A stretch of DNA of 64,000 nucleotides from an uncultured Lachnospiraceae bacterium. Its GTDB lineage: Bacteria; Bacillota; Clostridia; Lachnospirales; Lachnospiraceae. The notes beneath the pieces were generated by a model that saw nothing but the letters and a program-made list of their open reading frames with translations, searched no databases and was not told the DNA's origin. The position numbers were made by a program, and so were the translations under genes. How positions within the stretch are numbered: position 1 is the stretch's first letter; each line of letters begins with the position of its first letter. This document shows positions 1 through 64,000 of the stretch, piece after piece. The stretch is taken from assembly GCA_951801955.1 (NCBI GenBank), contig CATOOV010000003.1, positions 1-64,000 of the forward strand. The letters run 5' to 3'.

Positions 1-151
1 TACTATAATCATATCCGCCCGCATTCATCCAATGGATATATGACACCATTTGAAAAGAGAATGCAGGCATGATCTTGTCAAAACTTTTCCTTGTAAGTGT
101 TACAAAAAAGCTTGACCATCTCAGTTTGTGAAATATTTTACAGTGCTTCCC

Positions 152-917
152 TTATAATTGCCTTTTCCTACGTCCATTGACACCATTGATTATGATATTC
201 TTAATTCCACTTTCTTTTTGCAGACCATCTGCTGCCGCATTTAAGTCTTCGACATCCTGATCCAGCACGGTCTGTTTCTCTTCTGGTCATTTTTGCGTTA
301 TTGCAAGCTCCAGATCCTCCTCTGCCTTCTCTAGAGCTTTCTTGTACACTTTGAAGCTGTCTTCCGTAAATAGTCATCTGGCTGGGTTTTTGCCGCTTTT
401 GCCGCTGCAATTGCATGTTCCAAAGCAGAAGTATCGGCAAGCGCATTGCCTGTTACCTTAAAATTGATTTCCCCATCCAAAGGTTTTCCAGAATACATGG
501 TGACTGTCAAAGTAACTTTTGCCGTACCAGCTCCCACAGCCTTTACTGTCCGATTTTCGGGATCCACAGTAACTACTTTAGGATTAGAAGATTCCCATTT
601 GCTTCCTGCAATGTCGCTGTCCCCGTCTCCTCCGGTAAGTTTAGGAATAAACTGTTTTTTGTCCCCAGTCTCAAGATTGATAACCCCATTTCCAGGATAT
701 ACCTCTGTGCCTTCCTCATCATAAATGGAGAAAAACTCTGATGCATTTGGCGTATTGCTGATCTCCACTGTAATCTCTTTATAAACAGATGGGTCACTGA
801 CAGAAGACACTTTTATGGTACAACTACTCCTTCGCCCACTGCCGTCACACGCCCAAATTCATCTACTGCTGCCACATCTGGTGTATCAGGAATCCAGGCA
901 ATATCTTCCTTTTGTGC
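152..917 (-). pseudogene. Decayed BIG2/FIVAR surface-protein fragment
   Basis: Three overlapping minus-strand frames together spell the end of a secreted multidomain protein. From the 5' side, one frame reads as the end of a BIG2 domain (AVDEFGRVTAVGEG) and then stops. A shift of frame resumes with KVSSVSDPSVYKEI and runs through a second BIG2-like module (WESSNPKVVTVDPENRTVKA) into a FIVAR helix (ALEHAIAAAKAAKTQPDDY). A one-base loss near 375 breaks the frame again; the restored frame gives EDSFKVYKKALEKAEEDLEL, meets a TGA near 280, and continues to a final stop at 152. Two frameshifts and one stop in one module argue for real decay rather than one sequencing error. The 5' end abuts a GCGC-rich dispersed repeat at 911-950, which may mark the truncation point. 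The same FIVAR and BIG2 modules occur in the intact protein at 8638-14637. Confidence 0.75.
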
Positions 918-950
918 GCGTGCGCACCCTTCCCAGAGGGCTTTTATCCT
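911..950. repeat. Dispersed repeat module A, partial copy 1
   Basis: The core TTGTGCGCGTGCGCA, followed by a stretch ending GAGGGCTTTTATCC, is shared with the copy at 53225-53262. The core alone is shared with 33799-33813. It sits at the broken 5' end of the pseudogene. Confidence 0.6.
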
Positions 951-959
951 ACTAATGAA

Positions 960-997
960 AAAACCATTGTATCAGTAAACGGAAACTGATACAATGG
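960..997 (-). terminator. Intrinsic terminator of the lipoprotein gene
   Basis: A perfect 13-bp stem (CCATTGTATCAGT at 964-976 with its complement at 985-997) around an 8-base loop. Read on the minus strand it is followed by a run of T. It lies 66 bases past the stop of the lipoprotein gene at 1063. Confidence 0.85.
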
Positions 998-1062
998 CTC
1001 TAATCCATATAAAAAATCTCTATAAATATTCTTACTGAACAATAAAGTTTTTCACTCTATTT

Positions 1063-1731
1063 TTACTCTTCTTCGGCTGCTACTGCGTCAATATCAAATA
1101 ACGCACGCTCTAAATTATAGACATCATCCTCCTTGGGAGTGTAAACTTTATTTACTAACTGTACTTGGATCGAAGTCGTCTCCTCGTCTGAAAATTCAGC
1201 ATTGCCAATAGACTCCTTGATCGCATCCTTCAACATGGCAAATACAGCTTCATTTATCTCATCTTCAGATGGAGTTTCCCCACCCTCTTCTGCCTTCTTA
1301 GTCATCTCTTCAAGATATGCCTGGTAAGCAGTATTGTAATTTTCCATCGCTGGTGCAAAAACGTTCATCTTCTGGTATTTTACCTCTACATTATAGGAAC
1401 CGTCGTCATTCTTGGTGGATTCCCCTACCGTATATTTTACATTCTTATATACGTCCTTTACCACTTCCTCAAACTCTTTCTGCAATTCATCAGAAAGCGA
1501 TGCCTGGGAAGTCAGGCTCTTAAGCGCTGTCTCAATGCCCTGCTTATACAAATTCTCCGCCTGTTCTTTTGTGCCGACTTTTTGTTCCACAAAAGCAGCA
1601 GAATCATTCTTATAAGAATTATCAAGCAATGCTTTTATGTAACCACTGGCATCAAAACTTCCACATCCCACCAATACGGACGCCACCAGCATTGCCGCCA
1701 ACAGCATCATAATCTTTCTTACTTTTTTCAT
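1063..1731 (-). CDS. Putative secreted lipoprotein
   Basis: A 222-residue protein with a lipoprotein signal: lysine-rich start (MKKVRK), hydrophobic core, and a lipobox VLVGC placing the modified cysteine near residue 23. The mature part is charged and mostly helical, with the segment GYIKALLDNSYKNDSAAFV early on, resembling clostridial lipoproteins of the DUF5105 kind; that family name is from memory and unsure. No catalytic motif is visible. The start was set at 1731, not the longer frame at 1800, because AAAGGAG lies 7 bases upstream. A promoter (TTGACG, 18 bases, TATAAT) and a terminator bracket it, so it is probably a single-gene unit. Function unknown; anchored on the outer face of the membrane. 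Confidence 0.8.
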   Translation of the reverse strand: MKKVRKIMMLLAAMLVASVLVGCGSFDASGYIKALLDNSYKNDSAAFVEQKVGTKEQAENLYKQGIETALKSLTSQASLSDELQKEFEEVVKDVYKNVKYTVGESTKNDDGSYNVEVKYQKMNVFAPAMENYNTAYQAYLEEMTKKAEEGGETPSEDEINEAVFAMLKDAIKESIGNAEFSDEETTSIQVQLVNKVYTPKEDDVYNLERALFDIDAVAAEEE

Positions 1732-1770
1732 AAATAATACTCCTTTGTGATAAATTTTGGTAACATATCT

Positions 1771-1800
1771 ATTATATAACACAAATCCTGATACCGTCAA
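1771..1800 (-). promoter_or_regulatory. Sigma-A type promoter of lipoprotein gene
   Basis: On the minus strand, TTGACG (1795-1800) and TATAAT (1771-1776) are separated by 18 bases. The -10 box lies about 40 bases before the chosen start codon. Confidence 0.75.
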
Positions 1801-1871
1801 TATCTTTCATATTTGAGTTATAACAAATTACAGGATCACAGATTCTCTGGATATTGCAAAGCCAACGATGC

Positions 1872-1908
1872 GCCATCATAAAAATGCCGTTTGTATTTTC
1901 ATGATGGC
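1872..1908. terminator. Hairpin after the chemoreceptor gene
   Basis: A 14-bp stem with one mismatch (GCCATCATAAAAAT against ATTTTCATGATGGC) directly downstream of the chemoreceptor stop at 1921. It lacks a clear T run on the minus strand, so it could be an RNA 3' stabiliser rather than a true terminator. Confidence 0.45.
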
Positions 1909-1920
1909 TGCCGTTTGTTA

Positions 1921-3687
1921 TTAATCTAAATTGATAGTGCCCCGAAACCCTTCTGTATCACCATAACCGATATTGCCATAGCCTGCCTTCTCGCTCGAAC
2001 TTCTGTAAGCAAATTCTTCCCGAAGAATAAATTTTGCTACAAGCTCTTTCAGGACCTCAGCCTGGCTGGAAAGCTGCTGGCTTGCCGCTGCACTTTCCAC
2101 TGCGGTAGAAGAATTGGTCTGTACCACGCTGGAAATCTGAGATACTCCCAATGTAACCTGTTCCACAGCGCTTGCCTGCTCTTCTGCCGCATCTGCAATC
2201 ATATCTACTTTTGCGGAAGCTGTACGGACTTCTTTCACTACTTTCACCAAAGACTGTGCCGTAGAATTTGCAATCTCTGTACCACGTGCCACAGCCTTAA
2301 TAGAACTTTCAATCAGCTCTGACGTATCCTGGGATGCTATAGAACTCTTACTTGCAAGGTTTCGTACCTCGTCAGCAACTACCGCAAAACCTTTCCCAGC
2401 AGTACCAGCACGCGATGCCTCTACAGCGGCATTCAGCGCTAGTATATTGGTCTGGAAAGCAATATCCTCAATGGTCTTAATAATCTTGCCGATTTCATCG
2501 GAAGTCCGGGTAATTTCTTCCATAGCCGCCATCATATCCCTCATTTGGTTATTGCATTTCTCTACCTCATCGCCAGCTGAACTTGACTGGTCCCTTGCCT
2601 CCAATGCATTTTGTGCGGTATCTTTTACCTGGTTGGATATACCTGCAATCGTAGTAGCAAGCTCTTCCACAGCTGCAGCCTGTTGTGTTGCTCCCTGTGA
2701 AAGCGCTTGGGAACCGTTAGACACTTGGCTGGAACCAGACGCAACCTGATCTGCACTGCGATTGATCTGTCCCAACGTGGAACTCAAATCACGATTCAGC
2801 TTACGAATAGAAGTCAACAAGCTCTGGAAACTTCCCACATAGCGTTCTTCTGCTTCTGTACGTACGTCAAAGTTACCATTCGCCATCTCACTTAAAATTC
2901 TTGAGGCATCCTTAATAACAGTTTCCAAAATGATTGTCATATTTTTAAATGTATTTGCCAAACTACCCAATTCATCTTTTGATTTATAATTGATGGCAAT
3001 ATCAAAATCACCGCCGACAATCTTGTCAGCAGCCCTTTCCAATTCACGGAGGGGCTTTGTAATTGCCCTTGTCAAATATGTAGAGAGAAACAGTGTGATA
3101 ACCAAGGCTCCGCCAGCCATGCCCAACTGTACGGCAACCAGCATTTTCTGCATTTCCACGGTGTTCTCATAATCCTTATCTGCATTCTGCTCAGCGACTT
3201 CACTGATCTTTATCAATGTATTAACCGCTTCCTCAACGAGAGGCTGGTACTCGTTAAGCAGCATATCCTGGGCTTTCTTCATATCTGTGTCTGCTATTTC
3301 AATCACTTGTTCCTGCAATTCTGCAGCCTTTGAAATTTTTTCAGCAAACTGGTCTAACTGCTCAGAATCACCTGTGAAATTTTCAAACAGCCAAGTTGCA
3401 TTGTCTTCCAACAATTTCATTTCTTTCTGCAAATCCTTCAGATAAGATTCGCTTTTTTCATCATCGTCCTCAATTGTGACAAATGTAAGATCTTTCACAA
3501 TAATCTGCAATCCGCGTCGCATACTCATAACTTTATTGGTAATCTGGTATCCAACATTATAAAACTCTGAATATTTCTGCGCATTTTCCTGTAATCCATT
3601 AATTGCCACAACAACTGTTCCGCAGAACAGTATAATAATAAGCAAAAATGTCAACAATAATTTCTTTCCGATTCTTAAATTCTTCAT
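1921..3687 (-). CDS. Methyl-accepting chemotaxis protein
   Basis: A 588-residue membrane receptor. Order: short cytoplasmic start, transmembrane helix about 11-30, an extracellular helical sensor of about 150 residues (four-helix-bundle type), second transmembrane helix about 186-206 ([14 protein letters not shown]), a HAMP linker, then a long coiled-coil signalling domain. The conserved hairpin tip is clear ([17 protein letters not shown], then [13 protein letters not shown]). Such proteins pass ligand sensing to CheA/CheW and so to flagellar motors or related outputs. The start at 3687 follows AGGGGG; two upstream in-frame starts lack a good ribosome site. The ligand cannot be told from sequence. 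No che or flagellar genes lie in the window, so it is an orphan receptor gene. Confidence 0.93.
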
Positions 3688-3869
3688 CTTCGGCCCCCTA
3701 TGCTTCTTCATAAACAATTACAACCCACTATCACACAATTTTGGTTTCTGATTTGACGCAGAATACCCGTGACTTTTGTCATAAGAGGAATATGCAAGGC
3801 TTGCTTAGATTTGCCACGGATACAATCCCGCGTCAAATCAAAAACGCTCCGTGAGGATGTGCATGGTTC

Positions 3870-3937
3870 TGGTAATGTATTTGCCAGCAAAGCCGACCCA
3901 GATCCAGTGCCAAGACCCACGGGCGAGTCTTGAATTT
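3870..3937. repeat. Intergenic repeat module C, copy 1
   Basis: Shares GGCAAAG/AGCAAAG, ACCCAGAT, AAGAC and AGTCTTGAAT in the same order and spacing with 6310-6385. AAGACC...GAGTCTT can form a small hairpin. The copies are degenerate. This explains the 3720-4000 stretch, which otherwise holds no gene. Confidence 0.5.
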
Positions 3938-4217
3938 CACTTTCATAACCAGCAGCCTGCCTGGCTATTTGCAATTCCCAGGAGTTAGCCAGGCTAATAT
4001 TCCATTTTGTGCCTTTAAGTATGGCAAATTGTCCATAATTGATTTTTTATTTTTGTAGTTTGACACATATAAATTATAATAGATTTTTGCCAATCTGTCT
4101 ACTATAAAAAATTGCTTGCGCAATGGCATTTTCAGTTACTGCTTTTCCACTGTGTTTTTTTCGTTCCCATCAGGAATCTTAAGCCCTCAAAGAATGAATA
4201 AAATAAAAAAAATCTGG

Positions 4218-4231
4218 TATACTATCCTACA
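4218..4231 (+). promoter_or_regulatory. -10 box abutting a start codon
   Basis: TATACT at 4218-4223 ends 7 bases before the ATG at 4231, so transcription would begin at about the A of the start codon. The -35 match is weak (TGAATA at 4195-4200, 17-base spacer). See the leaderless-gene finding. Confidence 0.4.
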
Positions 4232-4644
4232 TGAGAAAAAATTTTTTATTATGTGGATTTACTGGCTGGTGCCTGGAAATTTTGTTTACATGCTTTGGCT
4301 CTTTTCGGAAACGCGAATTGCAATTATTCGGCAAAACATCTTTATGGATGTTCCCGATTTATGGCATGGCTGCCTTTCTAAAACCAGTCTGCCGCCTTGT
4401 GAAAGGGTTCCCTGCCGGAATTCGTGCCCTATGTTACAGTATATTTATTTTTCTTGGAGAATATCTCAGCGGAAGCCTCCTGAAAAAATATCAGATCTGC
4501 CCTTGGGATTACAGTAACGCACGAACCAATATCAAAGGAGTGATTCGTTTGGACTATGCCCCTTTCTGGATGATTGCGGGGCTGATTTTTGAAAATCTTC
4601 TGATGCGTTCTCCCAAAACGAAAAAACTATCTGGAAGCTTATAA
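4231..4644 (+). CDS. Putative ABC-transporter type IV / CmpB-like membrane protein
   Basis: A 137-residue membrane protein resembling the PF06541 family (putative ABC-transporter type IV): GWCLEILFTC near the N-terminus, a central segment with MFPIYGM, then EYLSGSLLKK, CPWDYS, NIKGVIRLDYAPFWMIAGL and a C-terminal helix. About four transmembrane segments are plausible. The biochemical role of this family is not established. The only usable start is the ATG at 4231, because an in-frame stop lies at 4204 and no Shine-Dalgarno sequence precedes it, unlike almost all genes here. A -10-like TATACT sits immediately upstream, pointing to a leaderless message. A strong hairpin follows at 4667-4710. 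Confidence 0.75.
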   Translation: MRKNFLLCGFTGWCLEILFTCFGSFRKRELQLFGKTSLWMFPIYGMAAFLKPVCRLVKGFPAGIRALCYSIFIFLGEYLSGSLLKKYQICPWDYSNARTNIKGVIRLDYAPFWMIAGLIFENLLMRSPKTKKLSGSL

Positions 4645-4666
4645 TTGGACTATCGCATTAAAGGGC

Positions 4667-4710
4667 TTTTCTCATATAGGGAATTCGGAGTAATTTCCTA
4701 TATGAGAAAA
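4667..4710. repeat. Dispersed palindrome module B copy 1, possible bidirectional terminator
   Basis: A 19-bp stem with one mismatch: TTTTCTCATATAGGGAATT, loop CGGAGT, then its complement. The same CATATAGG...ATTCGG...TATATG hairpin recurs at 25929-25969 and 33826-33857. Flanking T and A runs would allow termination in both directions. Confidence 0.75.
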
Positions 4711-4855
4711 AGAATGATCAATCATCTTATATGACCTTCCCTTAATGAGGCAGCCCTCTTTTGCATTTTCTTATGGACTTTGCCATAAAAGGCAAAAGTT
4801 TTGTCTGAACATTAACCAACAATTCCTATAATTCTTCTCACCTGTATTTTTCCCC

Positions 4856-4884
4856 TTGAAATTTGTATCTTTCTGTTATATGAT
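4856..4884 (+). promoter_or_regulatory. pyrBI promoter
   Basis: TTGAAA (4856-4861) and TATGAT (4879-4884) with a 17-base spacer. Transcription would start near 4891, leaving a leader of only about 23 bases with AGGAGG at 4902-4907. There is no room for a PyrR-type or UTP-sensitive attenuator, so transcription-attenuation control of the usual kinds is unlikely here. Confidence 0.8.
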
Positions 4885-4913
4885 AATGAAAATAACGAGA
4901 TAGGAGGCGTTCT

Positions 4914-5834
4914 ATGCAGCATTTAATGAGCCCGTTGGATTTGTCTGTTGAGGAATTGGACAAACTGCTTACACTGGCAAATGATATTGAAAAAAATCCT
5001 CAAAAATATGCGCATGCATGTGAGGGAAAAAAACTTGCAACCTGTTTCTATGAACCTAGTACCAGAACACGGTTGAGCTTTGAGGCAGCTATGCTGAATT
5101 TAGGCGGAAGCGTTCTTGGCTTTTCCAGTGAAGACAGCAGTTCTGCCGCGAAGGGTGAAAGCGTTTCAGATACGATTCGCGTCATTTCTTGTTACGCAGA
5201 TATCTGCGCCATGCGCCATCCCAAAGAAGGCGCACCTTTAGTAGCTTCCGAAAAAGCCACAATTCCCGTCATCAACGCCGGAGACGGCGGACATCAGCAC
5301 CCTACCCAAACATTGACGGACCTTCTTACCATCCGCTCTTTGATGTGTCGCCTTGACCATCTTACCATTGGCTTATGCGGCGATCTGAAATTCGGACGAA
5401 CTGTCCATTCTTTGATTCATGCTTTAATCCGTTACCCTAATATAAAATTTGCCCTAATCTCTCCAGAAGAACTTCGCGTTCCAAGCTATATTCGGGAAGA
5501 TGTCCTGAAAAAAAATCATATTCCTTTCCAGGAAGTAGAACGGCTGGAAGACGCTATGGAAACTCTTGACATCCTTTATATGACCAGAGTACAAAAAGAA
5601 CGTTTCTTTAATGAGGACGATTATGTACGCATGAAAGATTTTTATATTTTAGACAGAAAGAAAATGCGCCTTGCAAAAAAAGACATGATTGTGATGCATC
5701 CCCTCCCTAGAGTCAATGAAATATCTGTGGATGTGGACAACGACCCAAGGGCGGCATATTTCAAACAGGCACAATATGGTGTCTATGTACGTATGGCCCT
5801 TATCCTTACATTGCTGGAGGTGGAAGTATGTTAA
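4914..5834 (+). CDS. pyrB: Aspartate carbamoyltransferase catalytic subunit
   Basis: A 306-residue enzyme that joins carbamoyl phosphate and L-aspartate to make N-carbamoyl-L-aspartate, the committed step of pyrimidine synthesis. Diagnostic motifs are intact: the carbamoyl-phosphate loop [11 protein letters not shown], the [10 protein letters not shown] segment, and [10 protein letters not shown] near the C-terminus. The length matches the family. The start follows AGGAGG by 6 bases. It overlaps pyrI by 7 bases, so the two chains are translationally coupled, as expected for a PyrB-PyrI holoenzyme with allosteric control by nucleotides. No other pyr genes are nearby. Confidence 0.97.
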
Positions 5835-6268
5835 ATGTAGGAACTATTATTGAAGGTTTTGTATTGGACCACATTCAGGCTGGAACCAGCCTTTCCCTCT
5901 ATTACGACCTGAAACTGGACCAGCTCGACTGTTGTGTCGCCATTATTAAAAATGCCCGCAGCAATAAAATGGGGAAAAAAGATATTGTAAAAGTGGAATG
6001 TAACATTGATGCCCTGAATCTGGATGTACTTGGTTTCATTGACCATAACATCACTGTCAATATTATCAAAGGGGAAACAATTGTGGAAAAACGAAAACTT
6101 CAGCTTCCCAAGCAAATCAAAAATGTTATTAATTGCCGGAATCCCCGTTGTATTACCTCCATGGAACAGGAACTGGATCAAATTTTCTTACTGACCGATG
6201 AGGCAACGGAAACTTATCGCTGCAAATATTGCGAAGAAAAGTACAAAGGGCATAAACGGGTAAAATAA
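5828..6268 (+). CDS. pyrI: Aspartate carbamoyltransferase regulatory subunit
   Basis: A 146-residue regulatory chain. The N-terminal half is the nucleotide-binding allosteric domain ([13 protein letters not shown] at the start). The C-terminal half carries the zinc site that contacts PyrB, with four cysteines in two pairs (CRNPRC and CKYC). It binds no substrate itself; in the holoenzyme it passes inhibition by CTP/UTP or activation by ATP. Its ATG lies inside the last codons of pyrB and follows GGAGG. It is the last gene of the operon. Confidence 0.96.
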
Positions 6269-6309
6269 GCAAGGGCTGTAGCGTTCAAAAATGCTTGGCT
6301 TTTGATACG

Positions 6310-6385
6310 CATAGATCCGTTCATGTATCGATCGGCAAAGTTACCCCAGATTCTGCTCTAAGACTCGCAAGCCAGTCTTGAATCC
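6310..6385. repeat. Intergenic repeat module C, copy 2
   Basis: The degenerate second copy of the element at 3870-3937: ATGTATCGATCGGCAAAG, then ACCCCAGATTC, then AAGACTCGCAAGCCAGTCTT, a short hairpin, and GAATC. It lies between pyrI and its terminator. Confidence 0.5.
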
Positions 6386-6403
6386 TATGAAATATAGAGA
6401 AAT

Positions 6404-6445
6404 CCCCCACAGTAAGCTTCCTATCCTGCCAGCTCACTATGGGGG
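6404..6445. terminator. Hairpin between convergent pyrI and zinc-ribbon gene
   Basis: CCCCCACAGT (6404-6413) pairs with ACTATGGGGG (6436-6445) with one mismatch. Placed between two converging genes, it may serve both; T-rich sequence follows on the plus side. Confidence 0.6.
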
Positions 6446-6485
6446 TATCTTATCCTAATATAACCAGATATCAATATGCAATACA

Positions 6486-6881
6486 TTAACTTTTTTTTAT
6501 AAACTCCGTTTTACACTTGGGACAGGTAATACAAATTTTCCCCTTTCCCTTTGGTACCCTCACTTTCTGTCTGCAGGAGGGACATTTGTAAAAGTGATAG
6601 ACTTTTCTCTGTTTGAAATGCTCTTTCTTCCGATTCCATTTAACCACGATCCGATATCGCCAATTCATAAACCTTTGATTTTCTTCATACCGCCGATCGA
6701 CCTGTTTAGACATCATGCGGTAATACTCATATCCCATCAACCCAAGTGCAAGAATATAAAAAATATCCAGTCTGGAAAACAGGGAAATCAACAAAAGCAC
6801 AACAGATATTCCCATCAGTAACTGTCCAAACTGGTCCGCTCCATATCTTCCCATCATAAAACGCTGTATTCTTTGTTTCAT
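6486..6881 (-). CDS. Small membrane protein with C-terminal zinc ribbon
   Basis: A 131-residue protein with two adjacent transmembrane helices (about 19-54), a basic linker rich in Arg and Lys, and a C-terminal CPSC...CPKC pair that should bind one zinc ion. The basic linker may touch nucleic acid or phospholipid heads. I know this architecture from Lachnospiraceae hypothetical proteins, but no function is assigned to it. GGAGAG 8 bases before the ATG supports the start. It stands alone, convergent with pyrI. Its first codon lies 410 bases from the stop of the next minus-strand gene upstream (7291). Confidence 0.75.
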   Translation of the reverse strand: MKQRIQRFMMGRYGADQFGQLLMGISVVLLLISLFSRLDIFYILALGLMGYEYYRMMSKQVDRRYEENQRFMNWRYRIVVKWNRKKEHFKQRKVYHFYKCPSCRQKVRVPKGKGKICITCPKCKTEFIKKS

Positions 6882-7159
6882 AGTCTTCTCTCCTATGTGC
6901 TTATTTCTTTCTCTCTATGTTAGCGCGGAACTCACAGGAAGTCAATGGAGTTATTATCTTTTAAGAATTGTTTATATTTTCGTAATAATCGCAGCATTCC
7001 TGGCACAAATTATCGAATTACAGTTGAATATGGATGCCTGGGCTTCTTCCGATGGTTGGCTATGCAGTGTCTATTTGATATCTGGAACAAGGTAATATTT
7101 TATATCCATTGATTCCCATATTACCTCAATAAGCCACTCGTATTCTACGTCAAACCAGA

Positions 7160-7210
7160 AAAAACCGACCTTCAATCGTTAGGTCTCCAGTCTAACTTTT
7201 GGGGACCGGT
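7160..7210. mobile_element. Possible IS3-family end relic
   Basis: On the minus strand this reads GGTCCCCAAAAGTTAGAC, then ACCTAACGATTGAAGGTC and a T run. It resembles the ends of clostridial IS3-family elements, recalled rather than compared. No transposase frame lies next to it; an IS3 ORFB fragment exists at 35100-35370. GACC...GGTC plus the T run could also end transcription from the gene at 7291. The rest of 6882-7290 shows no convincing gene. Confidence 0.35.
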
Positions 7211-7290
7211 ACAGGGAAACAGATGCTTTCACAGATGCACTTTTGCTGATAACGGCAAATAATCCCTTTTAATCCATAGCTTGCAGCCTA

Positions 7291-8004
7291 TTATTTAAAA
7301 ATATTTTTGCTTTTCCCTTCATGGGGAAATTCTAAGATCGTTCCTTGAATCTCTCCCGTCTTCTTATTCTGGAATGTTACATTTATATAGGAATATTTTG
7401 CAACGGAAGGATCCCCGTCAGAGTATCGTCCTGTGCTTACGTATACAACGGATTTATTTTTTACCACTCCTGGTCCCCAAACAAAAATTCGATCAATTTT
7501 CCATCCCTTTTGCGGGGTAATAACTATCTTTTTCTTCACCCTCTCCGTCTTGCTTCTCAAATAATACCGACCAGAGACATTGAATTTTTTTGCATAATCT
7601 TTATTTCCCACTTGAAACGATTTGCATGGATTCTCCCAATATTTCACAGTCACAGAAATCGTATATTTTTTCTTTGCATATTGGAATGTTACTTTTGCTG
7701 TGCCTTTCTTTTTGGGTTTGAGGGTAAACCCATTCCCCATAACATTTGCAACTGTAACCACCTTTTTGTTGGAACTGGTTACTTTGCTGATTTGGCCAAC
7801 TCCATTTGGAACATTTATGTACATGTATTGTTCCAAACCAGTGTTCTTCCCCTTAAACGCCCTCAATGTGACCTTTTTGTCAAACTTCGGCTTTGCTGCC
7901 GCCTGTACTTGGCCAACTGGGATGATAGATGCGCATAAAACCATCGCCAGCAGAAAGGCAAACAGTTTTTTTCCATGTTTACTTCTTACTGTTAAATTTC
8001 CCAT
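7291..8004 (-). CDS. Secreted Ig-like (BIG2-type) protein
   Basis: A 237-residue exported protein. Residues 1-35 form a signal peptide (basic start, LFAFLLAMVLCASIIP, cleavage near VQAAA). A single BIG2-like domain follows (SSNKKVVTVANVMGNGFTLK, then KKKGTAKVTFQ, the usual closing strand). The C-terminal half, rich in Lys and Tyr, is an unrecognised beta-rich domain. BIG2 domains are common in adhesins and wall-bound enzymes; no enzyme motif is visible. AGGAGG 9 bases upstream fixes the start. The gene follows RNase P RNA on the same strand and no clear terminator separates them. Confidence 0.8.
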   Translation of the reverse strand: MGNLTVRSKHGKKLFAFLLAMVLCASIIPVGQVQAAAKPKFDKKVTLRAFKGKNTGLEQYMYINVPNGVGQISKVTSSNKKVVTVANVMGNGFTLKPKKKGTAKVTFQYAKKKYTISVTVKYWENPCKSFQVGNKDYAKKFNVSGRYYLRSKTERVKKKIVITPQKGWKIDRIFVWGPGVVKNKSVVYVSTGRYSDGDPSVAKYSYINVTFQNKKTGEIQGTILEFPHEGKSKNIFK

Positions 8005-8070
8005 TCCTCTGCCTCCTCGATATTAAAATTTTTTAAAGCTGCCTTTTTTCAGTTGTCTTGAAAAGAAAAA

Positions 8071-8451
8071 TAAGCAGGGCTGTAAGCCGGGTTATGTCGT
8101 GGATAATCATCTATCTAGCCTGGCTGTCGCCAGCCAGATCCTGCGACCTACCTGAAGCTGGCGGGCCACGTCAACGCTTCCGTTCGGTCTTGCTTCGGAT
8201 GGGGTTTACATATGCCCTGCCTGTTACCAGACAGGCGGTAGTCTCTTAAACTGCCCTTCCACCCTTACTGCCTGCCCTCTTTCACTCTGCCAAACGGCTC
8301 AAAATAGGGCAAATACAGCGGTACATTTCTGTTGCACTTTCCTTGGAGTCGCCTCCACCGGCCATTAACCGGCATCCTGCCCTATGAAGCCCGGACTTTC
8401 CTCACCTGCGGTCTTTCGACACTTGCAGCCGCGATTACCTGCCCTACTTAT
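8071..8451 (-). ncRNA. rnpB: RNase P RNA
   Basis: On the minus strand the conserved core is plain: GAGGAAAGTCCGGGCTTC near the 5' end and ACCCGGCTTACAG near the 3' end, which form the P4 region. The ends pair as helix P1 (AAGTAGGG with CCCTGCTT, one G-U pair), which sets the limits used here to within a few bases. It is the ribozyme that trims tRNA 5' leaders together with RnpA. The length, about 380, and visible arms fit the ancestral type A fold rather than the Bacillus type B fold, but this was not folded in detail. Confidence 0.95.
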
Positions 8452-8526
8452 CATCCTTACAGTTCCATTGTTTCCAATAACTGTATACGTACCAATGATA
8501 ACAAAAAATTCATTTAATGGCAACTC

Positions 8527-8561
8527 CTAGCACAACAAAAATTTCATTTTTGTTGTGCTAG
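8527..8561. terminator. Perfect 16-bp palindrome downstream of the giant secreted gene
   Basis: CTAGCACAACAAAAAT, loop TTC, then its exact complement. It lies between the stop of the gene at 8638 and rnpB. No strong T run follows on the minus strand, so it may be a terminator, a processing hairpin or a small mobile relic. Confidence 0.5.
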
Positions 8562-8637
8562 TTTCGGGGGCTTACCCAATCATCAAATCTGCACGAGATA
8601 AGTCCCCCATTATTTCTAGTTTATCTGGCGCTTTCTG

Positions 8638-9800
8638 CTACTTAATCTTAATTTTTACACTTGCTTTCTTTTTCGTTCCATCCGTTGACACAGCACTAAT
8701 TGTAACTGTTTTTTTCTTTCCTGCTCTCTTTGCTGTCACCGTTCCCTTAGAAGTAACCGTTGCATATTTCTTATTGGAGGTGGTCCACTTTAAAGCCTTG
8801 TTCACACTCTTGCCATTTGTTTTCACACTCGCCTTCAATGTAACTTTTTTTCCTGCTTTCAAGGTCTTGGGCGCTTTTTTGATTGTCACTTTTGTCACTG
8901 CATGTTTCATAATTTTTATACGGACGCTTGCTTTCTTCTTCGTCCCATCTGCTGCAGTGGCTGTGATTGTCACGGTCTTTCCTTTTCCTGCTTTTTTGGT
9001 AGTTACCACGCCTTTACTGCTGACCATTGCATATTTCTTATTGCTGCTGCTCCATGTTACCGCCTTATTGCCTGCGCTCTTGGGCGAAACTGCCGCTGTA
9101 AGGCTGACCTTCTTGCCTGCCGCAATTTTCTTCGAAGGTGCCGAAACTGTTATCTTGCTTACTGGAACTTTCATAATTGCAATCTTTACAGATGCTTTTT
9201 TCTTCGTCCCATCCGTTGTGGTGGCTGTAATCGTCACAGTCTTTCCTTTTCCTGCCTTGGTAGTGGTCACTACGCCTTTGCTGTCCACTTTTGCATATGT
9301 TTCGTTGTTGCTGCTCCATGCCACAGCTTTGTTGCCTGCACTCTTAGGTGAAACCGTTGCTTTCAGCGTTACCTTTTTCCCTGGGGCAATCTTCTTAGAC
9401 GGAGCTGAAATTGTCACTTTGCTTACCCCATATTTCATAATAGTAATGGTCACAGACGCTTTTATCCCACTTCCATCTTTTGCTGCGGCTGTAATCGTCA
9501 CATTCTTTCCCTTTCCTGCCTTTGCCGTGGTGACTACGCCTTTACTGTCTACTTTTGCATAGGCTTCATTGCTGCTGCTCCATGTTAATTCTTTATTGTC
9601 TGCATTCTTTGGAGTCACAGTGGCAGTAAACTTTAACTTTATGCCTGGCGCAATTTTCTTCGTGGGAGCTGAAATCGAAATTTTTTCCACCTTCACTTGA
9701 TCTCCTGGTCCTGGTCCTGGTTCTGGTCCTGGTCCTGGCTCTGGTCCCGGCTCTGGCTCTGGTCCCGGCTCTGGCTCTGGTCCCGGTCCTGGCTCTGGAG
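8638..9800 (-). repeat. BIG2x4 + Pro-Gly linker cassette, copy 1
   Basis: Encodes the last ~390 residues of the giant protein. Nucleotide and protein sequence closely match 44408-45556, including the last residues KKKASVKIKIK, the PGPGPGD linker and domain boundaries. The four internal BIG2 units also resemble each other (SAPSKKIAPGKKVTLKA, then KVDSKGVVTT). Confidence 0.85.
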
Positions 9801-12800
9801 TCTCTTTTGGGGTTCCTGTAAAGAGGCGGAGTTCTGCCGCGGAAGCAAAATCTCCTACTCCTGCAGTAATTTCAAACCGTACAAACCTCACGCCGCCATT
9901 GGTACGGAATACGGTTGTCTTTTCTTCTTTATCCTCTGCCCAAGTGCCCTTACGCACTTCCCTGAAATCCGCTTCTGTCAGCTCTGATAATGTTTTTGCC
10001 GCATTGCTGACCAAAATCCGGTACTTGGTTGCAATTCCATTGCTGTCTTTGTCTTGGCGGGGCAAATAGGATAACTGGTATAAATTCTCACAGGATTCTC
10101 CCAGATCAATGGTCAGTGCATGAGGCAAAGGCGCTGCCCCGCTGTTCCACTCACAATGCCAAAATGTATTTTTATCCCCGTCAATGGCTTTTTCTGCCTC
10201 GTTTCCTGAATGCTGGGTATCTGCAGCAATCTTTTTGCCAGACAAATTCAGTTCTTCGGTAACCATCTCCACAACTTTCAAATTTGCCATTGCGTCTGTA
10301 ATGGTTTTTGCCGCCGCTTTGATCTGTTCTGCCGTGGCATCTTTGGACAATTTCTTTGCATTTTCATATGCTTCCTGCACTGCTTTCCAACTCTCTGGTG
10401 TATACACTGCCTCTGCACTGCTTTCTACTTGTGCAAATGCTTTGTCCAGTGCTTTCCAGCGCTCTAATTCCTGAATCGCATTTATAATTTCTGACTTTTT
10501 ACTGGTTACAGTTTCCAGTTCTGCTCCATAAGGAAATGCCAATGCCTCCTTCACAAGATTCTGTAAAGTACTCCACCGTTCCTGTCCAAAATCATACTCC
10601 TGTGCAGATAATTTCTGTGCCTGGCGGACAGCCTGGTTTAATGCAATCCGTCCTTCGCTGTTTAGATTGGTAAAATCTTCTACTTTCCAAGATTCACTCC
10701 AGGAAATTGTCAGTGCTTTCTCCTTACTGTCCACCTGAATCGGCAGCCACTGGTATCTGGAATCCTTGAGATTATTGGAATTCCACTTGTCTCCCATATA
10801 AATAAAACAGCCGCTCTTTCCCTGTACTGGAAGAACAAAGGTACTTTGTCCCCCAAAAGAAATATCTGCATGTGTTCCTACACAGGGATTTTTCAAGTTA
10901 TCCATCTGGAATGGACCATTTCCTCCCTCTGCCGAAATGCCTTTGCGGAGGTTATCTGTAACAGAATAACCCATGGCATTGGGGCGCCATCCCGTACAGC
11001 CGGAAGAAATCAGATAATAATTTCCATCATGTTTGAATATCGCCGGCGCTTCCCTCGCATAGACACCTTTGCTGCCATTCTTATCCACATAATTTCTGCT
11101 GTAATTTCCCGTCAGCCCCGTATAATCTTCATTTAACTCCGCAAGATACAGTGTCCAGTTATCTTCTGAGGAATGTATCAGATACCCCGTTCCATCCTCA
11201 TCCACAAACAAAGTCATATCCCGGCTCTCTTTCCCATTTGGCTGAATGGTGTCCAAAAGCTTAAATGGACCTGCCGGAGAATCACTGACTGCAATTCCAG
11301 TCTGGGCAAGGCTGTATTGTCCTGCCCCCTCGCCGTCCTTGTGGAACCACATCACATAATTATCATTTTTCTTATTATAGATAACTTTGGGACGCTCCAC
11401 CACACAGTTCCAATTGAATTTTTGATACAACTCCTGTTTTTTCGCTGCTGACTCGCCCTCATACAATGCATTTAACGCTGCAATTGCCTCTTTGGTATTA
11501 TATTTTTCCAAAGTATCATATTCTGATACTTTCTTGCCTGCCGCCTTTGCAGCCTGGTACTCCTCGGAAGATTCTGCCAAGTACAATGGGGTATCTTCTG
11601 TCGCCTCTCCCTCTGTCAAAAATGCTGGATGATTAAAGACTGGGAGCGCCATTCCTTCATTTTTCCAGTTATAGAGATCTTTCGAAGAATAACAGGAGAC
11701 ACCAATAGCGGCAATATTTCCATCAGAAAGTTTATTCTCCCCTTTTTGTTCCCCGTACCAGTAATATTTCTGGGTTTTCTCATCCCAGAGCACGCCGCCG
11801 CCATGTGCCTGGATCATCACTCCATTGTTGTCCAGCCATTGGCTGTTTGGTGTAAAACTGTCATAAGTAACTTCTGGTTCATCTTCAGCCTTTTCTACAG
11901 AAAGAAGAATGGATGGCGCCATATCGGCGTCTGCATTTGCCATGTTGGAAGCTCCCTCCTGGCTTACAAATGCAAGTTCCCAACCTTTTTCCTCACAGAC
12001 TGCAAGGGAAAATGTCTCTGTATCCTTCTCCAAGTTCTGGACCCATTCTGTGATATTTATGGTTACTTTGGCGCCGTCTATCCCCTGGTTCGTATTGTAT
12101 TTCTCATCCTGTTCCATCACCACATTGTTCGCGTCTACCTGGAACGTGTCTGAATATTTTACTCTGGAAGCATCAACCTGGGGCATATTGTTCCATTTTA
12201 CTTCTGTCTCATTCCATGTTCCTGTTACAGGCACTGCCATCAGGCGGTCTTCCCCCGTCTTACTTTTATCTCTCCGTCCAATGTAGGTTAATTCCAATTC
12301 TGCCTTAGCCATGGTATCCAGATTTGCCAGAATCTTTGAGGCATCAAAAGACAAATAAGTGATCTTGGCATCTCGGCTGTCGCTGATACTTGTACCTGCA
12401 TTTTCGCCAAAGATACCAACGGAAGATTCCTCTGAAATGGCGTCGCCCATCCTCATCATGCGGATATAATCCTGGCTTCCGTAATTGTTTTCCTTTTCTT
12501 TCTCCCATGCCTTTACGGTGGCGTCCCCAGAAGCTTTTACAGATACCGTCTTATATTTGGAAGACTTTACATCGATCTGTATCAATTTTTCCGTGGTCTC
12601 ATGGGCATCTGCTGCAGTAAATACTATGCTATGGCTGCCTGTCTGCTCTTCCTGGGGTGTCCACTGGAACACGCCAGTGGCTGGGTCAAAAGCGGCACCC
12701 TCTGGCAGAGTCCCCTCTTTCACTCCAAGGGTAATGGTTTCCCCATCTGCATCTGTAGCTTTTACGCTAAAAGTAAGTTCCTCCCCTGTCTTTGCAGTCG

Positions 12801-14637
12801 TCTCACTGTAAGAAGGAAGGGTAAAGACTGGAGCCTGGTTGTCAATCCAGTCATGGTCAATATTGGCAACTTCCGTTGTGGTAAGCTTTGCCTGGCTGCT
12901 GATCGTTACCCGCCCTTTTCCCACATAATGGTCATTCACCGTAAGCTGTTCCACATAATTTACATAACTGCCTGCTGTTCCATTGGAAAACCAGCAGTTC
13001 TCCAAGGTAACGCCTTGTATTTTATTTTCTGCAAGTCCGTTGATATTAAAATTGGTGCCCACCCTGGTGGTATCAAAAGAACAGTTACGGAAAATCAAAT
13101 TCTCATATCCAGGATATGAATGACCGTTTCCCGTTCCGTTCTGAACAGTAATTCCATTTCCTCCCCCAGTAAAATTGGTGGTATTTACATTCTCAAAAGT
13201 ATAATTTTTCATGGCTTTCCCATATGTATTGTGCCCCATGCGGATCCCATTGCCTCCGCCAAAACTCCACCCTAAGGTATTGCGGACCAAAACCTGGTCA
13301 GAATCTTCGGTATCCCACTCCAGACAGTCACTATTATACTGGTCATATCCGGGAACCGTATTGGGAAAACCATCGCTGGGATTGTAATGACCGCTGGCAA
13401 AATTATCATCATTTCCTAATGTCAGCGCTCCATTGATGGTAAGGTTCTGTGCACTTGCCATATCCAGCCCATCCACCCAGGGCTGGTTGTAGGGCGTCAA
13501 TCCCTTGACGTTATTTAAAGTACAGTTCTTACTTCCATGGGATTCCCAGTTCCACTGCTTCGCATCCCGGACATAAGTGTCGTTAAATACAATATTGGAA
13601 GACCGGACAATCATGACACCGCCCTGATGGCAACTGTCCTTGGCGTCATGGCGGTCCTTTTTATAGTTTGCCACACCATTTCCATCAAAAATCCCCCGAC
13701 CAGAAATAGTAATATCTTCCGAATCCCAAACTCCAATTGCTGGCTCCATCGCCTGCATACATTCCTGAAGACGGTTCTTAATCAAAGCGCCTTCCTCTAC
13801 ATAGATATGAACTGCCTTTCCCTTTCGATTGCGGATTTCCAAACCGGAACACACATAAGTGCCTGCTGGGAAATACAGGGTATCATATGCAGCATTGTTA
13901 TAAATCTCATCCAATGCCGCCTGCAGGGCATAAGTCATATCATCTTCTGTCATCTTCCGCTTATTGGGAAACCGCACCTGTTCACTGCCATTTTCCACCA
14001 AAGCCCCTGCCTCATAAGATGTCCCGCCACTTGTAATCCCAGCTTCCTCTGCTTTTTGTGCCATGCTGTTGGGATTGTCGCGAAGATAGTTTTCCATAAA
14101 TTCCTTGGCATTTAATACGTTCGCCCCATGGATGTCTGGCTTGTCAGTTTCCGGCGGATCATTGATGATGGCAAGATAAGGCTTGCCTGCCTGGTCTTCT
14201 GGTCCGCCATTGACCATTACAAATGCATACCGCAACTGGTCAGACATGGTGAATGTGATACTGTGCTTATCCTCACTGATTTGGATATTCTCCCTCGGAT
14301 AATACCGTTCTGGATAAACAGTCACTTGGTTGATCGTTTCTGCCACCTGAATGTTATACTCCGGCGTCACATCGGAAGACGCAAACCTGGCAATATCAAA
14401 ATTGTTGCCGTTGGCACTGTACTTAATGACTGGAACATTTGTCCCATTCGCCGTCAAAGTGTACTTTGCAGATTCCACATCTCCCGGCGTGCTTTCATAA
14501 ATATGGACTTCACCCCCCGATGCTTCCACAGCCTGCATGTACGCTGGCATCCATGGCATAAAATTCCCCAAAATCATTGCCGCTGACAAGATCAGGGAAA
14601 GCATTACATGGTTTCTCCTTGCTTTTTTTCCCTCCAT
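8638..14637 (-). CDS. Giant secreted glycan-degrading protein: beta-helix + GH43-like + CBMs + BIG2x4
   Basis: A 1999-residue exported protein, probably acting on plant arabinogalactan or pectin side chains. Approximate order: signal peptide 1-40; beta-sandwich 32-180; right-handed beta-helix of GH28/GH49 type 215-579 (GRGIFDGNG, DGLDMASAQN, GNDDNFASG, GGGNGIRMGH); putative Ig/cadherin-like domain 592-692; DNRLRE/CBM96-like module 694-919 (TWNETEVKWNNMP); GH43-like five-bladed propeller 929-1326 (GGGVLWDEKTQKYYWYGEQ, ERPKVIYN, REAPAIFKHDGNYY), closest in feel to the exo-beta-1,3-galactanase subfamily; FIVAR helices 1392-1459; F5/8 (CBM32-like) domain 1459-1607; Pro/Gly/Glu linker; four BIG2 domains 1650-1999. 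The start at 14637 follows GGAGGAAGAGGT. There is no LPXTG signal, so the BIG2 cassette may hold it at the wall. Canonical GH28 acid residues are only partly present, so that half may have another specificity. Confidence 0.85.
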   Translation of the reverse strand: MEGKKARRNHVMLSLILSAAMILGNFMPWMPAYMQAVEASGGEVHIYESTPGDVESAKYTLTANGTNVPVIKYSANGNNFDIARFASSDVTPEYNIQVAETINQVTVYPERYYPRENIQISEDKHSITFTMSDQLRYAFVMVNGGPEDQAGKPYLAIINDPPETDKPDIHGANVLNAKEFMENYLRDNPNSMAQKAEEAGITSGGTSYEAGALVENGSEQVRFPNKRKMTEDDMTYALQAALDEIYNNAAYDTLYFPAGTYVCSGLEIRNRKGKAVHIYVEEGALIKNRLQECMQAMEPAIGVWDSEDITISGRGIFDGNGVANYKKDRHDAKDSCHQGGVMIVRSSNIVFNDTYVRDAKQWNWESHGSKNCTLNNVKGLTPYNQPWVDGLDMASAQNLTINGALTLGNDDNFASGHYNPSDGFPNTVPGYDQYNSDCLEWDTEDSDQVLVRNTLGWSFGGGNGIRMGHNTYGKAMKNYTFENVNTTNFTGGGNGITVQNGTGNGHSYPGYENLIFRNCSFDTTRVGTNFNINGLAENKIQGVTLENCWFSNGTAGSYVNYVEQLTVNDHYVGKGRVTISSQAKLTTTEVANIDHDWIDNQAPVFTLPSYSETTAKTGEELTFSVKATDADGETITLGVKEGTLPEGAAFDPATGVFQWTPQEEQTGSHSIVFTAADAHETTEKLIQIDVKSSKYKTVSVKASGDATVKAWEKEKENNYGSQDYIRMMRMGDAISEESSVGIFGENAGTSISDSRDAKITYLSFDASKILANLDTMAKAELELTYIGRRDKSKTGEDRLMAVPVTGTWNETEVKWNNMPQVDASRVKYSDTFQVDANNVVMEQDEKYNTNQGIDGAKVTINITEWVQNLEKDTETFSLAVCEEKGWELAFVSQEGASNMANADADMAPSILLSVEKAEDEPEVTYDSFTPNSQWLDNNGVMIQAHGGGVLWDEKTQKYYWYGEQKGENKLSDGNIAAIGVSCYSSKDLYNWKNEGMALPVFNHPAFLTEGEATEDTPLYLAESSEEYQAAKAAGKKVSEYDTLEKYNTKEAIAALNALYEGESAAKKQELYQKFNWNCVVERPKVIYNKKNDNYVMWFHKDGEGAGQYSLAQTGIAVSDSPAGPFKLLDTIQPNGKESRDMTLFVDEDGTGYLIHSSEDNWTLYLAELNEDYTGLTGNYSRNYVDKNGSKGVYAREAPAIFKHDGNYYLISSGCTGWRPNAMGYSVTDNLRKGISAEGGNGPFQMDNLKNPCVGTHADISFGGQSTFVLPVQGKSGCFIYMGDKWNSNNLKDSRYQWLPIQVDSKEKALTISWSESWKVEDFTNLNSEGRIALNQAVRQAQKLSAQEYDFGQERWSTLQNLVKEALAFPYGAELETVTSKKSEIINAIQELERWKALDKAFAQVESSAEAVYTPESWKAVQEAYENAKKLSKDATAEQIKAAAKTITDAMANLKVVEMVTEELNLSGKKIAADTQHSGNEAEKAIDGDKNTFWHCEWNSGAAPLPHALTIDLGESCENLYQLSYLPRQDKDSNGIATKYRILVSNAAKTLSELTEADFREVRKGTWAEDKEEKTTVFRTNGGVRFVRFEITAGVGDFASAAELRLFTGTPKETPEPGPGPEPEPGPEPEPGPEPGPGPEPGPGPGDQVKVEKISISAPTKKIAPGIKLKFTATVTPKNADNKELTWSSSNEAYAKVDSKGVVTTAKAGKGKNVTITAAAKDGSGIKASVTITIMKYGVSKVTISAPSKKIAPGKKVTLKATVSPKSAGNKAVAWSSNNETYAKVDSKGVVTTTKAGKGKTVTITATTTDGTKKKASVKIAIMKVPVSKITVSAPSKKIAAGKKVSLTAAVSPKSAGNKAVTWSSSNKKYAMVSSKGVVTTKKAGKGKTVTITATAADGTKKKASVRIKIMKHAVTKVTIKKAPKTLKAGKKVTLKASVKTNGKSVNKALKWTTSNKKYATVTSKGTVTAKRAGKKKTVTISAVSTDGTKKKASVKIKIK

Positions 14638-14692
14638 ACCTCTTCCTCCAATATTTTTTATAATTTGCAACCATTCAGCTATATAAAACTGT

Positions 14693-14770
14693 GGCATGTC
14701 TTTGACACCCAGATATCGTGCATATACGCACTCACACGCAGTTTATGGCACTACTGGCATGTCTTCGACA
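14693..14770. promoter_or_regulatory. Candidate operator: paired GGCATGTCTTYGACA
   Basis: Two near-identical 15-mers, 14693-14707 and 14756-14770, start 63 bases apart (about six helical turns). Each holds a TGTC-TTY-GACA dyad. They lie between the giant secreted gene and the AraC-type gene, 56-133 bases before the first gene's start. That is the expected layout for AraC-family sites, but binding is inferred. Confidence 0.45.
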
Positions 14771-14884
14771 TGGGATTCTGAATCGTTACTTTAAGTTTAA
14801 ATGCAAATGAGAACAAAAAGTACGCATTTTCAATACAAAAAAATGCATTTTTGTTCCCATTTCAGAAATCGTCTGCCTTGCTTC

Positions 14885-15802
14885 TTACCAACCTCTCAGT
14901 ACTCTGGTCTGATAGCTTACAAACTCCTTATTTGACTTTGATTTCAATCGCCACTGTTTGGGCGAATCCCCCACAATTTTCTTAAAATTTCGTTCAAACG
15001 TTGAAACAGAAGAATACCCCACCTTCCAGGCAAGGGTGTTTACAGGGATATCCTGTTTCTGGAGCAATTCACATGCTTTTTGAATTCGCATGGTATTGAT
15101 ATATTCCAGTGGTGAAACTTTCATACACTTCACAAACAGCTTGCGAAAATATGCCTCGCTGATATTGCAGATTTCTGCCATTTCCCTGATCTTAATATCT
15201 TCATTATAATGAAGCTCAATATGTACCAAAGCAGGGCGGATTTTCTCAACATGCAAAGCATCCCTTTCATGCTCCATTGTGATATCTTCATTTAGACGGA
15301 TTAATTCATGGATCAATACAAACAGATAACCACACACCGTTTCCCGGTTAAACGCTTTCTGTTCGCGGTTTTCTTCCAAAATCCCTCGAACGGCACTGGA
15401 CAGCCCTGGGTAATCCTCTTTTTGAATCAAAATCGGAAATTGAGTAATTTTCTGCAAAATCCGCAGCCTTCGATATTTATCTTCTGGATAACATGCGGTA
15501 AGAAATCCTGCAAGATCCAGATATAAAAATTCCCAAGAGCAGACGCTGCCTTCTGCGCTGTGCACCCCATGAGGAAAATTACTGGGAATAAGTGAAATCG
15601 TTCCAGGTCCGTATTCTGGCGCTTTCTCTCCAAGAAATACAATCCCTTTTCCAAAATAGCAATATCCAACTTCAAAATAATTGTGAAAATGCTGTTCTCC
15701 TGTCCGGTAGGTGGTAATCCATTTTTCTCCCAGCAACGCTCGATCGTACCGCCCCATAGGCATCTCATAATAACGGAATTCTTCTACCTTTTTTTCTCTC
15801 AT
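14885..15802 (-). CDS. AraC-family transcriptional regulator with cupin sensor
   Basis: A 305-residue regulator. The N-terminal ~160 residues are a cupin-type ligand pocket (HFHNYFEVGYCYFGKG, then PHGVHSAEGS). The C-terminal ~100 residues hold two helix-turn-helix motifs typical of AraC/XylS proteins (EICNISEAYFRKLFVKC and AWKVGYSSVSTFERNFKK). Members of this type sense sugars and act on nearby uptake or degradation genes. Its position directly upstream of the giant glycan-degrading gene, with a paired 15-mer between them, suggests it controls that gene. It follows the uridine kinase-like gene by 35 bases, so readthrough from the dnaG-rpoD string is possible. Confidence 0.88.
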   Translation of the reverse strand: MREKKVEEFRYYEMPMGRYDRALLGEKWITTYRTGEQHFHNYFEVGYCYFGKGIVFLGEKAPEYGPGTISLIPSNFPHGVHSAEGSVCSWEFLYLDLAGFLTACYPEDKYRRLRILQKITQFPILIQKEDYPGLSSAVRGILEENREQKAFNRETVCGYLFVLIHELIRLNEDITMEHERDALHVEKIRPALVHIELHYNEDIKIREMAEICNISEAYFRKLFVKCMKVSPLEYINTMRIQKACELLQKQDIPVNTLAWKVGYSSVSTFERNFKKIVGDSPKQWRLKSKSNKEFVSYQTRVLRGW

Positions 15803-15837
15803 TCTCAGCTCAGTCCTTCCACCTCCCCAAACCCCTT

Positions 15838-17502
15838 TTATACGTGAAAACAGCTTCCTCCGATAAATTCCCGCAAGATAGAATTTTTCCCAATATCCTC
15901 GCTGGGTACCGGAAGAAAATAGTCCAAAAACTTCAAAAGCCTTTTCGCCTCCACATATTCTGGACAGCTTTTATCAATTTCAAATAACAATGGTTCTGCA
16001 TACTGTTTCAATACGGCAAGCTCATAAACCAAAGCCGAATTAAACATAATATCTGCCTCCTCCTGGAATGGGAAAATATACTGTTCTTCCCCTCTGCGCA
16101 CAGAATCCCACATGGTGATGGTTTCTTTTGCCGAGATATTCCTGGTACGGGCGTCGCGCACCATCCTTCGAATCATTCTTCCATCCGTAGTAGGAAGGTT
16201 GTTGTGCTCATCGATATTCAATTGGGTCAACGCGCTGATATAAATTTTTAATTTGCTGGATTCTGGAAGCGAATAGGACAACTTGCCGTTCAGTCCATGA
16301 ATCCCTTCCAAAACCAGGATATCATTCTTTCCAAGCTGTTTATAATTGCCCTTATATTCCCGCTTTCCGGTACGGAAATTATAAGTGGGAAGCCCTACCC
16401 GCTCACCGTTCAGCAGTGCTGACATATCATGGTTAAACAGTTCAATATCCAAAGCCTCCAGGCATTCAAAATTGTAGTTTCCATCCGCATCTTTTGGAGT
16501 GTCCACCCGGTCCACATAGTAGTCATCCAACGCTATGGGGTGGGGTTTTAACCCCTGTGCCATCATCTGGATGGAAAGGCGGTGGGAAAATGTAGTTTTC
16601 CCAGAAGAAGACGGTCCTGCAATCATCACAAATTTCTTATCCGGCATTGCGGCGATTTGCTCGGCAAGGCTTCCAATTTTGCGTTCCATCAAAGCCTCAG
16701 ACACTAAAATCACATCCCGGATCCTCCCCTGGACGATGGCGTCATTTAAGGTGCCAATGGTTCCAATGTCCATCATTTCCCCCCACGCCACAGACTCCTT
16801 GAGTACATGGAACAGTTTGTGAGAAGGCAGAAACTCTGCCACCTTCTTTGTATCCTTGTCTGGAAACAATAATACAAATCCGCCTTCATATAATTTCAGG
16901 TCAAAATATTTCAGATAACTGGTATTCGGTACCATATACCCATAAAAATAATCTATATAATGACCAATGCTGTAAAGATTTACTTTAGAACTTCTACGGT
17001 ATGCAAACAGGCGTTCCTTATCATGCATCCCCAGTTCTCCAAACAATGCTACTGCATTGTCTGTGGAAATGCTAGATTTCTGGATTGGGCGCTTTTGCTC
17101 CACCAGATTTTGCATCTCCTGTTTCAATCTGGAAAGATAAGGGGCATCTGCTGTTTCCCCTTGTAATTCACAGTAATATCCCTGGCTGATGGAATGTTCC
17201 ACCCGGACCGTTACCTGCTTTTTCCCCTTCTTAGCAAGGTTGTAGACTGCACGCTGCATCAAAAGTGTAACACTTCGGCGATATGCCTTCCTGCCTGCTT
17301 TGTCTTTGACCGTCACAAAGGAAATGTCCCCTTCCTCCTTGACCTTCTTCCAAAGCTCCCTCAAACGGTTGTTGCACATCACCAGCACAATATCATCTTC
17401 ATATTCTGGCTGGTATTCCTGGGCAAGCTCCAAAAAGGTCGTGCCTGCCGGATACTGCTTTTCATCTCCATTAATTCGTACATGGTACATCTTATTTTCC
17501 AT
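15838..17502 (-). CDS. Uridine kinase-like nucleoside kinase with TGS-type N-terminus
   Basis: A 554-residue protein. The first ~70 residues resemble a TGS/ubiquitin-like fold (MYHVRINGDEKQYPAGTTF). A middle part resembles the threonyl-tRNA synthetase editing-domain neighbourhood. The C-terminal half is a P-loop kinase of the uridine kinase/phosphoribulokinase family: Walker A GPSSSGKTTF near 297, DDYYVDR, and LEGIHGLNG. It likely phosphorylates a nucleoside; the exact substrate is not visible. The ATG at 17502 is preferred to the GTG at 17505 because GGAGG is 6 bases from the ATG and only 3 from the GTG. It follows nif3 by 12 bases in the same operon. Confidence 0.85.
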   Translation of the reverse strand: MENKMYHVRINGDEKQYPAGTTFLELAQEYQPEYEDDIVLVMCNNRLRELWKKVKEEGDISFVTVKDKAGRKAYRRSVTLLMQRAVYNLAKKGKKQVTVRVEHSISQGYYCELQGETADAPYLSRLKQEMQNLVEQKRPIQKSSISTDNAVALFGELGMHDKERLFAYRRSSKVNLYSIGHYIDYFYGYMVPNTSYLKYFDLKLYEGGFVLLFPDKDTKKVAEFLPSHKLFHVLKESVAWGEMMDIGTIGTLNDAIVQGRIRDVILVSEALMERKIGSLAEQIAAMPDKKFVMIAGPSSSGKTTFSHRLSIQMMAQGLKPHPIALDDYYVDRVDTPKDADGNYNFECLEALDIELFNHDMSALLNGERVGLPTYNFRTGKREYKGNYKQLGKNDILVLEGIHGLNGKLSYSLPESSKLKIYISALTQLNIDEHNNLPTTDGRMIRRMVRDARTRNISAKETITMWDSVRRGEEQYIFPFQEEADIMFNSALVYELAVLKQYAEPLLFEIDKSCPEYVEAKRLLKFLDYFLPVPSEDIGKNSILREFIGGSCFHV

Positions 17503-17514
17503 CACATTCCTCCG

Positions 17515-18297
17515 CTATATAAATAAGAACGGCTGCTTGACTGGCTGTCCTTTCACCTCCACCCCTTTGGTCCTGTCTTCCAAATATTGTACCATATAAG
17601 GAATAAATAATTTCTCCACCCCATAATGTCCAGCATCAATCACAGCAAGCCCCTGTCCTGCTGCATCAATCCCCTCATGATGGTCTATATCTCCGGTAAT
17701 CAATACTTCTGCCTTTGCCCTTAACGCACACTCGATGACACTCTTTCCTGAACCCGGGCTGATCGCGGCTCTTCGCACCCTTTGCTGTAAATTTCCAAAC
17801 ACCTTGACCATATCCACTTCAAAGGCTTTCTTTACGTGGTCAATGAACATTTCCAGGGTTATTTCTTCTGGAAGAATCCCCACTCTTCCAATTCCTTCCG
17901 ATCTCTGTCCATCCTGCCAGGTTACATCCAATACCTGGCACTCTGACAGTTCCATCCGCTGTGCAGCCAATTCTGCCATCCCTATGACATCGAAATTCGT
18001 ATGCATCGCATAATATGATATATTATTTTGGATCAATTTCATCACACGTTTTCCAGTAAAATCCTGAGTATTCACCTTTTTCAGCCCACGGAAAATCAGA
18101 GGATGATGGGTAAGCAGCAGATCTGCCCCCTCCTGTACTGCCTCGACAATCGTCTCTTCTGTAGCATCCAATGCTATGTATAGTTTCTTTATTTCCTGTT
18201 CAAAATCACCTACTAAAAGTCCAACATTATCCCAATCACAGGCAAATTCCTCTGGGGATTGTTCCCGTAATATAGATATGATTTCACGGCATGTCAT
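17515..18297 (-). CDS. Nif3-like dinuclear metal-centre protein
   Basis: A 260-residue member of the Nif3/YqfO family, annotated in some genomes as GTP cyclohydrolase I type 2 on limited evidence. Metal-ligand segments are present: LLTHHPLIF near 65, the YAMHTNFD segment, and GHYGVEK near the end. The family is nearly universal and forms toroidal hexamers; its true substrate remains unclear. The ATG at 18297 lies inside the last codons of trmK (14-base overlap) and follows GGAAGGAGC, so the two are translationally coupled. This trmK-nif3 pairing is common in Firmicutes. Confidence 0.92.
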   Translation of the reverse strand: MTCREIISILREQSPEEFACDWDNVGLLVGDFEQEIKKLYIALDATEETIVEAVQEGADLLLTHHPLIFRGLKKVNTQDFTGKRVMKLIQNNISYYAMHTNFDVIGMAELAAQRMELSECQVLDVTWQDGQRSEGIGRVGILPEEITLEMFIDHVKKAFEVDMVKVFGNLQQRVRRAAISPGSGKSVIECALRAKAEVLITGDIDHHEGIDAAGQGLAVIDAGHYGVEKLFIPYMVQYLEDRTKGVEVKGQPVKQPFLFI

Positions 18298-19033
18298 GTT
18301 CCTGCTCCTTCCATAATTCCAATAGTTTATCAATCTCTGCAAGTTCCTTCCCTATCAGGGTTTTCCTTGCCGATACGTCCCTTCTCGCGTGTTCTTGCAG
18401 GTTTTTTTGGATCTGTTCTTTCTGCTCCTTCTGGCGTAGTAAATATTGATGGAGTATAGGATGTCTGTGTTCGAGAAGCAACGGTCCATATTTTAAAGCA
18501 GAATCCGGTAAAATTCCCAAGCCGTCCCCAGCGGCATCTAATTTTTTTGCACTGCCTTTCCATACTGCTGCTATGACCGTATAAAATTTTCCATCCTCAT
18601 ATACCATATCTTCTTGTATCAACTGATAATCGTGTTCCTTCAAAAAACTATGAAACTCATACAATTCTGACTGGGGCTGCAACACCAGCCGTAAAGCACT
18701 ATGTGCCACGGCATCCCCCTGAGTGAGAATCCGTGCCATCAAAGCGCCGCCCATTCCTGCAATCACAATCGTATCAGCCTCCCCTGGCTCCAAAGCTGCA
18801 AGCCCATCTGACAGCCTTGTCTCAATCCTGTGTCCCAGGGCATACTGGGAAATATGTTCTTTTGCACGCTGTAGTGGTCCAGGGTTCACATCCATAGCAA
18901 TGGATTTTGTTAAATTCCTGTATAGTGTCAAATAAATTGGTATATAACCATGATCTGTCCCAACATCTGCAAGGACCTTTGCTTCCTGCACCATATCTGC
19001 CACTGCCAGCAGCCTTTTTGACAATCTTAACAT
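18284..19033 (-). CDS. trmK: tRNA (adenine22-N1)-methyltransferase
   Basis: A 249-residue SAM-dependent enzyme that methylates N1 of adenine 22 in the D-loop region of some bacterial tRNAs. It has a Rossmann-fold methyltransferase core at the N-terminus (ADVGTDHGYIPIYL binds SAM; IVIAGMGGALMARIL is the catalytic region) and a C-terminal helical coiled extension rich in Glu, Lys and Gln, both typical of TrmK. It sits 16 bases after rpoD and overlaps nif3. The order rpoD-trmK-nif3 matches other Clostridia and Bacilli. Confidence 0.92.
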   Translation of the reverse strand: MLRLSKRLLAVADMVQEAKVLADVGTDHGYIPIYLTLYRNLTKSIAMDVNPGPLQRAKEHISQYALGHRIETRLSDGLAALEPGEADTIVIAGMGGALMARILTQGDAVAHSALRLVLQPQSELYEFHSFLKEHDYQLIQEDMVYEDGKFYTVIAAVWKGSAKKLDAAGDGLGILPDSALKYGPLLLEHRHPILHQYLLRQKEQKEQIQKNLQEHARRDVSARKTLIGKELAEIDKLLELWKEQEHDMP

Positions 19034-19049
19034 ATATGATTCCTCTGTA

Positions 19050-20150
19050 TTAATCCAGGTAATCTTTTAATTTCCGGCTTCTGCTGGGATGGCGCAGCTT
19101 GCGCAACGCTTTTGCTTCAATCTGGCGGATACGCTCCCTGGTCACATTAAACTCTCTGCCTACTTCTTCCAAGGTCCTCGCCCTTCCGTCATCCAGCCCA
19201 AACCTAAGACGCAGTACCTTCTGCTCCCGCTCTGTCAAGGTTCCAAGCACTTCTACCAACTGTTCTTTCAACAAGGTAAAAGCCGCTGCATCTGCCGGAA
19301 CCGGCACATTGTCATCCTGAATAAAATCTCCCAAATGGCTGTCTTCCTCCTCGCCGATAGGCGTCTCCAAAGACACCGGCTCCTGTGAAATCTTTAAAAT
19401 CTCCCGAACCCGGTCTACCGGCATATTCATTTCTTCTGCAATCTCCTCTGGGGACGGTTCCCGCCCAAGTTCCTGTAAAAGCTGTCTGGACACACGGATC
19501 AACTTATTGATCGTTTCTACCATATGCACTGGGATTCGGATGGTCCGTGCCTGGTCTGCAATTGCCCTGGTAATTGCCTGACGAATCCACCAGGTCGCAT
19601 ATGTGGAAAATTTATATCCCTTGCGGTAATCAAATTTCTCCACAGCCTTAATCAGCCCCAAATTCCCCTCCTGGATCAAATCAAGAAACAACATTCCACG
19701 CCCTACATACCGCTTGGCAATCGAGACAACCAGCCGCAAATTCGCTTCTGCCAAACGCTTCTTTGATTCCTGGTCTCCCAATTCCATACGTTTTGCCAGC
19801 TCAATTTCCTCCTCCGCGCTGAGTAAGGGCACCTTACCGATTTCCTTTAAATACATACGAACAGGGTCTTCAATGGAAATTCCGTCTGGAACGGAAAGAT
19901 CAATATTCTCAACTTCCACTTCGTCGTCATCGTCAAGGAGAATATCTTCGTCATCGTCATCGGAAATCCGCAGCACATCAATATTATTGGACTCCAAAAA
20001 ATCCAGAATCTTCTCAAATTGTTCTGCATTCAGCTCCATATCTTGAAAGAAATCACTGATTTCCTGATATTCCAGGACATTTTTTTTCTTTTTTGCTGTG
20101 GCTAACAATTCCTGCAGTTTTTCGATAAATTTCACACTTTTTTCTTCCAT
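19050..20150 (-). CDS. rpoD: Primary sigma factor RpoD (sigma-A)
   Basis: A 366-residue housekeeping sigma factor. An acidic region runs to about residue 90. Region 1.2 follows ([16 protein letters not shown]). Region 2 is classic: [17 protein letters not shown], then [19 protein letters not shown], then [12 protein letters not shown]. Region 3 and region 4 follow ([16 protein letters not shown], with the -35 helix [17 protein letters not shown]). It directs RNA polymerase to TTGACA/TATAAT promoters, several of which are visible in this window. The start at 20150 follows GGAAGGAAG; an in-frame ATG 6 codons upstream is less well placed. It lies 74 bases after dnaG in the macromolecular-synthesis operon. 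Confidence 0.97.
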
Positions 20151-20224
20151 TTCGTTTCTTCCTTCCATTCGTTGTTTATATTTTGTCCTTATTTGGTAGG
20201 TTTATACCAGATCTGCCCTGCAGA

Positions 20225-22015
20225 TCATTGTTGTCTTGAAATTTTGCCAAAATCCATCCTGTAAAGCTTCTGCATATTTTTCTTATCTGCAACAAGCTTT
20301 TGCAGGCCTTCCATATCGGACGGTTCCAAATGTTTGGAACGATAGCTGATACTATTTTCCTTTAAACGGATGATCGTTTCCCGCAGTGCTTTTTCTTTAT
20401 CTGCCGGTGCAGTAACTTCTTCCAGCCTAGTATGAAAAAGTCCAGCAATCTCCCGCTGCTGCTCTTCCTCTGCAAATTTACTGATAATCCCGGCTGGATT
20501 AAGCTTTCCTTCTTTATGCTGTTCAAATACCAGCTTAGCAGCCTGTTGGTACAATTCTTCTGTAAAGTCTTCAGGACCCAGGCAAGACTCGACCACCTCA
20601 AAGAGCCTTGGATCTTCGATCAGCCATGTCAGCATCAGCTTCTGTGACTGCCTCATGCCGTCTCCTTTCTTTTTCTTTTCCTGGATCCCAGACTTTAATG
20701 GTTTGTTCTCTCTGGGAATCCCGGCGCGTGTACCCTGGTATGCCACCAGCTTTCGCAGGTTTTCAAAACCCATCTGGTATTTTTCTGCAACAGCCTCTAT
20801 GTAATTGTTCCGTTCCATTTCTTCTTCAAATTCCAAAAGTTTTTGTGCAAGCGCATGATAAAAAGCTGTCTTCCCCTCCGGATCCTTTAAGTTATACTCT
20901 TGTTCCATAACCTCAATTTCGAACAAAAAACTGTTCTGTGCTTTTTCAATTCGTCTCTGATACTCCTGTGCCCCTTTTGCCTTGATCAATTCGTCTGGAT
21001 CCTTATAGGGGCTCATTCTTACAATCTTTGTTGTAATGCCTGCTTCCTTTAAGATGGGAATGGCACGCAGCGCCGCTTTCCTCCCGGCGCTGTCGCTGTC
21101 AAAGGTACAATAAACCTCCTTGGTGTATCGTTTTAGCAGATTTGCATGTCCTGGGGTAAATGCAGTTCCTAAAGACGCTACCGCATTGTCAAAGCCTGCC
21201 TGATGCAGGGCAATGACATCCATATATCCCTCACACAATAAAATATAGGGCTTTCTGGATATCTTTGCCAAATTCAGCCCATATAAATTTTGGCTCTTGT
21301 TAAATACCATTGTTTCTGGTGAATTCAAATATTTTGGTTCCCCTTCACCCATAACCCGACCACCGAAACCGATGACACGGCTGTTTACATCCATAATGGG
21401 AAACATCACACGATTCCAAAACTTATCATGGCCTCCACGCAGTTCGTCCATGGAAATAAGACCAGAATCTTTTAATATTTCATCCTTGTATCCCTGCTGG
21501 CGAAGATATTTGTACAGGTCGTCACTGAATTTGTTGGAATATCCCAATCCAAATTTCTTCAATGTCTCAGCGCTTAACCCGCGTTTCACAAAATACTCCA
21601 TCCCCCGCTTCCCCTGTTCCATCCGCAATTGTGCATAAAAATATTTTGCCGCCGCTTTATTGATCTCCAACAGTTTTGTCCGTTTATCAGCTTCCTGCCT
21701 TACACTTTGGGATAATTCCTGTTTGGGAAGCTCAATTCCTGCTCTCTGTGCAAGCTCTTCCATAGCCTCCTGAAAGGTATCATTCTCATACTGCATCAAA
21801 AAAGTAATTACATTTCCTCCTGCGCCGCACCCAAAACAGTAATACATCTGTTTATTCTGGGAAACAGAGAAGGAAGGGGTCTTTTCGTTATGAAATGGAC
21901 ACAATCCGAAATGAGTGCTGCCTTTTTTCTGCAAATGCACATAACCAGAAATCACGTCCACAATATCATTTGCAGAGCGCACTTCCTCAATCAGCTCGTC
22001 AGAATAGTATGGCAT
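20225..22015 (-). CDS. dnaG: DNA primase
   Basis: A 596-residue primase that makes RNA primers at the replication fork. The N-terminal CHC2 zinc finger has Cys39, His42, Cys60 and Cys63. The catalytic core contains the Toprim motifs (LLCEGYMDVIAL with its key Glu; TFDSDSAGRKAALR with the metal-binding aspartates). The C-terminal ~150 residues are the helicase-binding domain. Length and order match Firmicutes DnaG. AAAGGAG is 6 bases before the ATG. It follows dgt by 12 bases and precedes rpoD. Confidence 0.97.
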   Translation of the reverse strand: MPYYSDELIEEVRSANDIVDVISGYVHLQKKGSTHFGLCPFHNEKTPSFSVSQNKQMYYCFGCGAGGNVITFLMQYENDTFQEAMEELAQRAGIELPKQELSQSVRQEADKRTKLLEINKAAAKYFYAQLRMEQGKRGMEYFVKRGLSAETLKKFGLGYSNKFSDDLYKYLRQQGYKDEILKDSGLISMDELRGGHDKFWNRVMFPIMDVNSRVIGFGGRVMGEGEPKYLNSPETMVFNKSQNLYGLNLAKISRKPYILLCEGYMDVIALHQAGFDNAVASLGTAFTPGHANLLKRYTKEVYCTFDSDSAGRKAALRAIPILKEAGITTKIVRMSPYKDPDELIKAKGAQEYQRRIEKAQNSFLFEIEVMEQEYNLKDPEGKTAFYHALAQKLLEFEEEMERNNYIEAVAEKYQMGFENLRKLVAYQGTRAGIPRENKPLKSGIQEKKKKGDGMRQSQKLMLTWLIEDPRLFEVVESCLGPEDFTEELYQQAAKLVFEQHKEGKLNPAGIISKFAEEEQQREIAGLFHTRLEEVTAPADKEKALRETIIRLKENSISYRSKHLEPSDMEGLQKLVADKKNMQKLYRMDFGKISRQQ

Positions 22016-22027
22016 CTATGTCTCCTT

Positions 22028-23035
22028 TCAATTCACCTGCCATGCTTTCGGCATAAAATATTCTTCAAACTTGGCAATGGCATATTGGTCTGTCATACCT
22101 GCTATATAGTCGCAGATCACTCGTTGTTTTTTCTCTCCCTGTTCAATCATATCAAGATACAGCCTGGGAAGCTTGTCAATATAATCCACATAGTAATAAA
22201 ATAGCCGTTCCAGCAAATCTTCCGCCCGTTTTTCCTCATACTTTGCCGCTGAATTTAAGTACACATTTTGAAACATAAATTTCCGAAGCCCCTGCATGGC
22301 TTGCTGCACTTCCTCTGACATACAGATGTCATCTTTTCCTAAACTATTTGTAATTATATTGTGAATCAGGGTGTCGAGACGTTTCCTTGTGCTGGTACCT
22401 AGTATTTCCCGATATTCCTTCGGAATATCCTCCTCAGATAATACTTTCGCACGAATTGCATCATCAATATCGTGATTGATATACGCAATCTTATCGGAAA
22501 GCCGAACAATCTTCCCTTCCAAAGTGGAAGGCATCAGGCAGGTCTGATGATTCAGCATCCCATCCCGCACTTCCCAGGTCAGATTCAACCCCTTTCCGTT
22601 CTTCTCTAATTTTTCTACGATGCGGACGCTCTGCTTATTATGCTGAAAACCACCTTCACAAATTTCATTCAGCATTCGTTCCCCAGAATGTCCAAAAGGA
22701 GTATGCCCAAGATCATGCCCAAGGGCAATTGCCTCCACCAAATCCTCATTCAGCCGCAATGCCTTTGCAATTGTGCGGGCATTCTGGGAAACTTCCAATG
22801 TATGGGTCAGCCTGGTGCGGTAATGGTCCCCTTTGGGAGATAAAAAAACCTGTGTTTTATGCATGAGACGGCGAAAAGCCTTGCTATGTAAAATCCGGTC
22901 ACGGTCCCGCTGAAATACCGGGCGGATATCACATTGTGCCTCTTGTCTGTCACGCCCTCTGGAATTCTCACTTAATGTGGCAAAGGGGCTTAAATAATTT
23001 CGCTCTAAAAACTCAATATTTTCTCTGATAAGCAT
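22028..23035 (-). CDS. dgt: Deoxyguanosinetriphosphate triphosphohydrolase-like protein
   Basis: A 335-residue HD-domain enzyme that would split dNTPs, classically dGTP, to deoxynucleoside and triphosphate. Motifs: RLTHTLEVSQNA (first His), ALGHDLGHTPFGHSGE (HD pair and follow-on His), and a later Asp in IAYINHDIDDAI. The N-terminal RDRDRILHSKAFRRL segment is also conserved in the family. It is the first gene of the dgt-dnaG-rpoD-trmK-nif3 string, a frequent order in Clostridia. GAGGTGATG precedes the start. No clear promoter was pinned down in the 104 bases upstream. Confidence 0.93.
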   Translation of the reverse strand: MLIRENIEFLERNYLSPFATLSENSRGRDRQEAQCDIRPVFQRDRDRILHSKAFRRLMHKTQVFLSPKGDHYRTRLTHTLEVSQNARTIAKALRLNEDLVEAIALGHDLGHTPFGHSGERMLNEICEGGFQHNKQSVRIVEKLEKNGKGLNLTWEVRDGMLNHQTCLMPSTLEGKIVRLSDKIAYINHDIDDAIRAKVLSEEDIPKEYREILGTSTRKRLDTLIHNIITNSLGKDDICMSEEVQQAMQGLRKFMFQNVYLNSAAKYEEKRAEDLLERLFYYYVDYIDKLPRLYLDMIEQGEKKQRVICDYIAGMTDQYAIAKFEEYFMPKAWQVN

Positions 23036-23139
23036 TCCACATCACCTCTTAAATGATATATTCCGCACAAATTTCTTATTTCCTTTATTTTTTTCAAAAA
23101 ACCGCAAAATTTTCCCTTTTGGGACATCCTTACCGCATA

Positions 23140-24318
23140 TTAATACTTTCCAATTCTCCTTGACACAATTTTTGCTATCTTGTACACAGGGTTTTCCATA
23201 TGCCTTTTTACCTGTTCCAATTCCTTACGGATGGAAATACCCTGTGGGCAATGCTGCTCGCATTTTCCGCATTTCAGACACTTTGAGGCGTTCGTTGGAG
23301 AGGTTTTCAGCGTCGTACACATAATATATGCCTTCATTCCTTGGTACCAACTGTCTGTATACCTCGTATTATATGCAGAAAAACAGCCTGGAATATCTAC
23401 CCCTGCCGGGCATGGCATACAATAGCCGCAGCCAGTACAGGGAACTTTCATACAATGGTTGATTTGTGCTTTGACCTTCTCAATCACTTCCAGTTCATGG
23501 CTTCCCATACATCCTGCCTCTGCCTCGGAAGCAATCCTCACATTTTCTTCCACCTGTGCGGCATCATTCATGCCGGAAAGCACTACCGTCACTTCCTCCT
23601 GATTCCAAAGCCAGCGCAGTCCCCATTCCGCCGGGCTTCTCCTTGGGTTTTCCTGTTCCAACAGCCTGGCTGCCGTCTTTGGCAGTCCCTGGACCAGACG
23701 CCCGCCCCGAAGGGGTTCCATAATGATCACAGGAATCCCCTTTTCATTGGCACGTTTCAATCCTTTTCTTCCTGCCTGTGAATGTTCATCCATATAATTG
23801 TATTGTATCTGGCAAAAATCCCAGTCATATGCTTCCAAAATTTTCAGAAAATTCTCTGTGTTCCCATGAAAAGAAAACCCGATATTCTGAATCTGCCCCT
23901 TCTCCTTTTTCTCCTCAATCCATTCTGCTATCCCCAAGGTTTTCAGCCGTTCCCACGCTGCAATGTCATTGAGCATATGCATCAGATAATATTCCACATG
24001 GTCCGTTCTAAGCCGCTCTAACTGCTCTTTAAAATACCGTTCCATATCTCCGGCTTTTTTGATATAGTAATGGGGAAGTTTTGTAGCAATATTCACTTGG
24101 TCCCGATATCCCTTTGACAAAAATTTTCCTAGGCAGACCTCGCTTCCGCCGTATGTATATGCTGTATCAAAATAATTCACACCTCGTTCTATGGCAATTT
24201 GCATTTCTTTTTCCGCTTTTGCCTGGTCAATTGCAGTACCCTTTCTGGAAAAACGTAAACAACCGTAACCAAGAATCGACAGTGGTTTTTGATTTACTGG
24301 ATTTGTTCTGTATAACAT
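23140..24318 (-). CDS. Aldo/keto reductase with C-terminal 4Fe-4S ferredoxin domain
   Basis: A 392-residue oxidoreductase. Residues 1-280 are an aldo/keto reductase barrel (FDTAYTYGGSE with catalytic Asp and Tyr; YYLMHML). The C-terminal part holds two cysteine clusters (CTGCGYCMPCPAGVDIPGC and CLKCGKCEQHCPQGI), enough for two 4Fe-4S centres. This fused form is common in anaerobes and probably takes electrons from ferredoxin rather than, or as well as, NADPH. The substrate cannot be told. AGGAGG lies 6 bases before the ATG. It stands between dgt and an accessory stretch. Confidence 0.9.
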   Translation of the reverse strand: MLYRTNPVNQKPLSILGYGCLRFSRKGTAIDQAKAEKEMQIAIERGVNYFDTAYTYGGSEVCLGKFLSKGYRDQVNIATKLPHYYIKKAGDMERYFKEQLERLRTDHVEYYLMHMLNDIAAWERLKTLGIAEWIEEKKEKGQIQNIGFSFHGNTENFLKILEAYDWDFCQIQYNYMDEHSQAGRKGLKRANEKGIPVIIMEPLRGGRLVQGLPKTAARLLEQENPRRSPAEWGLRWLWNQEEVTVVLSGMNDAAQVEENVRIASEAEAGCMGSHELEVIEKVKAQINHCMKVPCTGCGYCMPCPAGVDIPGCFSAYNTRYTDSWYQGMKAYIMCTTLKTSPTNASKCLKCGKCEQHCPQGISIRKELEQVKRHMENPVYKIAKIVSRRIGKY

Positions 24319-24338
24319 CTGATTCCTCCTGTTATGCT

Positions 24339-24469
24339 AGGGTGTGTCTGAAAATTAAAAATTGTATAAAACATATATTTCCTCCCAAATTTTGTGATAG
24401 CATAAAGAAAAAGGGGGGGTGTTATGGTAAAGCGTTATAAAGTTCTTAAAAACGGTCAAATTTCAGTAT
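24339..24469 (+). mobile_element. Possible IS left-end relic with truncated first codons
   Basis: GGGTGTGTCTGAAAAT at 24339-24354 has the look of an insertion-sequence terminal repeat. About 70 bases on, AAAGGGGGGG precedes an ATG at 24424 that opens a 15-codon frame (MVKRYKVLKNGQISV) ending in TGA. This looks like the 5' tip of a transposase gene cut short. No matching right end was found. The remainder of 24319-24769 shows only the hairpin at 24472-24516. Confidence 0.3.
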
Positions 24470-24471
24470 GA

Positions 24472-24516
24472 AAAGTGCACTGTAACCCAGTCCTAACCTG
24501 CTTTACAGTGCACCTT
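24472..24516. terminator. Hairpin GTGCACTGTAA
   Basis: GTGCACTGTAA (24475-24485) pairs exactly with TTACAGTGCAC (24503-24513), with A and T flanks that extend the stem. Thirty-odd bases past the truncated frame, it could end its transcript or be an element end. Confidence 0.5.
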
Positions 24517-24769
24517 TCTGTGTGCAGTATGCCATTATTTTTGATAAACGTCCTTATCCAGCCCTTTTCTATTTTTTATTTTATTCTCATTATGCCGCAT
24601 CTTCTCACCTTTGGACTATTATGCCACCTTTTTCCTTGCAAACACACAATCCAAGAACGCTGATGACATTCTTGAATTCATGCGTTTACTATGATTTATG
24701 GCAAACGGGGTTGGAGCATGTTTACATTTGGGAAATTCTGTCCTTGCGTTTTGGCATCAGTTTTACATG

Positions 24770-25723
24770 TTATTTTATCGTTATTTTTGTCTTGAACGAT
24801 TTGCCTTCCCCATTTTGCAGTTTTAATATGGTCGTCACCCTGCAAGTCCCTTTCTTTTTTGCCTTTACCTTTCCGTTTGCGTTTACCACCGCAATTTTTT
24901 TGTTGCTGCTTTTATATCGAATCTTTAATTTGCTCTTTTTGAGACCCTTTGGCAAACTAATCTTTAAGGTTTTCGCCTTGCCTTTTTTTAGGTTCATGCT
25001 CTGTGGAACTTTAACATTCTTCAGAAGTTTCTTTTCCTTTCGCTCGAAATCTGGTTTGCAGACGCCGTGTATGGTCCCAATGAACCGATCCCTTTCGCAT
25101 ACCCGATCTCCGCTATTTCCATCCAGGGTATGCAACCAATTTCCGTTTCTATATAAAAAGATGCAGGTATGGTTGTCCAAAAGCAGAATATCGCCCGCTG
25201 CCAAATCGTCTACGGACAGCGTCCCCTTCGCCGCCTGCCTGCAGCCGCAATAGGAAGTGGCGCCTCCTCCTGCCAACAAATAAAACCTGCCTTCCCCTTC
25301 AAAAAACTCCCTATAGCGAACGGCGCTTCGGACTTTTGGGATGATAGTCTTTGGAACCCTGGCTTTATGCGCACACCAGGCGACAAATTCCGAACACCAG
25401 GCCTGCCTGCTGTCCCCCGCCCATGCCCCAAAAACCGTCTCGCCGTTTTTGTCTTCGGCATACCCTAGCTGAGATTTCGCTACTGCAAGAAAAGCCTCCC
25501 GGTACGACATCCCCTTTGTGTTTGGCAGCTTCTTTGCAGGAGGGTAGGCATAGGCTGTCATCTCCCCTTGTGCAAAAAAAGCGACGCCAATTAAAAATAA
25601 CAGGGATAGGAACACAGGAAGCATTTTCTTTTTCTGTATTTTTGTTTCATCATCTTTATTAACATATCCCGTCGTGAGAAAAATGACCACCCCAACGCAC
25701 CCTATCGCAAAACCAACCATCAT
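24770..25723 (-). CDS. Secreted CHAP-domain protein with BIG2-like tail
   Basis: A 317-residue membrane-associated or secreted protein. Two hydrophobic stretches lie at the N-terminus (about 1-18 and 37-55), then a CHAP-type amidase domain with the catalytic cysteine in QAWCSEFVAWCAHKA, the ENRF-like GDILLLDN segment and the following His in NHTCIFLYRNG. The C-terminal ~90 residues form one Ig-like module (YKSSNKKIAVVNANGKVKAK, then GTCRVTTI). Such enzymes cut peptidoglycan peptides. An extra cysteine run (SYCGCRQ) in the middle is unusual. The start at 25723 follows GAGGGG; a TTG two codons earlier is possible. Confidence 0.8.
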   Translation of the reverse strand: MMVGFAIGCVGVVIFLTTGYVNKDDETKIQKKKMLPVFLSLLFLIGVAFFAQGEMTAYAYPPAKKLPNTKGMSYREAFLAVAKSQLGYAEDKNGETVFGAWAGDSRQAWCSEFVAWCAHKARVPKTIIPKVRSAVRYREFFEGEGRFYLLAGGGATSYCGCRQAAKGTLSVDDLAAGDILLLDNHTCIFLYRNGNWLHTLDGNSGDRVCERDRFIGTIHGVCKPDFERKEKKLLKNVKVPQSMNLKKGKAKTLKISLPKGLKKSKLKIRYKSSNKKIAVVNANGKVKAKKKGTCRVTTILKLQNGEGKSFKTKITIK

Positions 25724-25750
25724 AAACAAATCCCCTCTTTCTTGAAACTT

Positions 25751-25825
25751 TCATGCACCACAGTTCACCACCATGATCAAGACCATGACAGTGAAAGCAA
25801 ACCCGAATCCCGCCGCAAGACTCAT
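25751..25825 (-). CDS. Candidate 24-residue membrane peptide
   Basis: ATG to TGA encodes MSLAAGFGFAFTVMVLIMVV plus NCGA: one hydrophobic helix ending in a cysteine. It lies 27 bases upstream of the CHAP gene on the same strand. The ribosome site is weak, so translation is doubtful. Confidence 0.25.
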   Translation of the reverse strand: MSLAAGFGFAFTVMVLIMVVNCGA

Positions 25826-25849
25826 AAAAAGGTATCTTACTTAGGGAAC

Positions 25850-25998
25850 AAAGTGGGTTTGCACACTTTGCCGCGCCGCGCACAATTGCGTAGCAATATG
25901 TTCCTTTTGTGCCCATATGTATCTTATTTTTATCATATAGGATTCGGCAAAATTTCTTATATGATAAAAAAAGCTTTTGCTAACGCAACAGCTTTTTT
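25850..25998. repeat. Dispersed repeat modules A+B, copy 2
   Basis: Module A: TTTGCACACTTTGCCGCGCC, GCGCACAATTGCG, AGCAAT, TTTTGTGC. Module B: TTTTTATCATATAGGATT paired with AATTTCTTATATGATAAAAA (about 25929-25969). A GCTTTTGCTAACGCAACAGC segment follows and is shared in part with 32296-32316. It fills the gap between the CHAP gene and tRNA-Leu. Confidence 0.75.
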
Positions 25999-26027
25999 AC
26001 CCATGTGTTCAAATTTTTACCTTCTAA

Positions 26028-26111
26028 TGCAGGAGATGGGACTTGAACCCACACGATATTGCTACCACAGGCACCTGAAGCCTGCGCGTCTGCCAATTCC
26101 GCCACTCCTGC
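26028..26111 (-). tRNA. tRNA-Leu (CAG)
   Basis: An 84-base class II tRNA on the minus strand. The acceptor stem is GCAGGAG/CTCCTGC. The anticodon stem CAGGC/GCCTG holds the loop TTCAGGT, giving anticodon CAG for codon CUG. There is a long variable arm and the T-arm GTGGGTTCAAGTCCCAT. The discriminator is A; CCA is not encoded. Confidence 0.95.
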
Positions 26112-26173
26112 AGCTACGCCGTTCTCTGGAACTTTATTCTTTCAATTTCTGTTCCTTGGAACTCACAATAGCT

Positions 26174-26202
26174 ATTATATACAGGGTGATAGAATTTGTC
26201 AA
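26174..26202 (-). promoter_or_regulatory. Consensus promoter of tRNA-Leu(CAG)
   Basis: TTGACA (26197-26202), a 17-base spacer and TATAAT (26174-26179): a perfect sigma-A promoter on the minus strand, about 60 bases before the mature tRNA. The remaining 26203-26530 shows no clear feature. Confidence 0.9.
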
Positions 26203-26530
26203 CACTTTTTTTTATTTTTAGGGATAATTATAAACCACAGTGAGGATATGCGGCATTGTTTTTATCTTTGAACAGTTTCTCACACTGACGACTTATAATT
26301 GGTTTATAGATATTTTTCCACAATGTATTGACCATTTGCGGTTTTGCTTGTATGCTGATACTAGTACATTTTTCAAACACGCCCTAACACCATATTGCAC
26401 AAACAAAAAATTTGTACAGAACATTAAGAATCACGTGCGAAAAAGGAAACACAATGATTCGGTTGAACGAAAAACATTTTTTATATTCTTAAATTTAAGC
26501 GCCTGCTAAAACAGGCAGATGGGAGCATAC

Positions 26531-27505
26531 ATGAAATATATTGATCGGTTCAAGAATAAACTATCTGAGCAGCGAGAAGTCTATATACGGTTAAAATCAA
26601 ACGATACGGCTTCCGTCTGCTATCACGAAATCAACGATGAGGAATGGGGGATAGGTGACGCCAATTATACAAATCGTCTGCGTTTGACATATTATCTTCT
26701 CTATGAAAAGATAGACGATGAAGCAGCGTTTGCATATTTATTCCAGGAAGATTTAAAGGACAGGGAAAACAATGATTTTCAGGGAGTTGGCATGAGCATC
26801 CAGATCTTAACGTATCTGCTTCAAAAATACAATGACAACCATCAATACGACACATTGTTTAAACGGGCGCAAAATGCCAATTTTGACTGCGCCTGCGGTT
26901 ATGATATGTATTTTACGATAAATGAAGACATTGAAAGCAACGACTTATTAGACTGTATTTATTTGTGTGAAGATTTGGAATACAAGGATGTCATGGATTC
27001 TTTTGTGGAAGAATGGAAACAGACAGTGACAGAGTGGAATGACAACAATCGAAGTTTGCTGATTCACTTCCATACATTTTTGGGAAAAGACAAGGATAAT
27101 GAAACGCTCTTATGGGAACAACTTGCGTCAAAGCGCGCAGCACAGAAAACTAGGGAGACCATTTCCGCATACAAAAAAATTATTGAATATTATTTAAAAA
27201 TGGAACAGATTCCATCTGCCCAAAAGGTTTTTAAGGAAGCAATTCAAACAGAAGGATTTGAGGAAATCAAAGGGATTCGATTATTTGGGGATTTTTTGGA
27301 AGCTGCATGCACGCTCGTCAGAAATGGAGCAGAGGATGCAGAAGGAATATGGCACTGGGCAAAAACAGAACTAAAAGCCCAAGAAGATATCTATGGCAAT
27401 TTATATGAAAAAGCAATTGACGCCGCGAAAACAATCGGGGATTCCTATGCCGCACAGTTGGAGAAACAGTATTTCGAGTGGAAGGAACGCGTTGGATTAA
27501 AATAA
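26531..27505 (+). CDS. Unknown alpha-helical protein
   Basis: A 324-residue soluble, acidic protein that I do not recognise. It reads as a chain of amphipathic helices, with alternating pairs such as ISAYKKIIEYYLKMEQIPSA and VFKEAIQTEGFEEIKGIRLF that suggest TPR-like repeats in the C-terminal half. There is no signal peptide and no transmembrane segment. Cysteines appear only near CACGYDM and LDCIYLCEDL. The start at 26531 is preferred because GGGAG lies 5 bases upstream; an ATG four codons earlier is possible. It stands alone on the plus strand in the accessory stretch, which suggests an acquired gene. Confidence 0.6.
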   Translation: MKYIDRFKNKLSEQREVYIRLKSNDTASVCYHEINDEEWGIGDANYTNRLRLTYYLLYEKIDDEAAFAYLFQEDLKDRENNDFQGVGMSIQILTYLLQKYNDNHQYDTLFKRAQNANFDCACGYDMYFTINEDIESNDLLDCIYLCEDLEYKDVMDSFVEEWKQTVTEWNDNNRSLLIHFHTFLGKDKDNETLLWEQLASKRAAQKTRETISAYKKIIEYYLKMEQIPSAQKVFKEAIQTEGFEEIKGIRLFGDFLEAACTLVRNGAEDAEGIWHWAKTELKAQEDIYGNLYEKAIDAAKTIGDSYAAQLEKQYFEWKERVGLK

Positions 27506-27562
27506 TTTGTGAAATAAAATTATCGAATGAAAGTTGTTATCTTCTGTTTATGCCATAAACCC

Positions 27563-27592
27563 TTGACAAATGAAAAGAAAAACTACTATAGT
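27563..27592 (+). promoter_or_regulatory. Promoter of secreted-protein gene
   Basis: TTGACA (27563-27568), an 18-base spacer and TATAGT (27587-27592), about 70 bases before the ATG at 27661. Confidence 0.75.
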
Positions 27593-27660
27593 ATATAAAG
27601 TAATCATTAATCTCACAAGGAACATACAGGAATACATCCATAAAAAAGGAGGAACAATTT

Positions 27661-28449
27661 ATGAAAAAACATTTTACAAAACTTTTAGGCGCCGTTCTGG
27701 CAATCGCACTTATGGTTACGATCATCCCGGCACAGCCCACCCAAGCGGCATCTAAAATACTGCCAAATAAGTGGTATACATTTACGGTAAACGGCACTAA
27801 AAAAAATTCCATATCTTATAAGGTCCCTTCCAATGGCTATTTTTATATACAAGTTGTACCTTTATACACGTACCACAATGGAGAAGCATATCAAAACGAC
27901 ACATGGTATATCCCCAATATCACCATCAAACACAATTATAAAATACTACAAACCTACAAAGCCTATTATAAAGATGGAATCACCAACAGCCAAAAGTATT
28001 CGTTCAAAAAAGGCTCTACCCTTCAAATCAATCTATCAGAAGCAGAAAATTGGAAATCCACATACAAAATCAGAATTGTACATAAGAAACCCAAATATTT
28101 CGAAACTGAAACTAATAATTCTAAGAAAACAGCAAATCCTATCAAGCAGGGAAAATCATACACGGGATTGTGCATGAAAGATGACACAGATTATTTTATA
28201 TTCAAAGCGCCTTCCTCTGGCAAATATAAAGTAAACGCAGTAATTACCCAGCCAGAAACCGACCATCACCTGTCTACTTCTGTAAATAAAGGAACTACAC
28301 TGGTGAGTTCCAAATTAATTTATGCTGGGGAAGGATGGAAAAACATTTCTGATGGATATGTCGCTTTAAAAAAGGGGCAAAAACTGTATATAAAAATAAC
28401 AGATGGCGGATATGAGTTTTATAAAATCAAAGTAACAAAGAAAAAATAA
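27661..28449 (+). CDS. Secreted protein, PPC-like beta domains
   Basis: A 262-residue exported protein. The signal peptide covers about 1-29 (MKKHFTKLLGAVLAIALMV, cleavage near PTQAAS). The mature part holds two similar beta-sandwich halves: NKWYTFTVNGTKKNSISYKV in the first and GLCMKDDTDYFIFKAPSSGK in the second. The second resembles bacterial pre-peptidase C-terminal (PPC) domains, including the closing LKKGQKLYIKI. No catalytic residues are apparent, so an adhesion or glycan-contact role is a guess. AAAAGGAGG precedes the ATG. It has its own promoter and a terminator at 28467-28512. Confidence 0.75.
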   Translation: MKKHFTKLLGAVLAIALMVTIIPAQPTQAASKILPNKWYTFTVNGTKKNSISYKVPSNGYFYIQVVPLYTYHNGEAYQNDTWYIPNITIKHNYKILQTYKAYYKDGITNSQKYSFKKGSTLQINLSEAENWKSTYKIRIVHKKPKYFETETNNSKKTANPIKQGKSYTGLCMKDDTDYFIFKAPSSGKYKVNAVITQPETDHHLSTSVNKGTTLVSSKLIYAGEGWKNISDGYVALKKGQKLYIKITDGGYEFYKIKVTKKK

Positions 28450-28466
28450 TGATTTATTATCTTCCA

Positions 28467-28512
28467 GGGGATGTCGCAAAACGAGAAATTTCTGCAACAT
28501 CCCTTTATTTCT
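28467..28512 (+). terminator. Intrinsic terminator
   Basis: GGGATGTCGCA (28468-28478) pairs with TGCAACATCCC (28493-28503) with one mismatch, then TTTATTTCTATTT. It lies 18 bases past the stop of the secreted-protein gene. Confidence 0.8.
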
Positions 28513-28655
28513 ATTTCGGTTAAAAAATACCTTATCAACAAAATGATATTTCAGGCGGTACTCTGGCTATACCTTTTGACATGCCCGTATGGTCATAATG
28601 GGGCGCCATAGGATTACCTTATAAAACACAATGGAAATGCTGCATTTCATGCTAA

Positions 28656-29561
28656 CTATGCCATCCACTCAATTAAGATTCCTTTCCTGCCGCATTCCGG
28701 GCAAGTATATGTCCCATAAAAATATGGTATTTTCCATTCATTCTCAATTCCAAACATATGTACTAAATTATTGAACCAAAGATACGTATCATCAAAGCCC
28801 TTTTGATCCCATTTTCCAATTACAGACATTGCCGGTTCTATGATTTCTTTTATCTGTTCTTCGTCATCAATTTCCATATCCTCATTATAATAACCACAAT
28901 TTTTACATTCTACTGCGCATTGTTCCCAATTTCCGAGTAGCAGTTGGAACGCTGCCTTGGGGGCATCAAAAATTGCTAAAATTCCTGTGCAGAAATATTC
29001 CAGTTTTGCTTGTTCCTCCTTTTTTAAGAGATCCATATTTTTCCATATAAATTCTTTTGTCATTTCCTTGAAAAGTTCTTTGGCAAGACGGTAGCTTTCC
29101 AAGATATCCTCAGGAACACTCTCTTCCCACTCTCCATGATTTTCTGGAAAATCTGTTGACATTATGACCCCAGTTTCCATGATAATCTCCATCTGCCATT
29201 TAAAATCCCCTTCGCGGCGTTTTTTCTCCAAAAATAACACTAAATAAGGCAGGGCAAGGTAGGCAGCTTCATAAAAAGAAAGCTGGTGGGACAGATTTTC
29301 ACACAAATTATCGAATACCACCTGGTCATCTCCCTTTTCTTCAAAATCCAAACGGCGAATCCTCCCCATCTCTGGAAGCAGTTCCTTTGGACAGAACAAA
29401 AATGCCACATCTTCTCTTATATCACCGTATGCCCCACGATACACTTCCCACAAACCAGATGAAAATTCCACCGGATGCAGGCGTTTCAGCAGTTCTGGCA
29501 TTTCTGCTAAAGATTTTGCTATTTCCTTTTTCCACATATTTGATAATTCTTCGTTTGTCAT
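28656..29561 (-). CDS. Unknown protein with HEAT-like N-terminus and cysteine pairs
   Basis: A 301-residue soluble protein. The segment LSFYEAAYLALPYLVLFLEK resembles a class of bacterial HEAT-like proteins often found as orphan or immunity-type genes (recalled, not compared). CKNCGYYN near 223 and CPECG near 290 form two cysteine pairs that could bind one zinc ion. No catalytic motif is visible. GGAGGG 3 bases before the ATG is close but workable. Neighbours are unrelated (secreted protein, nucleoid-associated protein), so context does not reveal a role. Confidence 0.55.
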   Translation of the reverse strand: MTNEELSNMWKKEIAKSLAEMPELLKRLHPVEFSSGLWEVYRGAYGDIREDVAFLFCPKELLPEMGRIRRLDFEEKGDDQVVFDNLCENLSHQLSFYEAAYLALPYLVLFLEKKRREGDFKWQMEIIMETGVIMSTDFPENHGEWEESVPEDILESYRLAKELFKEMTKEFIWKNMDLLKKEEQAKLEYFCTGILAIFDAPKAAFQLLLGNWEQCAVECKNCGYYNEDMEIDDEEQIKEIIEPAMSVIGKWDQKGFDDTYLWFNNLVHMFGIENEWKIPYFYGTYTCPECGRKGILIEWMA

Positions 29562-29664
29562 CTTCCCTCCAATCCGAAGAACCTATGGTCCTTCTCTTCT
29601 ATCTTGTCTTTCGTTCCTATACCTGTGAAACGCCGAATGGCATGATGGGGCGCCCATGGATATA

Positions 29665-30699
29665 CTATTTAGAAGTGATACGCCCTATATTTTTAATTAG
29701 TATGGAAATACTTCCATCTGGGTTGGTAAGAAACTCAATATGTTCCCCATCCTCGTATTGTTCCATAGGAATTTTGATCTCTACCCCGGTATCTGTGGCA
29801 AGATACTGTTTGGCAAATTTTCGGGTGGTACTTTCCGCCTGGGGTTCGATTTTTGTATCTGCCTGAATATGGTATTTTTCCAGTTTTTCATTGACCTCCT
29901 GCTTAAATTCTTCCTTTTCCTGAAATACCTTGTCCAATACAAAGGGCACATCTACCGTGCCTGTCTCCTGCAGTTGCTTATGTATCACTTGTTTTGTCTC
30001 CATCTGCACCTCAAACTGCTCGGAATCATGATAATATTTCTTTTGTATCTCATCAATTGCCCGGGTCACAATGGACAGCTGGGTTTTCGCAGACAGCGCG
30101 CTGCCGCAGGCTAAGAACATTTTTGAAAAATAATTCGTCTTTTGTCCATTCACATCATACTTCTTTTCAATCATGAAAATGGAGAAATCCGACAGCCTTA
30201 TAATTGCCGCCTCTGAAAGTTTTTGCGCTTCGCTTGGCAAAACTGCGCGGAATTTAATAATCTCATTGGTATTTCCAAAGGCATCGGACTGCGTTTGATG
30301 TGTATAGGAAGTCTTATAATTCATTTTCAATAAAGCAAGATACTTCCCATCATCCGCCTCAAATAAGGCTTCCACAAAATCTGCCTGGGGAATATCAATA
30401 TTTTTATTCATAATATCATAAAGATGCACCGCAATCTGCTGACTTGCTTTCACAAATTCCTGATCGCCAAACCCTGCACCAGCAAGCGCAAGTGTCTGCT
30501 GATATACCCTGGATTCCTCTTTATGAAACCCACAAGTTTTTTTGTCATCGGTAGACATTACCTTATAAATGTGTTCCCGCAGAAAATCTGCAAAATCAGA
30601 ACCAAAGTCAAGCAGCGTATCAGAAAGGACCGGCAGCCCTATGGTAGAATCCAAAATATGGACAATTACTTTTTGAAATCTAATTTCTCCTTTTTCCAT
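29665..30699 (-). CDS. Nucleoid-associated protein NdpA/YejK family
   Basis: A 344-residue member of the 37-kDa nucleoid-associated family (PF04245). It starts with the typical IRFQKVIVHILDSTIGLPVL segment (conserved HxLD near the N-terminus) and continues with FVEALFEADDGKYLALLKMN, then FFSKMFLACGSALS and the long helical C-terminal half. In E. coli the homologue coats DNA in the nucleoid; the clostridial copies are often carried in accessory regions and may act in plasmid, phage or stress contexts. AGAGGAGATGG precedes the ATG. It lies 57 bases after exonuclease III on the same strand. Confidence 0.82.
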   Translation of the reverse strand: MEKGEIRFQKVIVHILDSTIGLPVLSDTLLDFGSDFADFLREHIYKVMSTDDKKTCGFHKEESRVYQQTLALAGAGFGDQEFVKASQQIAVHLYDIMNKNIDIPQADFVEALFEADDGKYLALLKMNYKTSYTHQTQSDAFGNTNEIIKFRAVLPSEAQKLSEAAIIRLSDFSIFMIEKKYDVNGQKTNYFSKMFLACGSALSAKTQLSIVTRAIDEIQKKYYHDSEQFEVQMETKQVIHKQLQETGTVDVPFVLDKVFQEKEEFKQEVNEKLEKYHIQADTKIEPQAESTTRKFAKQYLATDTGVEIKIPMEQYEDGEHIEFLTNPDGSISILIKNIGRITSK

Positions 30700-30756
30700 T
30701 CCATCTCCTCTTTTGTGTTTTTCCCTTAATGCTGAAACAACATTATATTTGCCGTT

Positions 30757-31524
30757 CTAAGAGACAAAAATATCGATATCCATCTCCACAGGGCAATGGT
30801 CAGAACCCATAATATCCATATGGATATTTGCATCCGTCAATTTATCTTCCAAATCCTTCGACACCACAAAATAATCAATCCTCCATCCAGCATTCTTCTT
30901 GCGTGCCTGAAACCGATAAGACCACCAAGAATAAACTTGTTCTGCGTCTGGATAGAAATACCGGAAGGTATCAAGATATCCATGGTTTAAAAACTCTGTA
31001 AACTTTTCTCGTTCCTGATCGGAAAATCCCGCACTTTTATGGTTGGTTTTGGGATTTTTCAAGTCAATTTCTTGATGTGCCACATTTAGGTCTCCACAAA
31101 AAATCACTGGCTTTTTTTCTTTTAACCCATCCAGGTAAGCCAAGACAGAATCCTCCCATTCCAAACGGTATGGCAGCCGCGCCAGCTCACTTTGGGAATT
31201 AGGGGTATAACATGTCACCAAGAAAAATTCCCCATATTCCAAAGTAATGACTCTTCCCTCTGTATCATGTTCTTCCTTTCCAATCCCATAAACTACTGCA
31301 ACCGGCTTGTGTTTTGTAAAAATTGCCGTACCAGAATACCCTTTTTTCTCGGCATAATTCCAATAATCATAATATCCTTCTGGCAGCTCTAGCGAAATCT
31401 GTCCCTTCTGTAATTTTGTCTCCTGAATACAAAAAAAATCTGCGTCCATTTTCCTGAAAACATCCAAAAAACCTTTCTGTACACAGGCACGCAGACCATT
31501 TACATTCCATGAAATAAATTTCAT
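30757..31524 (-). CDS. xth: Exodeoxyribonuclease III
   Basis: A 255-residue AP endonuclease/3'-5' exonuclease of the ExoIII/Ape1 family. All active-site blocks are visible: SWNVNGLRA, IQETKLQ (metal Glu), CGDLNVAH (Asp/Asn), GWRIDYFVVS and SDHCPVEMDI (the Asp-His pair). It nicks DNA at abasic sites for base-excision repair. AAAGGAGC is 9 bases before the ATG. It precedes the ndpA-like gene with a short gap, so the two may be cotranscribed. Confidence 0.95.
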   Translation of the reverse strand: MKFISWNVNGLRACVQKGFLDVFRKMDADFFCIQETKLQKGQISLELPEGYYDYWNYAEKKGYSGTAIFTKHKPVAVVYGIGKEEHDTEGRVITLEYGEFFLVTCYTPNSQSELARLPYRLEWEDSVLAYLDGLKEKKPVIFCGDLNVAHQEIDLKNPKTNHKSAGFSDQEREKFTEFLNHGYLDTFRYFYPDAEQVYSWWSYRFQARKKNAGWRIDYFVVSKDLEDKLTDANIHMDIMGSDHCPVEMDIDIFVS

Positions 31525-31690
31525 TCGAAATTGCTCCTTTACACTTTTTTATGATTCTTGTCATTTGAATGTCAAAAGGTAGAGGAACCGTATTGGAATT
31601 TCTCTAAAACTTTCCATAAAACTGCCTTTTAACACCTGAACCTTATTATTAAAATGCACAAACAATTTTATTCTTATGCAGCCTGCATTC

Positions 31691-32233
31691 TTATGCTTTT
31701 ATTTTCTCAAAAAACTTTACATCCACGTTCTTTGTAAGCCATACACCATTTTGGGAAAGATAAAATTGATACCCAGTCTTGTACATATCGCCACTGTATA
31801 TTTTTAATACAACTGGGATGCCATGTCTTTTTCCCACCTGCTTTGCCGTATCGATATCCTTTGACAAATGGACATATAACCTGCCCATAGGTTTTAATCC
31901 CTCCCTTTCAATAGAGACAAGAAACCTGCCTGCGGTTCCATGATACAAAAATTCTGGTGGTTTTTGCTCTTTCAGCTCCACATCTACAGAAACGCTATGC
32001 CCCTGATTTGCACGAATTAAAGTTCTATCCTCATTAAAACTATAACGTTGTTTCTGATCGGATGCTACAATTTCCTCCAAAATATCCCGGTCAATGTTTC
32101 TTCCAGTTTGTTTCACTCCTGCAATCAGCCTGTCCACATCTGCCCATCCATGCTCATCCAATGTAATATTTGCGGCTTGTGGATTATGACGCAGCAACAA
32201 ACTTAAAAATTTGCTTAATCTTCCTTTATCCAT
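31691..32233 (-). CDS. kptA: RNA 2'-phosphotransferase
   Basis: A 180-residue Tpt1/KptA enzyme. The N-terminal winged-helix domain carries LSLLLRHNP (conserved Arg-His) and LDEHGWADVD. The C-terminal ADP-ribosyltransferase-like domain carries the YHGTAGR motif, VHLSKDIDTA (with the conserved His) and GVWLTKNV. In yeast it moves a splice-site 2'-phosphate to NAD during tRNA splicing. Bacteria lack that splicing route, so its bacterial substrate is uncertain (RNA repair or 2'-phosphate removal has been proposed). AAGGAG precedes the ATG. It lies between exonuclease III and an SdpI-like gene in an accessory stretch. Confidence 0.93.
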   Translation of the reverse strand: MDKGRLSKFLSLLLRHNPQAANITLDEHGWADVDRLIAGVKQTGRNIDRDILEEIVASDQKQRYSFNEDRTLIRANQGHSVSVDVELKEQKPPEFLYHGTAGRFLVSIEREGLKPMGRLYVHLSKDIDTAKQVGKRHGIPVVLKIYSGDMYKTGYQFYLSQNGVWLTKNVDVKFFEKIKA

Positions 32234-32261
32234 ATAATTTTCTCCTTATGATGAAAGTTAC

Positions 32262-32364
32262 TGGAACAAAAGTGCGTTTCACGCACTCCCGCGAACAACT
32301 TCTTTTGCTAACGCATCTTTTGTTCCGCGCCACGCACATTTGCGCAGCAATATTTTCCACTTGT
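32262..32364. repeat. Dispersed repeat module A, copy 3 (nested palindromes)
   Basis: GGAACAAAAG (32263-32272) pairs with CTTTTGTTCC (32317-32326), enclosing GTGCGTTTCACGCAC. CCGCGCCACGCAC and TTGCGCAGCAAT, shared with 25850-25998 and 33741-33815, follow. It fills the space between kptA and the SdpI-like gene. Confidence 0.7.
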
Positions 32365-32733
32365 TCAGCAAAGTTTTTTTTCGTTTCTTTTTAATGCTCG
32401 TTCTGTTGGAATAATTGACAAAACCAGAACCAAGCACTGTATCGTACATAAAATTCCTCCAAGCGTTCCAATCACAATATCAGAGCTATAATAAAATGGA
32501 AGATGAATTACAAGAGATACCATTAACATCATCCATCCAACCCGCCACCATAATTTTCCGCAATGTTCATGTGCAAACTTCCATGTGTCTTTGTTTTTCA
32601 TTGAGCGCGTGGTCCGATATCCCACAATACCATTAATATTTTTGGGAGGATGTTTCCACATCATTCGACCACAAACTATCATTAGTCCCGGCACAAGTAA
32701 GTCACATACAAACATAAACCACCAAAACCACAT
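32365..32733 (-). CDS. SdpI-family membrane protein
   Basis: A 122-residue membrane protein with an N-terminal helix, a central conserved segment (NINGIVGYRTTRSMKNKDTW, then KFAHEHCGKLWWRVGW) and two further helices, matching the SdpI C-terminal domain family (PF13630). In Bacillus subtilis SdpI protects against the SdpC toxin and recruits a repressor; many family members have no known toxin partner. The start at 32733 follows AAAGGAGG by 9 bases; the longer frame has none. No SdpC-like toxin or SdpR-like repressor is visible nearby. Confidence 0.8.
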   Translation of the reverse strand: MWFWWFMFVCDLLVPGLMIVCGRMMWKHPPKNINGIVGYRTTRSMKNKDTWKFAHEHCGKLWWRVGWMMLMVSLVIHLPFYYSSDIVIGTLGGILCTIQCLVLVLSIIPTERALKRNEKKLC

Positions 32734-32796
32734 GCTACCAACCTCCTTTGTACAAGACACCACCAGCGTTCTTGCTGCGAAACACACGTCATGTAT

Positions 32797-32930
32797 CACA
32801 TGGCAAATTCTTTTGTGTGCTCCTGCCTCTTCACTCCGTTACAGTGGGTGCTTAACAGATGTCCACCGGACGTACAGCACCTCCAAAGGCTATCAGATGG
32901 GTGATGAAATCCCGCCACTGATGCGAATAA
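32797..32930 (-). mobile_element. Possible TnpB C-terminal tail relic
   Basis: On the minus strand one frame ends NGVKRQEHTKEFAM and another reads GGAVRPVD, both reminiscent of the C-terminal tails of clostridial TnpB (IS200/IS605) proteins; the frames are broken. The resemblance is from memory. The rest of 32734-33187 shows nothing else. Confidence 0.3.
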
Positions 32931-33187
32931 GTTACTCATTGCCTACAGAGGAGGGAGTTATCCCTCATCTGATATAGCATCTGCCCCCAGGAACCCCAAT
33001 GAGGGATTAATATATTGCCATCCAATGATTGTTGCCTGCATTCTGTGCATTTTCAGCACAAACAGGCAGTGTAATGAAAGCATTAACAAATTCTTTCACT
33101 CTTCCCTTTTGAATAATGCCATAGAAAGCCCTTATACAGTATATCATGGATAGAAAGATATTGACTAGACCCTAATATTGCGTTTCA

Positions 33188-33216
33188 TAGACAATTTGAT
33201 AAAACGATACTATAAT
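33188..33216 (+). promoter_or_regulatory. Promoter of CPCC-protein gene
   Basis: TAGACA (33188-33193), a 17-base spacer and TATAAT (33211-33216). It would give an untranslated leader of about 150 bases before the TTG start at 33374. Confidence 0.65.
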
Positions 33217-33373
33217 AACTTTATCGAACCATAAGATAAGCCCCTTGAAAAATTCCATTATTTTATGGATTTTGTATACCTTAAGACATACCAAATGGTA
33301 TCATGAGGCGCCATTTAAGTATAAATTTTAAAAAATCGAAGGAAATTGAAGAACGCCATTGGAGGAAATATCA

Positions 33374-33682
33374 TTGAAAAAATATCAATGTTTATGTTGT
33401 GGATATAAAACGCTAGATTCAAAAGGAGAATTTGAGATATGTCCCGTTTGTTTCTGGGAAGATGATACCTATTTTAATTTTTCTGTATCTCCCATTGTTG
33501 GAATGTATTTTCATAGAGAACCAACGATTGAGGAACTGTTGGATATTCCATCAGGTGCAAATCATGGCTTGACACTAAGGGCAGCACAAGAAAACTATCG
33601 TCTATTTGGAGCATGTGAAAAAGAAATGCTGCCTTATGTGAGAAAACCACATAACAGTGAAAAACATTCTTCTTTGCCTTAA
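33374..33682 (+). CDS. Cysteine-rich CPCC-family protein
   Basis: A 102-residue protein matching the Cys-rich CPCC family (PF14206): YQCLCCGYKTL at the start, CPVCFWEDD, then GANHGLTLRAAQENYRLFGAC and a Pro-rich end. Four cysteines in two pairs probably bind zinc. Family members are often found as lone genes or in immunity-type clusters; no function is settled. The best start is TTG at 33374 (GGAGG 8 bases before), coding MKKYQCL; a TTG at 33359 lacks a ribosome site. The gene has its own promoter. Confidence 0.8.
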   Translation: MKKYQCLCCGYKTLDSKGEFEICPVCFWEDDTYFNFSVSPIVGMYFHREPTIEELLDIPSGANHGLTLRAAQENYRLFGACEKEMLPYVRKPHNSEKHSSLP

Positions 33683-33740
33683 TATGGCATAAGCACCTAT
33701 ATAAAAGGAGCCCACTAAAGCTCCTTACCCCCATTCTTGG

Positions 33741-33860
33741 AGAAATGGGTTTGCACACTTTGCCGCGCCGCGCACAATTGCGCAGCAATCGTTTCCCCTT
33801 GTGCGCGTGCGCATATTTATTTTCTCATATAGGAAATTCGGAGGAATTTCCTATATGGAT
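33741..33860. repeat. Dispersed repeat modules A+B, copy 4
   Basis: Module A is the fullest copy: TTTGCACACTTTGCCGCGCC, GCGCACAATTGCGCAGCAAT and TTGTGCGCGTGCGCAT. Module B is a perfect 14-bp hairpin, CATATAGGAAATTC (33826-33839), loop GGAG, complement at 33844-33857. Same A-then-B order as at 25850-25998. The rest of 33861-34002 shows nothing. Confidence 0.8.
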
Positions 33861-34002
33861 TAAGGTGTCAAAAGGTCATCGACCTTTACTATAAATTTGT
33901 ACCTTGAAAATTTAACACGATATACAAATCAATACTTATGTGTGGTATATAAGTTTCCTCATTCACTTGATAAATCCCGTCATCACATTCCACTAAGTCA
34001 AA

Positions 34003-34064
34003 TACCCCGCAGCAAGCTACGGGGCATAACCTAGCTTGTTCTTTCCGCCCCAAGGCGCGGGGTA
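34003..34064. other. Compact structured 62-base element
   Basis: TACCCCGC (34003-34010) pairs exactly with GCGGGGTA (34057-34064). Inside, CAAGCTA pairs with TAGCTTG, and GGGGC with GCCCC, giving competing folds; CCCCGCAGC/GCTACGGGG is another. It could be a mobile-element end or a small RNA. No gene lies between it and 34369. Confidence 0.4.
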
Positions 34065-34368
34065 CAATTTATACAATTATACACAAATATTTCTCCTTAA
34101 ATTTTTTGAATTGTACTGTAAATTTCTAAAATGATTGAGTTTCGCAATTACTTATGTTTATTTCAAAATACTAACAAATGTTTCATAGGAAAGCCAATAC
34201 CTTAAAATAACTAAACAGAAAATATTTACTCTCTGCTTCCTCTATCCGTTGGTCTTTCCATACACTGCATAATTTCATGTCGAATTATGTCGAAAGAAAC
34301 AATTTCAAAAGAATATATAACAAAATATGGTAAACTATAGGAAATACAAACGAGAGGAGCATTCTAAA

Positions 34369-35046
34369 ATGTCTAGAGAAAAACCAGCAACAAAAATTTG
34401 CAAGCATTGTCAAACAGAAATTCCATATGGGGCAAAGATATGTCCGCAATGCAGGAAAAAACAGGGAGGAAAGTTGAAATGGTTTATTATTGCTATTTTA
34501 GTTCTTGCAGTTATAGGAGCCGCTGCAGGAGGCGGTGAAGATAATAAACCAGAAAAGGTGGGAAATACAAATGACGCCGCCGATTCTAACACTCCCAAGA
34601 AAGAAACAGAAAATAAAGAAAATGATAAAATTGAAGAGAATGATAAAAATGAAACAATATTCAAAAAAGGTGAAATAGCTGAATTGAATGGTGTCCAGGT
34701 AACTCTGACAGATTACAAAGAAAATGCAGGCAGCGAGTACAATACGCCCTCTGATGGCAATGTATTCCTTATGGCTGAGTTTGAAATTACGAATAATACA
34801 AATAAAGAGCTTGCGATAAGCAGCATGTTAAGTTTTGAGGCATATGCAGATGATTATAAACTAGACTATTCTTTTTCCGCCCTTATGGAAAAAGAAGGAA
34901 ACCAGCTTGATGGAGAAATTGCAGCAGGGAAGAAAATGAAAGGATGGATAGGATGGGAAGTTCCACAAGATTATCAAAATGTGGAAGTCCACTTCACTGA
35001 TAATGTCTGGAGCAACAATAAATTTAAGTTCCTAATTGATAAATAA
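34369..35046 (+). CDS. Zinc-ribbon membrane protein with DUF4352-like domain
   Basis: A 225-residue protein. An N-terminal zinc ribbon (CKHCQTEIPYGAKICPQC) is followed by one transmembrane helix (about 35-53, FIIAILVLAVIGAAA), a low-complexity Glu/Lys/Asn linker, and an extracellular beta-sandwich. The latter resembles DUF4352 (telokin-like), with FLMAEFEITNNTNKEL and the closing GWIGWEVPQ. Such proteins face outward with the zinc ribbon inside. Role unknown. GAGAGGAGC precedes the ATG at 34369; the longer frame lacks a ribosome site. A terminator follows at 35062-35095. Confidence 0.8.
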   Translation: MSREKPATKICKHCQTEIPYGAKICPQCRKKQGGKLKWFIIAILVLAVIGAAAGGGEDNKPEKVGNTNDAADSNTPKKETENKENDKIEENDKNETIFKKGEIAELNGVQVTLTDYKENAGSEYNTPSDGNVFLMAEFEITNNTNKELAISSMLSFEAYADDYKLDYSFSALMEKEGNQLDGEIAAGKKMKGWIGWEVPQDYQNVEVHFTDNVWSNNKFKFLIDK

Positions 35047-35061
35047 CCATAATTTAAAGAA

Positions 35062-35095
35062 AAAGGCAGCGGAAAAATTTGCTGCCTTTGGTTTG
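35062..35095 (+). terminator. Intrinsic terminator
   Basis: AAAGGCAGC (35062-35070) pairs exactly with GCTGCCTTT (35081-35089), then GGTTTGTT, 16 bases after the preceding stop codon. Confidence 0.8.
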
Positions 35096-35099
35096 TTAA

Positions 35100-35370
35100 T
35101 TAAAAAAATATAAATTTTTCAGGACATCCCCTTTTTATGCCGCATGCAAATCTTTGAATCCTTCGATTGTTATAACACTCAATATAATTTTCTATCATTT
35201 CAATTATTGGCTCCCTGGTGGTAAACCTTTTCCCATTAGTAACGTTCCCTTTGATAATTCCCCTAAAACCTTCCATCGGACCGTTATCCATACATTTGGC
35301 AACTCTTGACATACTCTGTGGCATTTTGGCTGCTTCGGGTTCTCCATGGAATGCCTGGTTCGTATATTGA
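35100..35370 (-). pseudogene. IS3-family transposase ORFB fragment
   Basis: Minus-strand reading starts at about QYTNQAFHGEPEAAK and passes into SMSRVAKCMDNGPMEGFRG, then KRFTTREPIIEMIENYIECY and NNRRIQ: the C-terminal end of an IS3-family integrase-type transposase (rve domain). The upstream two-thirds, orfA and a clear partner end are absent, so it is a relic. It lies beside tRNA-Leu(TAA). Confidence 0.8.
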
Positions 35371-35468
35371 TACTTTTCTTAACACATTTTGTGACAAAAT
35401 TTATGACAAAAAATATTATTAAAACATATCATATCCGTATCGGATATATTAATAAATCAAAAGAGAAA

Positions 35469-35520
35469 AATAGCTGCAAACCCTTGATTTCAGGAAGAAA
35501 CCATTGAATTTACAGCTATT
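35469..35520 (-). terminator. Terminator of tRNA-Leu(TAA)
   Basis: On the minus strand AATAGCTGTAAA pairs with TTTGCAGCTATT (one G-U pair), then TTTTTCTC, ten bases after the tRNA 3' end. Confidence 0.75.
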
Positions 35521-35529
35521 ATACTATCA

Positions 35530-35613
35530 TGCGGAAGATGGGACTTGAACCCACACGTCTATACAGACACAAGATCCTTAGTCTTGCCTGTCTGCCAATT
35601 CCAGCACTTCCGC
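35530..35613 (-). tRNA. tRNA-Leu (TAA)
   Basis: An 84-base class II tRNA on the minus strand. The acceptor is GCGGAAG/CTTCCGC. The anticodon stem CAAGA/TCTTG holds the loop CTAAGGA, giving anticodon TAA for codon UUA. A long variable arm and the T-arm GTGGGTTCAAGTCCCAT match the other tRNA-Leu here. CCA is not encoded. Confidence 0.95.
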
Positions 35614-35653
35614 TCAGAACTTCTTGTTATCACATCTCCGTGACGACTCTAAA

Positions 35654-35682
35654 ATAATAACAAATAATGTTCTGTTTGTCAA
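35654..35682 (-). promoter_or_regulatory. Promoter of tRNA-Leu(TAA)
   Basis: TTGACA (35677-35682), a 17-base spacer and TATTAT (35654-35659) on the minus strand, about 40 bases before the tRNA. Confidence 0.85.
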
Positions 35683-35785
35683 TGATTTTTTTTAATTTTT
35701 TCAATATTAGGTACTCTATCGTAATATTTTCAAGTTAATACTTGGTTTTAGCGAAAACATTCGTCTTTGCTGTTAAAACATGGTC

Positions 35786-38278
35786 TTAGGGCATCCCATA
35801 CTCCCGCAGGCGCTCCACAACCGAACGGTTTCCTACTAATTTTTTGTAAGAAACCGCTGGTATCAGAATACAAATCAGCAGCACGAGCAAAATAGAACAA
35901 AATACTGGAAAAACAGGAACTGAAAACGGGATTTCCATATAGTTCATAGACTCAAAGACAAAGTAAGTAATGCCAGTCCCAATTGTCAGAGTAAGAAAAA
36001 CGGAACCAAACGCATAGAGCAGCCCTTCACAAATCAGCATTTTTATCATCTGGCTTTCTGACATACCCACACTTTCCATTATGGAAAACGTCAATTTTCT
36101 ATTCTGCATACTGCCAGCAATGGTATTGATATAGTTAAGCATTCCTACAGACAGCAAAAGAAGTGCCATCACCGTACCTATTTCAAACATATCTCCCTGT
36201 GAATCCTGGATCATTTTGATGTCCTCATACTTTGAAGTATAGGATAAATCATTGCTGTAGGCACTTTTCCCAAGCAGCAGTTTTATTGCGTTTTCCGTTT
36301 CTTCATTGCAGGGCTGTTTATATTTTACTAAAAATCTTAAAATATCTGGTTCTTTTGCAGTCAATGATTTTAAAAATTTTTCGCTGACAATTAAATTTGC
36401 TCCACTGTTGGCTGAATCCCCATAACTGCCTTCATAGCTAACCGCCCCGATGGTAATTTCCTGCATATGGTTTTCGACTGCGAATGAAACAATACTTCCT
36501 ATCCGCTCTTTGGGTATTTCAAATCCTGCATATTGGAGAATTGCTGTGTTTCCCTCTAAAAAATCTTGTTTTTCCACAATATTTCCAAGTGTTCCATTTA
36601 AATACTCAAACTCTTCCTCATCAATTCCTTTCAGCATTCCATAGTATTTTTCAGGATTTTTTTGGTAATCTTTTATGGTATCGGCATAAGGCAGATATGG
36701 TTTTATCTGCGTATACCCCTTAATCCAAAAATCTGAAAACCCATCTGCATCATAAGGGAAACTAACAGGAATCCCGCGAACCACATGGAGACAAGCTATT
36801 CCTTCCATCTTTTCTAACTCAGAAATAAACGTCTCGTTAATCGCCGGCTGCAAAGAAGCGATATCATCTGTTGTCTGCGTATGATTGGTCACAATCAAAT
36901 CAGCATCCCAATAGTTCGGATATACTGTCCGTTCTCCTTGACTGCCGATCATGGTAGTCAAACAATAAAAAATAATCAAGCTTGTTGCCAGGGACAGAAA
37001 AACAATGGTTGTTTTCTTTTTATCCTTTTTCAACTGGTCTTTCGCCATTTCCCAGTACAAATTTCCTTTTTTTATCCCTTTCTCCCTACGTGCTGGTTCA
37101 TAATTTCTCCAGTATTTTACAGCCTCCACCGCAGTTATGCCTGCAGCAATCCGAATCGGTGTCTGTATTCCGCAAAAGATTGCGGTACTTGTAGTTACAA
37201 TACTCAATACCAATACCAACGGATAAAAATGTATTCCTGCAGCCCCCAAAGAAATACCCAAAAGTTTCATACTATAAGGAACTAGGAATAAGGAGGTAAG
37301 CGCTGCTGACAGGACACCTATGGCAATTCCTGCAATCCCTACTATTGATATTTGTTTTCGTATGAATTGAATTAACTGTTTTTGTGTCATGCCCAATGTC
37401 TGCAATAATCCATAATACCGGATTTTTCCCGAAACTGATAAATACAGGATATTATAGATCAGCAAATAAGCATTCAGGCAAATCATGAGGCACAGTCCAC
37501 AGACAGCCAATAGTATTGTTAAAGATTTTTCAATATAATCAGAAGGCTGGAAAAGCTGCCGGGGTGACAGGTCAAGGCTTTCTTCCAGTTTTTCAATCAT
37601 AATTCCCACAACATAATTACTTTTGAATTTCACTTGCAAAATGCCATCTGTTTCTAGATGGTAACCTGACTGTTTATAAAACTTTTCTGAGACATAAAAA
37701 TTTTCCTTATCTTTGCCATAACCACTCCATATTCCACTAATCAGGAACTCTTTTGTATGGACGCCTGTATGATCTTCATAAGTCATGGAAAAACGATCTC
37801 CCACAGACAGAGAACTCTTTCCGCATTCTTTGAGGACTTCTTTTGTTGCCATCAGTTCATTTTCTGCCTGCGGGTAATGTCCATCCATGTTTGTCCTTGC
37901 TGGGGCTTTCTGTTTTTCCCAAAACCCCTTATCTGCCCACAACAGCCCTGCTTCAACAGTGCGTTCTGTATCTGTGTTTTTTACATAACCACAGTATGCC
38001 TGCCTTCCAACGGTCTGTATTTTAGGGTCATTCTCCATGATTTGCCTTTGTTTGTCTGTAAATCCATTCAGGATAACAATATCATATTCTGAACCATACA
38101 GGCGGGTGTTTTGTAACCTGCTTAAATCTAGATATGTCAGCCCTATGCTAAAAATGGAAAACAACAAAAATGCAGACAATGCTATCGTAAAAAACAGAAT
38201 ACGAAATTGTTTTCTATTTGTTTGGATTGTATTGTTTGCCAACTTATGAAGGATATGCTTTGTATTATTTGCCAGCAT
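35786..38278 (-). CDS. FtsX-like ABC transporter permease
   Basis: An 830-residue membrane subunit. One helix lies at the N-terminus (LFFTIALSAFLLFSIFSIGL), then a large outer domain (~170 residues), an FtsX three-helix core at about 265-390, a second helix and outer domain (~200 residues), and a final FtsX three-helix core (VMALLLLSVGMLNYINTIAG onward). This two-FtsX layout fits peptide-efflux or peptide-sensing transporters. The start at 38278 (GGAAGGAAG upstream) overlaps the ATPase gene by 14 bases. With the neighbouring ATPase and two-component system it resembles peptide-antibiotic resistance modules; the substrate is not known. Confidence 0.9.
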   Translation of the reverse strand: MLANNTKHILHKLANNTIQTNRKQFRILFFTIALSAFLLFSIFSIGLTYLDLSRLQNTRLYGSEYDIVILNGFTDKQRQIMENDPKIQTVGRQAYCGYVKNTDTERTVEAGLLWADKGFWEKQKAPARTNMDGHYPQAENELMATKEVLKECGKSSLSVGDRFSMTYEDHTGVHTKEFLISGIWSGYGKDKENFYVSEKFYKQSGYHLETDGILQVKFKSNYVVGIMIEKLEESLDLSPRQLFQPSDYIEKSLTILLAVCGLCLMICLNAYLLIYNILYLSVSGKIRYYGLLQTLGMTQKQLIQFIRKQISIVGIAGIAIGVLSAALTSLFLVPYSMKLLGISLGAAGIHFYPLVLVLSIVTTSTAIFCGIQTPIRIAAGITAVEAVKYWRNYEPARREKGIKKGNLYWEMAKDQLKKDKKKTTIVFLSLATSLIIFYCLTTMIGSQGERTVYPNYWDADLIVTNHTQTTDDIASLQPAINETFISELEKMEGIACLHVVRGIPVSFPYDADGFSDFWIKGYTQIKPYLPYADTIKDYQKNPEKYYGMLKGIDEEEFEYLNGTLGNIVEKQDFLEGNTAILQYAGFEIPKERIGSIVSFAVENHMQEITIGAVSYEGSYGDSANSGANLIVSEKFLKSLTAKEPDILRFLVKYKQPCNEETENAIKLLLGKSAYSNDLSYTSKYEDIKMIQDSQGDMFEIGTVMALLLLSVGMLNYINTIAGSMQNRKLTFSIMESVGMSESQMIKMLICEGLLYAFGSVFLTLTIGTGITYFVFESMNYMEIPFSVPVFPVFCSILLVLLICILIPAVSYKKLVGNRSVVERLREYGMP

Positions 38279-38960
38279 GATATCCACTTCCTTCCCTTAT
38301 TTTCCCGTTCTGTAATCGAATCATCCTGTCAGCCATTTGTGCGATATCCAAATCATGGGTGATAACGATAAGCGTCTGCTGGTACTTTTTGGCAATGACT
38401 TTTAAAAGCCCAATTACGTCATGGCTTGCTATAGTATCCAGGTTCCCTGTCGGTTCATCCGCGAGAATGATTGCTGGCTTTATGGCAAGTGCCCTTGCAA
38501 TCGCAACGCGTTGTTGTTCACCGCCTGAAAGCATAGAAGGGAGCATTCCAGCTTTATCCGCGATATGAAGCGTTACCAATAATTCTTCCACAAATCCTGT
38601 ATCAACCTGAGCCCCATCTAATTCAAGAGGAAAGCAAATATTGTCGTAAATATTCAAATCTGGAATTAAATTATACTGTTGGAAAATAAATCCTGCTTTT
38701 CTTCTCCGAAAAAGGGCAAGCTGTTCCTTGTTCATTTCGGAAAGATTCATGCCATCAACAACTACCGTTCCGCTGGTAGGGGAATCTAACCCTCCAACCA
38801 TATGAAGAAGCGTACTTTTTCCACAGCCTGATTTTCCAATAATCGAAACAAATTCTCGTTCTTTTACTTCAAAATCCACTCCATCTAATGCCTTCACAGT
38901 GTGAGTACCCACTTTATAATATTTTTTTAATTCATTTGTCTTTACAATGATCTGTTCCAT
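38265..38960 (-). CDS. ABC transporter ATPase (MacB/LolD/BceA type)
   Basis: A 231-residue ATPase: Walker [11 protein letters not shown]-loop [12 protein letters not shown], signature [15 protein letters not shown], Walker [12 protein letters not shown] and the switch ITHDLDIA. The FQQYNLIP and [14 protein letters not shown] sequences are typical of the efflux/lipoprotein-release and bacitracin-type class. It pairs with the FtsX permease downstream (overlapping start). The ATG at 38960 follows CGGAGG by 7 bases; the longer frame has no site. A terminator separates it from the kinase gene upstream, so the pair has its own promoter, probably under control of the adjacent regulator. Confidence 0.95.
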
Positions 38961-39066
38961 CTTGATTCCTCCGTTTCTATCACTCTGGTGGTTAAACATG
39001 GGAACTGCTTTTGGCAAGTAAGATATTTAACCACTGGTGTGATATCCTTATCATAAAATAGAAAAA

Positions 39067-39084
39067 TCACAAACCATTCACAAA
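39067..39084 (-). promoter_or_regulatory. Candidate response-regulator site (TTTGTGA direct repeat)
   Basis: On the minus strand TTTGTGA occurs twice 11 bases apart (39078-39084, 39067-39073), the spacing of OmpR-family half-sites, upstream of the ABC transporter operon. A third copy lies within the terminator hairpin at 39094-39100. Binding is inferred. Confidence 0.4.
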
Positions 39085-39088
39085 AAAA

Positions 39089-39112
39089 GAAAATCACAAA
39101 ACTGTGATTTTC
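39089..39112 (-). terminator. Terminator of the two-component operon
   Basis: On the minus strand GAAAATCACA, loop, TGTGATTTTC, then TTTTTTTG: a perfect 10-bp stem with a T run, 7 bases after the kinase stop codon. Confidence 0.9.
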
Positions 39113-39118
39113 TCTTGA

Positions 39119-40084
39119 TCAATTAGGTAAATAAATGAAAAATGTACTTCCCTGCCCAACTTCTGATTCTACTTGTATATATCCACTCTGCATCGTTATA
39201 ATTTTTCGTGCCAGATACAAACCAACGCCGATTCCTTCGCTGTCATGAACCTCCGGCTCACGGTAGAATCGCCGAAAGATTGTCCCCTGCCTCTCCAGAG
39301 GAATTCCTTTTCCTGTGTCTGTGACGCTGACTTTTGTAAAGATTTCCCCATCGGTGACAGAAATATAGATATAGCTGCCAGTTTTTGAATATTTCACCGC
39401 ATTGTCTAAAAGGTTAAAGATTGCCTCTGCTGTCCATTTTTTATCATGGTTCAACAAAAGATCCTCGTCACATTCCACATAGATGGGAATTTTTTTCTTA
39501 TCTGCTTTCGGAAAGGCTGCCTCAATTGCTAAAGCAAGGGTCTCTGCTACAAGATAATCAGATTTTTGAATTTTAATCGTACCAGTTTCCAGCCTTGAAA
39601 TTTTCACCATGCTTTGGAGCAAAAAATCCAGTTTATCCACTTGACCATCCAATTTTTTCAGATATTCTGTACCCATGGGACACCCCACGATGCCTTTCGG
39701 CGTGTCATAGGGTATACTTTCTGATGGATTTATTTCCTCTAAGAGCATTTCCAAATACAATTTTATGTTAGCAATCGGCGTTTTTGTCTGATGGGAAATG
39801 TCTGAAACCAATTCTTTGAGGCTTTCTTTCTCTTCGGAAACCTCCTGATTTTTATGGGTATACAAATCAGAAACGCGGTATAGTTTCTCATACACCATTC
39901 CCCATAAATCATCTTGTTCATAGACAACGGTTTCTAATTGGTTGCCATTCATCAATTGGTTCAGGCTGCCATCCAGCTTTTGGGCAAAATCATACACGTC
40001 TCTTTTCAGGCAATGGTTTTTCCATAACAAATAGGATATGCTTCCTGTAAGCAGCAAAACTACTGCAATCCATACTATTTCCAT
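39119..40084 (-). CDS. Sensor histidine kinase (short, single N-terminal helix)
   Basis: A 321-residue kinase with one N-terminal membrane helix (about 4-21), almost no outer domain, then a coiled linker, the phospho-acceptor H-box (VSDISHQTKTPIANIKLYLE) and an HATPase_c domain (NLLDNAVKYS, VTDTGKGIPLE, GVGLYLARKI). Kinases lacking a sensor domain often read the state of a partner transporter; the adjacent ABC transporter with large outer loops fits that model. The ATG overlaps the regulator gene by 10 bases. A terminator follows. Confidence 0.92.
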   Translation of the reverse strand: MEIVWIAVVLLLTGSISYLLWKNHCLKRDVYDFAQKLDGSLNQLMNGNQLETVVYEQDDLWGMVYEKLYRVSDLYTHKNQEVSEEKESLKELVSDISHQTKTPIANIKLYLEMLLEEINPSESIPYDTPKGIVGCPMGTEYLKKLDGQVDKLDFLLQSMVKISRLETGTIKIQKSDYLVAETLALAIEAAFPKADKKKIPIYVECDEDLLLNHDKKWTAEAIFNLLDNAVKYSKTGSYIYISVTDGEIFTKVSVTDTGKGIPLERQGTIFRRFYREPEVHDSEGIGVGLYLARKIITMQSGYIQVESEVGQGSTFFIYLPN

Positions 40085-40737
40085 AGATACCCCATTCCAT
40101 ATACATTTGAAATATAGGTATGCTCTTTTGTTTCAATTTTTTTCCGTAACCGATTAATATTCACAGCAAGAGCATGTTTATCTAACAATTGTACCCCTTC
40201 TTCCCATAATGAATCCAATAAGACGGAGTAGGTCAGCAACTGTCCTTTGTGCTCAATCAATTTTTTTAAAATGCGGTGTTCTGTAGGGGTAATCGAAGAC
40301 TTTTTTTGTCCGGCATGTACCACTCCCAACTCAAAATCTATTTTTAAAAATCCGTCGTCGTATACATTTACATTTTTTGTTTCCCTTGCTAAAATGACAG
40401 AAATTTTCTTTAATAAAATCTTCAAAGAAAAGGGTTTTGTCACATAATCGTCCGCTCCAAATTCATAACCATTTAATACGTCATCTTCCAAATCCCGTGC
40501 AGACAGGAACAAGACAGAAATATTGCTCCGTGCTTTGATCCATTTGCAGAATTGAAATCCGTCGCCATCCGGCAAATTGATATCCAGGATTGCCATGTCA
40601 AACGTATTGGCGTTTGTAAGTGTTCGCGCCTCCTGGCAGGAATAAGCCCCAAACACATGATAACCTATTTTTTGCAGCGATGTACAAATCGTATGGTTTA
40701 ACTCCAAATCATCTTCCAGAACAAGAATTGTATAAAT
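40075..40737 (-). CDS. OmpR-family response regulator, apparent ATT start
   Basis: A 220-residue regulator with a receiver domain (phospho-Asp in MAILDINLPDGDG; Lys in DYVTKPFS) and a C-terminal winged helix (PTEHRILKKLIEHKG, then VNINRLRKKIE and GMGYLWK). The first receiver strand and acidic pair (IYTILVLEDDLELN) are encoded upstream of the first ordinary start codon. The only initiation codon consistent with the reading frame and with GGAGG at 40746-40750 is ATT at 40737 (8-base spacing). An ATG-to-ATT change, an internal TTG start that would cut off the first strand, or a sequence error are the alternatives. It overlaps the kinase gene by 10 bases. Confidence 0.85.
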   Translation of the reverse strand: MYTILVLEDDLELNHTICTSLQKIGYHVFGAYSCQEARTLTNANTFDMAILDINLPDGDGFQFCKWIKARSNISVLFLSARDLEDDVLNGYEFGADDYVTKPFSLKILLKKISVILARETKNVNVYDDGFLKIDFELGVVHAGQKKSSITPTEHRILKKLIEHKGQLLTYSVLLDSLWEEGVQLLDKHALAVNINRLRKKIETKEHTYISNVYGMGYLWK

Positions 40738-40776
40738 ATGCCATTCCTCCTACGGCAAGAACGCCGATTGCGTTCC

Positions 40777-43695
40777 TTATTTTACTTTTTTCCACTGCGC
40801 ATATAAGGTTACCACAGCTCCATCCTTATGTGCAAGCTTTTTCACAGTCCCCTGGTTAGCAACAGCGGTTCCTTTGCCGTTTTTCTTTGTATTCCAACCC
40901 ACAAATTTATAATTTGCACGTTTAAATTTATTTGCTGGAAGCTTGGTCTTTATTCCGCCGGCACATGTGATCTGCGGCATAGCGCCTTTCTTTGCCCCAT
41001 TTTTATCAAACTTTATGGTATATGCATATTTACAGACAGAAACTTCACGACCAGCCCATATTTTGGAAGCCTTTGCTTTTGTATAACCAATTTTTTTTGC
41101 AGAAAGGGGCGTTGCCACAATAGTTTTTATGGGCGTCTGTGTTCCAGATGCAAATGCGTTAGTCCCAATGGATTTTATAGTAGAGGGCAATTTAATCAAT
41201 GTTAAAGAGGGACAAGTACAAAATGCCTGCGTCGGGATCTTTGTAAGTTTTGCTTTGGAGAGATCCACAAATTCCAACTTCCCGCAGCGCATAAAGGAAC
41301 TTTCAGACAACTTTGCCGCACTTGAAAGCTTCGCTGTTTTCAGTCCGCTGCAAAAATAAAAGGATGCATAGCCAACTTTTTTTACTTTTCCCAAATTGAT
41401 TGTTTTTAATTTTGCACATTCCGCGAACGCCCAGTCTTCAATTTCTGTGACTGTCTTAGGCAGTTTTACATTTGTCAGGCTGCTGCAGTGATTCCATGTA
41501 CTTGTGTGAATAGTTGTTACCCTTGTTTTAGATAAGTCTGCTGATTTTAATTTTTCACATTCCAAGAACGCTTCCCGTCCAATCTTTTTCAAGGAAGCAG
41601 GAAAGTTGGTCTTACTTAAATTTGTACATTCACGAAAGGCATTATCTTCAATCATGATCACAGTCTTGGGCAGTTTTACACTGTTCAAGCCGTGGCAATC
41701 CCGGAAAGCACTTTCTCCAATCTTTGTGACCTTTGTTTTTGAGAGGTCTATGGACTTTAACTTATCACATTCTGCAAAAACAGCTACATGAATTTTTTCC
41801 AAGCATTGCGGGAATTTTACAGATGTCAAACCTTTACACTGGAAAAATACTTGGTTTGCTATTTCTTGTATCTTAGTTTTCGTTAAATCAATGGTTTTTA
41901 ATTTTGCACATTCCCGGAAAGCATATTTGTCAATTTTTTTCAAACTGGACGGAAGTTTGATATTGGTCAGTCCGCTGCATTTCCCAAAAGCGTCTTCCTG
42001 TATGGTTTCTACTTTTGTCTTGGAGAGATCAATGACCTTTAATGTTGGGCAGTCCCAAAAGGCGTCTTTCCCTATTGTTTTCAAACTGGGTGAAAATTTA
42101 ATACTAGCCAGTCCACTGCACTTTGCAAAAGCATCCCCCTGGATGGTTTCTACTTTTGTCTTAGAGAAATCAATGGTTTTTAATTTTTGGTCTTTATAAA
42201 AGATCTTAGGGCATACATAACGTACTTCAAGCCCTTCAAATCCCGCTGATACTTTGATATCTGCTGCAGCTTTCTTTACCTCTGAAAGCTGCAGATGCCA
42301 ATTACCATCGGACCAAATCATATCATTGTACTCACCGTCCAAATTGTGATCTGTTTCCATCCGGTAATATACAGAATCTGTGCTCTTTGCCAGCAGCCCT
42401 TCCAAAAAATATATTTCATGGTTTGTCAATGCTGCAATTTCTTCTATACCCAAATCAAAGCGGTCGGAAGAAACATTCCCTTTTATCCATTCCCCTTCGT
42501 AGGTAAACTGATTGCTGCTCGACCAAGTGGCATCCGCAAAAATCCATTTTTTGTTTGTGCTGTCATACGCTGCATTATAGGCATGGTTATCACCCACAAT
42601 ATACATGCAGGGAATTCCAATGGAGGTCAGGAACGTCCGCATAAGGTTAGAATATCCACCACACACAGCCCTCTTATTTTTCCAGACCTCCCAGGAATTG
42701 AAAAATGCGGTTACTTTGTCATTTCCATATTTATATTTCCCATCATAATACTTATAATCATAATAAATTTCGTTGGCAACCAGCCATGTAATTGCCTTTA
42801 TCTTATCATACTGGGTGGTACAGCCTTTTGTGGCTTTTACCGCTTCCTCATGCAATTTGGCATACTGGGATTTTGTCATCTCCGGTTTTAGCGGATCATT
42901 TAAAAAATAATTCGGATCCGCATAGTTATTGATCAGATTCCAAGCCTTTTTTTCGGCATTGATCATCTGCTGGCTTGCATAAGCTGCATATTTCATAATC
43001 GCAATGGTATATACAGAAAAATGTTCTGCATCAAAGGTAATGGTATTTTGCTCTATTACCGCATGATCTGTCAAAAACTCTGGATTTTCTGGCTGCATCT
43101 TTTGTTCCATGGAATCATCTGTATTGGAATCTGGAAGATAAAACAATTCCACGCTATGCATTTCATCCATATTTGCCGCATTCAAACCTATGATTTCCAT
43201 AGATACCGTCACAGCATCCTTCTCTTCTGGCTCAAATACACAGATATTTCCTGACTTGTCCACATATGTAATCTCAAAATCACAGGCAACTACATGTTCT
43301 GTCTCTGCCCTTAAATCATAGTACATATCAAACACAGATTGAACACCTGATTCTGAGCGCATCAGCCCCTGGTCAATCATGCCCTGCATTTCTTTTCGAA
43401 TCTGTTCTTTTTGTGCTTGCTGATCTTTTAACAGGGAAATCTGTATGGTAGCATTTTCTGGGATAACACCTGCTTTTGCTGACAAGCTCACCGTGATGCC
43501 TTCCTCAGAAAATTCCCGCTCATAATAAAACCCATTTTCCTGCTGTGCCGCCTGATGCCCCGCTGTTTCATCGTATTCCAAGCTTGTCCTGTTACCCTCT
43601 TTCTGCCTTGCGGCAAAAACCTGCTGTGGAATTTCACATGCCAGCATCGCACATGCCAGGAAAAGGGCGATGAGTTTCTTTCCTTTTTGTTTCAT
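40777..43695 (-). CDS. Secreted transglutaminase-like / BspA-type leucine-rich-repeat protein
   Basis: A 972-residue exported surface protein. Signal peptide 1-28. An N-terminal region of about 230 residues is not recognised. The transglutaminase-like domain (about 250-420) has an intact Cys-His-Asp triad: AVCGGYSNL (about 345), GDNHAYNA (about 368) and FADATW (about 387). A run of LRR_5 repeats (about 495-848) has the unit LKTIDLSKTKVETIQ...AFxxCSGLxxIKLP. One InlB-type B-repeat closes it (888-968, YKFVGWNTKKNGKG). BspA-like repeats bind host or bacterial surfaces. AAGGAGG precedes the ATG. It ends 39 bases before the regulator gene on the same strand, with no convincing terminator, so it may be cotranscribed. 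Confidence 0.9.
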   Translation of the reverse strand: MKQKGKKLIALFLACAMLACEIPQQVFAARQKEGNRTSLEYDETAGHQAAQQENGFYYEREFSEEGITVSLSAKAGVIPENATIQISLLKDQQAQKEQIRKEMQGMIDQGLMRSESGVQSVFDMYYDLRAETEHVVACDFEITYVDKSGNICVFEPEEKDAVTVSMEIIGLNAANMDEMHSVELFYLPDSNTDDSMEQKMQPENPEFLTDHAVIEQNTITFDAEHFSVYTIAIMKYAAYASQQMINAEKKAWNLINNYADPNYFLNDPLKPEMTKSQYAKLHEEAVKATKGCTTQYDKIKAITWLVANEIYYDYKYYDGKYKYGNDKVTAFFNSWEVWKNKRAVCGGYSNLMRTFLTSIGIPCMYIVGDNHAYNAAYDSTNKKWIFADATWSSSNQFTYEGEWIKGNVSSDRFDLGIEEIAALTNHEIYFLEGLLAKSTDSVYYRMETDHNLDGEYNDMIWSDGNWHLQLSEVKKAAADIKVSAGFEGLEVRYVCPKIFYKDQKLKTIDFSKTKVETIQGDAFAKCSGLASIKFSPSLKTIGKDAFWDCPTLKVIDLSKTKVETIQEDAFGKCSGLTNIKLPSSLKKIDKYAFRECAKLKTIDLTKTKIQEIANQVFFQCKGLTSVKFPQCLEKIHVAVFAECDKLKSIDLSKTKVTKIGESAFRDCHGLNSVKLPKTVIMIEDNAFRECTNLSKTNFPASLKKIGREAFLECEKLKSADLSKTRVTTIHTSTWNHCSSLTNVKLPKTVTEIEDWAFAECAKLKTINLGKVKKVGYASFYFCSGLKTAKLSSAAKLSESSFMRCGKLEFVDLSKAKLTKIPTQAFCTCPSLTLIKLPSTIKSIGTNAFASGTQTPIKTIVATPLSAKKIGYTKAKASKIWAGREVSVCKYAYTIKFDKNGAKKGAMPQITCAGGIKTKLPANKFKRANYKFVGWNTKKNGKGTAVANQGTVKKLAHKDGAVVTLYAQWKKVK

Positions 43696-43867
43696 TAATT
43701 GTGCACCTCCTTAATCATAATTCACTCGGTATTTACAAAATACAACCATTTTGGCTGCCCTATAGTTTTGCAAATATCCGAGTAATTAAGATATATTCTA
43801 CCTCACAGCAAGCATTTTTGAAAGGATATATTTGTCGGATTTTTATCTTACAATTATTAGATGACAG

Positions 43868-44221
43868 GACAACACAAAAAGAAAATACCATATAGCAGTC
43901 CTTGGGGAAACAGGACATGGGGAGCTGCCGCATACAAAGTATAATATAGGACTGGACTTGGGGATTAAAGATTTGTGTATTACATCAGGAGGGGAAAAGT
44001 ACGAAAATCCCAAAACTATACAGAAATTTGTCTGTGAGGGAATGGGCATGTCCTGTTTGTGGTGCAAAGCATGACAGGGATGTTGCCTGTGGAGATAGTA
44101 GGAAAATGCCCTTTGGGTATACGAGAGTGCGGTGTGCCAGTGGCACACGTTTCGCACGGACCGAAGCAGGGCGTAGACCGATGAAGCAGGAAGCCCATTG
44201 GCTTTAGACAATGGGTAGTTC
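43868..44221 (+). pseudogene. TnpB relic with IS200/IS605 right end
   Basis: Plus-strand reading gives VLGETGHGELPHTKYNIGLD, then LGIKDLCITSGGEKYENPK: the RuvC-I region of TnpB with its Asp. After a large internal deletion (the RuvC-II Glu region is missing) another frame gives REWACPVCGAKHDRDVACGD (half of the zinc finger), then TEAGRRPMKQEAHWL and a stop at about 44206. The hairpin CCCATTG-loop-CAATGGG follows and ends GTAGTTCAC at about 44221, fitting an IS200/IS605 right end. The guide-RNA region that overlaps the 3' end of tnpB would lie here. No TnpA is present. Confidence 0.8.
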
Positions 44222-44230
44222 ACAAAAAAA

Positions 44231-44376
44231 TCTGGTAAATTGTCTGAATATTCTCATTGACTGCTTGGCTATCATAACTCGAATTGCCGGAATCCTGTCA
44301 AGGCAAGGGTTTCCGCCTTTACAGGATTTTGACAATTCGATAAAACCAAAATGGCAGTCCAGACAATTTACACAGA
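44231..44376. repeat. MITE-like long palindrome
   Basis: The ends TCTGGTAAATTGTCTG (44231-44246) and CAGACAATTTACACAGA (44360-44376) are inverted repeats (16 of 17). Inside, CGAATTG/CAATTCG and AATCCTGT...AAGGC / GCCTTTACAGGATT continue the palindrome. It holds no frame. It starts ten bases after the TnpB relic end and may end transcription of the GH51 gene. Confidence 0.65.
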
Positions 44377-44407
44377 TTATATGACAATCTCTAAGAAGAA
44401 ACCTGCG

Positions 44408-45556
44408 CTACTTTATCTTAATTTTAACGCTTGCCTTCTTCTTTGTTCCATCTGTTGACATAGCGGTGATTGTTACTGTCTTTTTCTTTCCTGCTTTCTT
44501 TGCCGTCACTGTCCCCTTGGAATTGACTGTTGCATATTTCTTGTTGGAAGTGCTCCATGTTAATGTTTTATTCACGCTCTTTCCGCTTGTCTTCACGGTC
44601 GCCTTCAACGTAACTTTTTTTCCTGCTTTCAGGGTCTTAGGCGCTTGTTTGATTGTCACTTTTGTCACTGCATGTTTCATAATCTTTATGCGGATGCTTG
44701 CTTTCTTTTTCGTCCCGTCCGTTGCAGTGGCGGTGATTGTCACAGTCTTGCCTTTTCCTGCTTTTTTGGTGGTCACCACGCCTTTACTGCTGACGGCTGC
44801 ATACTTCTGATTGCTGCTGCTCCATGTTACTGTTTTATTGCCCGCATTCTTGGGCGACACTGCCGCTGTAAGGCTGGCTTTCTTTCCAGCAGCAATGTTT
44901 TTAGAAGGCGCCGAGACTGCCACTTTGCTTACCCCAACTTTCATAATGGCAATCGTTACCGATGCTTTCTTCTTGGTCCCGTCCGTTGCAGTGGCGGTGA
45001 TTGTCACCTTCTTCCCTTTTCCTGCCTTTGCCGTGGTGACGACTCCTTTGCTGTCCACCTTTGCATATTTCTCGTTGCTGCTGCTCCATTTCAAAGCCTT
45101 ATTGCCCGCATTTTTAGGTGAAACGGTTGCTTTCAGCGTTACCTTTTTGCCTGGGGCAATCTTCTTTGACGGCGCTGATACTGCCACCTTGCTTACCCCA
45201 TATTCCATAATAGTAATGGGCACAGACGCTTTTGCCCCGCTCCCATCTGCTGCAGTGGCTGTAATCGTCACATTCTTTCCTTTCCCTGCCTTGAATGTGG
45301 TGACTACGCCTTTGCCGTCTACTTTTGCATAGGCTTCATTGCTGCTGCTCCATATTACTTCTTGATTGTCTGCATCCTTGGGCGACACAGTGGCTGTAAA
45401 CTTTAACTTTACATCTGGCGCAATTTTCTTTGTAGGGGCTGAAATCGAAATTTTTTCCACTTTCACTTCATCTCCCGGTCCTGGTCCCGGTCCTGGTCCT
45501 GGTCCCGGTCCTGGTTCTGGTCCTGGTCCCGGTTCTGGTCCCGGTCCTGGATCTGG
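44408..45556 (-). repeat. BIG2x4 + Pro-Gly linker cassette, copy 2
   Basis: Encodes the last ~380 residues of the GH51 protein and closely matches 8638-9800 at both DNA and protein level (same strand, about 36 kb apart). The linker is longer in PGPG units than copy 1. Confidence 0.85.
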
Positions 45557-48500
45557 TTCTTCCGTTTCTTCATTGTAAATGACTTTTACAATGGTAAGCG
45601 ACATAGCAGGTATCTCATAAGTCATTTTTCCGCCATTCAACGTCGTATTTTGGGTTACTGGAACAACCTTTGACTGATTTTCCATGGTATTCATATCCAT
45701 AGATTTCCCTGACAGGCAGATCAGCTCTACCTTTGTGCCATCTTTCACTTCTGGATAATGCAACGTAATCTCTTTGGAGTAATCGGCATGGTTTACTAGT
45801 TTGGTGTAAATATTATTTTCGTCCTCCGAGGTCACATAATACAAGTCTGTCTGATGCCCAGGTTTCTTATCATAAGCCGATGTATCACTATTATATTTTT
45901 CCAGGGTGGTATTGAGCAAATGTTTGCCATAGTTATTGGCATACATAGCCTGTACATGATAACTGGGCGTACCATAACTTTCATATGCGTCAAACTTAAT
46001 CAAGTTATAATCCCAGTCCCTGCATCCTTCCCTCTCAAAGAGCGGTGCATAGGAAGCATGGCGTACAATATCTGCGTTGCGCTCAATCCCTGTCATATAC
46101 GCCGCCTCGCTGATTGCCGTATCCAGTACATTTTCTGTAGTGGAAGTAAGATGTCCTGCATATTCACCGATAAATACATTGCTGCCGCCCTCATTCAGCC
46201 GCTTATAATTGTCGTAGGCATAATCGTCTGTAAGCAGTGTATTGCTATTATCCCCTGAATAGTTGATATAATAATGCTCATCCACCAGTGTCTCGCCTGG
46301 CATGTCACGGTTAATCCATTTCCAGGCGTCTGTATTCTGGCTCCCCTGGTAATAAGGACCTGTGGAAGATATCAATGTAATCTTCTTGTCTGGATAATGT
46401 TCTTTTACATAGTCCTCCACATACTTTTTGATCCATGCATAATTCTGGTAATAAATTTCACCCCAATTTTCATTTCCAATGCCTATGTAATTCAGGTCAA
46501 ACGTTTTTTCATGACCATTCTCCACACGTTTGGAAGCCCAATATTTCTGTGTGGCATCGGAACTTGTGGGGCTGCCCCAACAGTAATCAATCAGGTTTGT
46601 CGCATGTTTTGCAAACTCTTCCAATTTCTCACCAGTGACGGGCTCTGCTGTGGGACGGAATTGACAAAATATCCCTGCACTTAAAATTGGAAATGCCTGT
46701 GCCCCCAAATCCTCACAGAGTGTTAAAATCTCATGGTAACCAAATTGATAAGACATCATATACCCATATCCAGGCGTATAATTTACGGGATGCCCTTCCG
46801 TTCCCCAGTAGCTGCCAATTGCCCTTCGTTCTTCCAGTGGTCCCACAGAATCTTCCCAGTTATAGTAACCGTCTGTTCCATAGCTTCCTTCAATGACGCA
46901 CCCGCCTGGGAAACGGATAAAGCTTGGATTTAATGCCTGGAGTTTTTCTACCAAATCCTTCCGCAGTCCTGCCCCATAAGAATAGTTTTTATTCCCATAC
47001 CCATAACCATCGGTAGGAATCAAGGAAACCATATCAATGTATGCTGCATCTGTTGTCCCTGCCTCTTCAAAACTTAAAACCAATGTGCCAAGTTTTGTAA
47101 TGGCGCCTTCCAATGACGCAGAAACCTTCTGCCAGGTCCCATCTTTTTTCAGCGTTAAGGAGGCTTCGTTAGTAAGCGCTGTTCCAGCGTCATCCACTAC
47201 TTTTACTTTTACCGTTCCAGAATAGGAACTATTTGCTTTTAGAAACATGGAGAAATCATACTTTTTCCCCTTTGTGATTGCCATTGCAGATTTGTCCAAT
47301 TTTTCTTTTTCCACAAATCCATGGTTGGATAACTTCTGATTTCCTGTAATCTTTGCATAATTCTTATTATTACCATTTAAACCTGCTGTCCGCTCCACAA
47401 CAAAATTAGCTGCATTGCTGCTTTCCCAGTGGAGTTTCCAAGAATCCTGGTTCCCTTTTACCTCTGGCGCCGTAGCAGAATCCAGGTTTTGGTAATTTTC
47501 AAAGGAATTATTTTTTACCATTTCTGTGGAAAGCCCACCGTCTGCCGAGCTGTTGATATCCTCATAAAATACGCCGAACAATTCTTGGCTGATGTCTACC
47601 CCTTTGTTCTTCTGGTCGATGGTCATTGCATATTCCGTAGTGCTGTCAGACAATACCAACACTTCCATCTGTTTGTCCTTTTTTATATTGGAATTGTTTG
47701 CCATACTGCAGGTTGCTGTCAAAGTAACCTTGGTATCCTTGGATGGAGGGGTAATTTTACCATCATTGGAAATAATTCCTGGATTACTACTCTTCCAGGA
47801 AACCGCTACTTTCCCCTTCATTGCCGTGGCTGGCAGCGTCAAAGCCTTACAAATACGGCTTGCCACCCTTCCCTCCTTGACTTCTGGAATGGTAAGGGCA
47901 TTTCCTGCCGCTGAAACTACAAATGCATCACTGACATTGGAATAAACTTTCCAGCGGTATACCCCGCAGGAATCACCTGTGACTGTCATATACATTCGAA
48001 TAGACTTTGTAGTAATTTCCCCAATGGTTATCTGGTTATAACGGTTTAACTTGGAGAAATTTTTGCTGTTGGATTTTAATTCTGCGTCCTTCCAATTTCC
48101 AGAGGCATCCTTGTACTGGAACCTTACATTGGACGGAACCTTCATTCCCACCGTGTCGCCATACCAATATACTTGGAATGTTTTCGTTGTCAACGCTTCA
48201 TCCCAATCGTACTGGATCCAATGTTCTGTTCCTGCTGTCTGCGGCCAATTTGCCCATCCAAGCCCTGTCCCTATGGAAGATCCCGTAGGTTCAAAATCAG
48301 AATTATTGATGCCGTCCAGATTTTCCCAATCAGAAGTATAGTCAGAACTTGGCACTGCATAAACTGCCGCGTCTGTCAAATTTAAATCCGGGCTAGGCTC
48401 CTCCGGAGTCACAACGCTTGGTTTTGGAAAACTATCCGGCACGCTTCCTAAAAGTTTCCAATCCTTTACAGCAACTGCAACTTTTGTGTTTTGATTTTTT

Positions 48501-49024
48501 GCATGTTCCATGGTAACACGAATCTTAGACGCGGTAACAGGCTCAAATTCGTATATTTTTTCTGTATTTGCTACAAAGGTCCAGGTTCCTTTCTTTACAA
48601 CCTCTTTCCAACTGCCGTCTTTGGCTCCATATTCTATTTTGATATTCGTTGGAACGACCACGCCGCCCCCATCATCATAAAACAAGATACTCGAACCAGT
48701 AATCTCTGCTTCCCGTTCCCCCAGATCATACATCATCCACTGGTCTTTGGTCTGCAAGTCTGGATCTCCATGTGCATTCCAAAAGGAATCCATATTTTCA
48801 TCCGCAAAATTTTCAGCACCCATTCCATAGCCAACATAATTGACAGAAGGCACTGAATAATCCCGAAGTGTTGGATTTTCCACATCTTCCCAGGATCTTC
48901 CCATATTTTCAATGTCTTGCTGCCCCTCGGCAAAAACTGAAATCGACGACGCAGGCAGTGAAGTAAACATCAGCGCTGCTGCCAACAGTAAGCTTACCAT
49001 ACCATGCAGTTTCTTAAATCCCAT
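44408..49024 (-). CDS. Secreted GH51-type alpha-L-arabinofuranosidase with CBMs and BIG2x4
   Basis: A 1538-residue exported enzyme. Order: signal peptide about 1-32; two discoidin-like binding domains (55-198 and 218-355, with FQVYWYGDTVGMKVPSNVRF in the second); a BIG4/atrophied Ig domain (355-458); a CBM4_9-like domain (471-668); a GH51 barrel (671-1141) with RFPGGCVIEG, the acid/base in IGIGNENWGE (about 850) and the nucleophile in FIGEYAGHL (about 953); a beta-sandwich end; a PGPGPGPG linker; and four BIG2 domains (1188-1538). GH51 enzymes release arabinofuranose from arabinan and arabinoxylan. GGAAGGAGAG upstream fixes the start at 49024. It complements the GH43/beta-helix protein at 8638-14637. 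Confidence 0.9.
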   Translation of the reverse strand: MGFKKLHGMVSLLLAAALMFTSLPASSISVFAEGQQDIENMGRSWEDVENPTLRDYSVPSVNYVGYGMGAENFADENMDSFWNAHGDPDLQTKDQWMMYDLGEREAEITGSSILFYDDGGGVVVPTNIKIEYGAKDGSWKEVVKKGTWTFVANTEKIYEFEPVTASKIRVTMEHAKNQNTKVAVAVKDWKLLGSVPDSFPKPSVVTPEEPSPDLNLTDAAVYAVPSSDYTSDWENLDGINNSDFEPTGSSIGTGLGWANWPQTAGTEHWIQYDWDEALTTKTFQVYWYGDTVGMKVPSNVRFQYKDASGNWKDAELKSNSKNFSKLNRYNQITIGEITTKSIRMYMTVTGDSCGVYRWKVYSNVSDAFVVSAAGNALTIPEVKEGRVASRICKALTLPATAMKGKVAVSWKSSNPGIISNDGKITPPSKDTKVTLTATCSMANNSNIKKDKQMEVLVLSDSTTEYAMTIDQKNKGVDISQELFGVFYEDINSSADGGLSTEMVKNNSFENYQNLDSATAPEVKGNQDSWKLHWESSNAANFVVERTAGLNGNNKNYAKITGNQKLSNHGFVEKEKLDKSAMAITKGKKYDFSMFLKANSSYSGTVKVKVVDDAGTALTNEASLTLKKDGTWQKVSASLEGAITKLGTLVLSFEEAGTTDAAYIDMVSLIPTDGYGYGNKNYSYGAGLRKDLVEKLQALNPSFIRFPGGCVIEGSYGTDGYYNWEDSVGPLEERRAIGSYWGTEGHPVNYTPGYGYMMSYQFGYHEILTLCEDLGAQAFPILSAGIFCQFRPTAEPVTGEKLEEFAKHATNLIDYCWGSPTSSDATQKYWASKRVENGHEKTFDLNYIGIGNENWGEIYYQNYAWIKKYVEDYVKEHYPDKKITLISSTGPYYQGSQNTDAWKWINRDMPGETLVDEHYYINYSGDNSNTLLTDDYAYDNYKRLNEGGSNVFIGEYAGHLTSTTENVLDTAISEAAYMTGIERNADIVRHASYAPLFEREGCRDWDYNLIKFDAYESYGTPSYHVQAMYANNYGKHLLNTTLEKYNSDTSAYDKKPGHQTDLYYVTSEDENNIYTKLVNHADYSKEITLHYPEVKDGTKVELICLSGKSMDMNTMENQSKVVPVTQNTTLNGGKMTYEIPAMSLTIVKVIYNEETEEPDPGPGPEPGPGPEPGPGPGPGPGPGPGDEVKVEKISISAPTKKIAPDVKLKFTATVSPKDADNQEVIWSSSNEAYAKVDGKGVVTTFKAGKGKNVTITATAADGSGAKASVPITIMEYGVSKVAVSAPSKKIAPGKKVTLKATVSPKNAGNKALKWSSSNEKYAKVDSKGVVTTAKAGKGKKVTITATATDGTKKKASVTIAIMKVGVSKVAVSAPSKNIAAGKKASLTAAVSPKNAGNKTVTWSSSNQKYAAVSSKGVVTTKKAGKGKTVTITATATDGTKKKASIRIKIMKHAVTKVTIKQAPKTLKAGKKVTLKATVKTSGKSVNKTLTWSTSNKKYATVNSKGTVTAKKAGKKKTVTITAMSTDGTKKKASVKIKIK

Positions 49025-49316
49025 ATTCCTCTCTCCTTCCCGAAAAATCTTCATATACTTTCTCAGGATTATTTTAGCAAACTTTGGGATTATAAAAAAT
49101 GAGACTTTTTTAAGATAATAGAATATTTTTAAGATGATATCTCTCCCATGGTTCAAGAACGCCATCGGAATCATAGAATATTTGTTCTTATATTGGATTT
49201 TGGCATCGGAATCTTATTCGGAAAATTCTATGAACTCCCCGAATCTAAAAAATGAAAATGGAGGCGTTGTTACTGAATGAACTTTGCCTCCCATCAAAAC
49301 AAATTTGCCTTGCCCA

Positions 49317-49332
49317 CCGCCAAAAAAGGCGG
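49317..49332 (-). terminator. Hairpin after the HEAT-methyltransferase gene
   Basis: CCGCC, a six-base T loop and GGCGG on the minus strand, five bases past the stop at 49338. The stem is short, so its strength is uncertain. A GGAGGC...GCCTCC stem lies further on at about 49260-49291. Confidence 0.5.
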
Positions 49333-49337
49333 ATGCC

Positions 49338-50816
49338 TTAAGCATATGACAAGATAAATAAATAATAATTTTCCTTTTCATCCATGGAAAACTCCTGCAG
49401 CAAGGAAAATTCTTTGTGTAGACGAAGCTGCTTTTTCACATAATTTTTTTCATTGCAGTACAGAAAAATTTTCCCCTTGTCCTTTAGCAATTCTGCCGCT
49501 TTCTCAAAAAATGCCTGATAAAACTTATTTTGTTCTTCCTGGCTCTTCCTTCCACGATCCGGCATATTGGTGATAATCTCGTCAAAGAGGTAGTTGTGTT
49601 GGAATCGGAAAAAATCACGATTAATATAATAAATTTCCTTATGGGCCAACCTGGTATTTTCCTTTGCCTTCGCAATTGCCTCCCCAAAAATATCAATTCC
49701 ATACATCATTTTTGCAGGGCAGAGCCAGTCTCTTTCAATCAGCATGGTTCCCACCCCGCAGAATGGATCCAGAATCTGCGCCCGTTCTACCATATATGGT
49801 TTTGCCAGCCTTGCAACCAATGCGGCATGCTCTGGTTTGATGGATGCAGCAATTGTATGTCTGCGATAGGAAAACCGCTCCTTTTCAAATGTATACAGCT
49901 TCACCAAGGGCAGGAACTGACCTTGCCGATTCTCCAGCAGACGAATTTCCACCTCATAATTGGAAGCAGAATTCTTTAGCTTTCCCCTGCTTTCCTGTTC
50001 CAGTGCAAATGCACATTTTTTTGCAAAAGCGCTGCGCTGCTCCAAAGACCTGGAACTGTGCACCCCCAGCCGAAAATAAAAGGCATCCTCCGTTTTATGC
50101 GCTTTTTGCAGCAGCTTCAGAAGATTCGATCCTGCAAGTGCTTTTGCAGCCTCTTTGGGGTCATCTGAAATTTTTCGGATATTCAACGCAAACAGCAATT
50201 CCCGATAAGTAGGAATTGCTAAAATTGGTTTTATATGGCTGGTAACCACTCGTACCCCGCTTTTTAAAATTGTAACCTGCCCCCCCTTGACCTGATTTGC
50301 CGTTATTTCCTGATACTGTTTTCCAGTAGTAAGAATTAACTCCCAAGTATCATCATAACCGCAAAACTGATGTTTCTTATTGGAGGTACCCTTATTCACT
50401 AGTTTACGCAACGCTAAAAGTTCTTCACGGATGTGTTTTTCTTCCTCCTCTTTTGGCTGGTACTGCTCTAATTCCAACAGATGTCTCTCTAATCCCTCTA
50501 TACATGAGGAATCATCCAATTCAGCCAAAGCTTTCAAGTAATCACTTTTTACAAAACGCTGTGTCTCCTTCTCATATGCTTCAAACAGCACAGGCGCATT
50601 TTCCTTCTGTTTGAGCCTGCCCAGCACAATCGCTGTGTTCTTGCGCACTTTGGGATCGGAATGCCCCAACAGTCCTGCAAGGAGGCTGTAATCTCCCTGA
50701 AGGATGGAAACCAGTTCCTGTACAGCTTCCCTCTCTTTTAATTCCTGTTTCAATGCAATCAGGTTTTCTCTTAGATCCTGCCCTGTTTTCAGACGCTCAT
50801 ATTTTTCTCCTACCAT
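49338..50816 (-). CDS. HEAT-repeat / RlmL-TrmN-like SAM methyltransferase
   Basis: A 492-residue two-part protein. Residues 1-130 are HEAT-like helical repeats (SDPKVRKNTAIVLGRLKQ). The rest resembles the TRM11/TrmN/RlmKL RNA-methyltransferase class, with the SAM loop DPFCGVGTMLIERDWL. The catalytic motif is NMPDRGR where the family usually has NPPYG, so the activity or target may differ. The likely target is rRNA or tRNA. The ATG at 50816 (AGGAGA upstream) is chosen over 50831, which overlaps the next gene's stop region and has no site. It follows the amidase gene with a short gap. Confidence 0.8.
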   Translation of the reverse strand: MVGEKYERLKTGQDLRENLIALKQELKEREAVQELVSILQGDYSLLAGLLGHSDPKVRKNTAIVLGRLKQKENAPVLFEAYEKETQRFVKSDYLKALAELDDSSCIEGLERHLLELEQYQPKEEEEKHIREELLALRKLVNKGTSNKKHQFCGYDDTWELILTTGKQYQEITANQVKGGQVTILKSGVRVVTSHIKPILAIPTYRELLFALNIRKISDDPKEAAKALAGSNLLKLLQKAHKTEDAFYFRLGVHSSRSLEQRSAFAKKCAFALEQESRGKLKNSASNYEVEIRLLENRQGQFLPLVKLYTFEKERFSYRRHTIAASIKPEHAALVARLAKPYMVERAQILDPFCGVGTMLIERDWLCPAKMMYGIDIFGEAIAKAKENTRLAHKEIYYINRDFFRFQHNYLFDEIITNMPDRGRKSQEEQNKFYQAFFEKAAELLKDKGKIFLYCNEKNYVKKQLRLHKEFSLLQEFSMDEKENYYLFILSYA

Positions 50817-50834
50817 AAATTCTCCTGTCATTCT

Positions 50835-51644
50835 CTAGTTTGATTCCTTTGGCTCTTCCACCTGGTCTGTTTCCTTTCCATGCGTATCCAGATACTCCTG
50901 TACATCCTCCTTGAACCGATCCCATGCATCCTCATTTTTTACATAATAAATGGGACATTCCTTTCCTGTCACATCGTAGTGGCGGATAATACTGTCCACT
51001 TTAAGGTTAAATTTTCCGCAGAGCCATGCGGTCAGCTCAACCAGCGAATCGTAAGTCTCCTGGGTAAACTGCCCTGTTTCATCTTTATGGCAACACTCAA
51101 TGGAGAGCGTGTCCACATTTCGGTCATTGGAAGCGTATGACATTTCAGAACTTGGAATGCACTGGATAATTTCCCCTTCTGTCCCAACTACAAAATGGCT
51201 GCTCGCCTTGGTTTTCTGGGTATCCTTCAAACTCTCAAAATAGCTGCGATTCTGTTTTGCAGTAGTTCCTGGGTTCGCAGTATAATGAACTACAATCCCC
51301 CGCACCTTCTCCAAGGCTGTCTGCGGTCTGGAATAGGGGTTGGGTGTCAAAAGATCCACATCAAAATCTGGCTCTTTTTCAATCACTTTCTGCTGAAATC
51401 CCTTCTTGGTTTTCTCTTCTGCCTTCTCTATCTTTTCTGTCTCTTCATAGGGTATGCTTTTCTGTGCCTGGACGGCATGGGGAGTTTCATCCCGTTGAAA
51501 TAGTTTTGTCAATACAAACACAATCAATAATACTCCAACACAGCACACTGCTGCACGTTTTACAATTTGAACTGTTCTCTGGCGTTTTTTACGGCGTTTT
51601 CTTGCCAGATATGCCTTCCGCCGTCTTCTCTCTTCACTCGTCAA
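50835..51644 (-). CDS. Membrane-anchored N-acetylmuramoyl-L-alanine amidase
   Basis: A 269-residue enzyme. A very basic start is followed by one membrane helix (about 29-46, VCCVGVLLIVFVL), a charged linker, and an Amidase_2 domain (PGRP-like): GIVVHYTANPG (zinc His), SSHFVVGTEGEIIQCIP, SIECCHKDE and IIRHYDVTGKECP (second His and ligand Cys). It cuts the bond between muramic acid and the peptide stem. The start is TTG, with GGAGAG 6 bases before. It is followed closely by the HEAT-methyltransferase gene. The catalytic part faces outward. Confidence 0.92.
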   Translation of the reverse strand: MTSEERRRRKAYLARKRRKKRQRTVQIVKRAAVCCVGVLLIVFVLTKLFQRDETPHAVQAQKSIPYEETEKIEKAEEKTKKGFQQKVIEKEPDFDVDLLTPNPYSRPQTALEKVRGIVVHYTANPGTTAKQNRSYFESLKDTQKTKASSHFVVGTEGEIIQCIPSSEMSYASNDRNVDTLSIECCHKDETGQFTQETYDSLVELTAWLCGKFNLKVDSIIRHYDVTGKECPIYYVKNEDAWDRFKEDVQEYLDTHGKETDQVEEPKESN

Positions 51645-51878
51645 TGTAATCTCTCCGCTCTTTTACGGCAGGAACCATCATCCGCCTGCCAATTTTATAT
51701 GTTACAGTATACAACATTTTAACAGAAAAACAATTAATATTCTTTAAATTTTTTGTAAGAAAAAAGTAAGGACCTTCCTGTTTTCTCTTAAATAACTGTT
51801 TTACAAACGTATCATAGTGCCTCATTTACATTTGATAAAACTACTTGTCTGTTTCTCAATGATACACTGCCATACCTG

Positions 51879-53162
51879 TCACAACCTCTCAAAATAATCT
51901 TTCATGCACAAGATTGCCTTTTCCAACATTTCATCCGTATGCGCTAAGGACAAAAACATCGCTTCAAATTGTGCTGGCGCAAGGTAAAATCCATGCCCGA
52001 TCATATAATTACAATACTGTGCAAAGGCTTGTGTATCAGAAGTCTTTGCCGTTTCATAATTGATCACCTGCTGGTCCGTAAAATACAGGCAGCCAAGAGA
52101 GCCTACATGATTGACCTGGCAAGGCATTCCGGCATCTTTGACCAGTTGTTCTATCTTGCCATAAAACCAATCTCCTTTTTTGTTTAAATCATGGTAATAC
52201 TCTGGATATTCCTTTAACAAAGTAAGTTGTGCGATACCTGCCGCCATTGCGACCGGATTTCCACTGAGGGTACCTGCCTGATAGACGCCCCCTAAAGGTG
52301 CAACCAATTCCATAATTTCACGTTTCCCGCCATATGCCCCCACAGGCATGCCGCCGCCGATAATTTTTCCAAATGTGGTAAGATCCGGCGTAACTTGATA
52401 ATACCCCTGGGCGCCGTCTACTCCCAGACGGAACCCTGTAATCACCTCATCAAAAATCAGCACGGCATGATATGTATCACAGATTTCCCTCAATCCTTCC
52501 AGAAACCCAGGCGCAGGGGGCACTACCCCCATATTTGCCGCTACGGGTTCCACAATCACTGCCGCAATTTCTTCCCCGCATCGCCCAAAATGCATTTTTA
52601 CACTATCCAGATTATTATACTCTGCCAACAAGGTATCTTTGGCACAGCCTGCGGGAACTCCCAGGCTGTCCGGCATGCCTGCCGTCATGGCGCCAGACCC
52701 GGCATGTACCAGCAGCCCATCCGAATGCCCATGGTAACAGCCAGTAAATTTCACTATTTTATCCCGCCTGGTAAATCCCCGTGCCGCGCGAATGGCGCTC
52801 ATAACTGCCTCCGTACCAGAATTTACCATGCGCACCATTTCTATGGAAGGAACCATGCCGCAGACCAGCTTTGCCATTTCAACCTCTGCGGCTGTGGCAG
52901 CGCCAAAACTCAGCCCATGCCTGCATGCTTCTACCACGCTTTCCACTACTTTTTCATGGCTATGTCCTAGGATCATAGGACCCCAGGAGCCAATAAAATC
53001 AATATAGCAATTTCCATCCTCGTCGTAAAGGCAGGCGCCCTTGGCACTCTGGATAAACCGAGGGGTACCGCCGATAGAGCCAAAGGCACGAACTGGGGAA
53101 TTCACCCCACCTGGAATCACTTCCACTGCTTCCTGAAATAAGGTTTCTGACCTTGTTATCAC
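51879..53162 (-). CDS. hemL: Glutamate-1-semialdehyde 2,1-aminomutase
   Basis: A 427-residue PLP enzyme that makes 5-aminolevulinate from glutamate-1-semialdehyde (C5 route with HemA). Motifs: GGVNSPVRAFGSIGG at the start, CYHGHSDGLLVHAGSGA, the PLP Lys in TTFGKIIGGGMPVGAYGG, and AGTLSGNPVAMAAG. The start is GTG with GGAGAG upstream. It is the last gene of the tetrapyrrole cluster; a dispersed GCGC repeat separates it from hemB. Confidence 0.97.
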   Translation of the reverse strand: MITRSETLFQEAVEVIPGGVNSPVRAFGSIGGTPRFIQSAKGACLYDEDGNCYIDFIGSWGPMILGHSHEKVVESVVEACRHGLSFGAATAAEVEMAKLVCGMVPSIEMVRMVNSGTEAVMSAIRAARGFTRRDKIVKFTGCYHGHSDGLLVHAGSGAMTAGMPDSLGVPAGCAKDTLLAEYNNLDSVKMHFGRCGEEIAAVIVEPVAANMGVVPPAPGFLEGLREICDTYHAVLIFDEVITGFRLGVDGAQGYYQVTPDLTTFGKIIGGGMPVGAYGGKREIMELVAPLGGVYQAGTLSGNPVAMAAGIAQLTLLKEYPEYYHDLNKKGDWFYGKIEQLVKDAGMPCQVNHVGSLGCLYFTDQQVINYETAKTSDTQAFAQYCNYMIGHGFYLAPAQFEAMFLSLAHTDEMLEKAILCMKDYFERL

Positions 53163-53188
53163 TGTTTTTCTCTCCTATCTGTATTGTT

Positions 53189-53262
53189 CCGGCGCCAAGC
53201 ACAGCCACGTAGTGGCATTTTATCCTTGTGCGCGTGCGCATCCTGCCCGGAGGGCTTTTATC
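53189..53262. repeat. Dispersed repeat module A, copy 5
   Basis: GGCGCCAAGCACA, then CACGTAGTG, then TTGTGCGCGTGCGCA and GGAGGGCTTTTATCC, shared with 911-950 and in part with 33741-33815. The hemB stop codon lies inside it. Confidence 0.6.
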
Positions 53263-54241
53263 CAATCCTGCCCTCGTCCATATACTTAGCCAGCTCCATT
53301 GCAAAATATGTAAGGTAAATGTCTGTCCCTGCCCGATATGCGCTTGTGGCCATTTCACATAAAACCCCTGCCTCATCCATCCATCCTGCCTGGGATGCGG
53401 CTTTTACCATGGCATATTCCCCGCTGACAGAATACGACGCGATCGGAATAGTTGTTCTGTCCTTCACTTCCCGAATCAAATCCCCATAAGCCATGGCAGG
53501 CTTTACCATAATAATATCTGCCCCTTCCTCTACGTCCAGCATGGCTTCCTTTAACGCTTCCCTGCGGTTGTGATAATCCATCTGATAAGATTTCCTGTCA
53601 CCAAATGCCGGGGCAGAGCCTGCCGCATCCCGAAAAGGCCCATAGAAGGAGGAGGCGAATTTCACTGCATAAGACATAATGGGCACTGTTTCATATCCAT
53701 GGCGGTCTAACATCCTGCGGATTGCAGATACCCGTCCGTCCATCATGTCCGAAGGCGCCACCAAATCAGCGCCTGCCTGCACCTGGGATAATGCTGTCTT
53801 TGCCAAAAGTTCTAACGTTTTGTCATTTTCCACCTCTTGCCCCTGCAACACGCCGCAGTGCCCATGGGAGGTGTATTCGCACATACATACATCCCCCATC
53901 AAATATAGTTCTGGACAGGCTTCTTTTGCCTTTCGAAATGCCTTCTGCACAATTCCATCCTCATCGTAAGCCCCGCTTCCCAATTCGTCTTTCTGTGACG
54001 GAATCCCAAAAAACATTACCGACGACACCCCAGCGTCCTGCAATTTTATCAGTTGTTCTTCCATCCGGTCCACACTGTAACGGTATTGTCCCGGCATAGA
54101 GGGAATTTCTTCTTTGAGATTACTGCCTTCCATAAGAAACATTGGATAAACCAAAGATGATTTATCCATTCTGGTTTCCCTTACCATCTTCCGCAGCACT
54201 GCATGTTTGCGCAGACGCCGCGGCCTATTGACTAATTCCAT
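53258..54241 (-). CDS. hemB: Porphobilinogen synthase
   Basis: A 327-residue enzyme that joins two 5-aminolevulinate molecules into porphobilinogen. Active-site lysine segments are present: SYAVKFASSFYGPFRDAAGS and IIMVKPAMAYGDL. The metal site CMCEYTSHGHCG is cysteine-rich, the zinc type. AGGAGG precedes the ATG, which overlaps cobA-hemD by 10 bases. The final stop lies inside a dispersed repeat, so the last residues may be repeat-encoded. Confidence 0.97.
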   Translation of the reverse strand: MELVNRPRRLRKHAVLRKMVRETRMDKSSLVYPMFLMEGSNLKEEIPSMPGQYRYSVDRMEEQLIKLQDAGVSSVMFFGIPSQKDELGSGAYDEDGIVQKAFRKAKEACPELYLMGDVCMCEYTSHGHCGVLQGQEVENDKTLELLAKTALSQVQAGADLVAPSDMMDGRVSAIRRMLDRHGYETVPIMSYAVKFASSFYGPFRDAAGSAPAFGDRKSYQMDYHNRREALKEAMLDVEEGADIIMVKPAMAYGDLIREVKDRTTIPIASYSVSGEYAMVKAASQAGWMDEAGVLCEMATSAYRAGTDIYLTYFAMELAKYMDEGRIG

Positions 54242-55770
54242 ACGTTCTGCCTCCTAAACCATATATCTGATTGTGCCATTTTTACACATGCATCCACCAG
54301 GCTGTCAATGGTGGCTTTTTCCGACACAACGGTGCGCATTCCCAGTTTCTTTGCCGCCGCCTCTGTCTGGACGCCAATGCAGACGGCATGTACCAGACTG
54401 TAATCCAACCCTTCTGTAGCTTTCGCAAAACCGTGGACTGTAGAGGCGCTGGTAAATACAGCCATGGAAATTTTTCCATTTTCAATCTGAGATTTTTCAT
54501 CCATCCATTCAGAAGGGTTTTCATAGATCGTCTGGTAAATGGGAAGATCTGTGATCTCCACATCCACACGTTTTTGTATTTCTTCGATCAATTGGGGATT
54601 TCCCTTCTCTGCCCTTGGAATCAAGATTTTGTCTTTCTCCCTACACACTTTACCTAACAAAATTCCCAGGTGCGCCCCGTCATAAACCTCTGGCATATGG
54701 TCACAGAGCAGACCGCGCGCCGCAAGTTCCTGCCTGGTTCCAGGTCCGATTGCGCAAAGCTTTGCTGTTCCAAGGGAACGGATATCTTTTCCTGCCTGCC
54801 GCAATTTGTCAAAAAACTGGCATACTCCTGCTGGAGAGGTAAATACCAGGTACTGGTAATCCGAAAGCCTTGCAAATTCCTCCCAAAGCCTTCGGTGGTC
54901 TGGAATGCACTCTGTACGGATCGCCGGAAGTTCTAATACTTCTGCCCCCAGGCTGCGTAATTTTGCACTGATGGTTCCGCTTCTGCCCTTTGGCCTTGTC
55001 ACCAAAATTTTATTTCCAAAGAGGGGCAATCGTTCATACCATTCAAACTCATTTCCCAATGTACAGACCTTCCCCACCAAAACAATTGCCGGGGTCTCGA
55101 CGCCCTGCCGTTTTACTTCTATAGGTAAATGTTCCAAATCCGATAATATTTTTTTCTGCCCAGCCTTCGTCCCCTGCTGCAGGACAGCGGCAGGCATTTT
55201 GGGATCCATTCCGGCAGCAAGCAGCCCTTGGCAAATATCAGACAGCGCAGAAACACCCATAAGGAACACCAGCGTGCCTGACAGACGCACCAGCGCTTCA
55301 AAATCAAGCTGCAGCGGCTCATCTTTTTTCTTGTGTCCTGTAATTACATGTACCGAAGAGGCATATTCTCGATGGGTCACTGGAATCCCACAATACGCCG
55401 GCACTGCAAAGGCAGAGGTTACGCCTGGCACAACCTCAAATGGGATTCCCTCTTTGGCAAGCAGCTCCAGTTCTTCGCCTCCTCTGCCAAACAAAAAGGG
55501 ATCGCCACCCTTTAAGCGAACCACCCTTTTTCCCTGCTGTGCCTCCTTTAAAAGCGTCTGGTTGATCTGTTCCTGCGCCATCGTATGGGTTCCGGCACAT
55601 TTCCCTGCGTCAACCTGTTTTGCATTTTGGGGGATAAGGCTTAGAATACTATCCCCCACCAATCGGTCATATACCACCACTTCTGCCCGTTTTAAAATTT
55701 CTTTTCCCTTTATGGTAAACAGTCCCAAGTCGCCGGGACCTGCACCTACCAGCCATACTTTTCCCTTCAT
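54232..55770 (-). CDS. cobA-hemD: Uroporphyrinogen-III C-methyltransferase / uroporphyrinogen-III synthase fusion
   Basis: A 512-residue two-domain enzyme. Residues 1-245 are the SAM-dependent methylase that turns uroporphyrinogen III into precorrin-2 (VGAGPGDLGLFTIKG, DRLVG, RLKGGDPFLFGRGGEE, TSAFAVPAYCGIPVTHR). The remainder is HemD, which closes and inverts ring D (ILVTRPKGRSGTISAKL, VFTSPAGVCQFFDKL, FTSASTVHGF). The start at 55770 follows GGAAGGG; the longer frame overlaps the previous gene without a site. The fusion is common in Clostridia and couples the branch to siroheme/B12. Confidence 0.95.
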   Translation of the reverse strand: MKGKVWLVGAGPGDLGLFTIKGKEILKRAEVVVYDRLVGDSILSLIPQNAKQVDAGKCAGTHTMAQEQINQTLLKEAQQGKRVVRLKGGDPFLFGRGGEELELLAKEGIPFEVVPGVTSAFAVPAYCGIPVTHREYASSVHVITGHKKKDEPLQLDFEALVRLSGTLVFLMGVSALSDICQGLLAAGMDPKMPAAVLQQGTKAGQKKILSDLEHLPIEVKRQGVETPAIVLVGKVCTLGNEFEWYERLPLFGNKILVTRPKGRSGTISAKLRSLGAEVLELPAIRTECIPDHRRLWEEFARLSDYQYLVFTSPAGVCQFFDKLRQAGKDIRSLGTAKLCAIGPGTRQELAARGLLCDHMPEVYDGAHLGILLGKVCREKDKILIPRAEKGNPQLIEEIQKRVDVEITDLPIYQTIYENPSEWMDEKSQIENGKISMAVFTSASTVHGFAKATEGLDYSLVHAVCIGVQTEAAAKKLGMRTVVSEKATIDSLVDACVKMAQSDIWFRRQNVWN

Positions 55771-55811
55771 TGGCTTTTCCCTTCCTTTTTCACTTCCTTC
55801 TGGATAACACT

Positions 55812-58529
55812 TTACTCCTCTGGTATCTGCCCTGTCAATTCTTTTGGCAAAGACTCTCCTAAAAAATTCCTCCCTCTCGTTTGTATTTTGGATAATTCGC
55901 CAAATATTTTTTGCCCCAAACAGTTCATTTCTTCCTGAAGCTCCCTTGCAGATACTAGCCTGCATCCCTGCCCCCTTATAATAATCTGCTCTAATCCATC
56001 TGAGGTAGCCACCGTGACCTGATATGTTTTTGCATGTTCATGGGCAAACTTTTCAATATATTGGTCCGCAGTCTCTGCTTCCCCGGTAAACACTACATGA
56101 ATGTTATGGTAATCTTGAATTTCTGTCTTGTGCTGCTGTACCCGGTAGGCATCAAACACCACAATCAGATGGCATCCATAAACCCCTTGGTAATTACACA
56201 TCAGATCCAAAAGCCTTCCCCTGGCGCTGTCAATATTCAGCGCGGCAAGCTCTTTTAATTCCTGCCACGCAAAAATAATATTGTAGCCATCCACTAAGAG
56301 GTACTCTTCTTTTTTCTGGATATTTTTCCAGGATCGGGTTATGGCAGGCACAGTATTTTCCGAAGCGCCCTTCTTTTTGTGAAACCCTTTCCTATGTCTG
56401 CCCTTTTCCTGTTTATTGGCTTCAAATGTCCGGGAAAGGATTGCTTCCACCTCATCTTCCCCAATCCATGTTTCCTTTTGTAAACCGCCCTCCTGTTCCC
56501 TATGCTGCATTTCTACGGCTGAAATCCCCTGCATTGGAACGGTTTCATCCAGAGCGTCCCATCCTTCCAGGATCCTCTGCACCGCTGCTGGAGTCTCCAC
56601 ATGCATATATGACTTCACCTGGTTCCATTTCACTACGAACCCCGCCCCATGGGCACAAAATATGGAATCTGCAGAATGTTCCACATCCCGTTCTGGGTCA
56701 TAAGTTATCTGTTCCATAATTTCTTTTGTGTTATGACATGGGTCATATCCCTTTAACGTATAAAACAGTCTTCCGGTTCCTCTGGTATAATGGATCACCT
56801 GTTTTTGGTAATCTCTCATCTCTGCGGCAGGCGCAGTCCCCTCAAGGATCGCAAATTCTCCCTGGATCTCAGGAGGCTCAAAGGCGCCGTGCATCCGTTC
56901 AATATCTGTCATCGCACGACCAATCATCTGTTCTGGAATTTCCAGACGAAATGTGAAGACTGGTTCTAACAAAACGGATTCTGCCTCCATCAGCCCTTGG
57001 CGCAGCCCTCGGTACACGGCTTGCCGGAAATCGCCGCCCTCGGTATGTTTTAAATGTGCCCGTCCCGTTGTCAAAGTTATTTTCATATCTGTAATGGGGG
57101 AACCTGTCAAAACGCCTCTGTGTTCCCGTTCCTCTAAATGGGACAGTATCAGGCGCTGCCAGTTTTTGTCCAGTACATCCTCGCTGCAGGAGGAGGCAAA
57201 CTGTAGCCCGCTGCCTGGCTCCCCCGGTTCCAGCAACAGATGTACCTCCGCATAATGCCGCAGGGGCTCGTAATGTCCCACGCCTTCCGATGGTCTGGCT
57301 ATTGTTTCTTTATACAAAATATTTCCAGCGCCAAAGGACACTTCCACACCAAAACGTTCTTGAATCATACAAGTCAGTATTTCTAACTGCACCTGCCCCA
57401 TAACCTGCACCCGGATTTCCTGAAGGGATTCATCCCAGACAATATGAAGTTCTGGATCTTCCTCCTGAAGCTGTCCTAAATCATTCAGCATTTTTCCCGC
57501 ATCATATCCAGAAGGCAACAGCATTTGACAAGTTATTACAGGTATCAAAACAGGCATGTCTGAATCTTTTTCCATTCCAAGCCCTTGTCCTGGCAGCGTA
57601 TTCTGTAATCCTGTCACAGCGCAGATGGTTCCCGCTTTTACCTCAGGAACCATTTCAAATTTTTCACCGGAATAAATACGAATTTGATTTATCTTCTCCT
57701 GTCCATCTGTAAGCAATGTTTTCACCTTCAAGGCACCGCCTGTCACTTTTAAGTGTGTCAGGCGGTTTCCCTGGTGATCCCGCGTAATTTTATAAACCTT
57801 CGCCCCAAATTCCTCTGGATAAAAAGGCTCTTTGCAAAACTCTTCCATCCCTTTTAAAAATTCTTTTACTCTGGTAAGTTTCAATGCCGAGCCAAAAAAA
57901 CAGGGAAAAATCTGTCGCTGGCAAATCAATTTCCTGATTTTCTCGTGTGGCACTTCCCCATGTTCCAGGTAATATTCCAGTACCTCTTCCTGGCACATTG
58001 CCACATTCTCATAAAATTCTTCTGTGTCTGTTTCTGAGAAATCCACACAATTCTCATGTAGCTTCTCTCTCAGCTCTGCCAGCAATTTCTCCTGGTTTGT
58101 TTCGGGTCTGTCCATTTTATTTACAAACAAAAACGTCGGGATTTTATACTTTTTCAAAAGCTGCCACAGAGTCCTGGTATGACTCTGAACTCCATCTGAG
58201 CCGCTGATTACCAATATTCCATAATCCAACACCTGCAAAGTCCGTTCCATTTCCGCAGAAAAATCCACATGTCCTGGGGTGTCCAAAAGTGTCAGGCTGG
58301 TATGGGAAAGTTTTATGACTGCCTGTTTCGAAAAAATGGTAATTCCCCTAGCACGCTCCAGCCCATAGGTATCTAAAAAAGCGTCCCGGCTGTCCACCCT
58401 TCCCAGTTTTCGGATATTTCCGCTTACATATAACAACGCCTCTGAAAGAGTTGTCTTCCCTGCGTCCACATGGGCAAGCAGAGCCGCATTAATATTTTGT
58501 ATTTGCTTATTTTCAGATTTCTCTTCCAT
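55812..58529 (-). CDS. EF-G/TetM-like translational GTPase fused to YacP/Rae1-type NYN nuclease
   Basis: A 905-residue fusion. Residues 1-~660 are a ribosomal-protection-type (TetM/TetO-like) GTPase: P-loop AHVDAGKTTLSEALL, ERARGITIFSKQ (switch I), LLDTPGHVDF, FVNKMDR, then domains II-V typical of EF-G relatives (VQVMGQVQLEIL, PEQMIGRAMTDIERMHG). A Lys-rich linker (about 690-735) leads to a NYN/PIN-like domain (740-900): LLVDGYNIIFAW, VVFDAYRVQQ, ETADQYIEKFA and TSDGLEQ, with conserved Asp residues in place. In B. subtilis the stand-alone homologue Rae1 (YacP) enters the ribosomal A site and cuts mRNA. Combining both in one chain suggests ribosome-targeted RNA cleavage; this is inference. It sits between hemC and cobA-hemD. 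Confidence 0.9.
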   Translation of the reverse strand: MEEKSENKQIQNINAALLAHVDAGKTTLSEALLYVSGNIRKLGRVDSRDAFLDTYGLERARGITIFSKQAVIKLSHTSLTLLDTPGHVDFSAEMERTLQVLDYGILVISGSDGVQSHTRTLWQLLKKYKIPTFLFVNKMDRPETNQEKLLAELREKLHENCVDFSETDTEEFYENVAMCQEEVLEYYLEHGEVPHEKIRKLICQRQIFPCFFGSALKLTRVKEFLKGMEEFCKEPFYPEEFGAKVYKITRDHQGNRLTHLKVTGGALKVKTLLTDGQEKINQIRIYSGEKFEMVPEVKAGTICAVTGLQNTLPGQGLGMEKDSDMPVLIPVITCQMLLPSGYDAGKMLNDLGQLQEEDPELHIVWDESLQEIRVQVMGQVQLEILTCMIQERFGVEVSFGAGNILYKETIARPSEGVGHYEPLRHYAEVHLLLEPGEPGSGLQFASSCSEDVLDKNWQRLILSHLEEREHRGVLTGSPITDMKITLTTGRAHLKHTEGGDFRQAVYRGLRQGLMEAESVLLEPVFTFRLEIPEQMIGRAMTDIERMHGAFEPPEIQGEFAILEGTAPAAEMRDYQKQVIHYTRGTGRLFYTLKGYDPCHNTKEIMEQITYDPERDVEHSADSIFCAHGAGFVVKWNQVKSYMHVETPAAVQRILEGWDALDETVPMQGISAVEMQHREQEGGLQKETWIGEDEVEAILSRTFEANKQEKGRHRKGFHKKKGASENTVPAITRSWKNIQKKEEYLLVDGYNIIFAWQELKELAALNIDSARGRLLDLMCNYQGVYGCHLIVVFDAYRVQQHKTEIQDYHNIHVVFTGEAETADQYIEKFAHEHAKTYQVTVATSDGLEQIIIRGQGCRLVSARELQEEMNCLGQKIFGELSKIQTRGRNFLGESLPKELTGQIPEE

Positions 58530-58610
58530 CGGAACTGTTCCTTTCTATTGTATATCATTAAGTATCTGAAATAATTTTGATATCATCGCTCAAAATAATT
58601 TTTCCTTGTC

Positions 58611-59501
58611 TCATTCTTTGGATTCTATTATCATCTTCCCTGCGAGTTTCTCTCCCAACGCCTTGGCATGTTCTTTGGGACCAGTTATGGTTTCTAACTG
58701 GTATTCGTTACATCCTTCCTGTGCATAAAGCCCGGTAAGTTTCAAGATATTCCCTGGGTCGATTATGGCATAGGCAGCTATGGGAGAACTGCACCCTCCA
58801 TCCAGTTTCCGCACAAAACTGCGTTCGGCAAGCGCGCACCACATACTGTCTTTGTCATAAAAACCTTCCAGATAGGAATAATCTTCCCCCCGCCTTCCCT
58901 GGACCGCAAGCATTCCCTGTCCCGCCGCCGGCAATAGTTCCTCTGTGGAAAAATAACGGCTGATTCTGTGTGTAAGCCCCAGGCGCTTGAGCCCTGCCGA
59001 CGCCAAAATTAGACCGCTGTATTCGCCCTGGTCTAATTTCTTAAGCCTGGTCAGCACATTTCCCCGAATACTCTTTACCTCCATTTCTGGAAATAAATTT
59101 CTAAGCTGAATGGTACGCCGCGCGCTTGAGCATCCCAATGGCAGCTTGGGATTTAAGCTATCTGCACCTTCTGGCAGGACCAAGACATCCCTGGCATCCT
59201 CCCGCCTGGAAAATCCCAGCAGAGGAAGGTTTTTGGAAACCTCCATGGGCACGTCTTTCAGGCTGTGCACAGACACATCACTGCGTCTATCTAAAAGGGC
59301 ACGATCTAATTCTTTGACAAACAAGCCTTTCCCACCTATCTTATCTAAAGTCCGATCTAAAATCTGGTCGCCTGTAGTTTTCATTCCAACCAATTCTGGT
59401 TCCATCCCATTACAGGTTTCACGGATATATTCCGCCAAAATCTCTGCCTGAACCATGGCAAGACGGCTTTCCCTGGTTCCGATTCTTATTTTCTGCAGCA
59501 T
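58611..59501 (-). CDS. hemC: Hydroxymethylbilane synthase
   Basis: A 296-residue enzyme that links four porphobilinogens into hydroxymethylbilane. It has GTRESRLAMVQAE at the start, HSLKDVPME, GCSSARRTIQL and the dipyrromethane-cofactor Cys in LDGGCSSPIAAYA. GAGGAAC precedes the ATG. It follows sirC by about 135 bases and precedes the GTPase-nuclease fusion on the same strand. Confidence 0.97.
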   Translation of the reverse strand: MLQKIRIGTRESRLAMVQAEILAEYIRETCNGMEPELVGMKTTGDQILDRTLDKIGGKGLFVKELDRALLDRRSDVSVHSLKDVPMEVSKNLPLLGFSRREDARDVLVLPEGADSLNPKLPLGCSSARRTIQLRNLFPEMEVKSIRGNVLTRLKKLDQGEYSGLILASAGLKRLGLTHRISRYFSTEELLPAAGQGMLAVQGRRGEDYSYLEGFYDKDSMWCALAERSFVRKLDGGCSSPIAAYAIIDPGNILKLTGLYAQEGCNEYQLETITGPKEHAKALGEKLAGKMIIESKE

Positions 59502-59636
59502 AACCCTGTTCCTCTTCCTAATTTTCTTGTGCCATACCCCTGTTTTTCCTAATTTTTCTGCACCATAAACCTTCTAAATTATTTTTTCCATTCTGCGTGC
59601 CCTTTTGCACAAATAGGCAATTTGTGTAAAAAATAA

Positions 59637-60125
59637 CTATCCATCTTCCAGATGATCGTTTCCATTCTCCCATTCTAAAAGCTGTCTGCGTATTTTTTCT
59701 GTCACCTTTGCCGCTTTCTGGTGATTTTTGCCTCCTGCTGTCACCCCTATGGTAATCTCCCCCTGGCTGGCAATTCCCGGAAAAAAGAAATCACATTGTT
59801 CCTTATTTGAAGCTACATTGACCCAAATATGTTTTTGCCGGCATTCTTCAAAAATCATGGTATTGACAACGGTATCATCTGTTACGGCAAGGACAATCTC
59901 TGCTTTCCCTAACTCTCCAGGACAGTATGTTCGATATTCCAACTGCAGGTTTCCTTGCTGCACGGCAAGCTTTTGCAGATCTTCATTCATCTCTGGGGCA
60001 GCGGCTGAAACCTTTGCACCAAATTCCAACAAGGCTTTGATACGCCTTAGAGCAATATTCCCGCCTCCAAATACTTGAACCTGCCTGTCCTTCATATTTA
60101 AAAATATTGGAAAATAGGAGTTCAT
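59637..60125 (-). CDS. Precorrin-2 dehydrogenase (SirC/Met8-type)
   Basis: A 162-residue NAD-dependent enzyme that oxidises precorrin-2 to sirohydrochlorin. It has an N-terminal Rossmann fold (FGGGNIALRRIKALLEFGAK; LAVTDDTVVNT; NVASNKEQCDFFFPG) and the SQGEITIGVTAGGKN region. Its length equals the short SirC form, so a chelatase domain is probably absent. The ATG overlaps the nudix gene by 4 bases (ATGA). It prepares precursors for siroheme and B12. Confidence 0.92.
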   Translation of the reverse strand: MNSYFPIFLNMKDRQVQVFGGGNIALRRIKALLEFGAKVSAAAPEMNEDLQKLAVQQGNLQLEYRTYCPGELGKAEIVLAVTDDTVVNTMIFEECRQKHIWVNVASNKEQCDFFFPGIASQGEITIGVTAGGKNHQKAAKVTEKIRRQLLEWENGNDHLEDG

Positions 60126-60637
60126 GCTTCATTCTCCACAAAAAATGCCTGTTTGATACTGTCATAATGCAGAAAAATTCCCTGTTTTGCCAGCGCTTCA
60201 ATCTGGGCTCTCTCTGCCAGCATAAATCCTGTTGCCTCTTCTTCCTGCAAATGCACATCAGATTCCTGAAAATCCAAAACAAACCGATAAACATCCACAA
60301 AATAATTGTCCCCTTCGCCCGGATTTTCCCGGTGATAGGTAAACAGGTAACTGTCCTGGCAGCCGGACACATCCAATCCGGTTTCCTCATAAACTTCCCG
60401 TATCACTGCGTCCAAAGATTCCTCTCCTGCCATCACGGCGCCCCCGGAAACTTCCCACCATCCAGGCGCCCATGCTTTTGTCATCACTCGTTTGGTGATC
60501 AAAAATTTCCCATCTGGGCGCATAATGACCCCCAGGACCGTGAGGTGGTATTCTCCCTCCTTTAAATGCCAATCATTTCGTTTCATGGTACGTCCTGTCC
60601 GCTGTTTCCTGTTGTCATAAATATCCCACATTTCCAT
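60122..60637 (-). CDS. NUDIX hydrolase
   Basis: A 171-residue NUDIX protein. The full Nudix box is present: GGAVMAGEESLDAVIREVYE followed by ETGLD, matching Gx5Ex7REUxEExGU. The N-terminus (EMWDIYDNRKQRTGR) resembles the isopentenyl-diphosphate isomerase-like/YfcD branch. The substrate is unknown. It overlaps sirC (ATGA), so it is translated with it; it has no known role in tetrapyrrole synthesis. AAAGGAAT precedes the ATG. Confidence 0.92.
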   Translation of the reverse strand: MEMWDIYDNRKQRTGRTMKRNDWHLKEGEYHLTVLGVIMRPDGKFLITKRVMTKAWAPGWWEVSGGAVMAGEESLDAVIREVYEETGLDVSGCQDSYLFTYHRENPGEGDNYFVDVYRFVLDFQESDVHLQEEEATGFMLAERAQIEALAKQGIFLHYDSIKQAFFVENEA

Positions 60638-60707
60638 GATGTATATTCCTTTCTATTGTTTTTTGATTCCCATTCCGCCACTGATATGGATTGGCGCAGG
60701 ATCCGTC

Positions 60708-61973
60708 TCAGTGTTTTCCTATCTGATATAGCTGTTCCAAGGTCTCCACTGTCTTTTGCAGCGTCTCCTGCTCCGTTTGGTCCCGCAGTTCAAACAACAT
60801 CCTATTTACTACTTTTCCTGCAGCCTCTTCCAATTGCCTCTCAAACAGTTCCCGCTCTTGCTGTGACAGATTCAAGTTCTTAATGTATTTTCCCATTCGC
60901 CAAACCAGTTCATTTCCCGTTTTACTTCCAATTTCCTGAATCCTTGGAACTAAGTTTTTGCAGTTCTGCCAATCCCAAAACTTTTGAATCTCCTTTGCCA
61001 AAATCTGTTCTGCTTTCCTATATTGGATGCGCATTTTTTCAGACTGGCTCTGTGTCGGAAGGCTGTCCATATCATAATACTGAATTCCTTCTAACGCTGC
61101 AATGGATGGTTCCATATCCCTTGGCACAGCAAGGTCCACAAAAATTTGTTTTTTTCTGGTTCCGCCTTTGCCAAAATCCTTCCCTTTCTCGCTGCCCTCT
61201 AAGCCCTCCCTGGTAATGGTGAGATTAGGGCTTGCAGTGGCTGAAAAAACCAAATCCCGTTCCTCTATCTGCAAATAACGCGCGCCATAATCAATTCTTT
61301 TGGCTCCTCTGGGGATATTTACTACACCGCTTCGATACTGCCTCACAGTGACAGTGACATCTGCCCCCTCCTCCATCAATGCCTGCGCAGTCAGTTTGCC
61401 CATTTCCCCATTTCCAATCACAAGGCAGTTTTTTCGGGTAAATTCTACTCCCCGGCTTTTCAAAAAACTTACCGCATGATGCGCCGCTGAAAAATTTGCT
61501 TTGTCCATAGATACTTTGGTCTTTACCTGTTTTGCAGCTGTAACCGCCATGCGGAACAGTACTTCTAGTATCCGGTCCGTGCCTTCCTGTTCCCTGGCAA
61601 ATGCAAGCGCCTCTTTGACCTGGGTTAAAATCTGATCTTCCCCTACAATCTGGGATTTCATCCCTGCACTTAGATAAAACAGGTGTTCCACGGCTTCTTC
61701 ATTTTCCCGGACCACCAAATATTTTTTATATTGTTCTGCCGACAACCCTTTCAGGGCACACAAAAAGTCAGGAAGCATCAATCGTGCCCCCTCCCTTAAA
61801 CTGAGCCATAACTCCATTCTGTTACAGGTGGAAAGGAACACACAGCCTCGGATTTCTTCTTTTTTTTTCATTTGCTCCATTGCGTCTGCCATTGCTTTTT
61901 TGGTGAAAGAAAAACACTGCCTTTTTTCAATGTCAGCCATGGTAAAATCAATTCCTGCCATTTTTAAATTCAT
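60708..61973 (-). CDS. hemA: Glutamyl-tRNA reductase
   Basis: A 421-residue NADPH enzyme that reduces glutamyl-tRNA to glutamate-1-semialdehyde, the first step of the C5 route. Motifs: FLSTCNRMELW (catalytic Cys), EDQILTQVKEA, SFLKSRG, VIGNGEMGKLTAQAL (NADPH loop) and FVDLAVPRDMEP. It is somewhat more divergent at the N-terminus than Bacillus HemA. GGAGAAAACGT precedes the ATG. It starts 91 bases after cbiC. Confidence 0.95.
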   Translation of the reverse strand: MNLKMAGIDFTMADIEKRQCFSFTKKAMADAMEQMKKKEEIRGCVFLSTCNRMELWLSLREGARLMLPDFLCALKGLSAEQYKKYLVVRENEEAVEHLFYLSAGMKSQIVGEDQILTQVKEALAFAREQEGTDRILEVLFRMAVTAAKQVKTKVSMDKANFSAAHHAVSFLKSRGVEFTRKNCLVIGNGEMGKLTAQALMEEGADVTVTVRQYRSGVVNIPRGAKRIDYGARYLQIEERDLVFSATASPNLTITREGLEGSEKGKDFGKGGTRKKQIFVDLAVPRDMEPSIAALEGIQYYDMDSLPTQSQSEKMRIQYRKAEQILAKEIQKFWDWQNCKNLVPRIQEIGSKTGNELVWRMGKYIKNLNLSQQERELFERQLEEAAGKVVNRMLFELRDQTEQETLQKTVETLEQLYQIGKH

Positions 61974-62064
61974 ACGTTTTCTCCATAGGCATATATCGTC
62001 AAATTATTTGGAATTTCCAGTACAATAACAATCGCCATCTATTCTTATACTTATCTTGTTCTTT

Positions 62065-62712
62065 TTATATTAAGCTTTCACGGTCATACAACAGGTATAA
62101 CAGCGCGTTTACAATGGCTGCAGCTACATTGCTGCCTCCTTTCCTACCCTTTGCAATGATATATGGGACGGGAAGGGATTCTATCAGTTCTTTGGACTGC
62201 ACCACATTGACGAATCCTACTGGGGCGCCGATGATCAGTTTTGGCAAAAATTTTTTCTCCTGTACCAGTTCATAGGTACGAATCAGCGCAGTCGGCGCAT
62301 TTCCGACCACAAGGATCACACGCTGTCTCAAAGCTGCCGCCTTATCCATACACGCCACTGCGCGGGTCGTCCCATTTTTTTTTGCTAGCGCGGCCACATC
62401 CTCGTCTCCCATAAAATTATAAACCTCTATGCCCAATCCCTTCAATGCCTTTTTATTGATGCCTGCTTTTGCCATCTGGGTGTCTGTGACCAGGCAAGCG
62501 CCCTGTTTTAATGCATCGAGCGCCTGCTCCACTACGTTGGGGGAAAAGATAAGATTCTTGGCATAATCAAAATCTGCCGTGGTATGGATAACCCGTTTGA
62601 TAATTGGGGCATACCGCTCATCTATCTTCATATTCCCCAATTCCTGCGTGATCATTTCAAAACTGCGTGCTTCAATTTCTTCGGGCAGCACTTGTTCTAA
62701 TTTTATTTTCAT
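62065..62712 (-). CDS. cbiC: Precorrin-8X methylmutase
   Basis: A 215-residue enzyme that moves a methyl group from C-11 to C-12 to make hydrogenobyrinic acid/cobyrinate. It has IEARSFEMI, the catalytic His in VIHTTADFDYAKNL, ACLVTDTQMAKAGI, GNAPTALIRTYELV and IGAPVGFVNVVQSKE. The start at 62712 follows GGGAGGAG by 4 bases, inside the last codons of cobQ (41-base overlap); the longer frame is an artefact. It belongs to the corrin-ring branch. Confidence 0.95.
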   Translation of the reverse strand: MKIKLEQVLPEEIEARSFEMITQELGNMKIDERYAPIIKRVIHTTADFDYAKNLIFSPNVVEQALDALKQGACLVTDTQMAKAGINKKALKGLGIEVYNFMGDEDVAALAKKNGTTRAVACMDKAAALRQRVILVVGNAPTALIRTYELVQEKKFLPKLIIGAPVGFVNVVQSKELIESLPVPYIIAKGRKGGSNVAAAIVNALLYLLYDRESLI

Positions 62713-64000
62713 ATTCTCCTCCCATAATCTGATATATTTTTTCCATATCCAGATGTTTTCTAAGAGTATCCGCGAGAAGGTCATATTGGGCTTCTTTATA
62801 CTCTCTCCGGCTGACTTTGGCAAGGTTTTCAAGGGAAATCCCTTTATATTCTGCAAGGGATGTAAGTAGCGCATTTAAAATGCCGTCTTCATCAAAAATC
62901 CCATGGATATAAGTTCCATAGACATTTCCCTGACAGCAGCCGTCCATGGTGTGCTTTTGCCTATTCCCAGACATAGCATTGATTTCTGCCATGGGAACTG
63001 TGCTTTCTTTACCACAAACTGTCGTCACTCCCATGTGGATTTCATAACCGGAAAGTTCCATTCCCGATAAGGGTCCTAATGTCCCGCAAAGCCCTGCAAA
63101 ATGTCCAGCCACCTGGGTCCTGACTTTTTCTTTGCTAAATGTAGTGACAACTGGAAGCATTCCCATTGCCCGCAAGGTACCGCCCTCCTCCACCTGGTCT
63201 GGGTCTTCAAGGCTTATACCAAGCATCTGATAACCGCCGCAGATGCCAAAAATCACACAGCCATGGTCCCTTGCCTTGCAGACGGCAGTTTCCAAACCAT
63301 TCTGCCTCATCCACTTTAAATCCCCCATTGTATTTTTCGTCCCTGGGAGAAGAATCATATCCGGCTCGCCAAGCTGCTGTACATTTGATACATAGCGCAG
63401 ATTCACCTTGTCGCTCGTCTCTAAGGCCGCGAAATCTGTAAAATTAGAAATCCTGGGCAGCCGAATCACCGCGAGATCCAAAAGCCCTTTGTTATTTTTG
63501 GCTCCAAACCGCTCTGTCAGGCTGTCCTCCTCCTCCAAATCTATCTGCATATAGGGTACAACGCCCACCACTGGTATTTTGGTAATCTCTTCTATCATTT
63601 TCACTCCAGAATCTAAAATACTCTGGTCACCTCGGAATTTATTGATTACCAAACCCTGGATCCTTGCTTTTTCCTCTGGAGCAAGCAGGAGAATTGTACC
63701 AGCAAGCTGGGCGAATACCCCTCCTCTGTCTATATCCCCTACTAACAGCACAGGCGCGTCCACAAGCTCTGCCAATCCCATATTTACAATATCATCTTGT
63801 TTTAAATTGATTTCTGCCGGAGATCCTGCACCTTCAATTACAATATAGTCAAACTGTTGTTCCAGAACATGATACGCGCTCAAAATATCTGGGATCAATT
63901 GCTTTTTGTAGGAAAAATAATCTCTGGCGCTCATAGTACCTTGTACCTCGCCATTTACAATCACCTGGGAACCCGTATCGTTTGTAGGTTTCAGCAAGAT
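62672..64000 (-). CDS. cobQ: Cobyric acid synthase, 5' truncated by the window edge
   Basis: The C-terminal ~442 residues are present; the N-terminal P-loop part lies beyond 64000. It amidates cobyrinic acid a,c-diamide at four side chains with glutamine and ATP. Visible parts: EGAGSPAEINLK, LVGDIDRGGVFAQLAGTI, VINKFRGD (bioD-like domain) and the glutamine amidotransferase half with the nucleophile Cys in FGICGGYQMLG and the His in YGTYIHGIFD. It overlaps cbiC. Confidence 0.97.
   Translation of the reverse strand: MLLKPTNDTGSQVIVNGEVQGTMSARDYFSYKKQLIPDILSAYHVLEQQFDYIVIEGAGSPAEINLKQDDIVNMGLAELVDAPVLLVGDIDRGGVFAQLAGTILLLAPEEKARIQGLVINKFRGDQSILDSGVKMIEEITKIPVVGVVPYMQIDLEEEDSLTERFGAKNNKGLLDLAVIRLPRISNFTDFAALETSDKVNLRYVSNVQQLGEPDMILLPGTKNTMGDLKWMRQNGLETAVCKARDHGCVIFGICGGYQMLGISLEDPDQVEEGGTLRAMGMLPVVTTFSKEKVRTQVAGHFAGLCGTLGPLSGMELSGYEIHMGVTTVCGKESTVPMAEINAMSGNRQKHTMDGCCQGNVYGTYIHGIFDEDGILNALLTSLAEYKGISLENLAKVSRREYKEAQYDLLADTLRKHLDMEKIYQIMGGEYENKIRTSAARRN

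Follow-up and report, generated by a model that had tools for sequence, protein, structure and literature searches.

Why does a translational GTPase carry a nuclease, and what is it doing in a heme/B12 cluster? Both questions are raised by one gene of the window, the 64,000-nucleotide stretch of DNA from an uncultured Lachnospiraceae bacterium that was analysed in this study. The gene (55812-58529, minus strand) is a single frame of 905 amino acids, and a domain profile scan identifies its product as a fusion. An EF-G/Tet-type GTPase (residues 12-601) is followed by an extension and a linker and then by a Rae1/YacP-type NYN nuclease domain (residues 744-898; 55836-56300, minus strand). Within the GTP-binding domain (residues 12-231; 57837-58496, minus strand) the motifs AHVDAGKT (19-26), DTPGH (83-87) and NKMD (137-140) are intact. 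This confirms an earlier sequence-only reading, which had placed an EF-G/TetM-like GTPase and an NYN nuclease on one chain. The full-length predicted model of the protein has a pTM of 0.59 and does not fix the position of the NYN part. Compared with known structures by Foldseek, it gave 50 listed matches, all of EF-G/EF2 types; since the GTPase part fills this list, the NYN part was folded separately. We propose, at a probability of roughly one half and by analogy with the relatives of both domains, that the protein is a GTPase-delivered Rae1, likely cutting mRNA on ribosomes where the GTPase has docked. The earlier suggestion of a ribosome-bound RNase or of a rescue factor would be compatible with this.

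The nuclease assignment is clear. The window protein scores 166.7 bits against the NYN_YacP profile (cut-off 24.6), and its NYN domain resembles Rae1 by sequence and, modelled alone, by fold. Alignment with Rae1 was the point on which the nuclease claim could have failed; four Asp residues do align (D747, D793, D822 and D844), at positions that we take to be those of the catalytic Asp of Rae1/YacP. All four are retained in 57/57 fused loci, with changed neighbours in two of them (SAD/SSD in L100, GTAD in L148). Rae1 is described, in the portions available of PMC12320835 and PMC6613710, as an mRNA endonuclease that acts in the ribosomal A site. Standalone NYN proteins end in a tail, LE.[I/M/W]R, which the window protein does not have. 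Counting this motif "or near it", a wider pattern with which chance matches are possible, the tail is present in 20/20 standalone NYN proteins, in no more than 17/57 fused loci and in 14/239 fused proteins; a narrower pattern gave 19/20, 5/57 and 9/239, respectively. A PDB entry titled W164L fits our inference that W164-R166 of Bacillus subtilis Rae1 is this motif. The R166P allele of B. subtilis Rae1 is a suppressor that its authors, in the available text of PMC6613710, read as loss of function. Together with the tail being mostly missing from the fusions, this suggests that a nuclease delivered by its GTPase may no longer need a docking tail. The NYN tree does not unite the fused domains in a single clade, as six standalone NYNs from the same family are nested inside (support 85, unstarred); release from the fusion or re-fusion is possible, or the tree fails to resolve these branches. 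Carriage on mobile elements was considered and set aside; the NYN part matched 23 of 72,556 plasmid records and 12 of 50,697 phage records. Among the 10 plasmid matches shown, two are fused-type by annotation and lie on large replicons (Monoglobus, Agathobacter).

The GTPase part might protect ribosomes against tetracycline or a related antibiotic, the NYN part being an accessory. Names and best matches point this way: tet_protect (NF012153) is the best NCBIfam model for the window protein, TetO is its top PDB sequence match, and a source assigns 6 of 240 listed fused relatives to the TetM, TetW, TetO or TetS family, most relatives being unnamed. However, the score of 404.6 bits is about half the curated tet_protect cut-off of 775; two further fused and five unfused members reach 384.6-450 bits. 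The EF-G model TIGR00484 also stays below its cut-off (300.9 against 659.4 bits). An alignment set domain IV and the extension of the window protein against four true Tet proteins and the EF-G of the same genome. The domain IV tip (residues 490-502; 57024-57062, minus strand) reads RAHLKHTEGGDFR, as compared to LYYSPVSTPADFR in Tet and SYHEVDSSEMAFH in EF-G, and keeps the EF-G tip His as H492; set tip against tip, GRAHLKHTEGGDF faces GLYYSPVSTPADF (or GVYY) in Tet and GSYHEVDSSEMAF in EF-G. Loop I of domain IV is unlike both. The Tet loop III YSPVSTPADF is replaced by HLKHTEGGDF, and its STPADF part was found in 0/57 fused loci. Loop III matters for Tet(M) according to the available part of PMC4750697, where S508A and S508A/P509A/V510A mutants are nevertheless active, so that the loop letters alone do not exclude a Tet function. 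The alignment shows in addition that the Tet C-terminal extension is absent from the window protein, its place being taken by a Cys-containing extension of a different kind.

The tip is a property of a wider group. H492, K494, T496 and G498-R502 are invariant among 101 fused sequences, and the pattern HTxGGDFR is found in 238/239 fused proteins longer than 840 amino acids and in 118/118 unfused proteins of 620-700 amino acids (360 listed proteins altogether, 3 of them outside both length classes). The GTPase motifs are equally well kept, AHVD[A/S]GKT (6 with S) and DTPGH each occurring in 57/57 fused loci. In a GTPase tree of 92 rows, 51 fused rows form one clade (SH-aLRT 99) with 33 unfused rows as its sister clade (94), and 5 true Tet rows stand apart from the fused clade with a support of 100; the tree is a quick one with a long-branch warning, and its two EF-G outgroup rows are cut at locus edges. 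The fused GTPases are thus a clade distinct from the Tet proteins compared. A curated Tet gene is present in 13 of 120 genomes of the family, and 13/13 of these also have the fused frame (in G031 the match runs over stops). The suggestion that the gene serves a cellular role and not resistance is supported by this co-occurrence, by the missing Tet loop III and by the family-wide frequency given below, and we consider tetracycline protection improbable. Two aberrant proteins were noticed besides. G068 (L192) encodes another unfused, Tet-like GTPase of 641 amino acids (453.1 bits to tet_protect, tip EHHLEHTHPLDF), which falls outside both clades on a long branch. In P0109, a relative of 1040 amino acids, about 130 residues from domain IV/V occur twice as judged by eye, through duplication or assembly error.

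The C-terminal extension (residues 598-645; 56595-56738, minus strand) is common to the window protein and the unfused sister proteins and is not that of Tet in the alignment. Among the 101 fused rows C598 and C625 never vary and H643 is kept in 98%, and the Cys residues are also present in unfused proteins. From this conservation, C598, C625 and H643 (about 56600-56738, minus strand) are a possible metal site. The linker (residues 646-742; 56304-56594, minus strand) has mostly low pLDDT. The GAG..V.W motif in the extension and VDGYN are 87-152 residues apart (median 108; 100 of the 101 rows measured). A conserved motif lies within the linker (residues 691-705; 56415-56459, minus strand) and is predicted, with low confidence, to be a helix. 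Its residues E693, I697 and T701 are retained in 97-100% of the 101 rows, and a loose pattern of the motif matches 160/239 fused proteins.

How common is the fusion, and do its two parts depend on each other? The near relatives of the window protein are named Lachnospiraceae. Among 120 genomes of the family, own genome included, NYN_YacP is found in 108, comprising 96 with frames of at least 735 amino acids and 12 with shorter frames only; the remaining 12 genomes are without it. About 9 of the 12 genomes with short frames have a standalone NYN. G042 and G095 have the fused-type GTPase part separate, in an overlapping frame or at the edge of another contig, and G098 has an NYN frame of 516 amino acids. 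In G042 (L172:699-3384) GTPase and NYN lie in two frames that overlap by 23 bp, either a broken fusion or a sequencing slip. A standalone NYN without the GTPase occurs in G007, G016 and G020, the latter two genomes being 87% and 67% complete. At an E value of 1e-85, the GTPase was found in 0/12 family genomes without NYN. The unfused GTPase is present in 6 of the 10 family genomes that have a standalone NYN (one copy interrupted), as compared to 0/12 genomes without NYN (Fisher 0.003); within the family the two partners thus tend to occur together even when unfused.

The class was sampled with 293 Clostridia genomes, own genome included, 192 of which have NYN_YacP and 123 the GTPase at an E value of 1e-100. 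About a third of the other Clostridia (102/292) have a fused-type GTPase, defined as a frame of at least 780 amino acids or at least 52% identity (4/102 have short frames). NYN is present in 102/102 of these, as a single match in 98 and with a second match in G239, G293, G326 and G401. Close relatives without the NYN part would, by the sequence-only reading's own terms, have counted against it. Such a loss was looked for and not seen: besides the 102/102, each of the 18 congeners gave a match to the fused query, along most of the query in 17 of them and, in G420 at a contig edge, only along residues 1-548. The unfused type occurs in 19/292 Clostridia, 13 with and 6 without NYN, and one genome, G249, has another GTPase type. 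No listed unfused copy was found beside the fused-type GTPase in 102 genomes with four candidates scored per genome; when all candidates were scored, one match at 1e-150 was obtained in 21/21 fused genomes. NYN without the fused GTPase is found in 89/292 Clostridia. The function of NYN_YacP must be dispensable, since 101/292 Clostridia are without any NYN_YacP. Class-wide, the unfused GTPase is present in 13/89 genomes with a free NYN and in 6/101 without NYN, a weak link (p about 0.05, computed with 102 and with species that are not independent).

These counts bear on a simpler explanation, namely that fusion couples only the expression of two independent activities and that the GTPase keeps a ribosome role of its own as in its unfused sisters. 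It is consistent with the unfused GTPase occurring without any NYN in 6/19 genomes of the unfused type, and with NYN occurring without either GTPase type in 76 of the 89 genomes that have it but no fused GTPase. It does not sit easily with a single clade of 51 fused rows, with the retention of NYN in 102/102 genomes, or with a conserved motif in the linker between both domains. We regard independent activities as rather unlikely.

The usual place of free yacP was examined next. In the classical slot the genes are ordered cysS-mrnC-rlmB-yacP-sigH, and of 20 standalone loci read, 18 have yacP in this slot (15 next to rlmB, 3 next to sigH) and 2 have it elsewhere. Twenty fused genomes were searched by means of rlmB. 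In 19 of them there is no yacP in the slot; 14 of these, own genome included, have rlmB adjoining sigH, and in the other 5 sigH was not seen adjoining rlmB. The exception, G401, has both forms: its slot, where the second NYN match of this genome was placed, is filled by a free yacP, and the fusion lies at another locus. G239 and G293, which also carry a second NYN match, are among the 19 genomes without a slot yacP. In the own genome, 89% complete, the one NYN_YacP is that of the fusion, and the yacP slot is empty, the matches to rlmB and sigH being about 136 bp apart (L213). We read this gene order as the fusion having taken over the role of free Rae1. The replacement is not claimed here as unpublished, as Condon 2018 on the distribution of Rae1 may describe it.

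Another conceivable function is that of a factor for ribosome biogenesis or RNA maturation, in which the GTPase would recognise an assembling or idle subunit and the NYN part would trim rRNA or tRNA. Free yacP adjoins mrnC and rlmB, and both have rRNA roles. An ability to act as rRNA RNases has moreover been proposed for these proteins in the available part of Atkinson 2015 (PMC4342817). A required maturation step is hard to fit with so many Clostridia without NYN_YacP (101/292), however, and Rae1, the closest characterised nuclease, attacks mRNA in the A site as far as the available text of PMC12320835 goes. A maturation factor is in our opinion an unlikely identity for the fusion.

A tie to heme, B12 or glutamyl-tRNA supply, the last offered as speculation by the sequence-only reading, was also considered, as the fusion lies between hemC upstream (58611-59501) and cobA-hemD downstream (54232-55770), all on the minus strand. 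The co-directional arrangement and its recurrence in the genus would favour a role in regulating heme/B12 synthesis or the supply of glutamyl-tRNA: of 18 congener loci 16 were read, of which 4 have hemC and cobA-hemD on both sides and 6 more have part of the cluster. Thus, 10 have at least one of 11 probe genes from the tetrapyrrole cluster of the window and its edge, and 6, some on short contigs, have none. Outside the genus none of the 11 was found at any of 40 fused loci within the 12-20 kb read per locus, and within the genus the inserts vary. For these two reasons the heme/tRNA idea was dropped, rejected by neighbourhood comparison, and such a regulatory role is very improbable. The heme/B12 neighbourhood is a genus-level feature. 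No neighbour within 5 kb is conserved beyond the genus, in a count that placed L162, a same-order genome, within the genus; the commonest neighbour, an ABC transporter as judged by eye, occurs in 9/40 loci (L062-L101), a raw count. The gap between hemC and the fusion in congeners (L146-L156) is a variable spot in the heme/B12 cluster, with regulator-like, secreted-protein-like and ATPase-like inserts by eye. Elsewhere in the window, a gene between hemA and a sirC-type gene of the heme operon (60122-60637, minus strand), which we presume to be NUDIX-type, has 83-85% identity in three congeners (L146, L147, L148), and a 1588-amino-acid secreted protein (44408-49174, minus strand) resembles by eye an arabinofuranosidase with Ig-like repeats.

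A GTPase-delivered Rae1 could work as follows. Judging from its likeness to EF-G and TetM, the GTPase would bind a ribosome whose A site is open or stalled, and domain IV would probe the decoding centre there. GTP hydrolysis would free domain IV, and the NYN nuclease on its flexible linker would then enter the A site and cut the mRNA, as Rae1 does. The fusion would thereby do the job of free Rae1 and bring its own delivery. The order of steps (dock, hydrolyse, release, cut) is a guess from sterics, since domain IV and Rae1 would each need the space that the other fills. Only tentatively do we extend this to a third class of factors, EF-G-like but distinct from both EF-G and Tet, that would serve to deliver Rae1, the A-site nuclease; across much of the Clostridia the free RNase would have been lost and replaced by a GTP-controlled, self-delivering rescue machine, whose dedicated domain IV tip would probe the decoding centre before the message is cut. 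If delivery by the GTPase is true, bacteria would link a translational GTPase with mRNA cleavage within a single protein. It would offer a way to study how Rae1 is directed to its ribosomes and what function the unfused 'Tet-like' GTPases of Clostridium and Paenibacillus have. Moreover, proteins that some sources name tetracycline resistance probably are not, which matters for resistome counts.

The fusion architecture was already published in 2015: the available part of Atkinson 2015 (PMC4342817) describes ten clostridial "Tet" proteins with an added YacP-like NYN RNase domain and suggests an RNase role. It was the only report of a GTPase and NYN combination found among the open-access papers searched, broader searches by titles and abstract starts giving none further. 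The window gene fits the description (a Tet/EF-G-type GTPase, then a YacP-like NYN, in a clostridial genome), shares architecture and host group with the Tet-NYN proteins and is almost surely one of them. As far as its available part goes, Atkinson 2015 filed the fusions under Tet in ten species, whereas here they form a clade of their own with an unfused sister, occur in 96/120 genomes of the family and 102/292 other Clostridia, and go with an empty yacP slot. From Tet(M) and Tet(O) the fusion differs in domain IV loops I and III, C-terminal extension, model score, tree position and distribution. In contrast to B. subtilis Rae1/YacP, its NYN domain is attached to a GTPase, is encoded outside the rlmB-sigH slot and lacks the LE.[I/M/W]R tail. 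The unfused GTPases of about 650 amino acids, some named 'translation factor GTPase family protein' (Clostridium, Paenibacillus, Brevibacillus, Bacillus), have no linker and no NYN domain, but they share 42-48% identity with the fusion and have the same HTxGGDFR tip and C-terminal extension.
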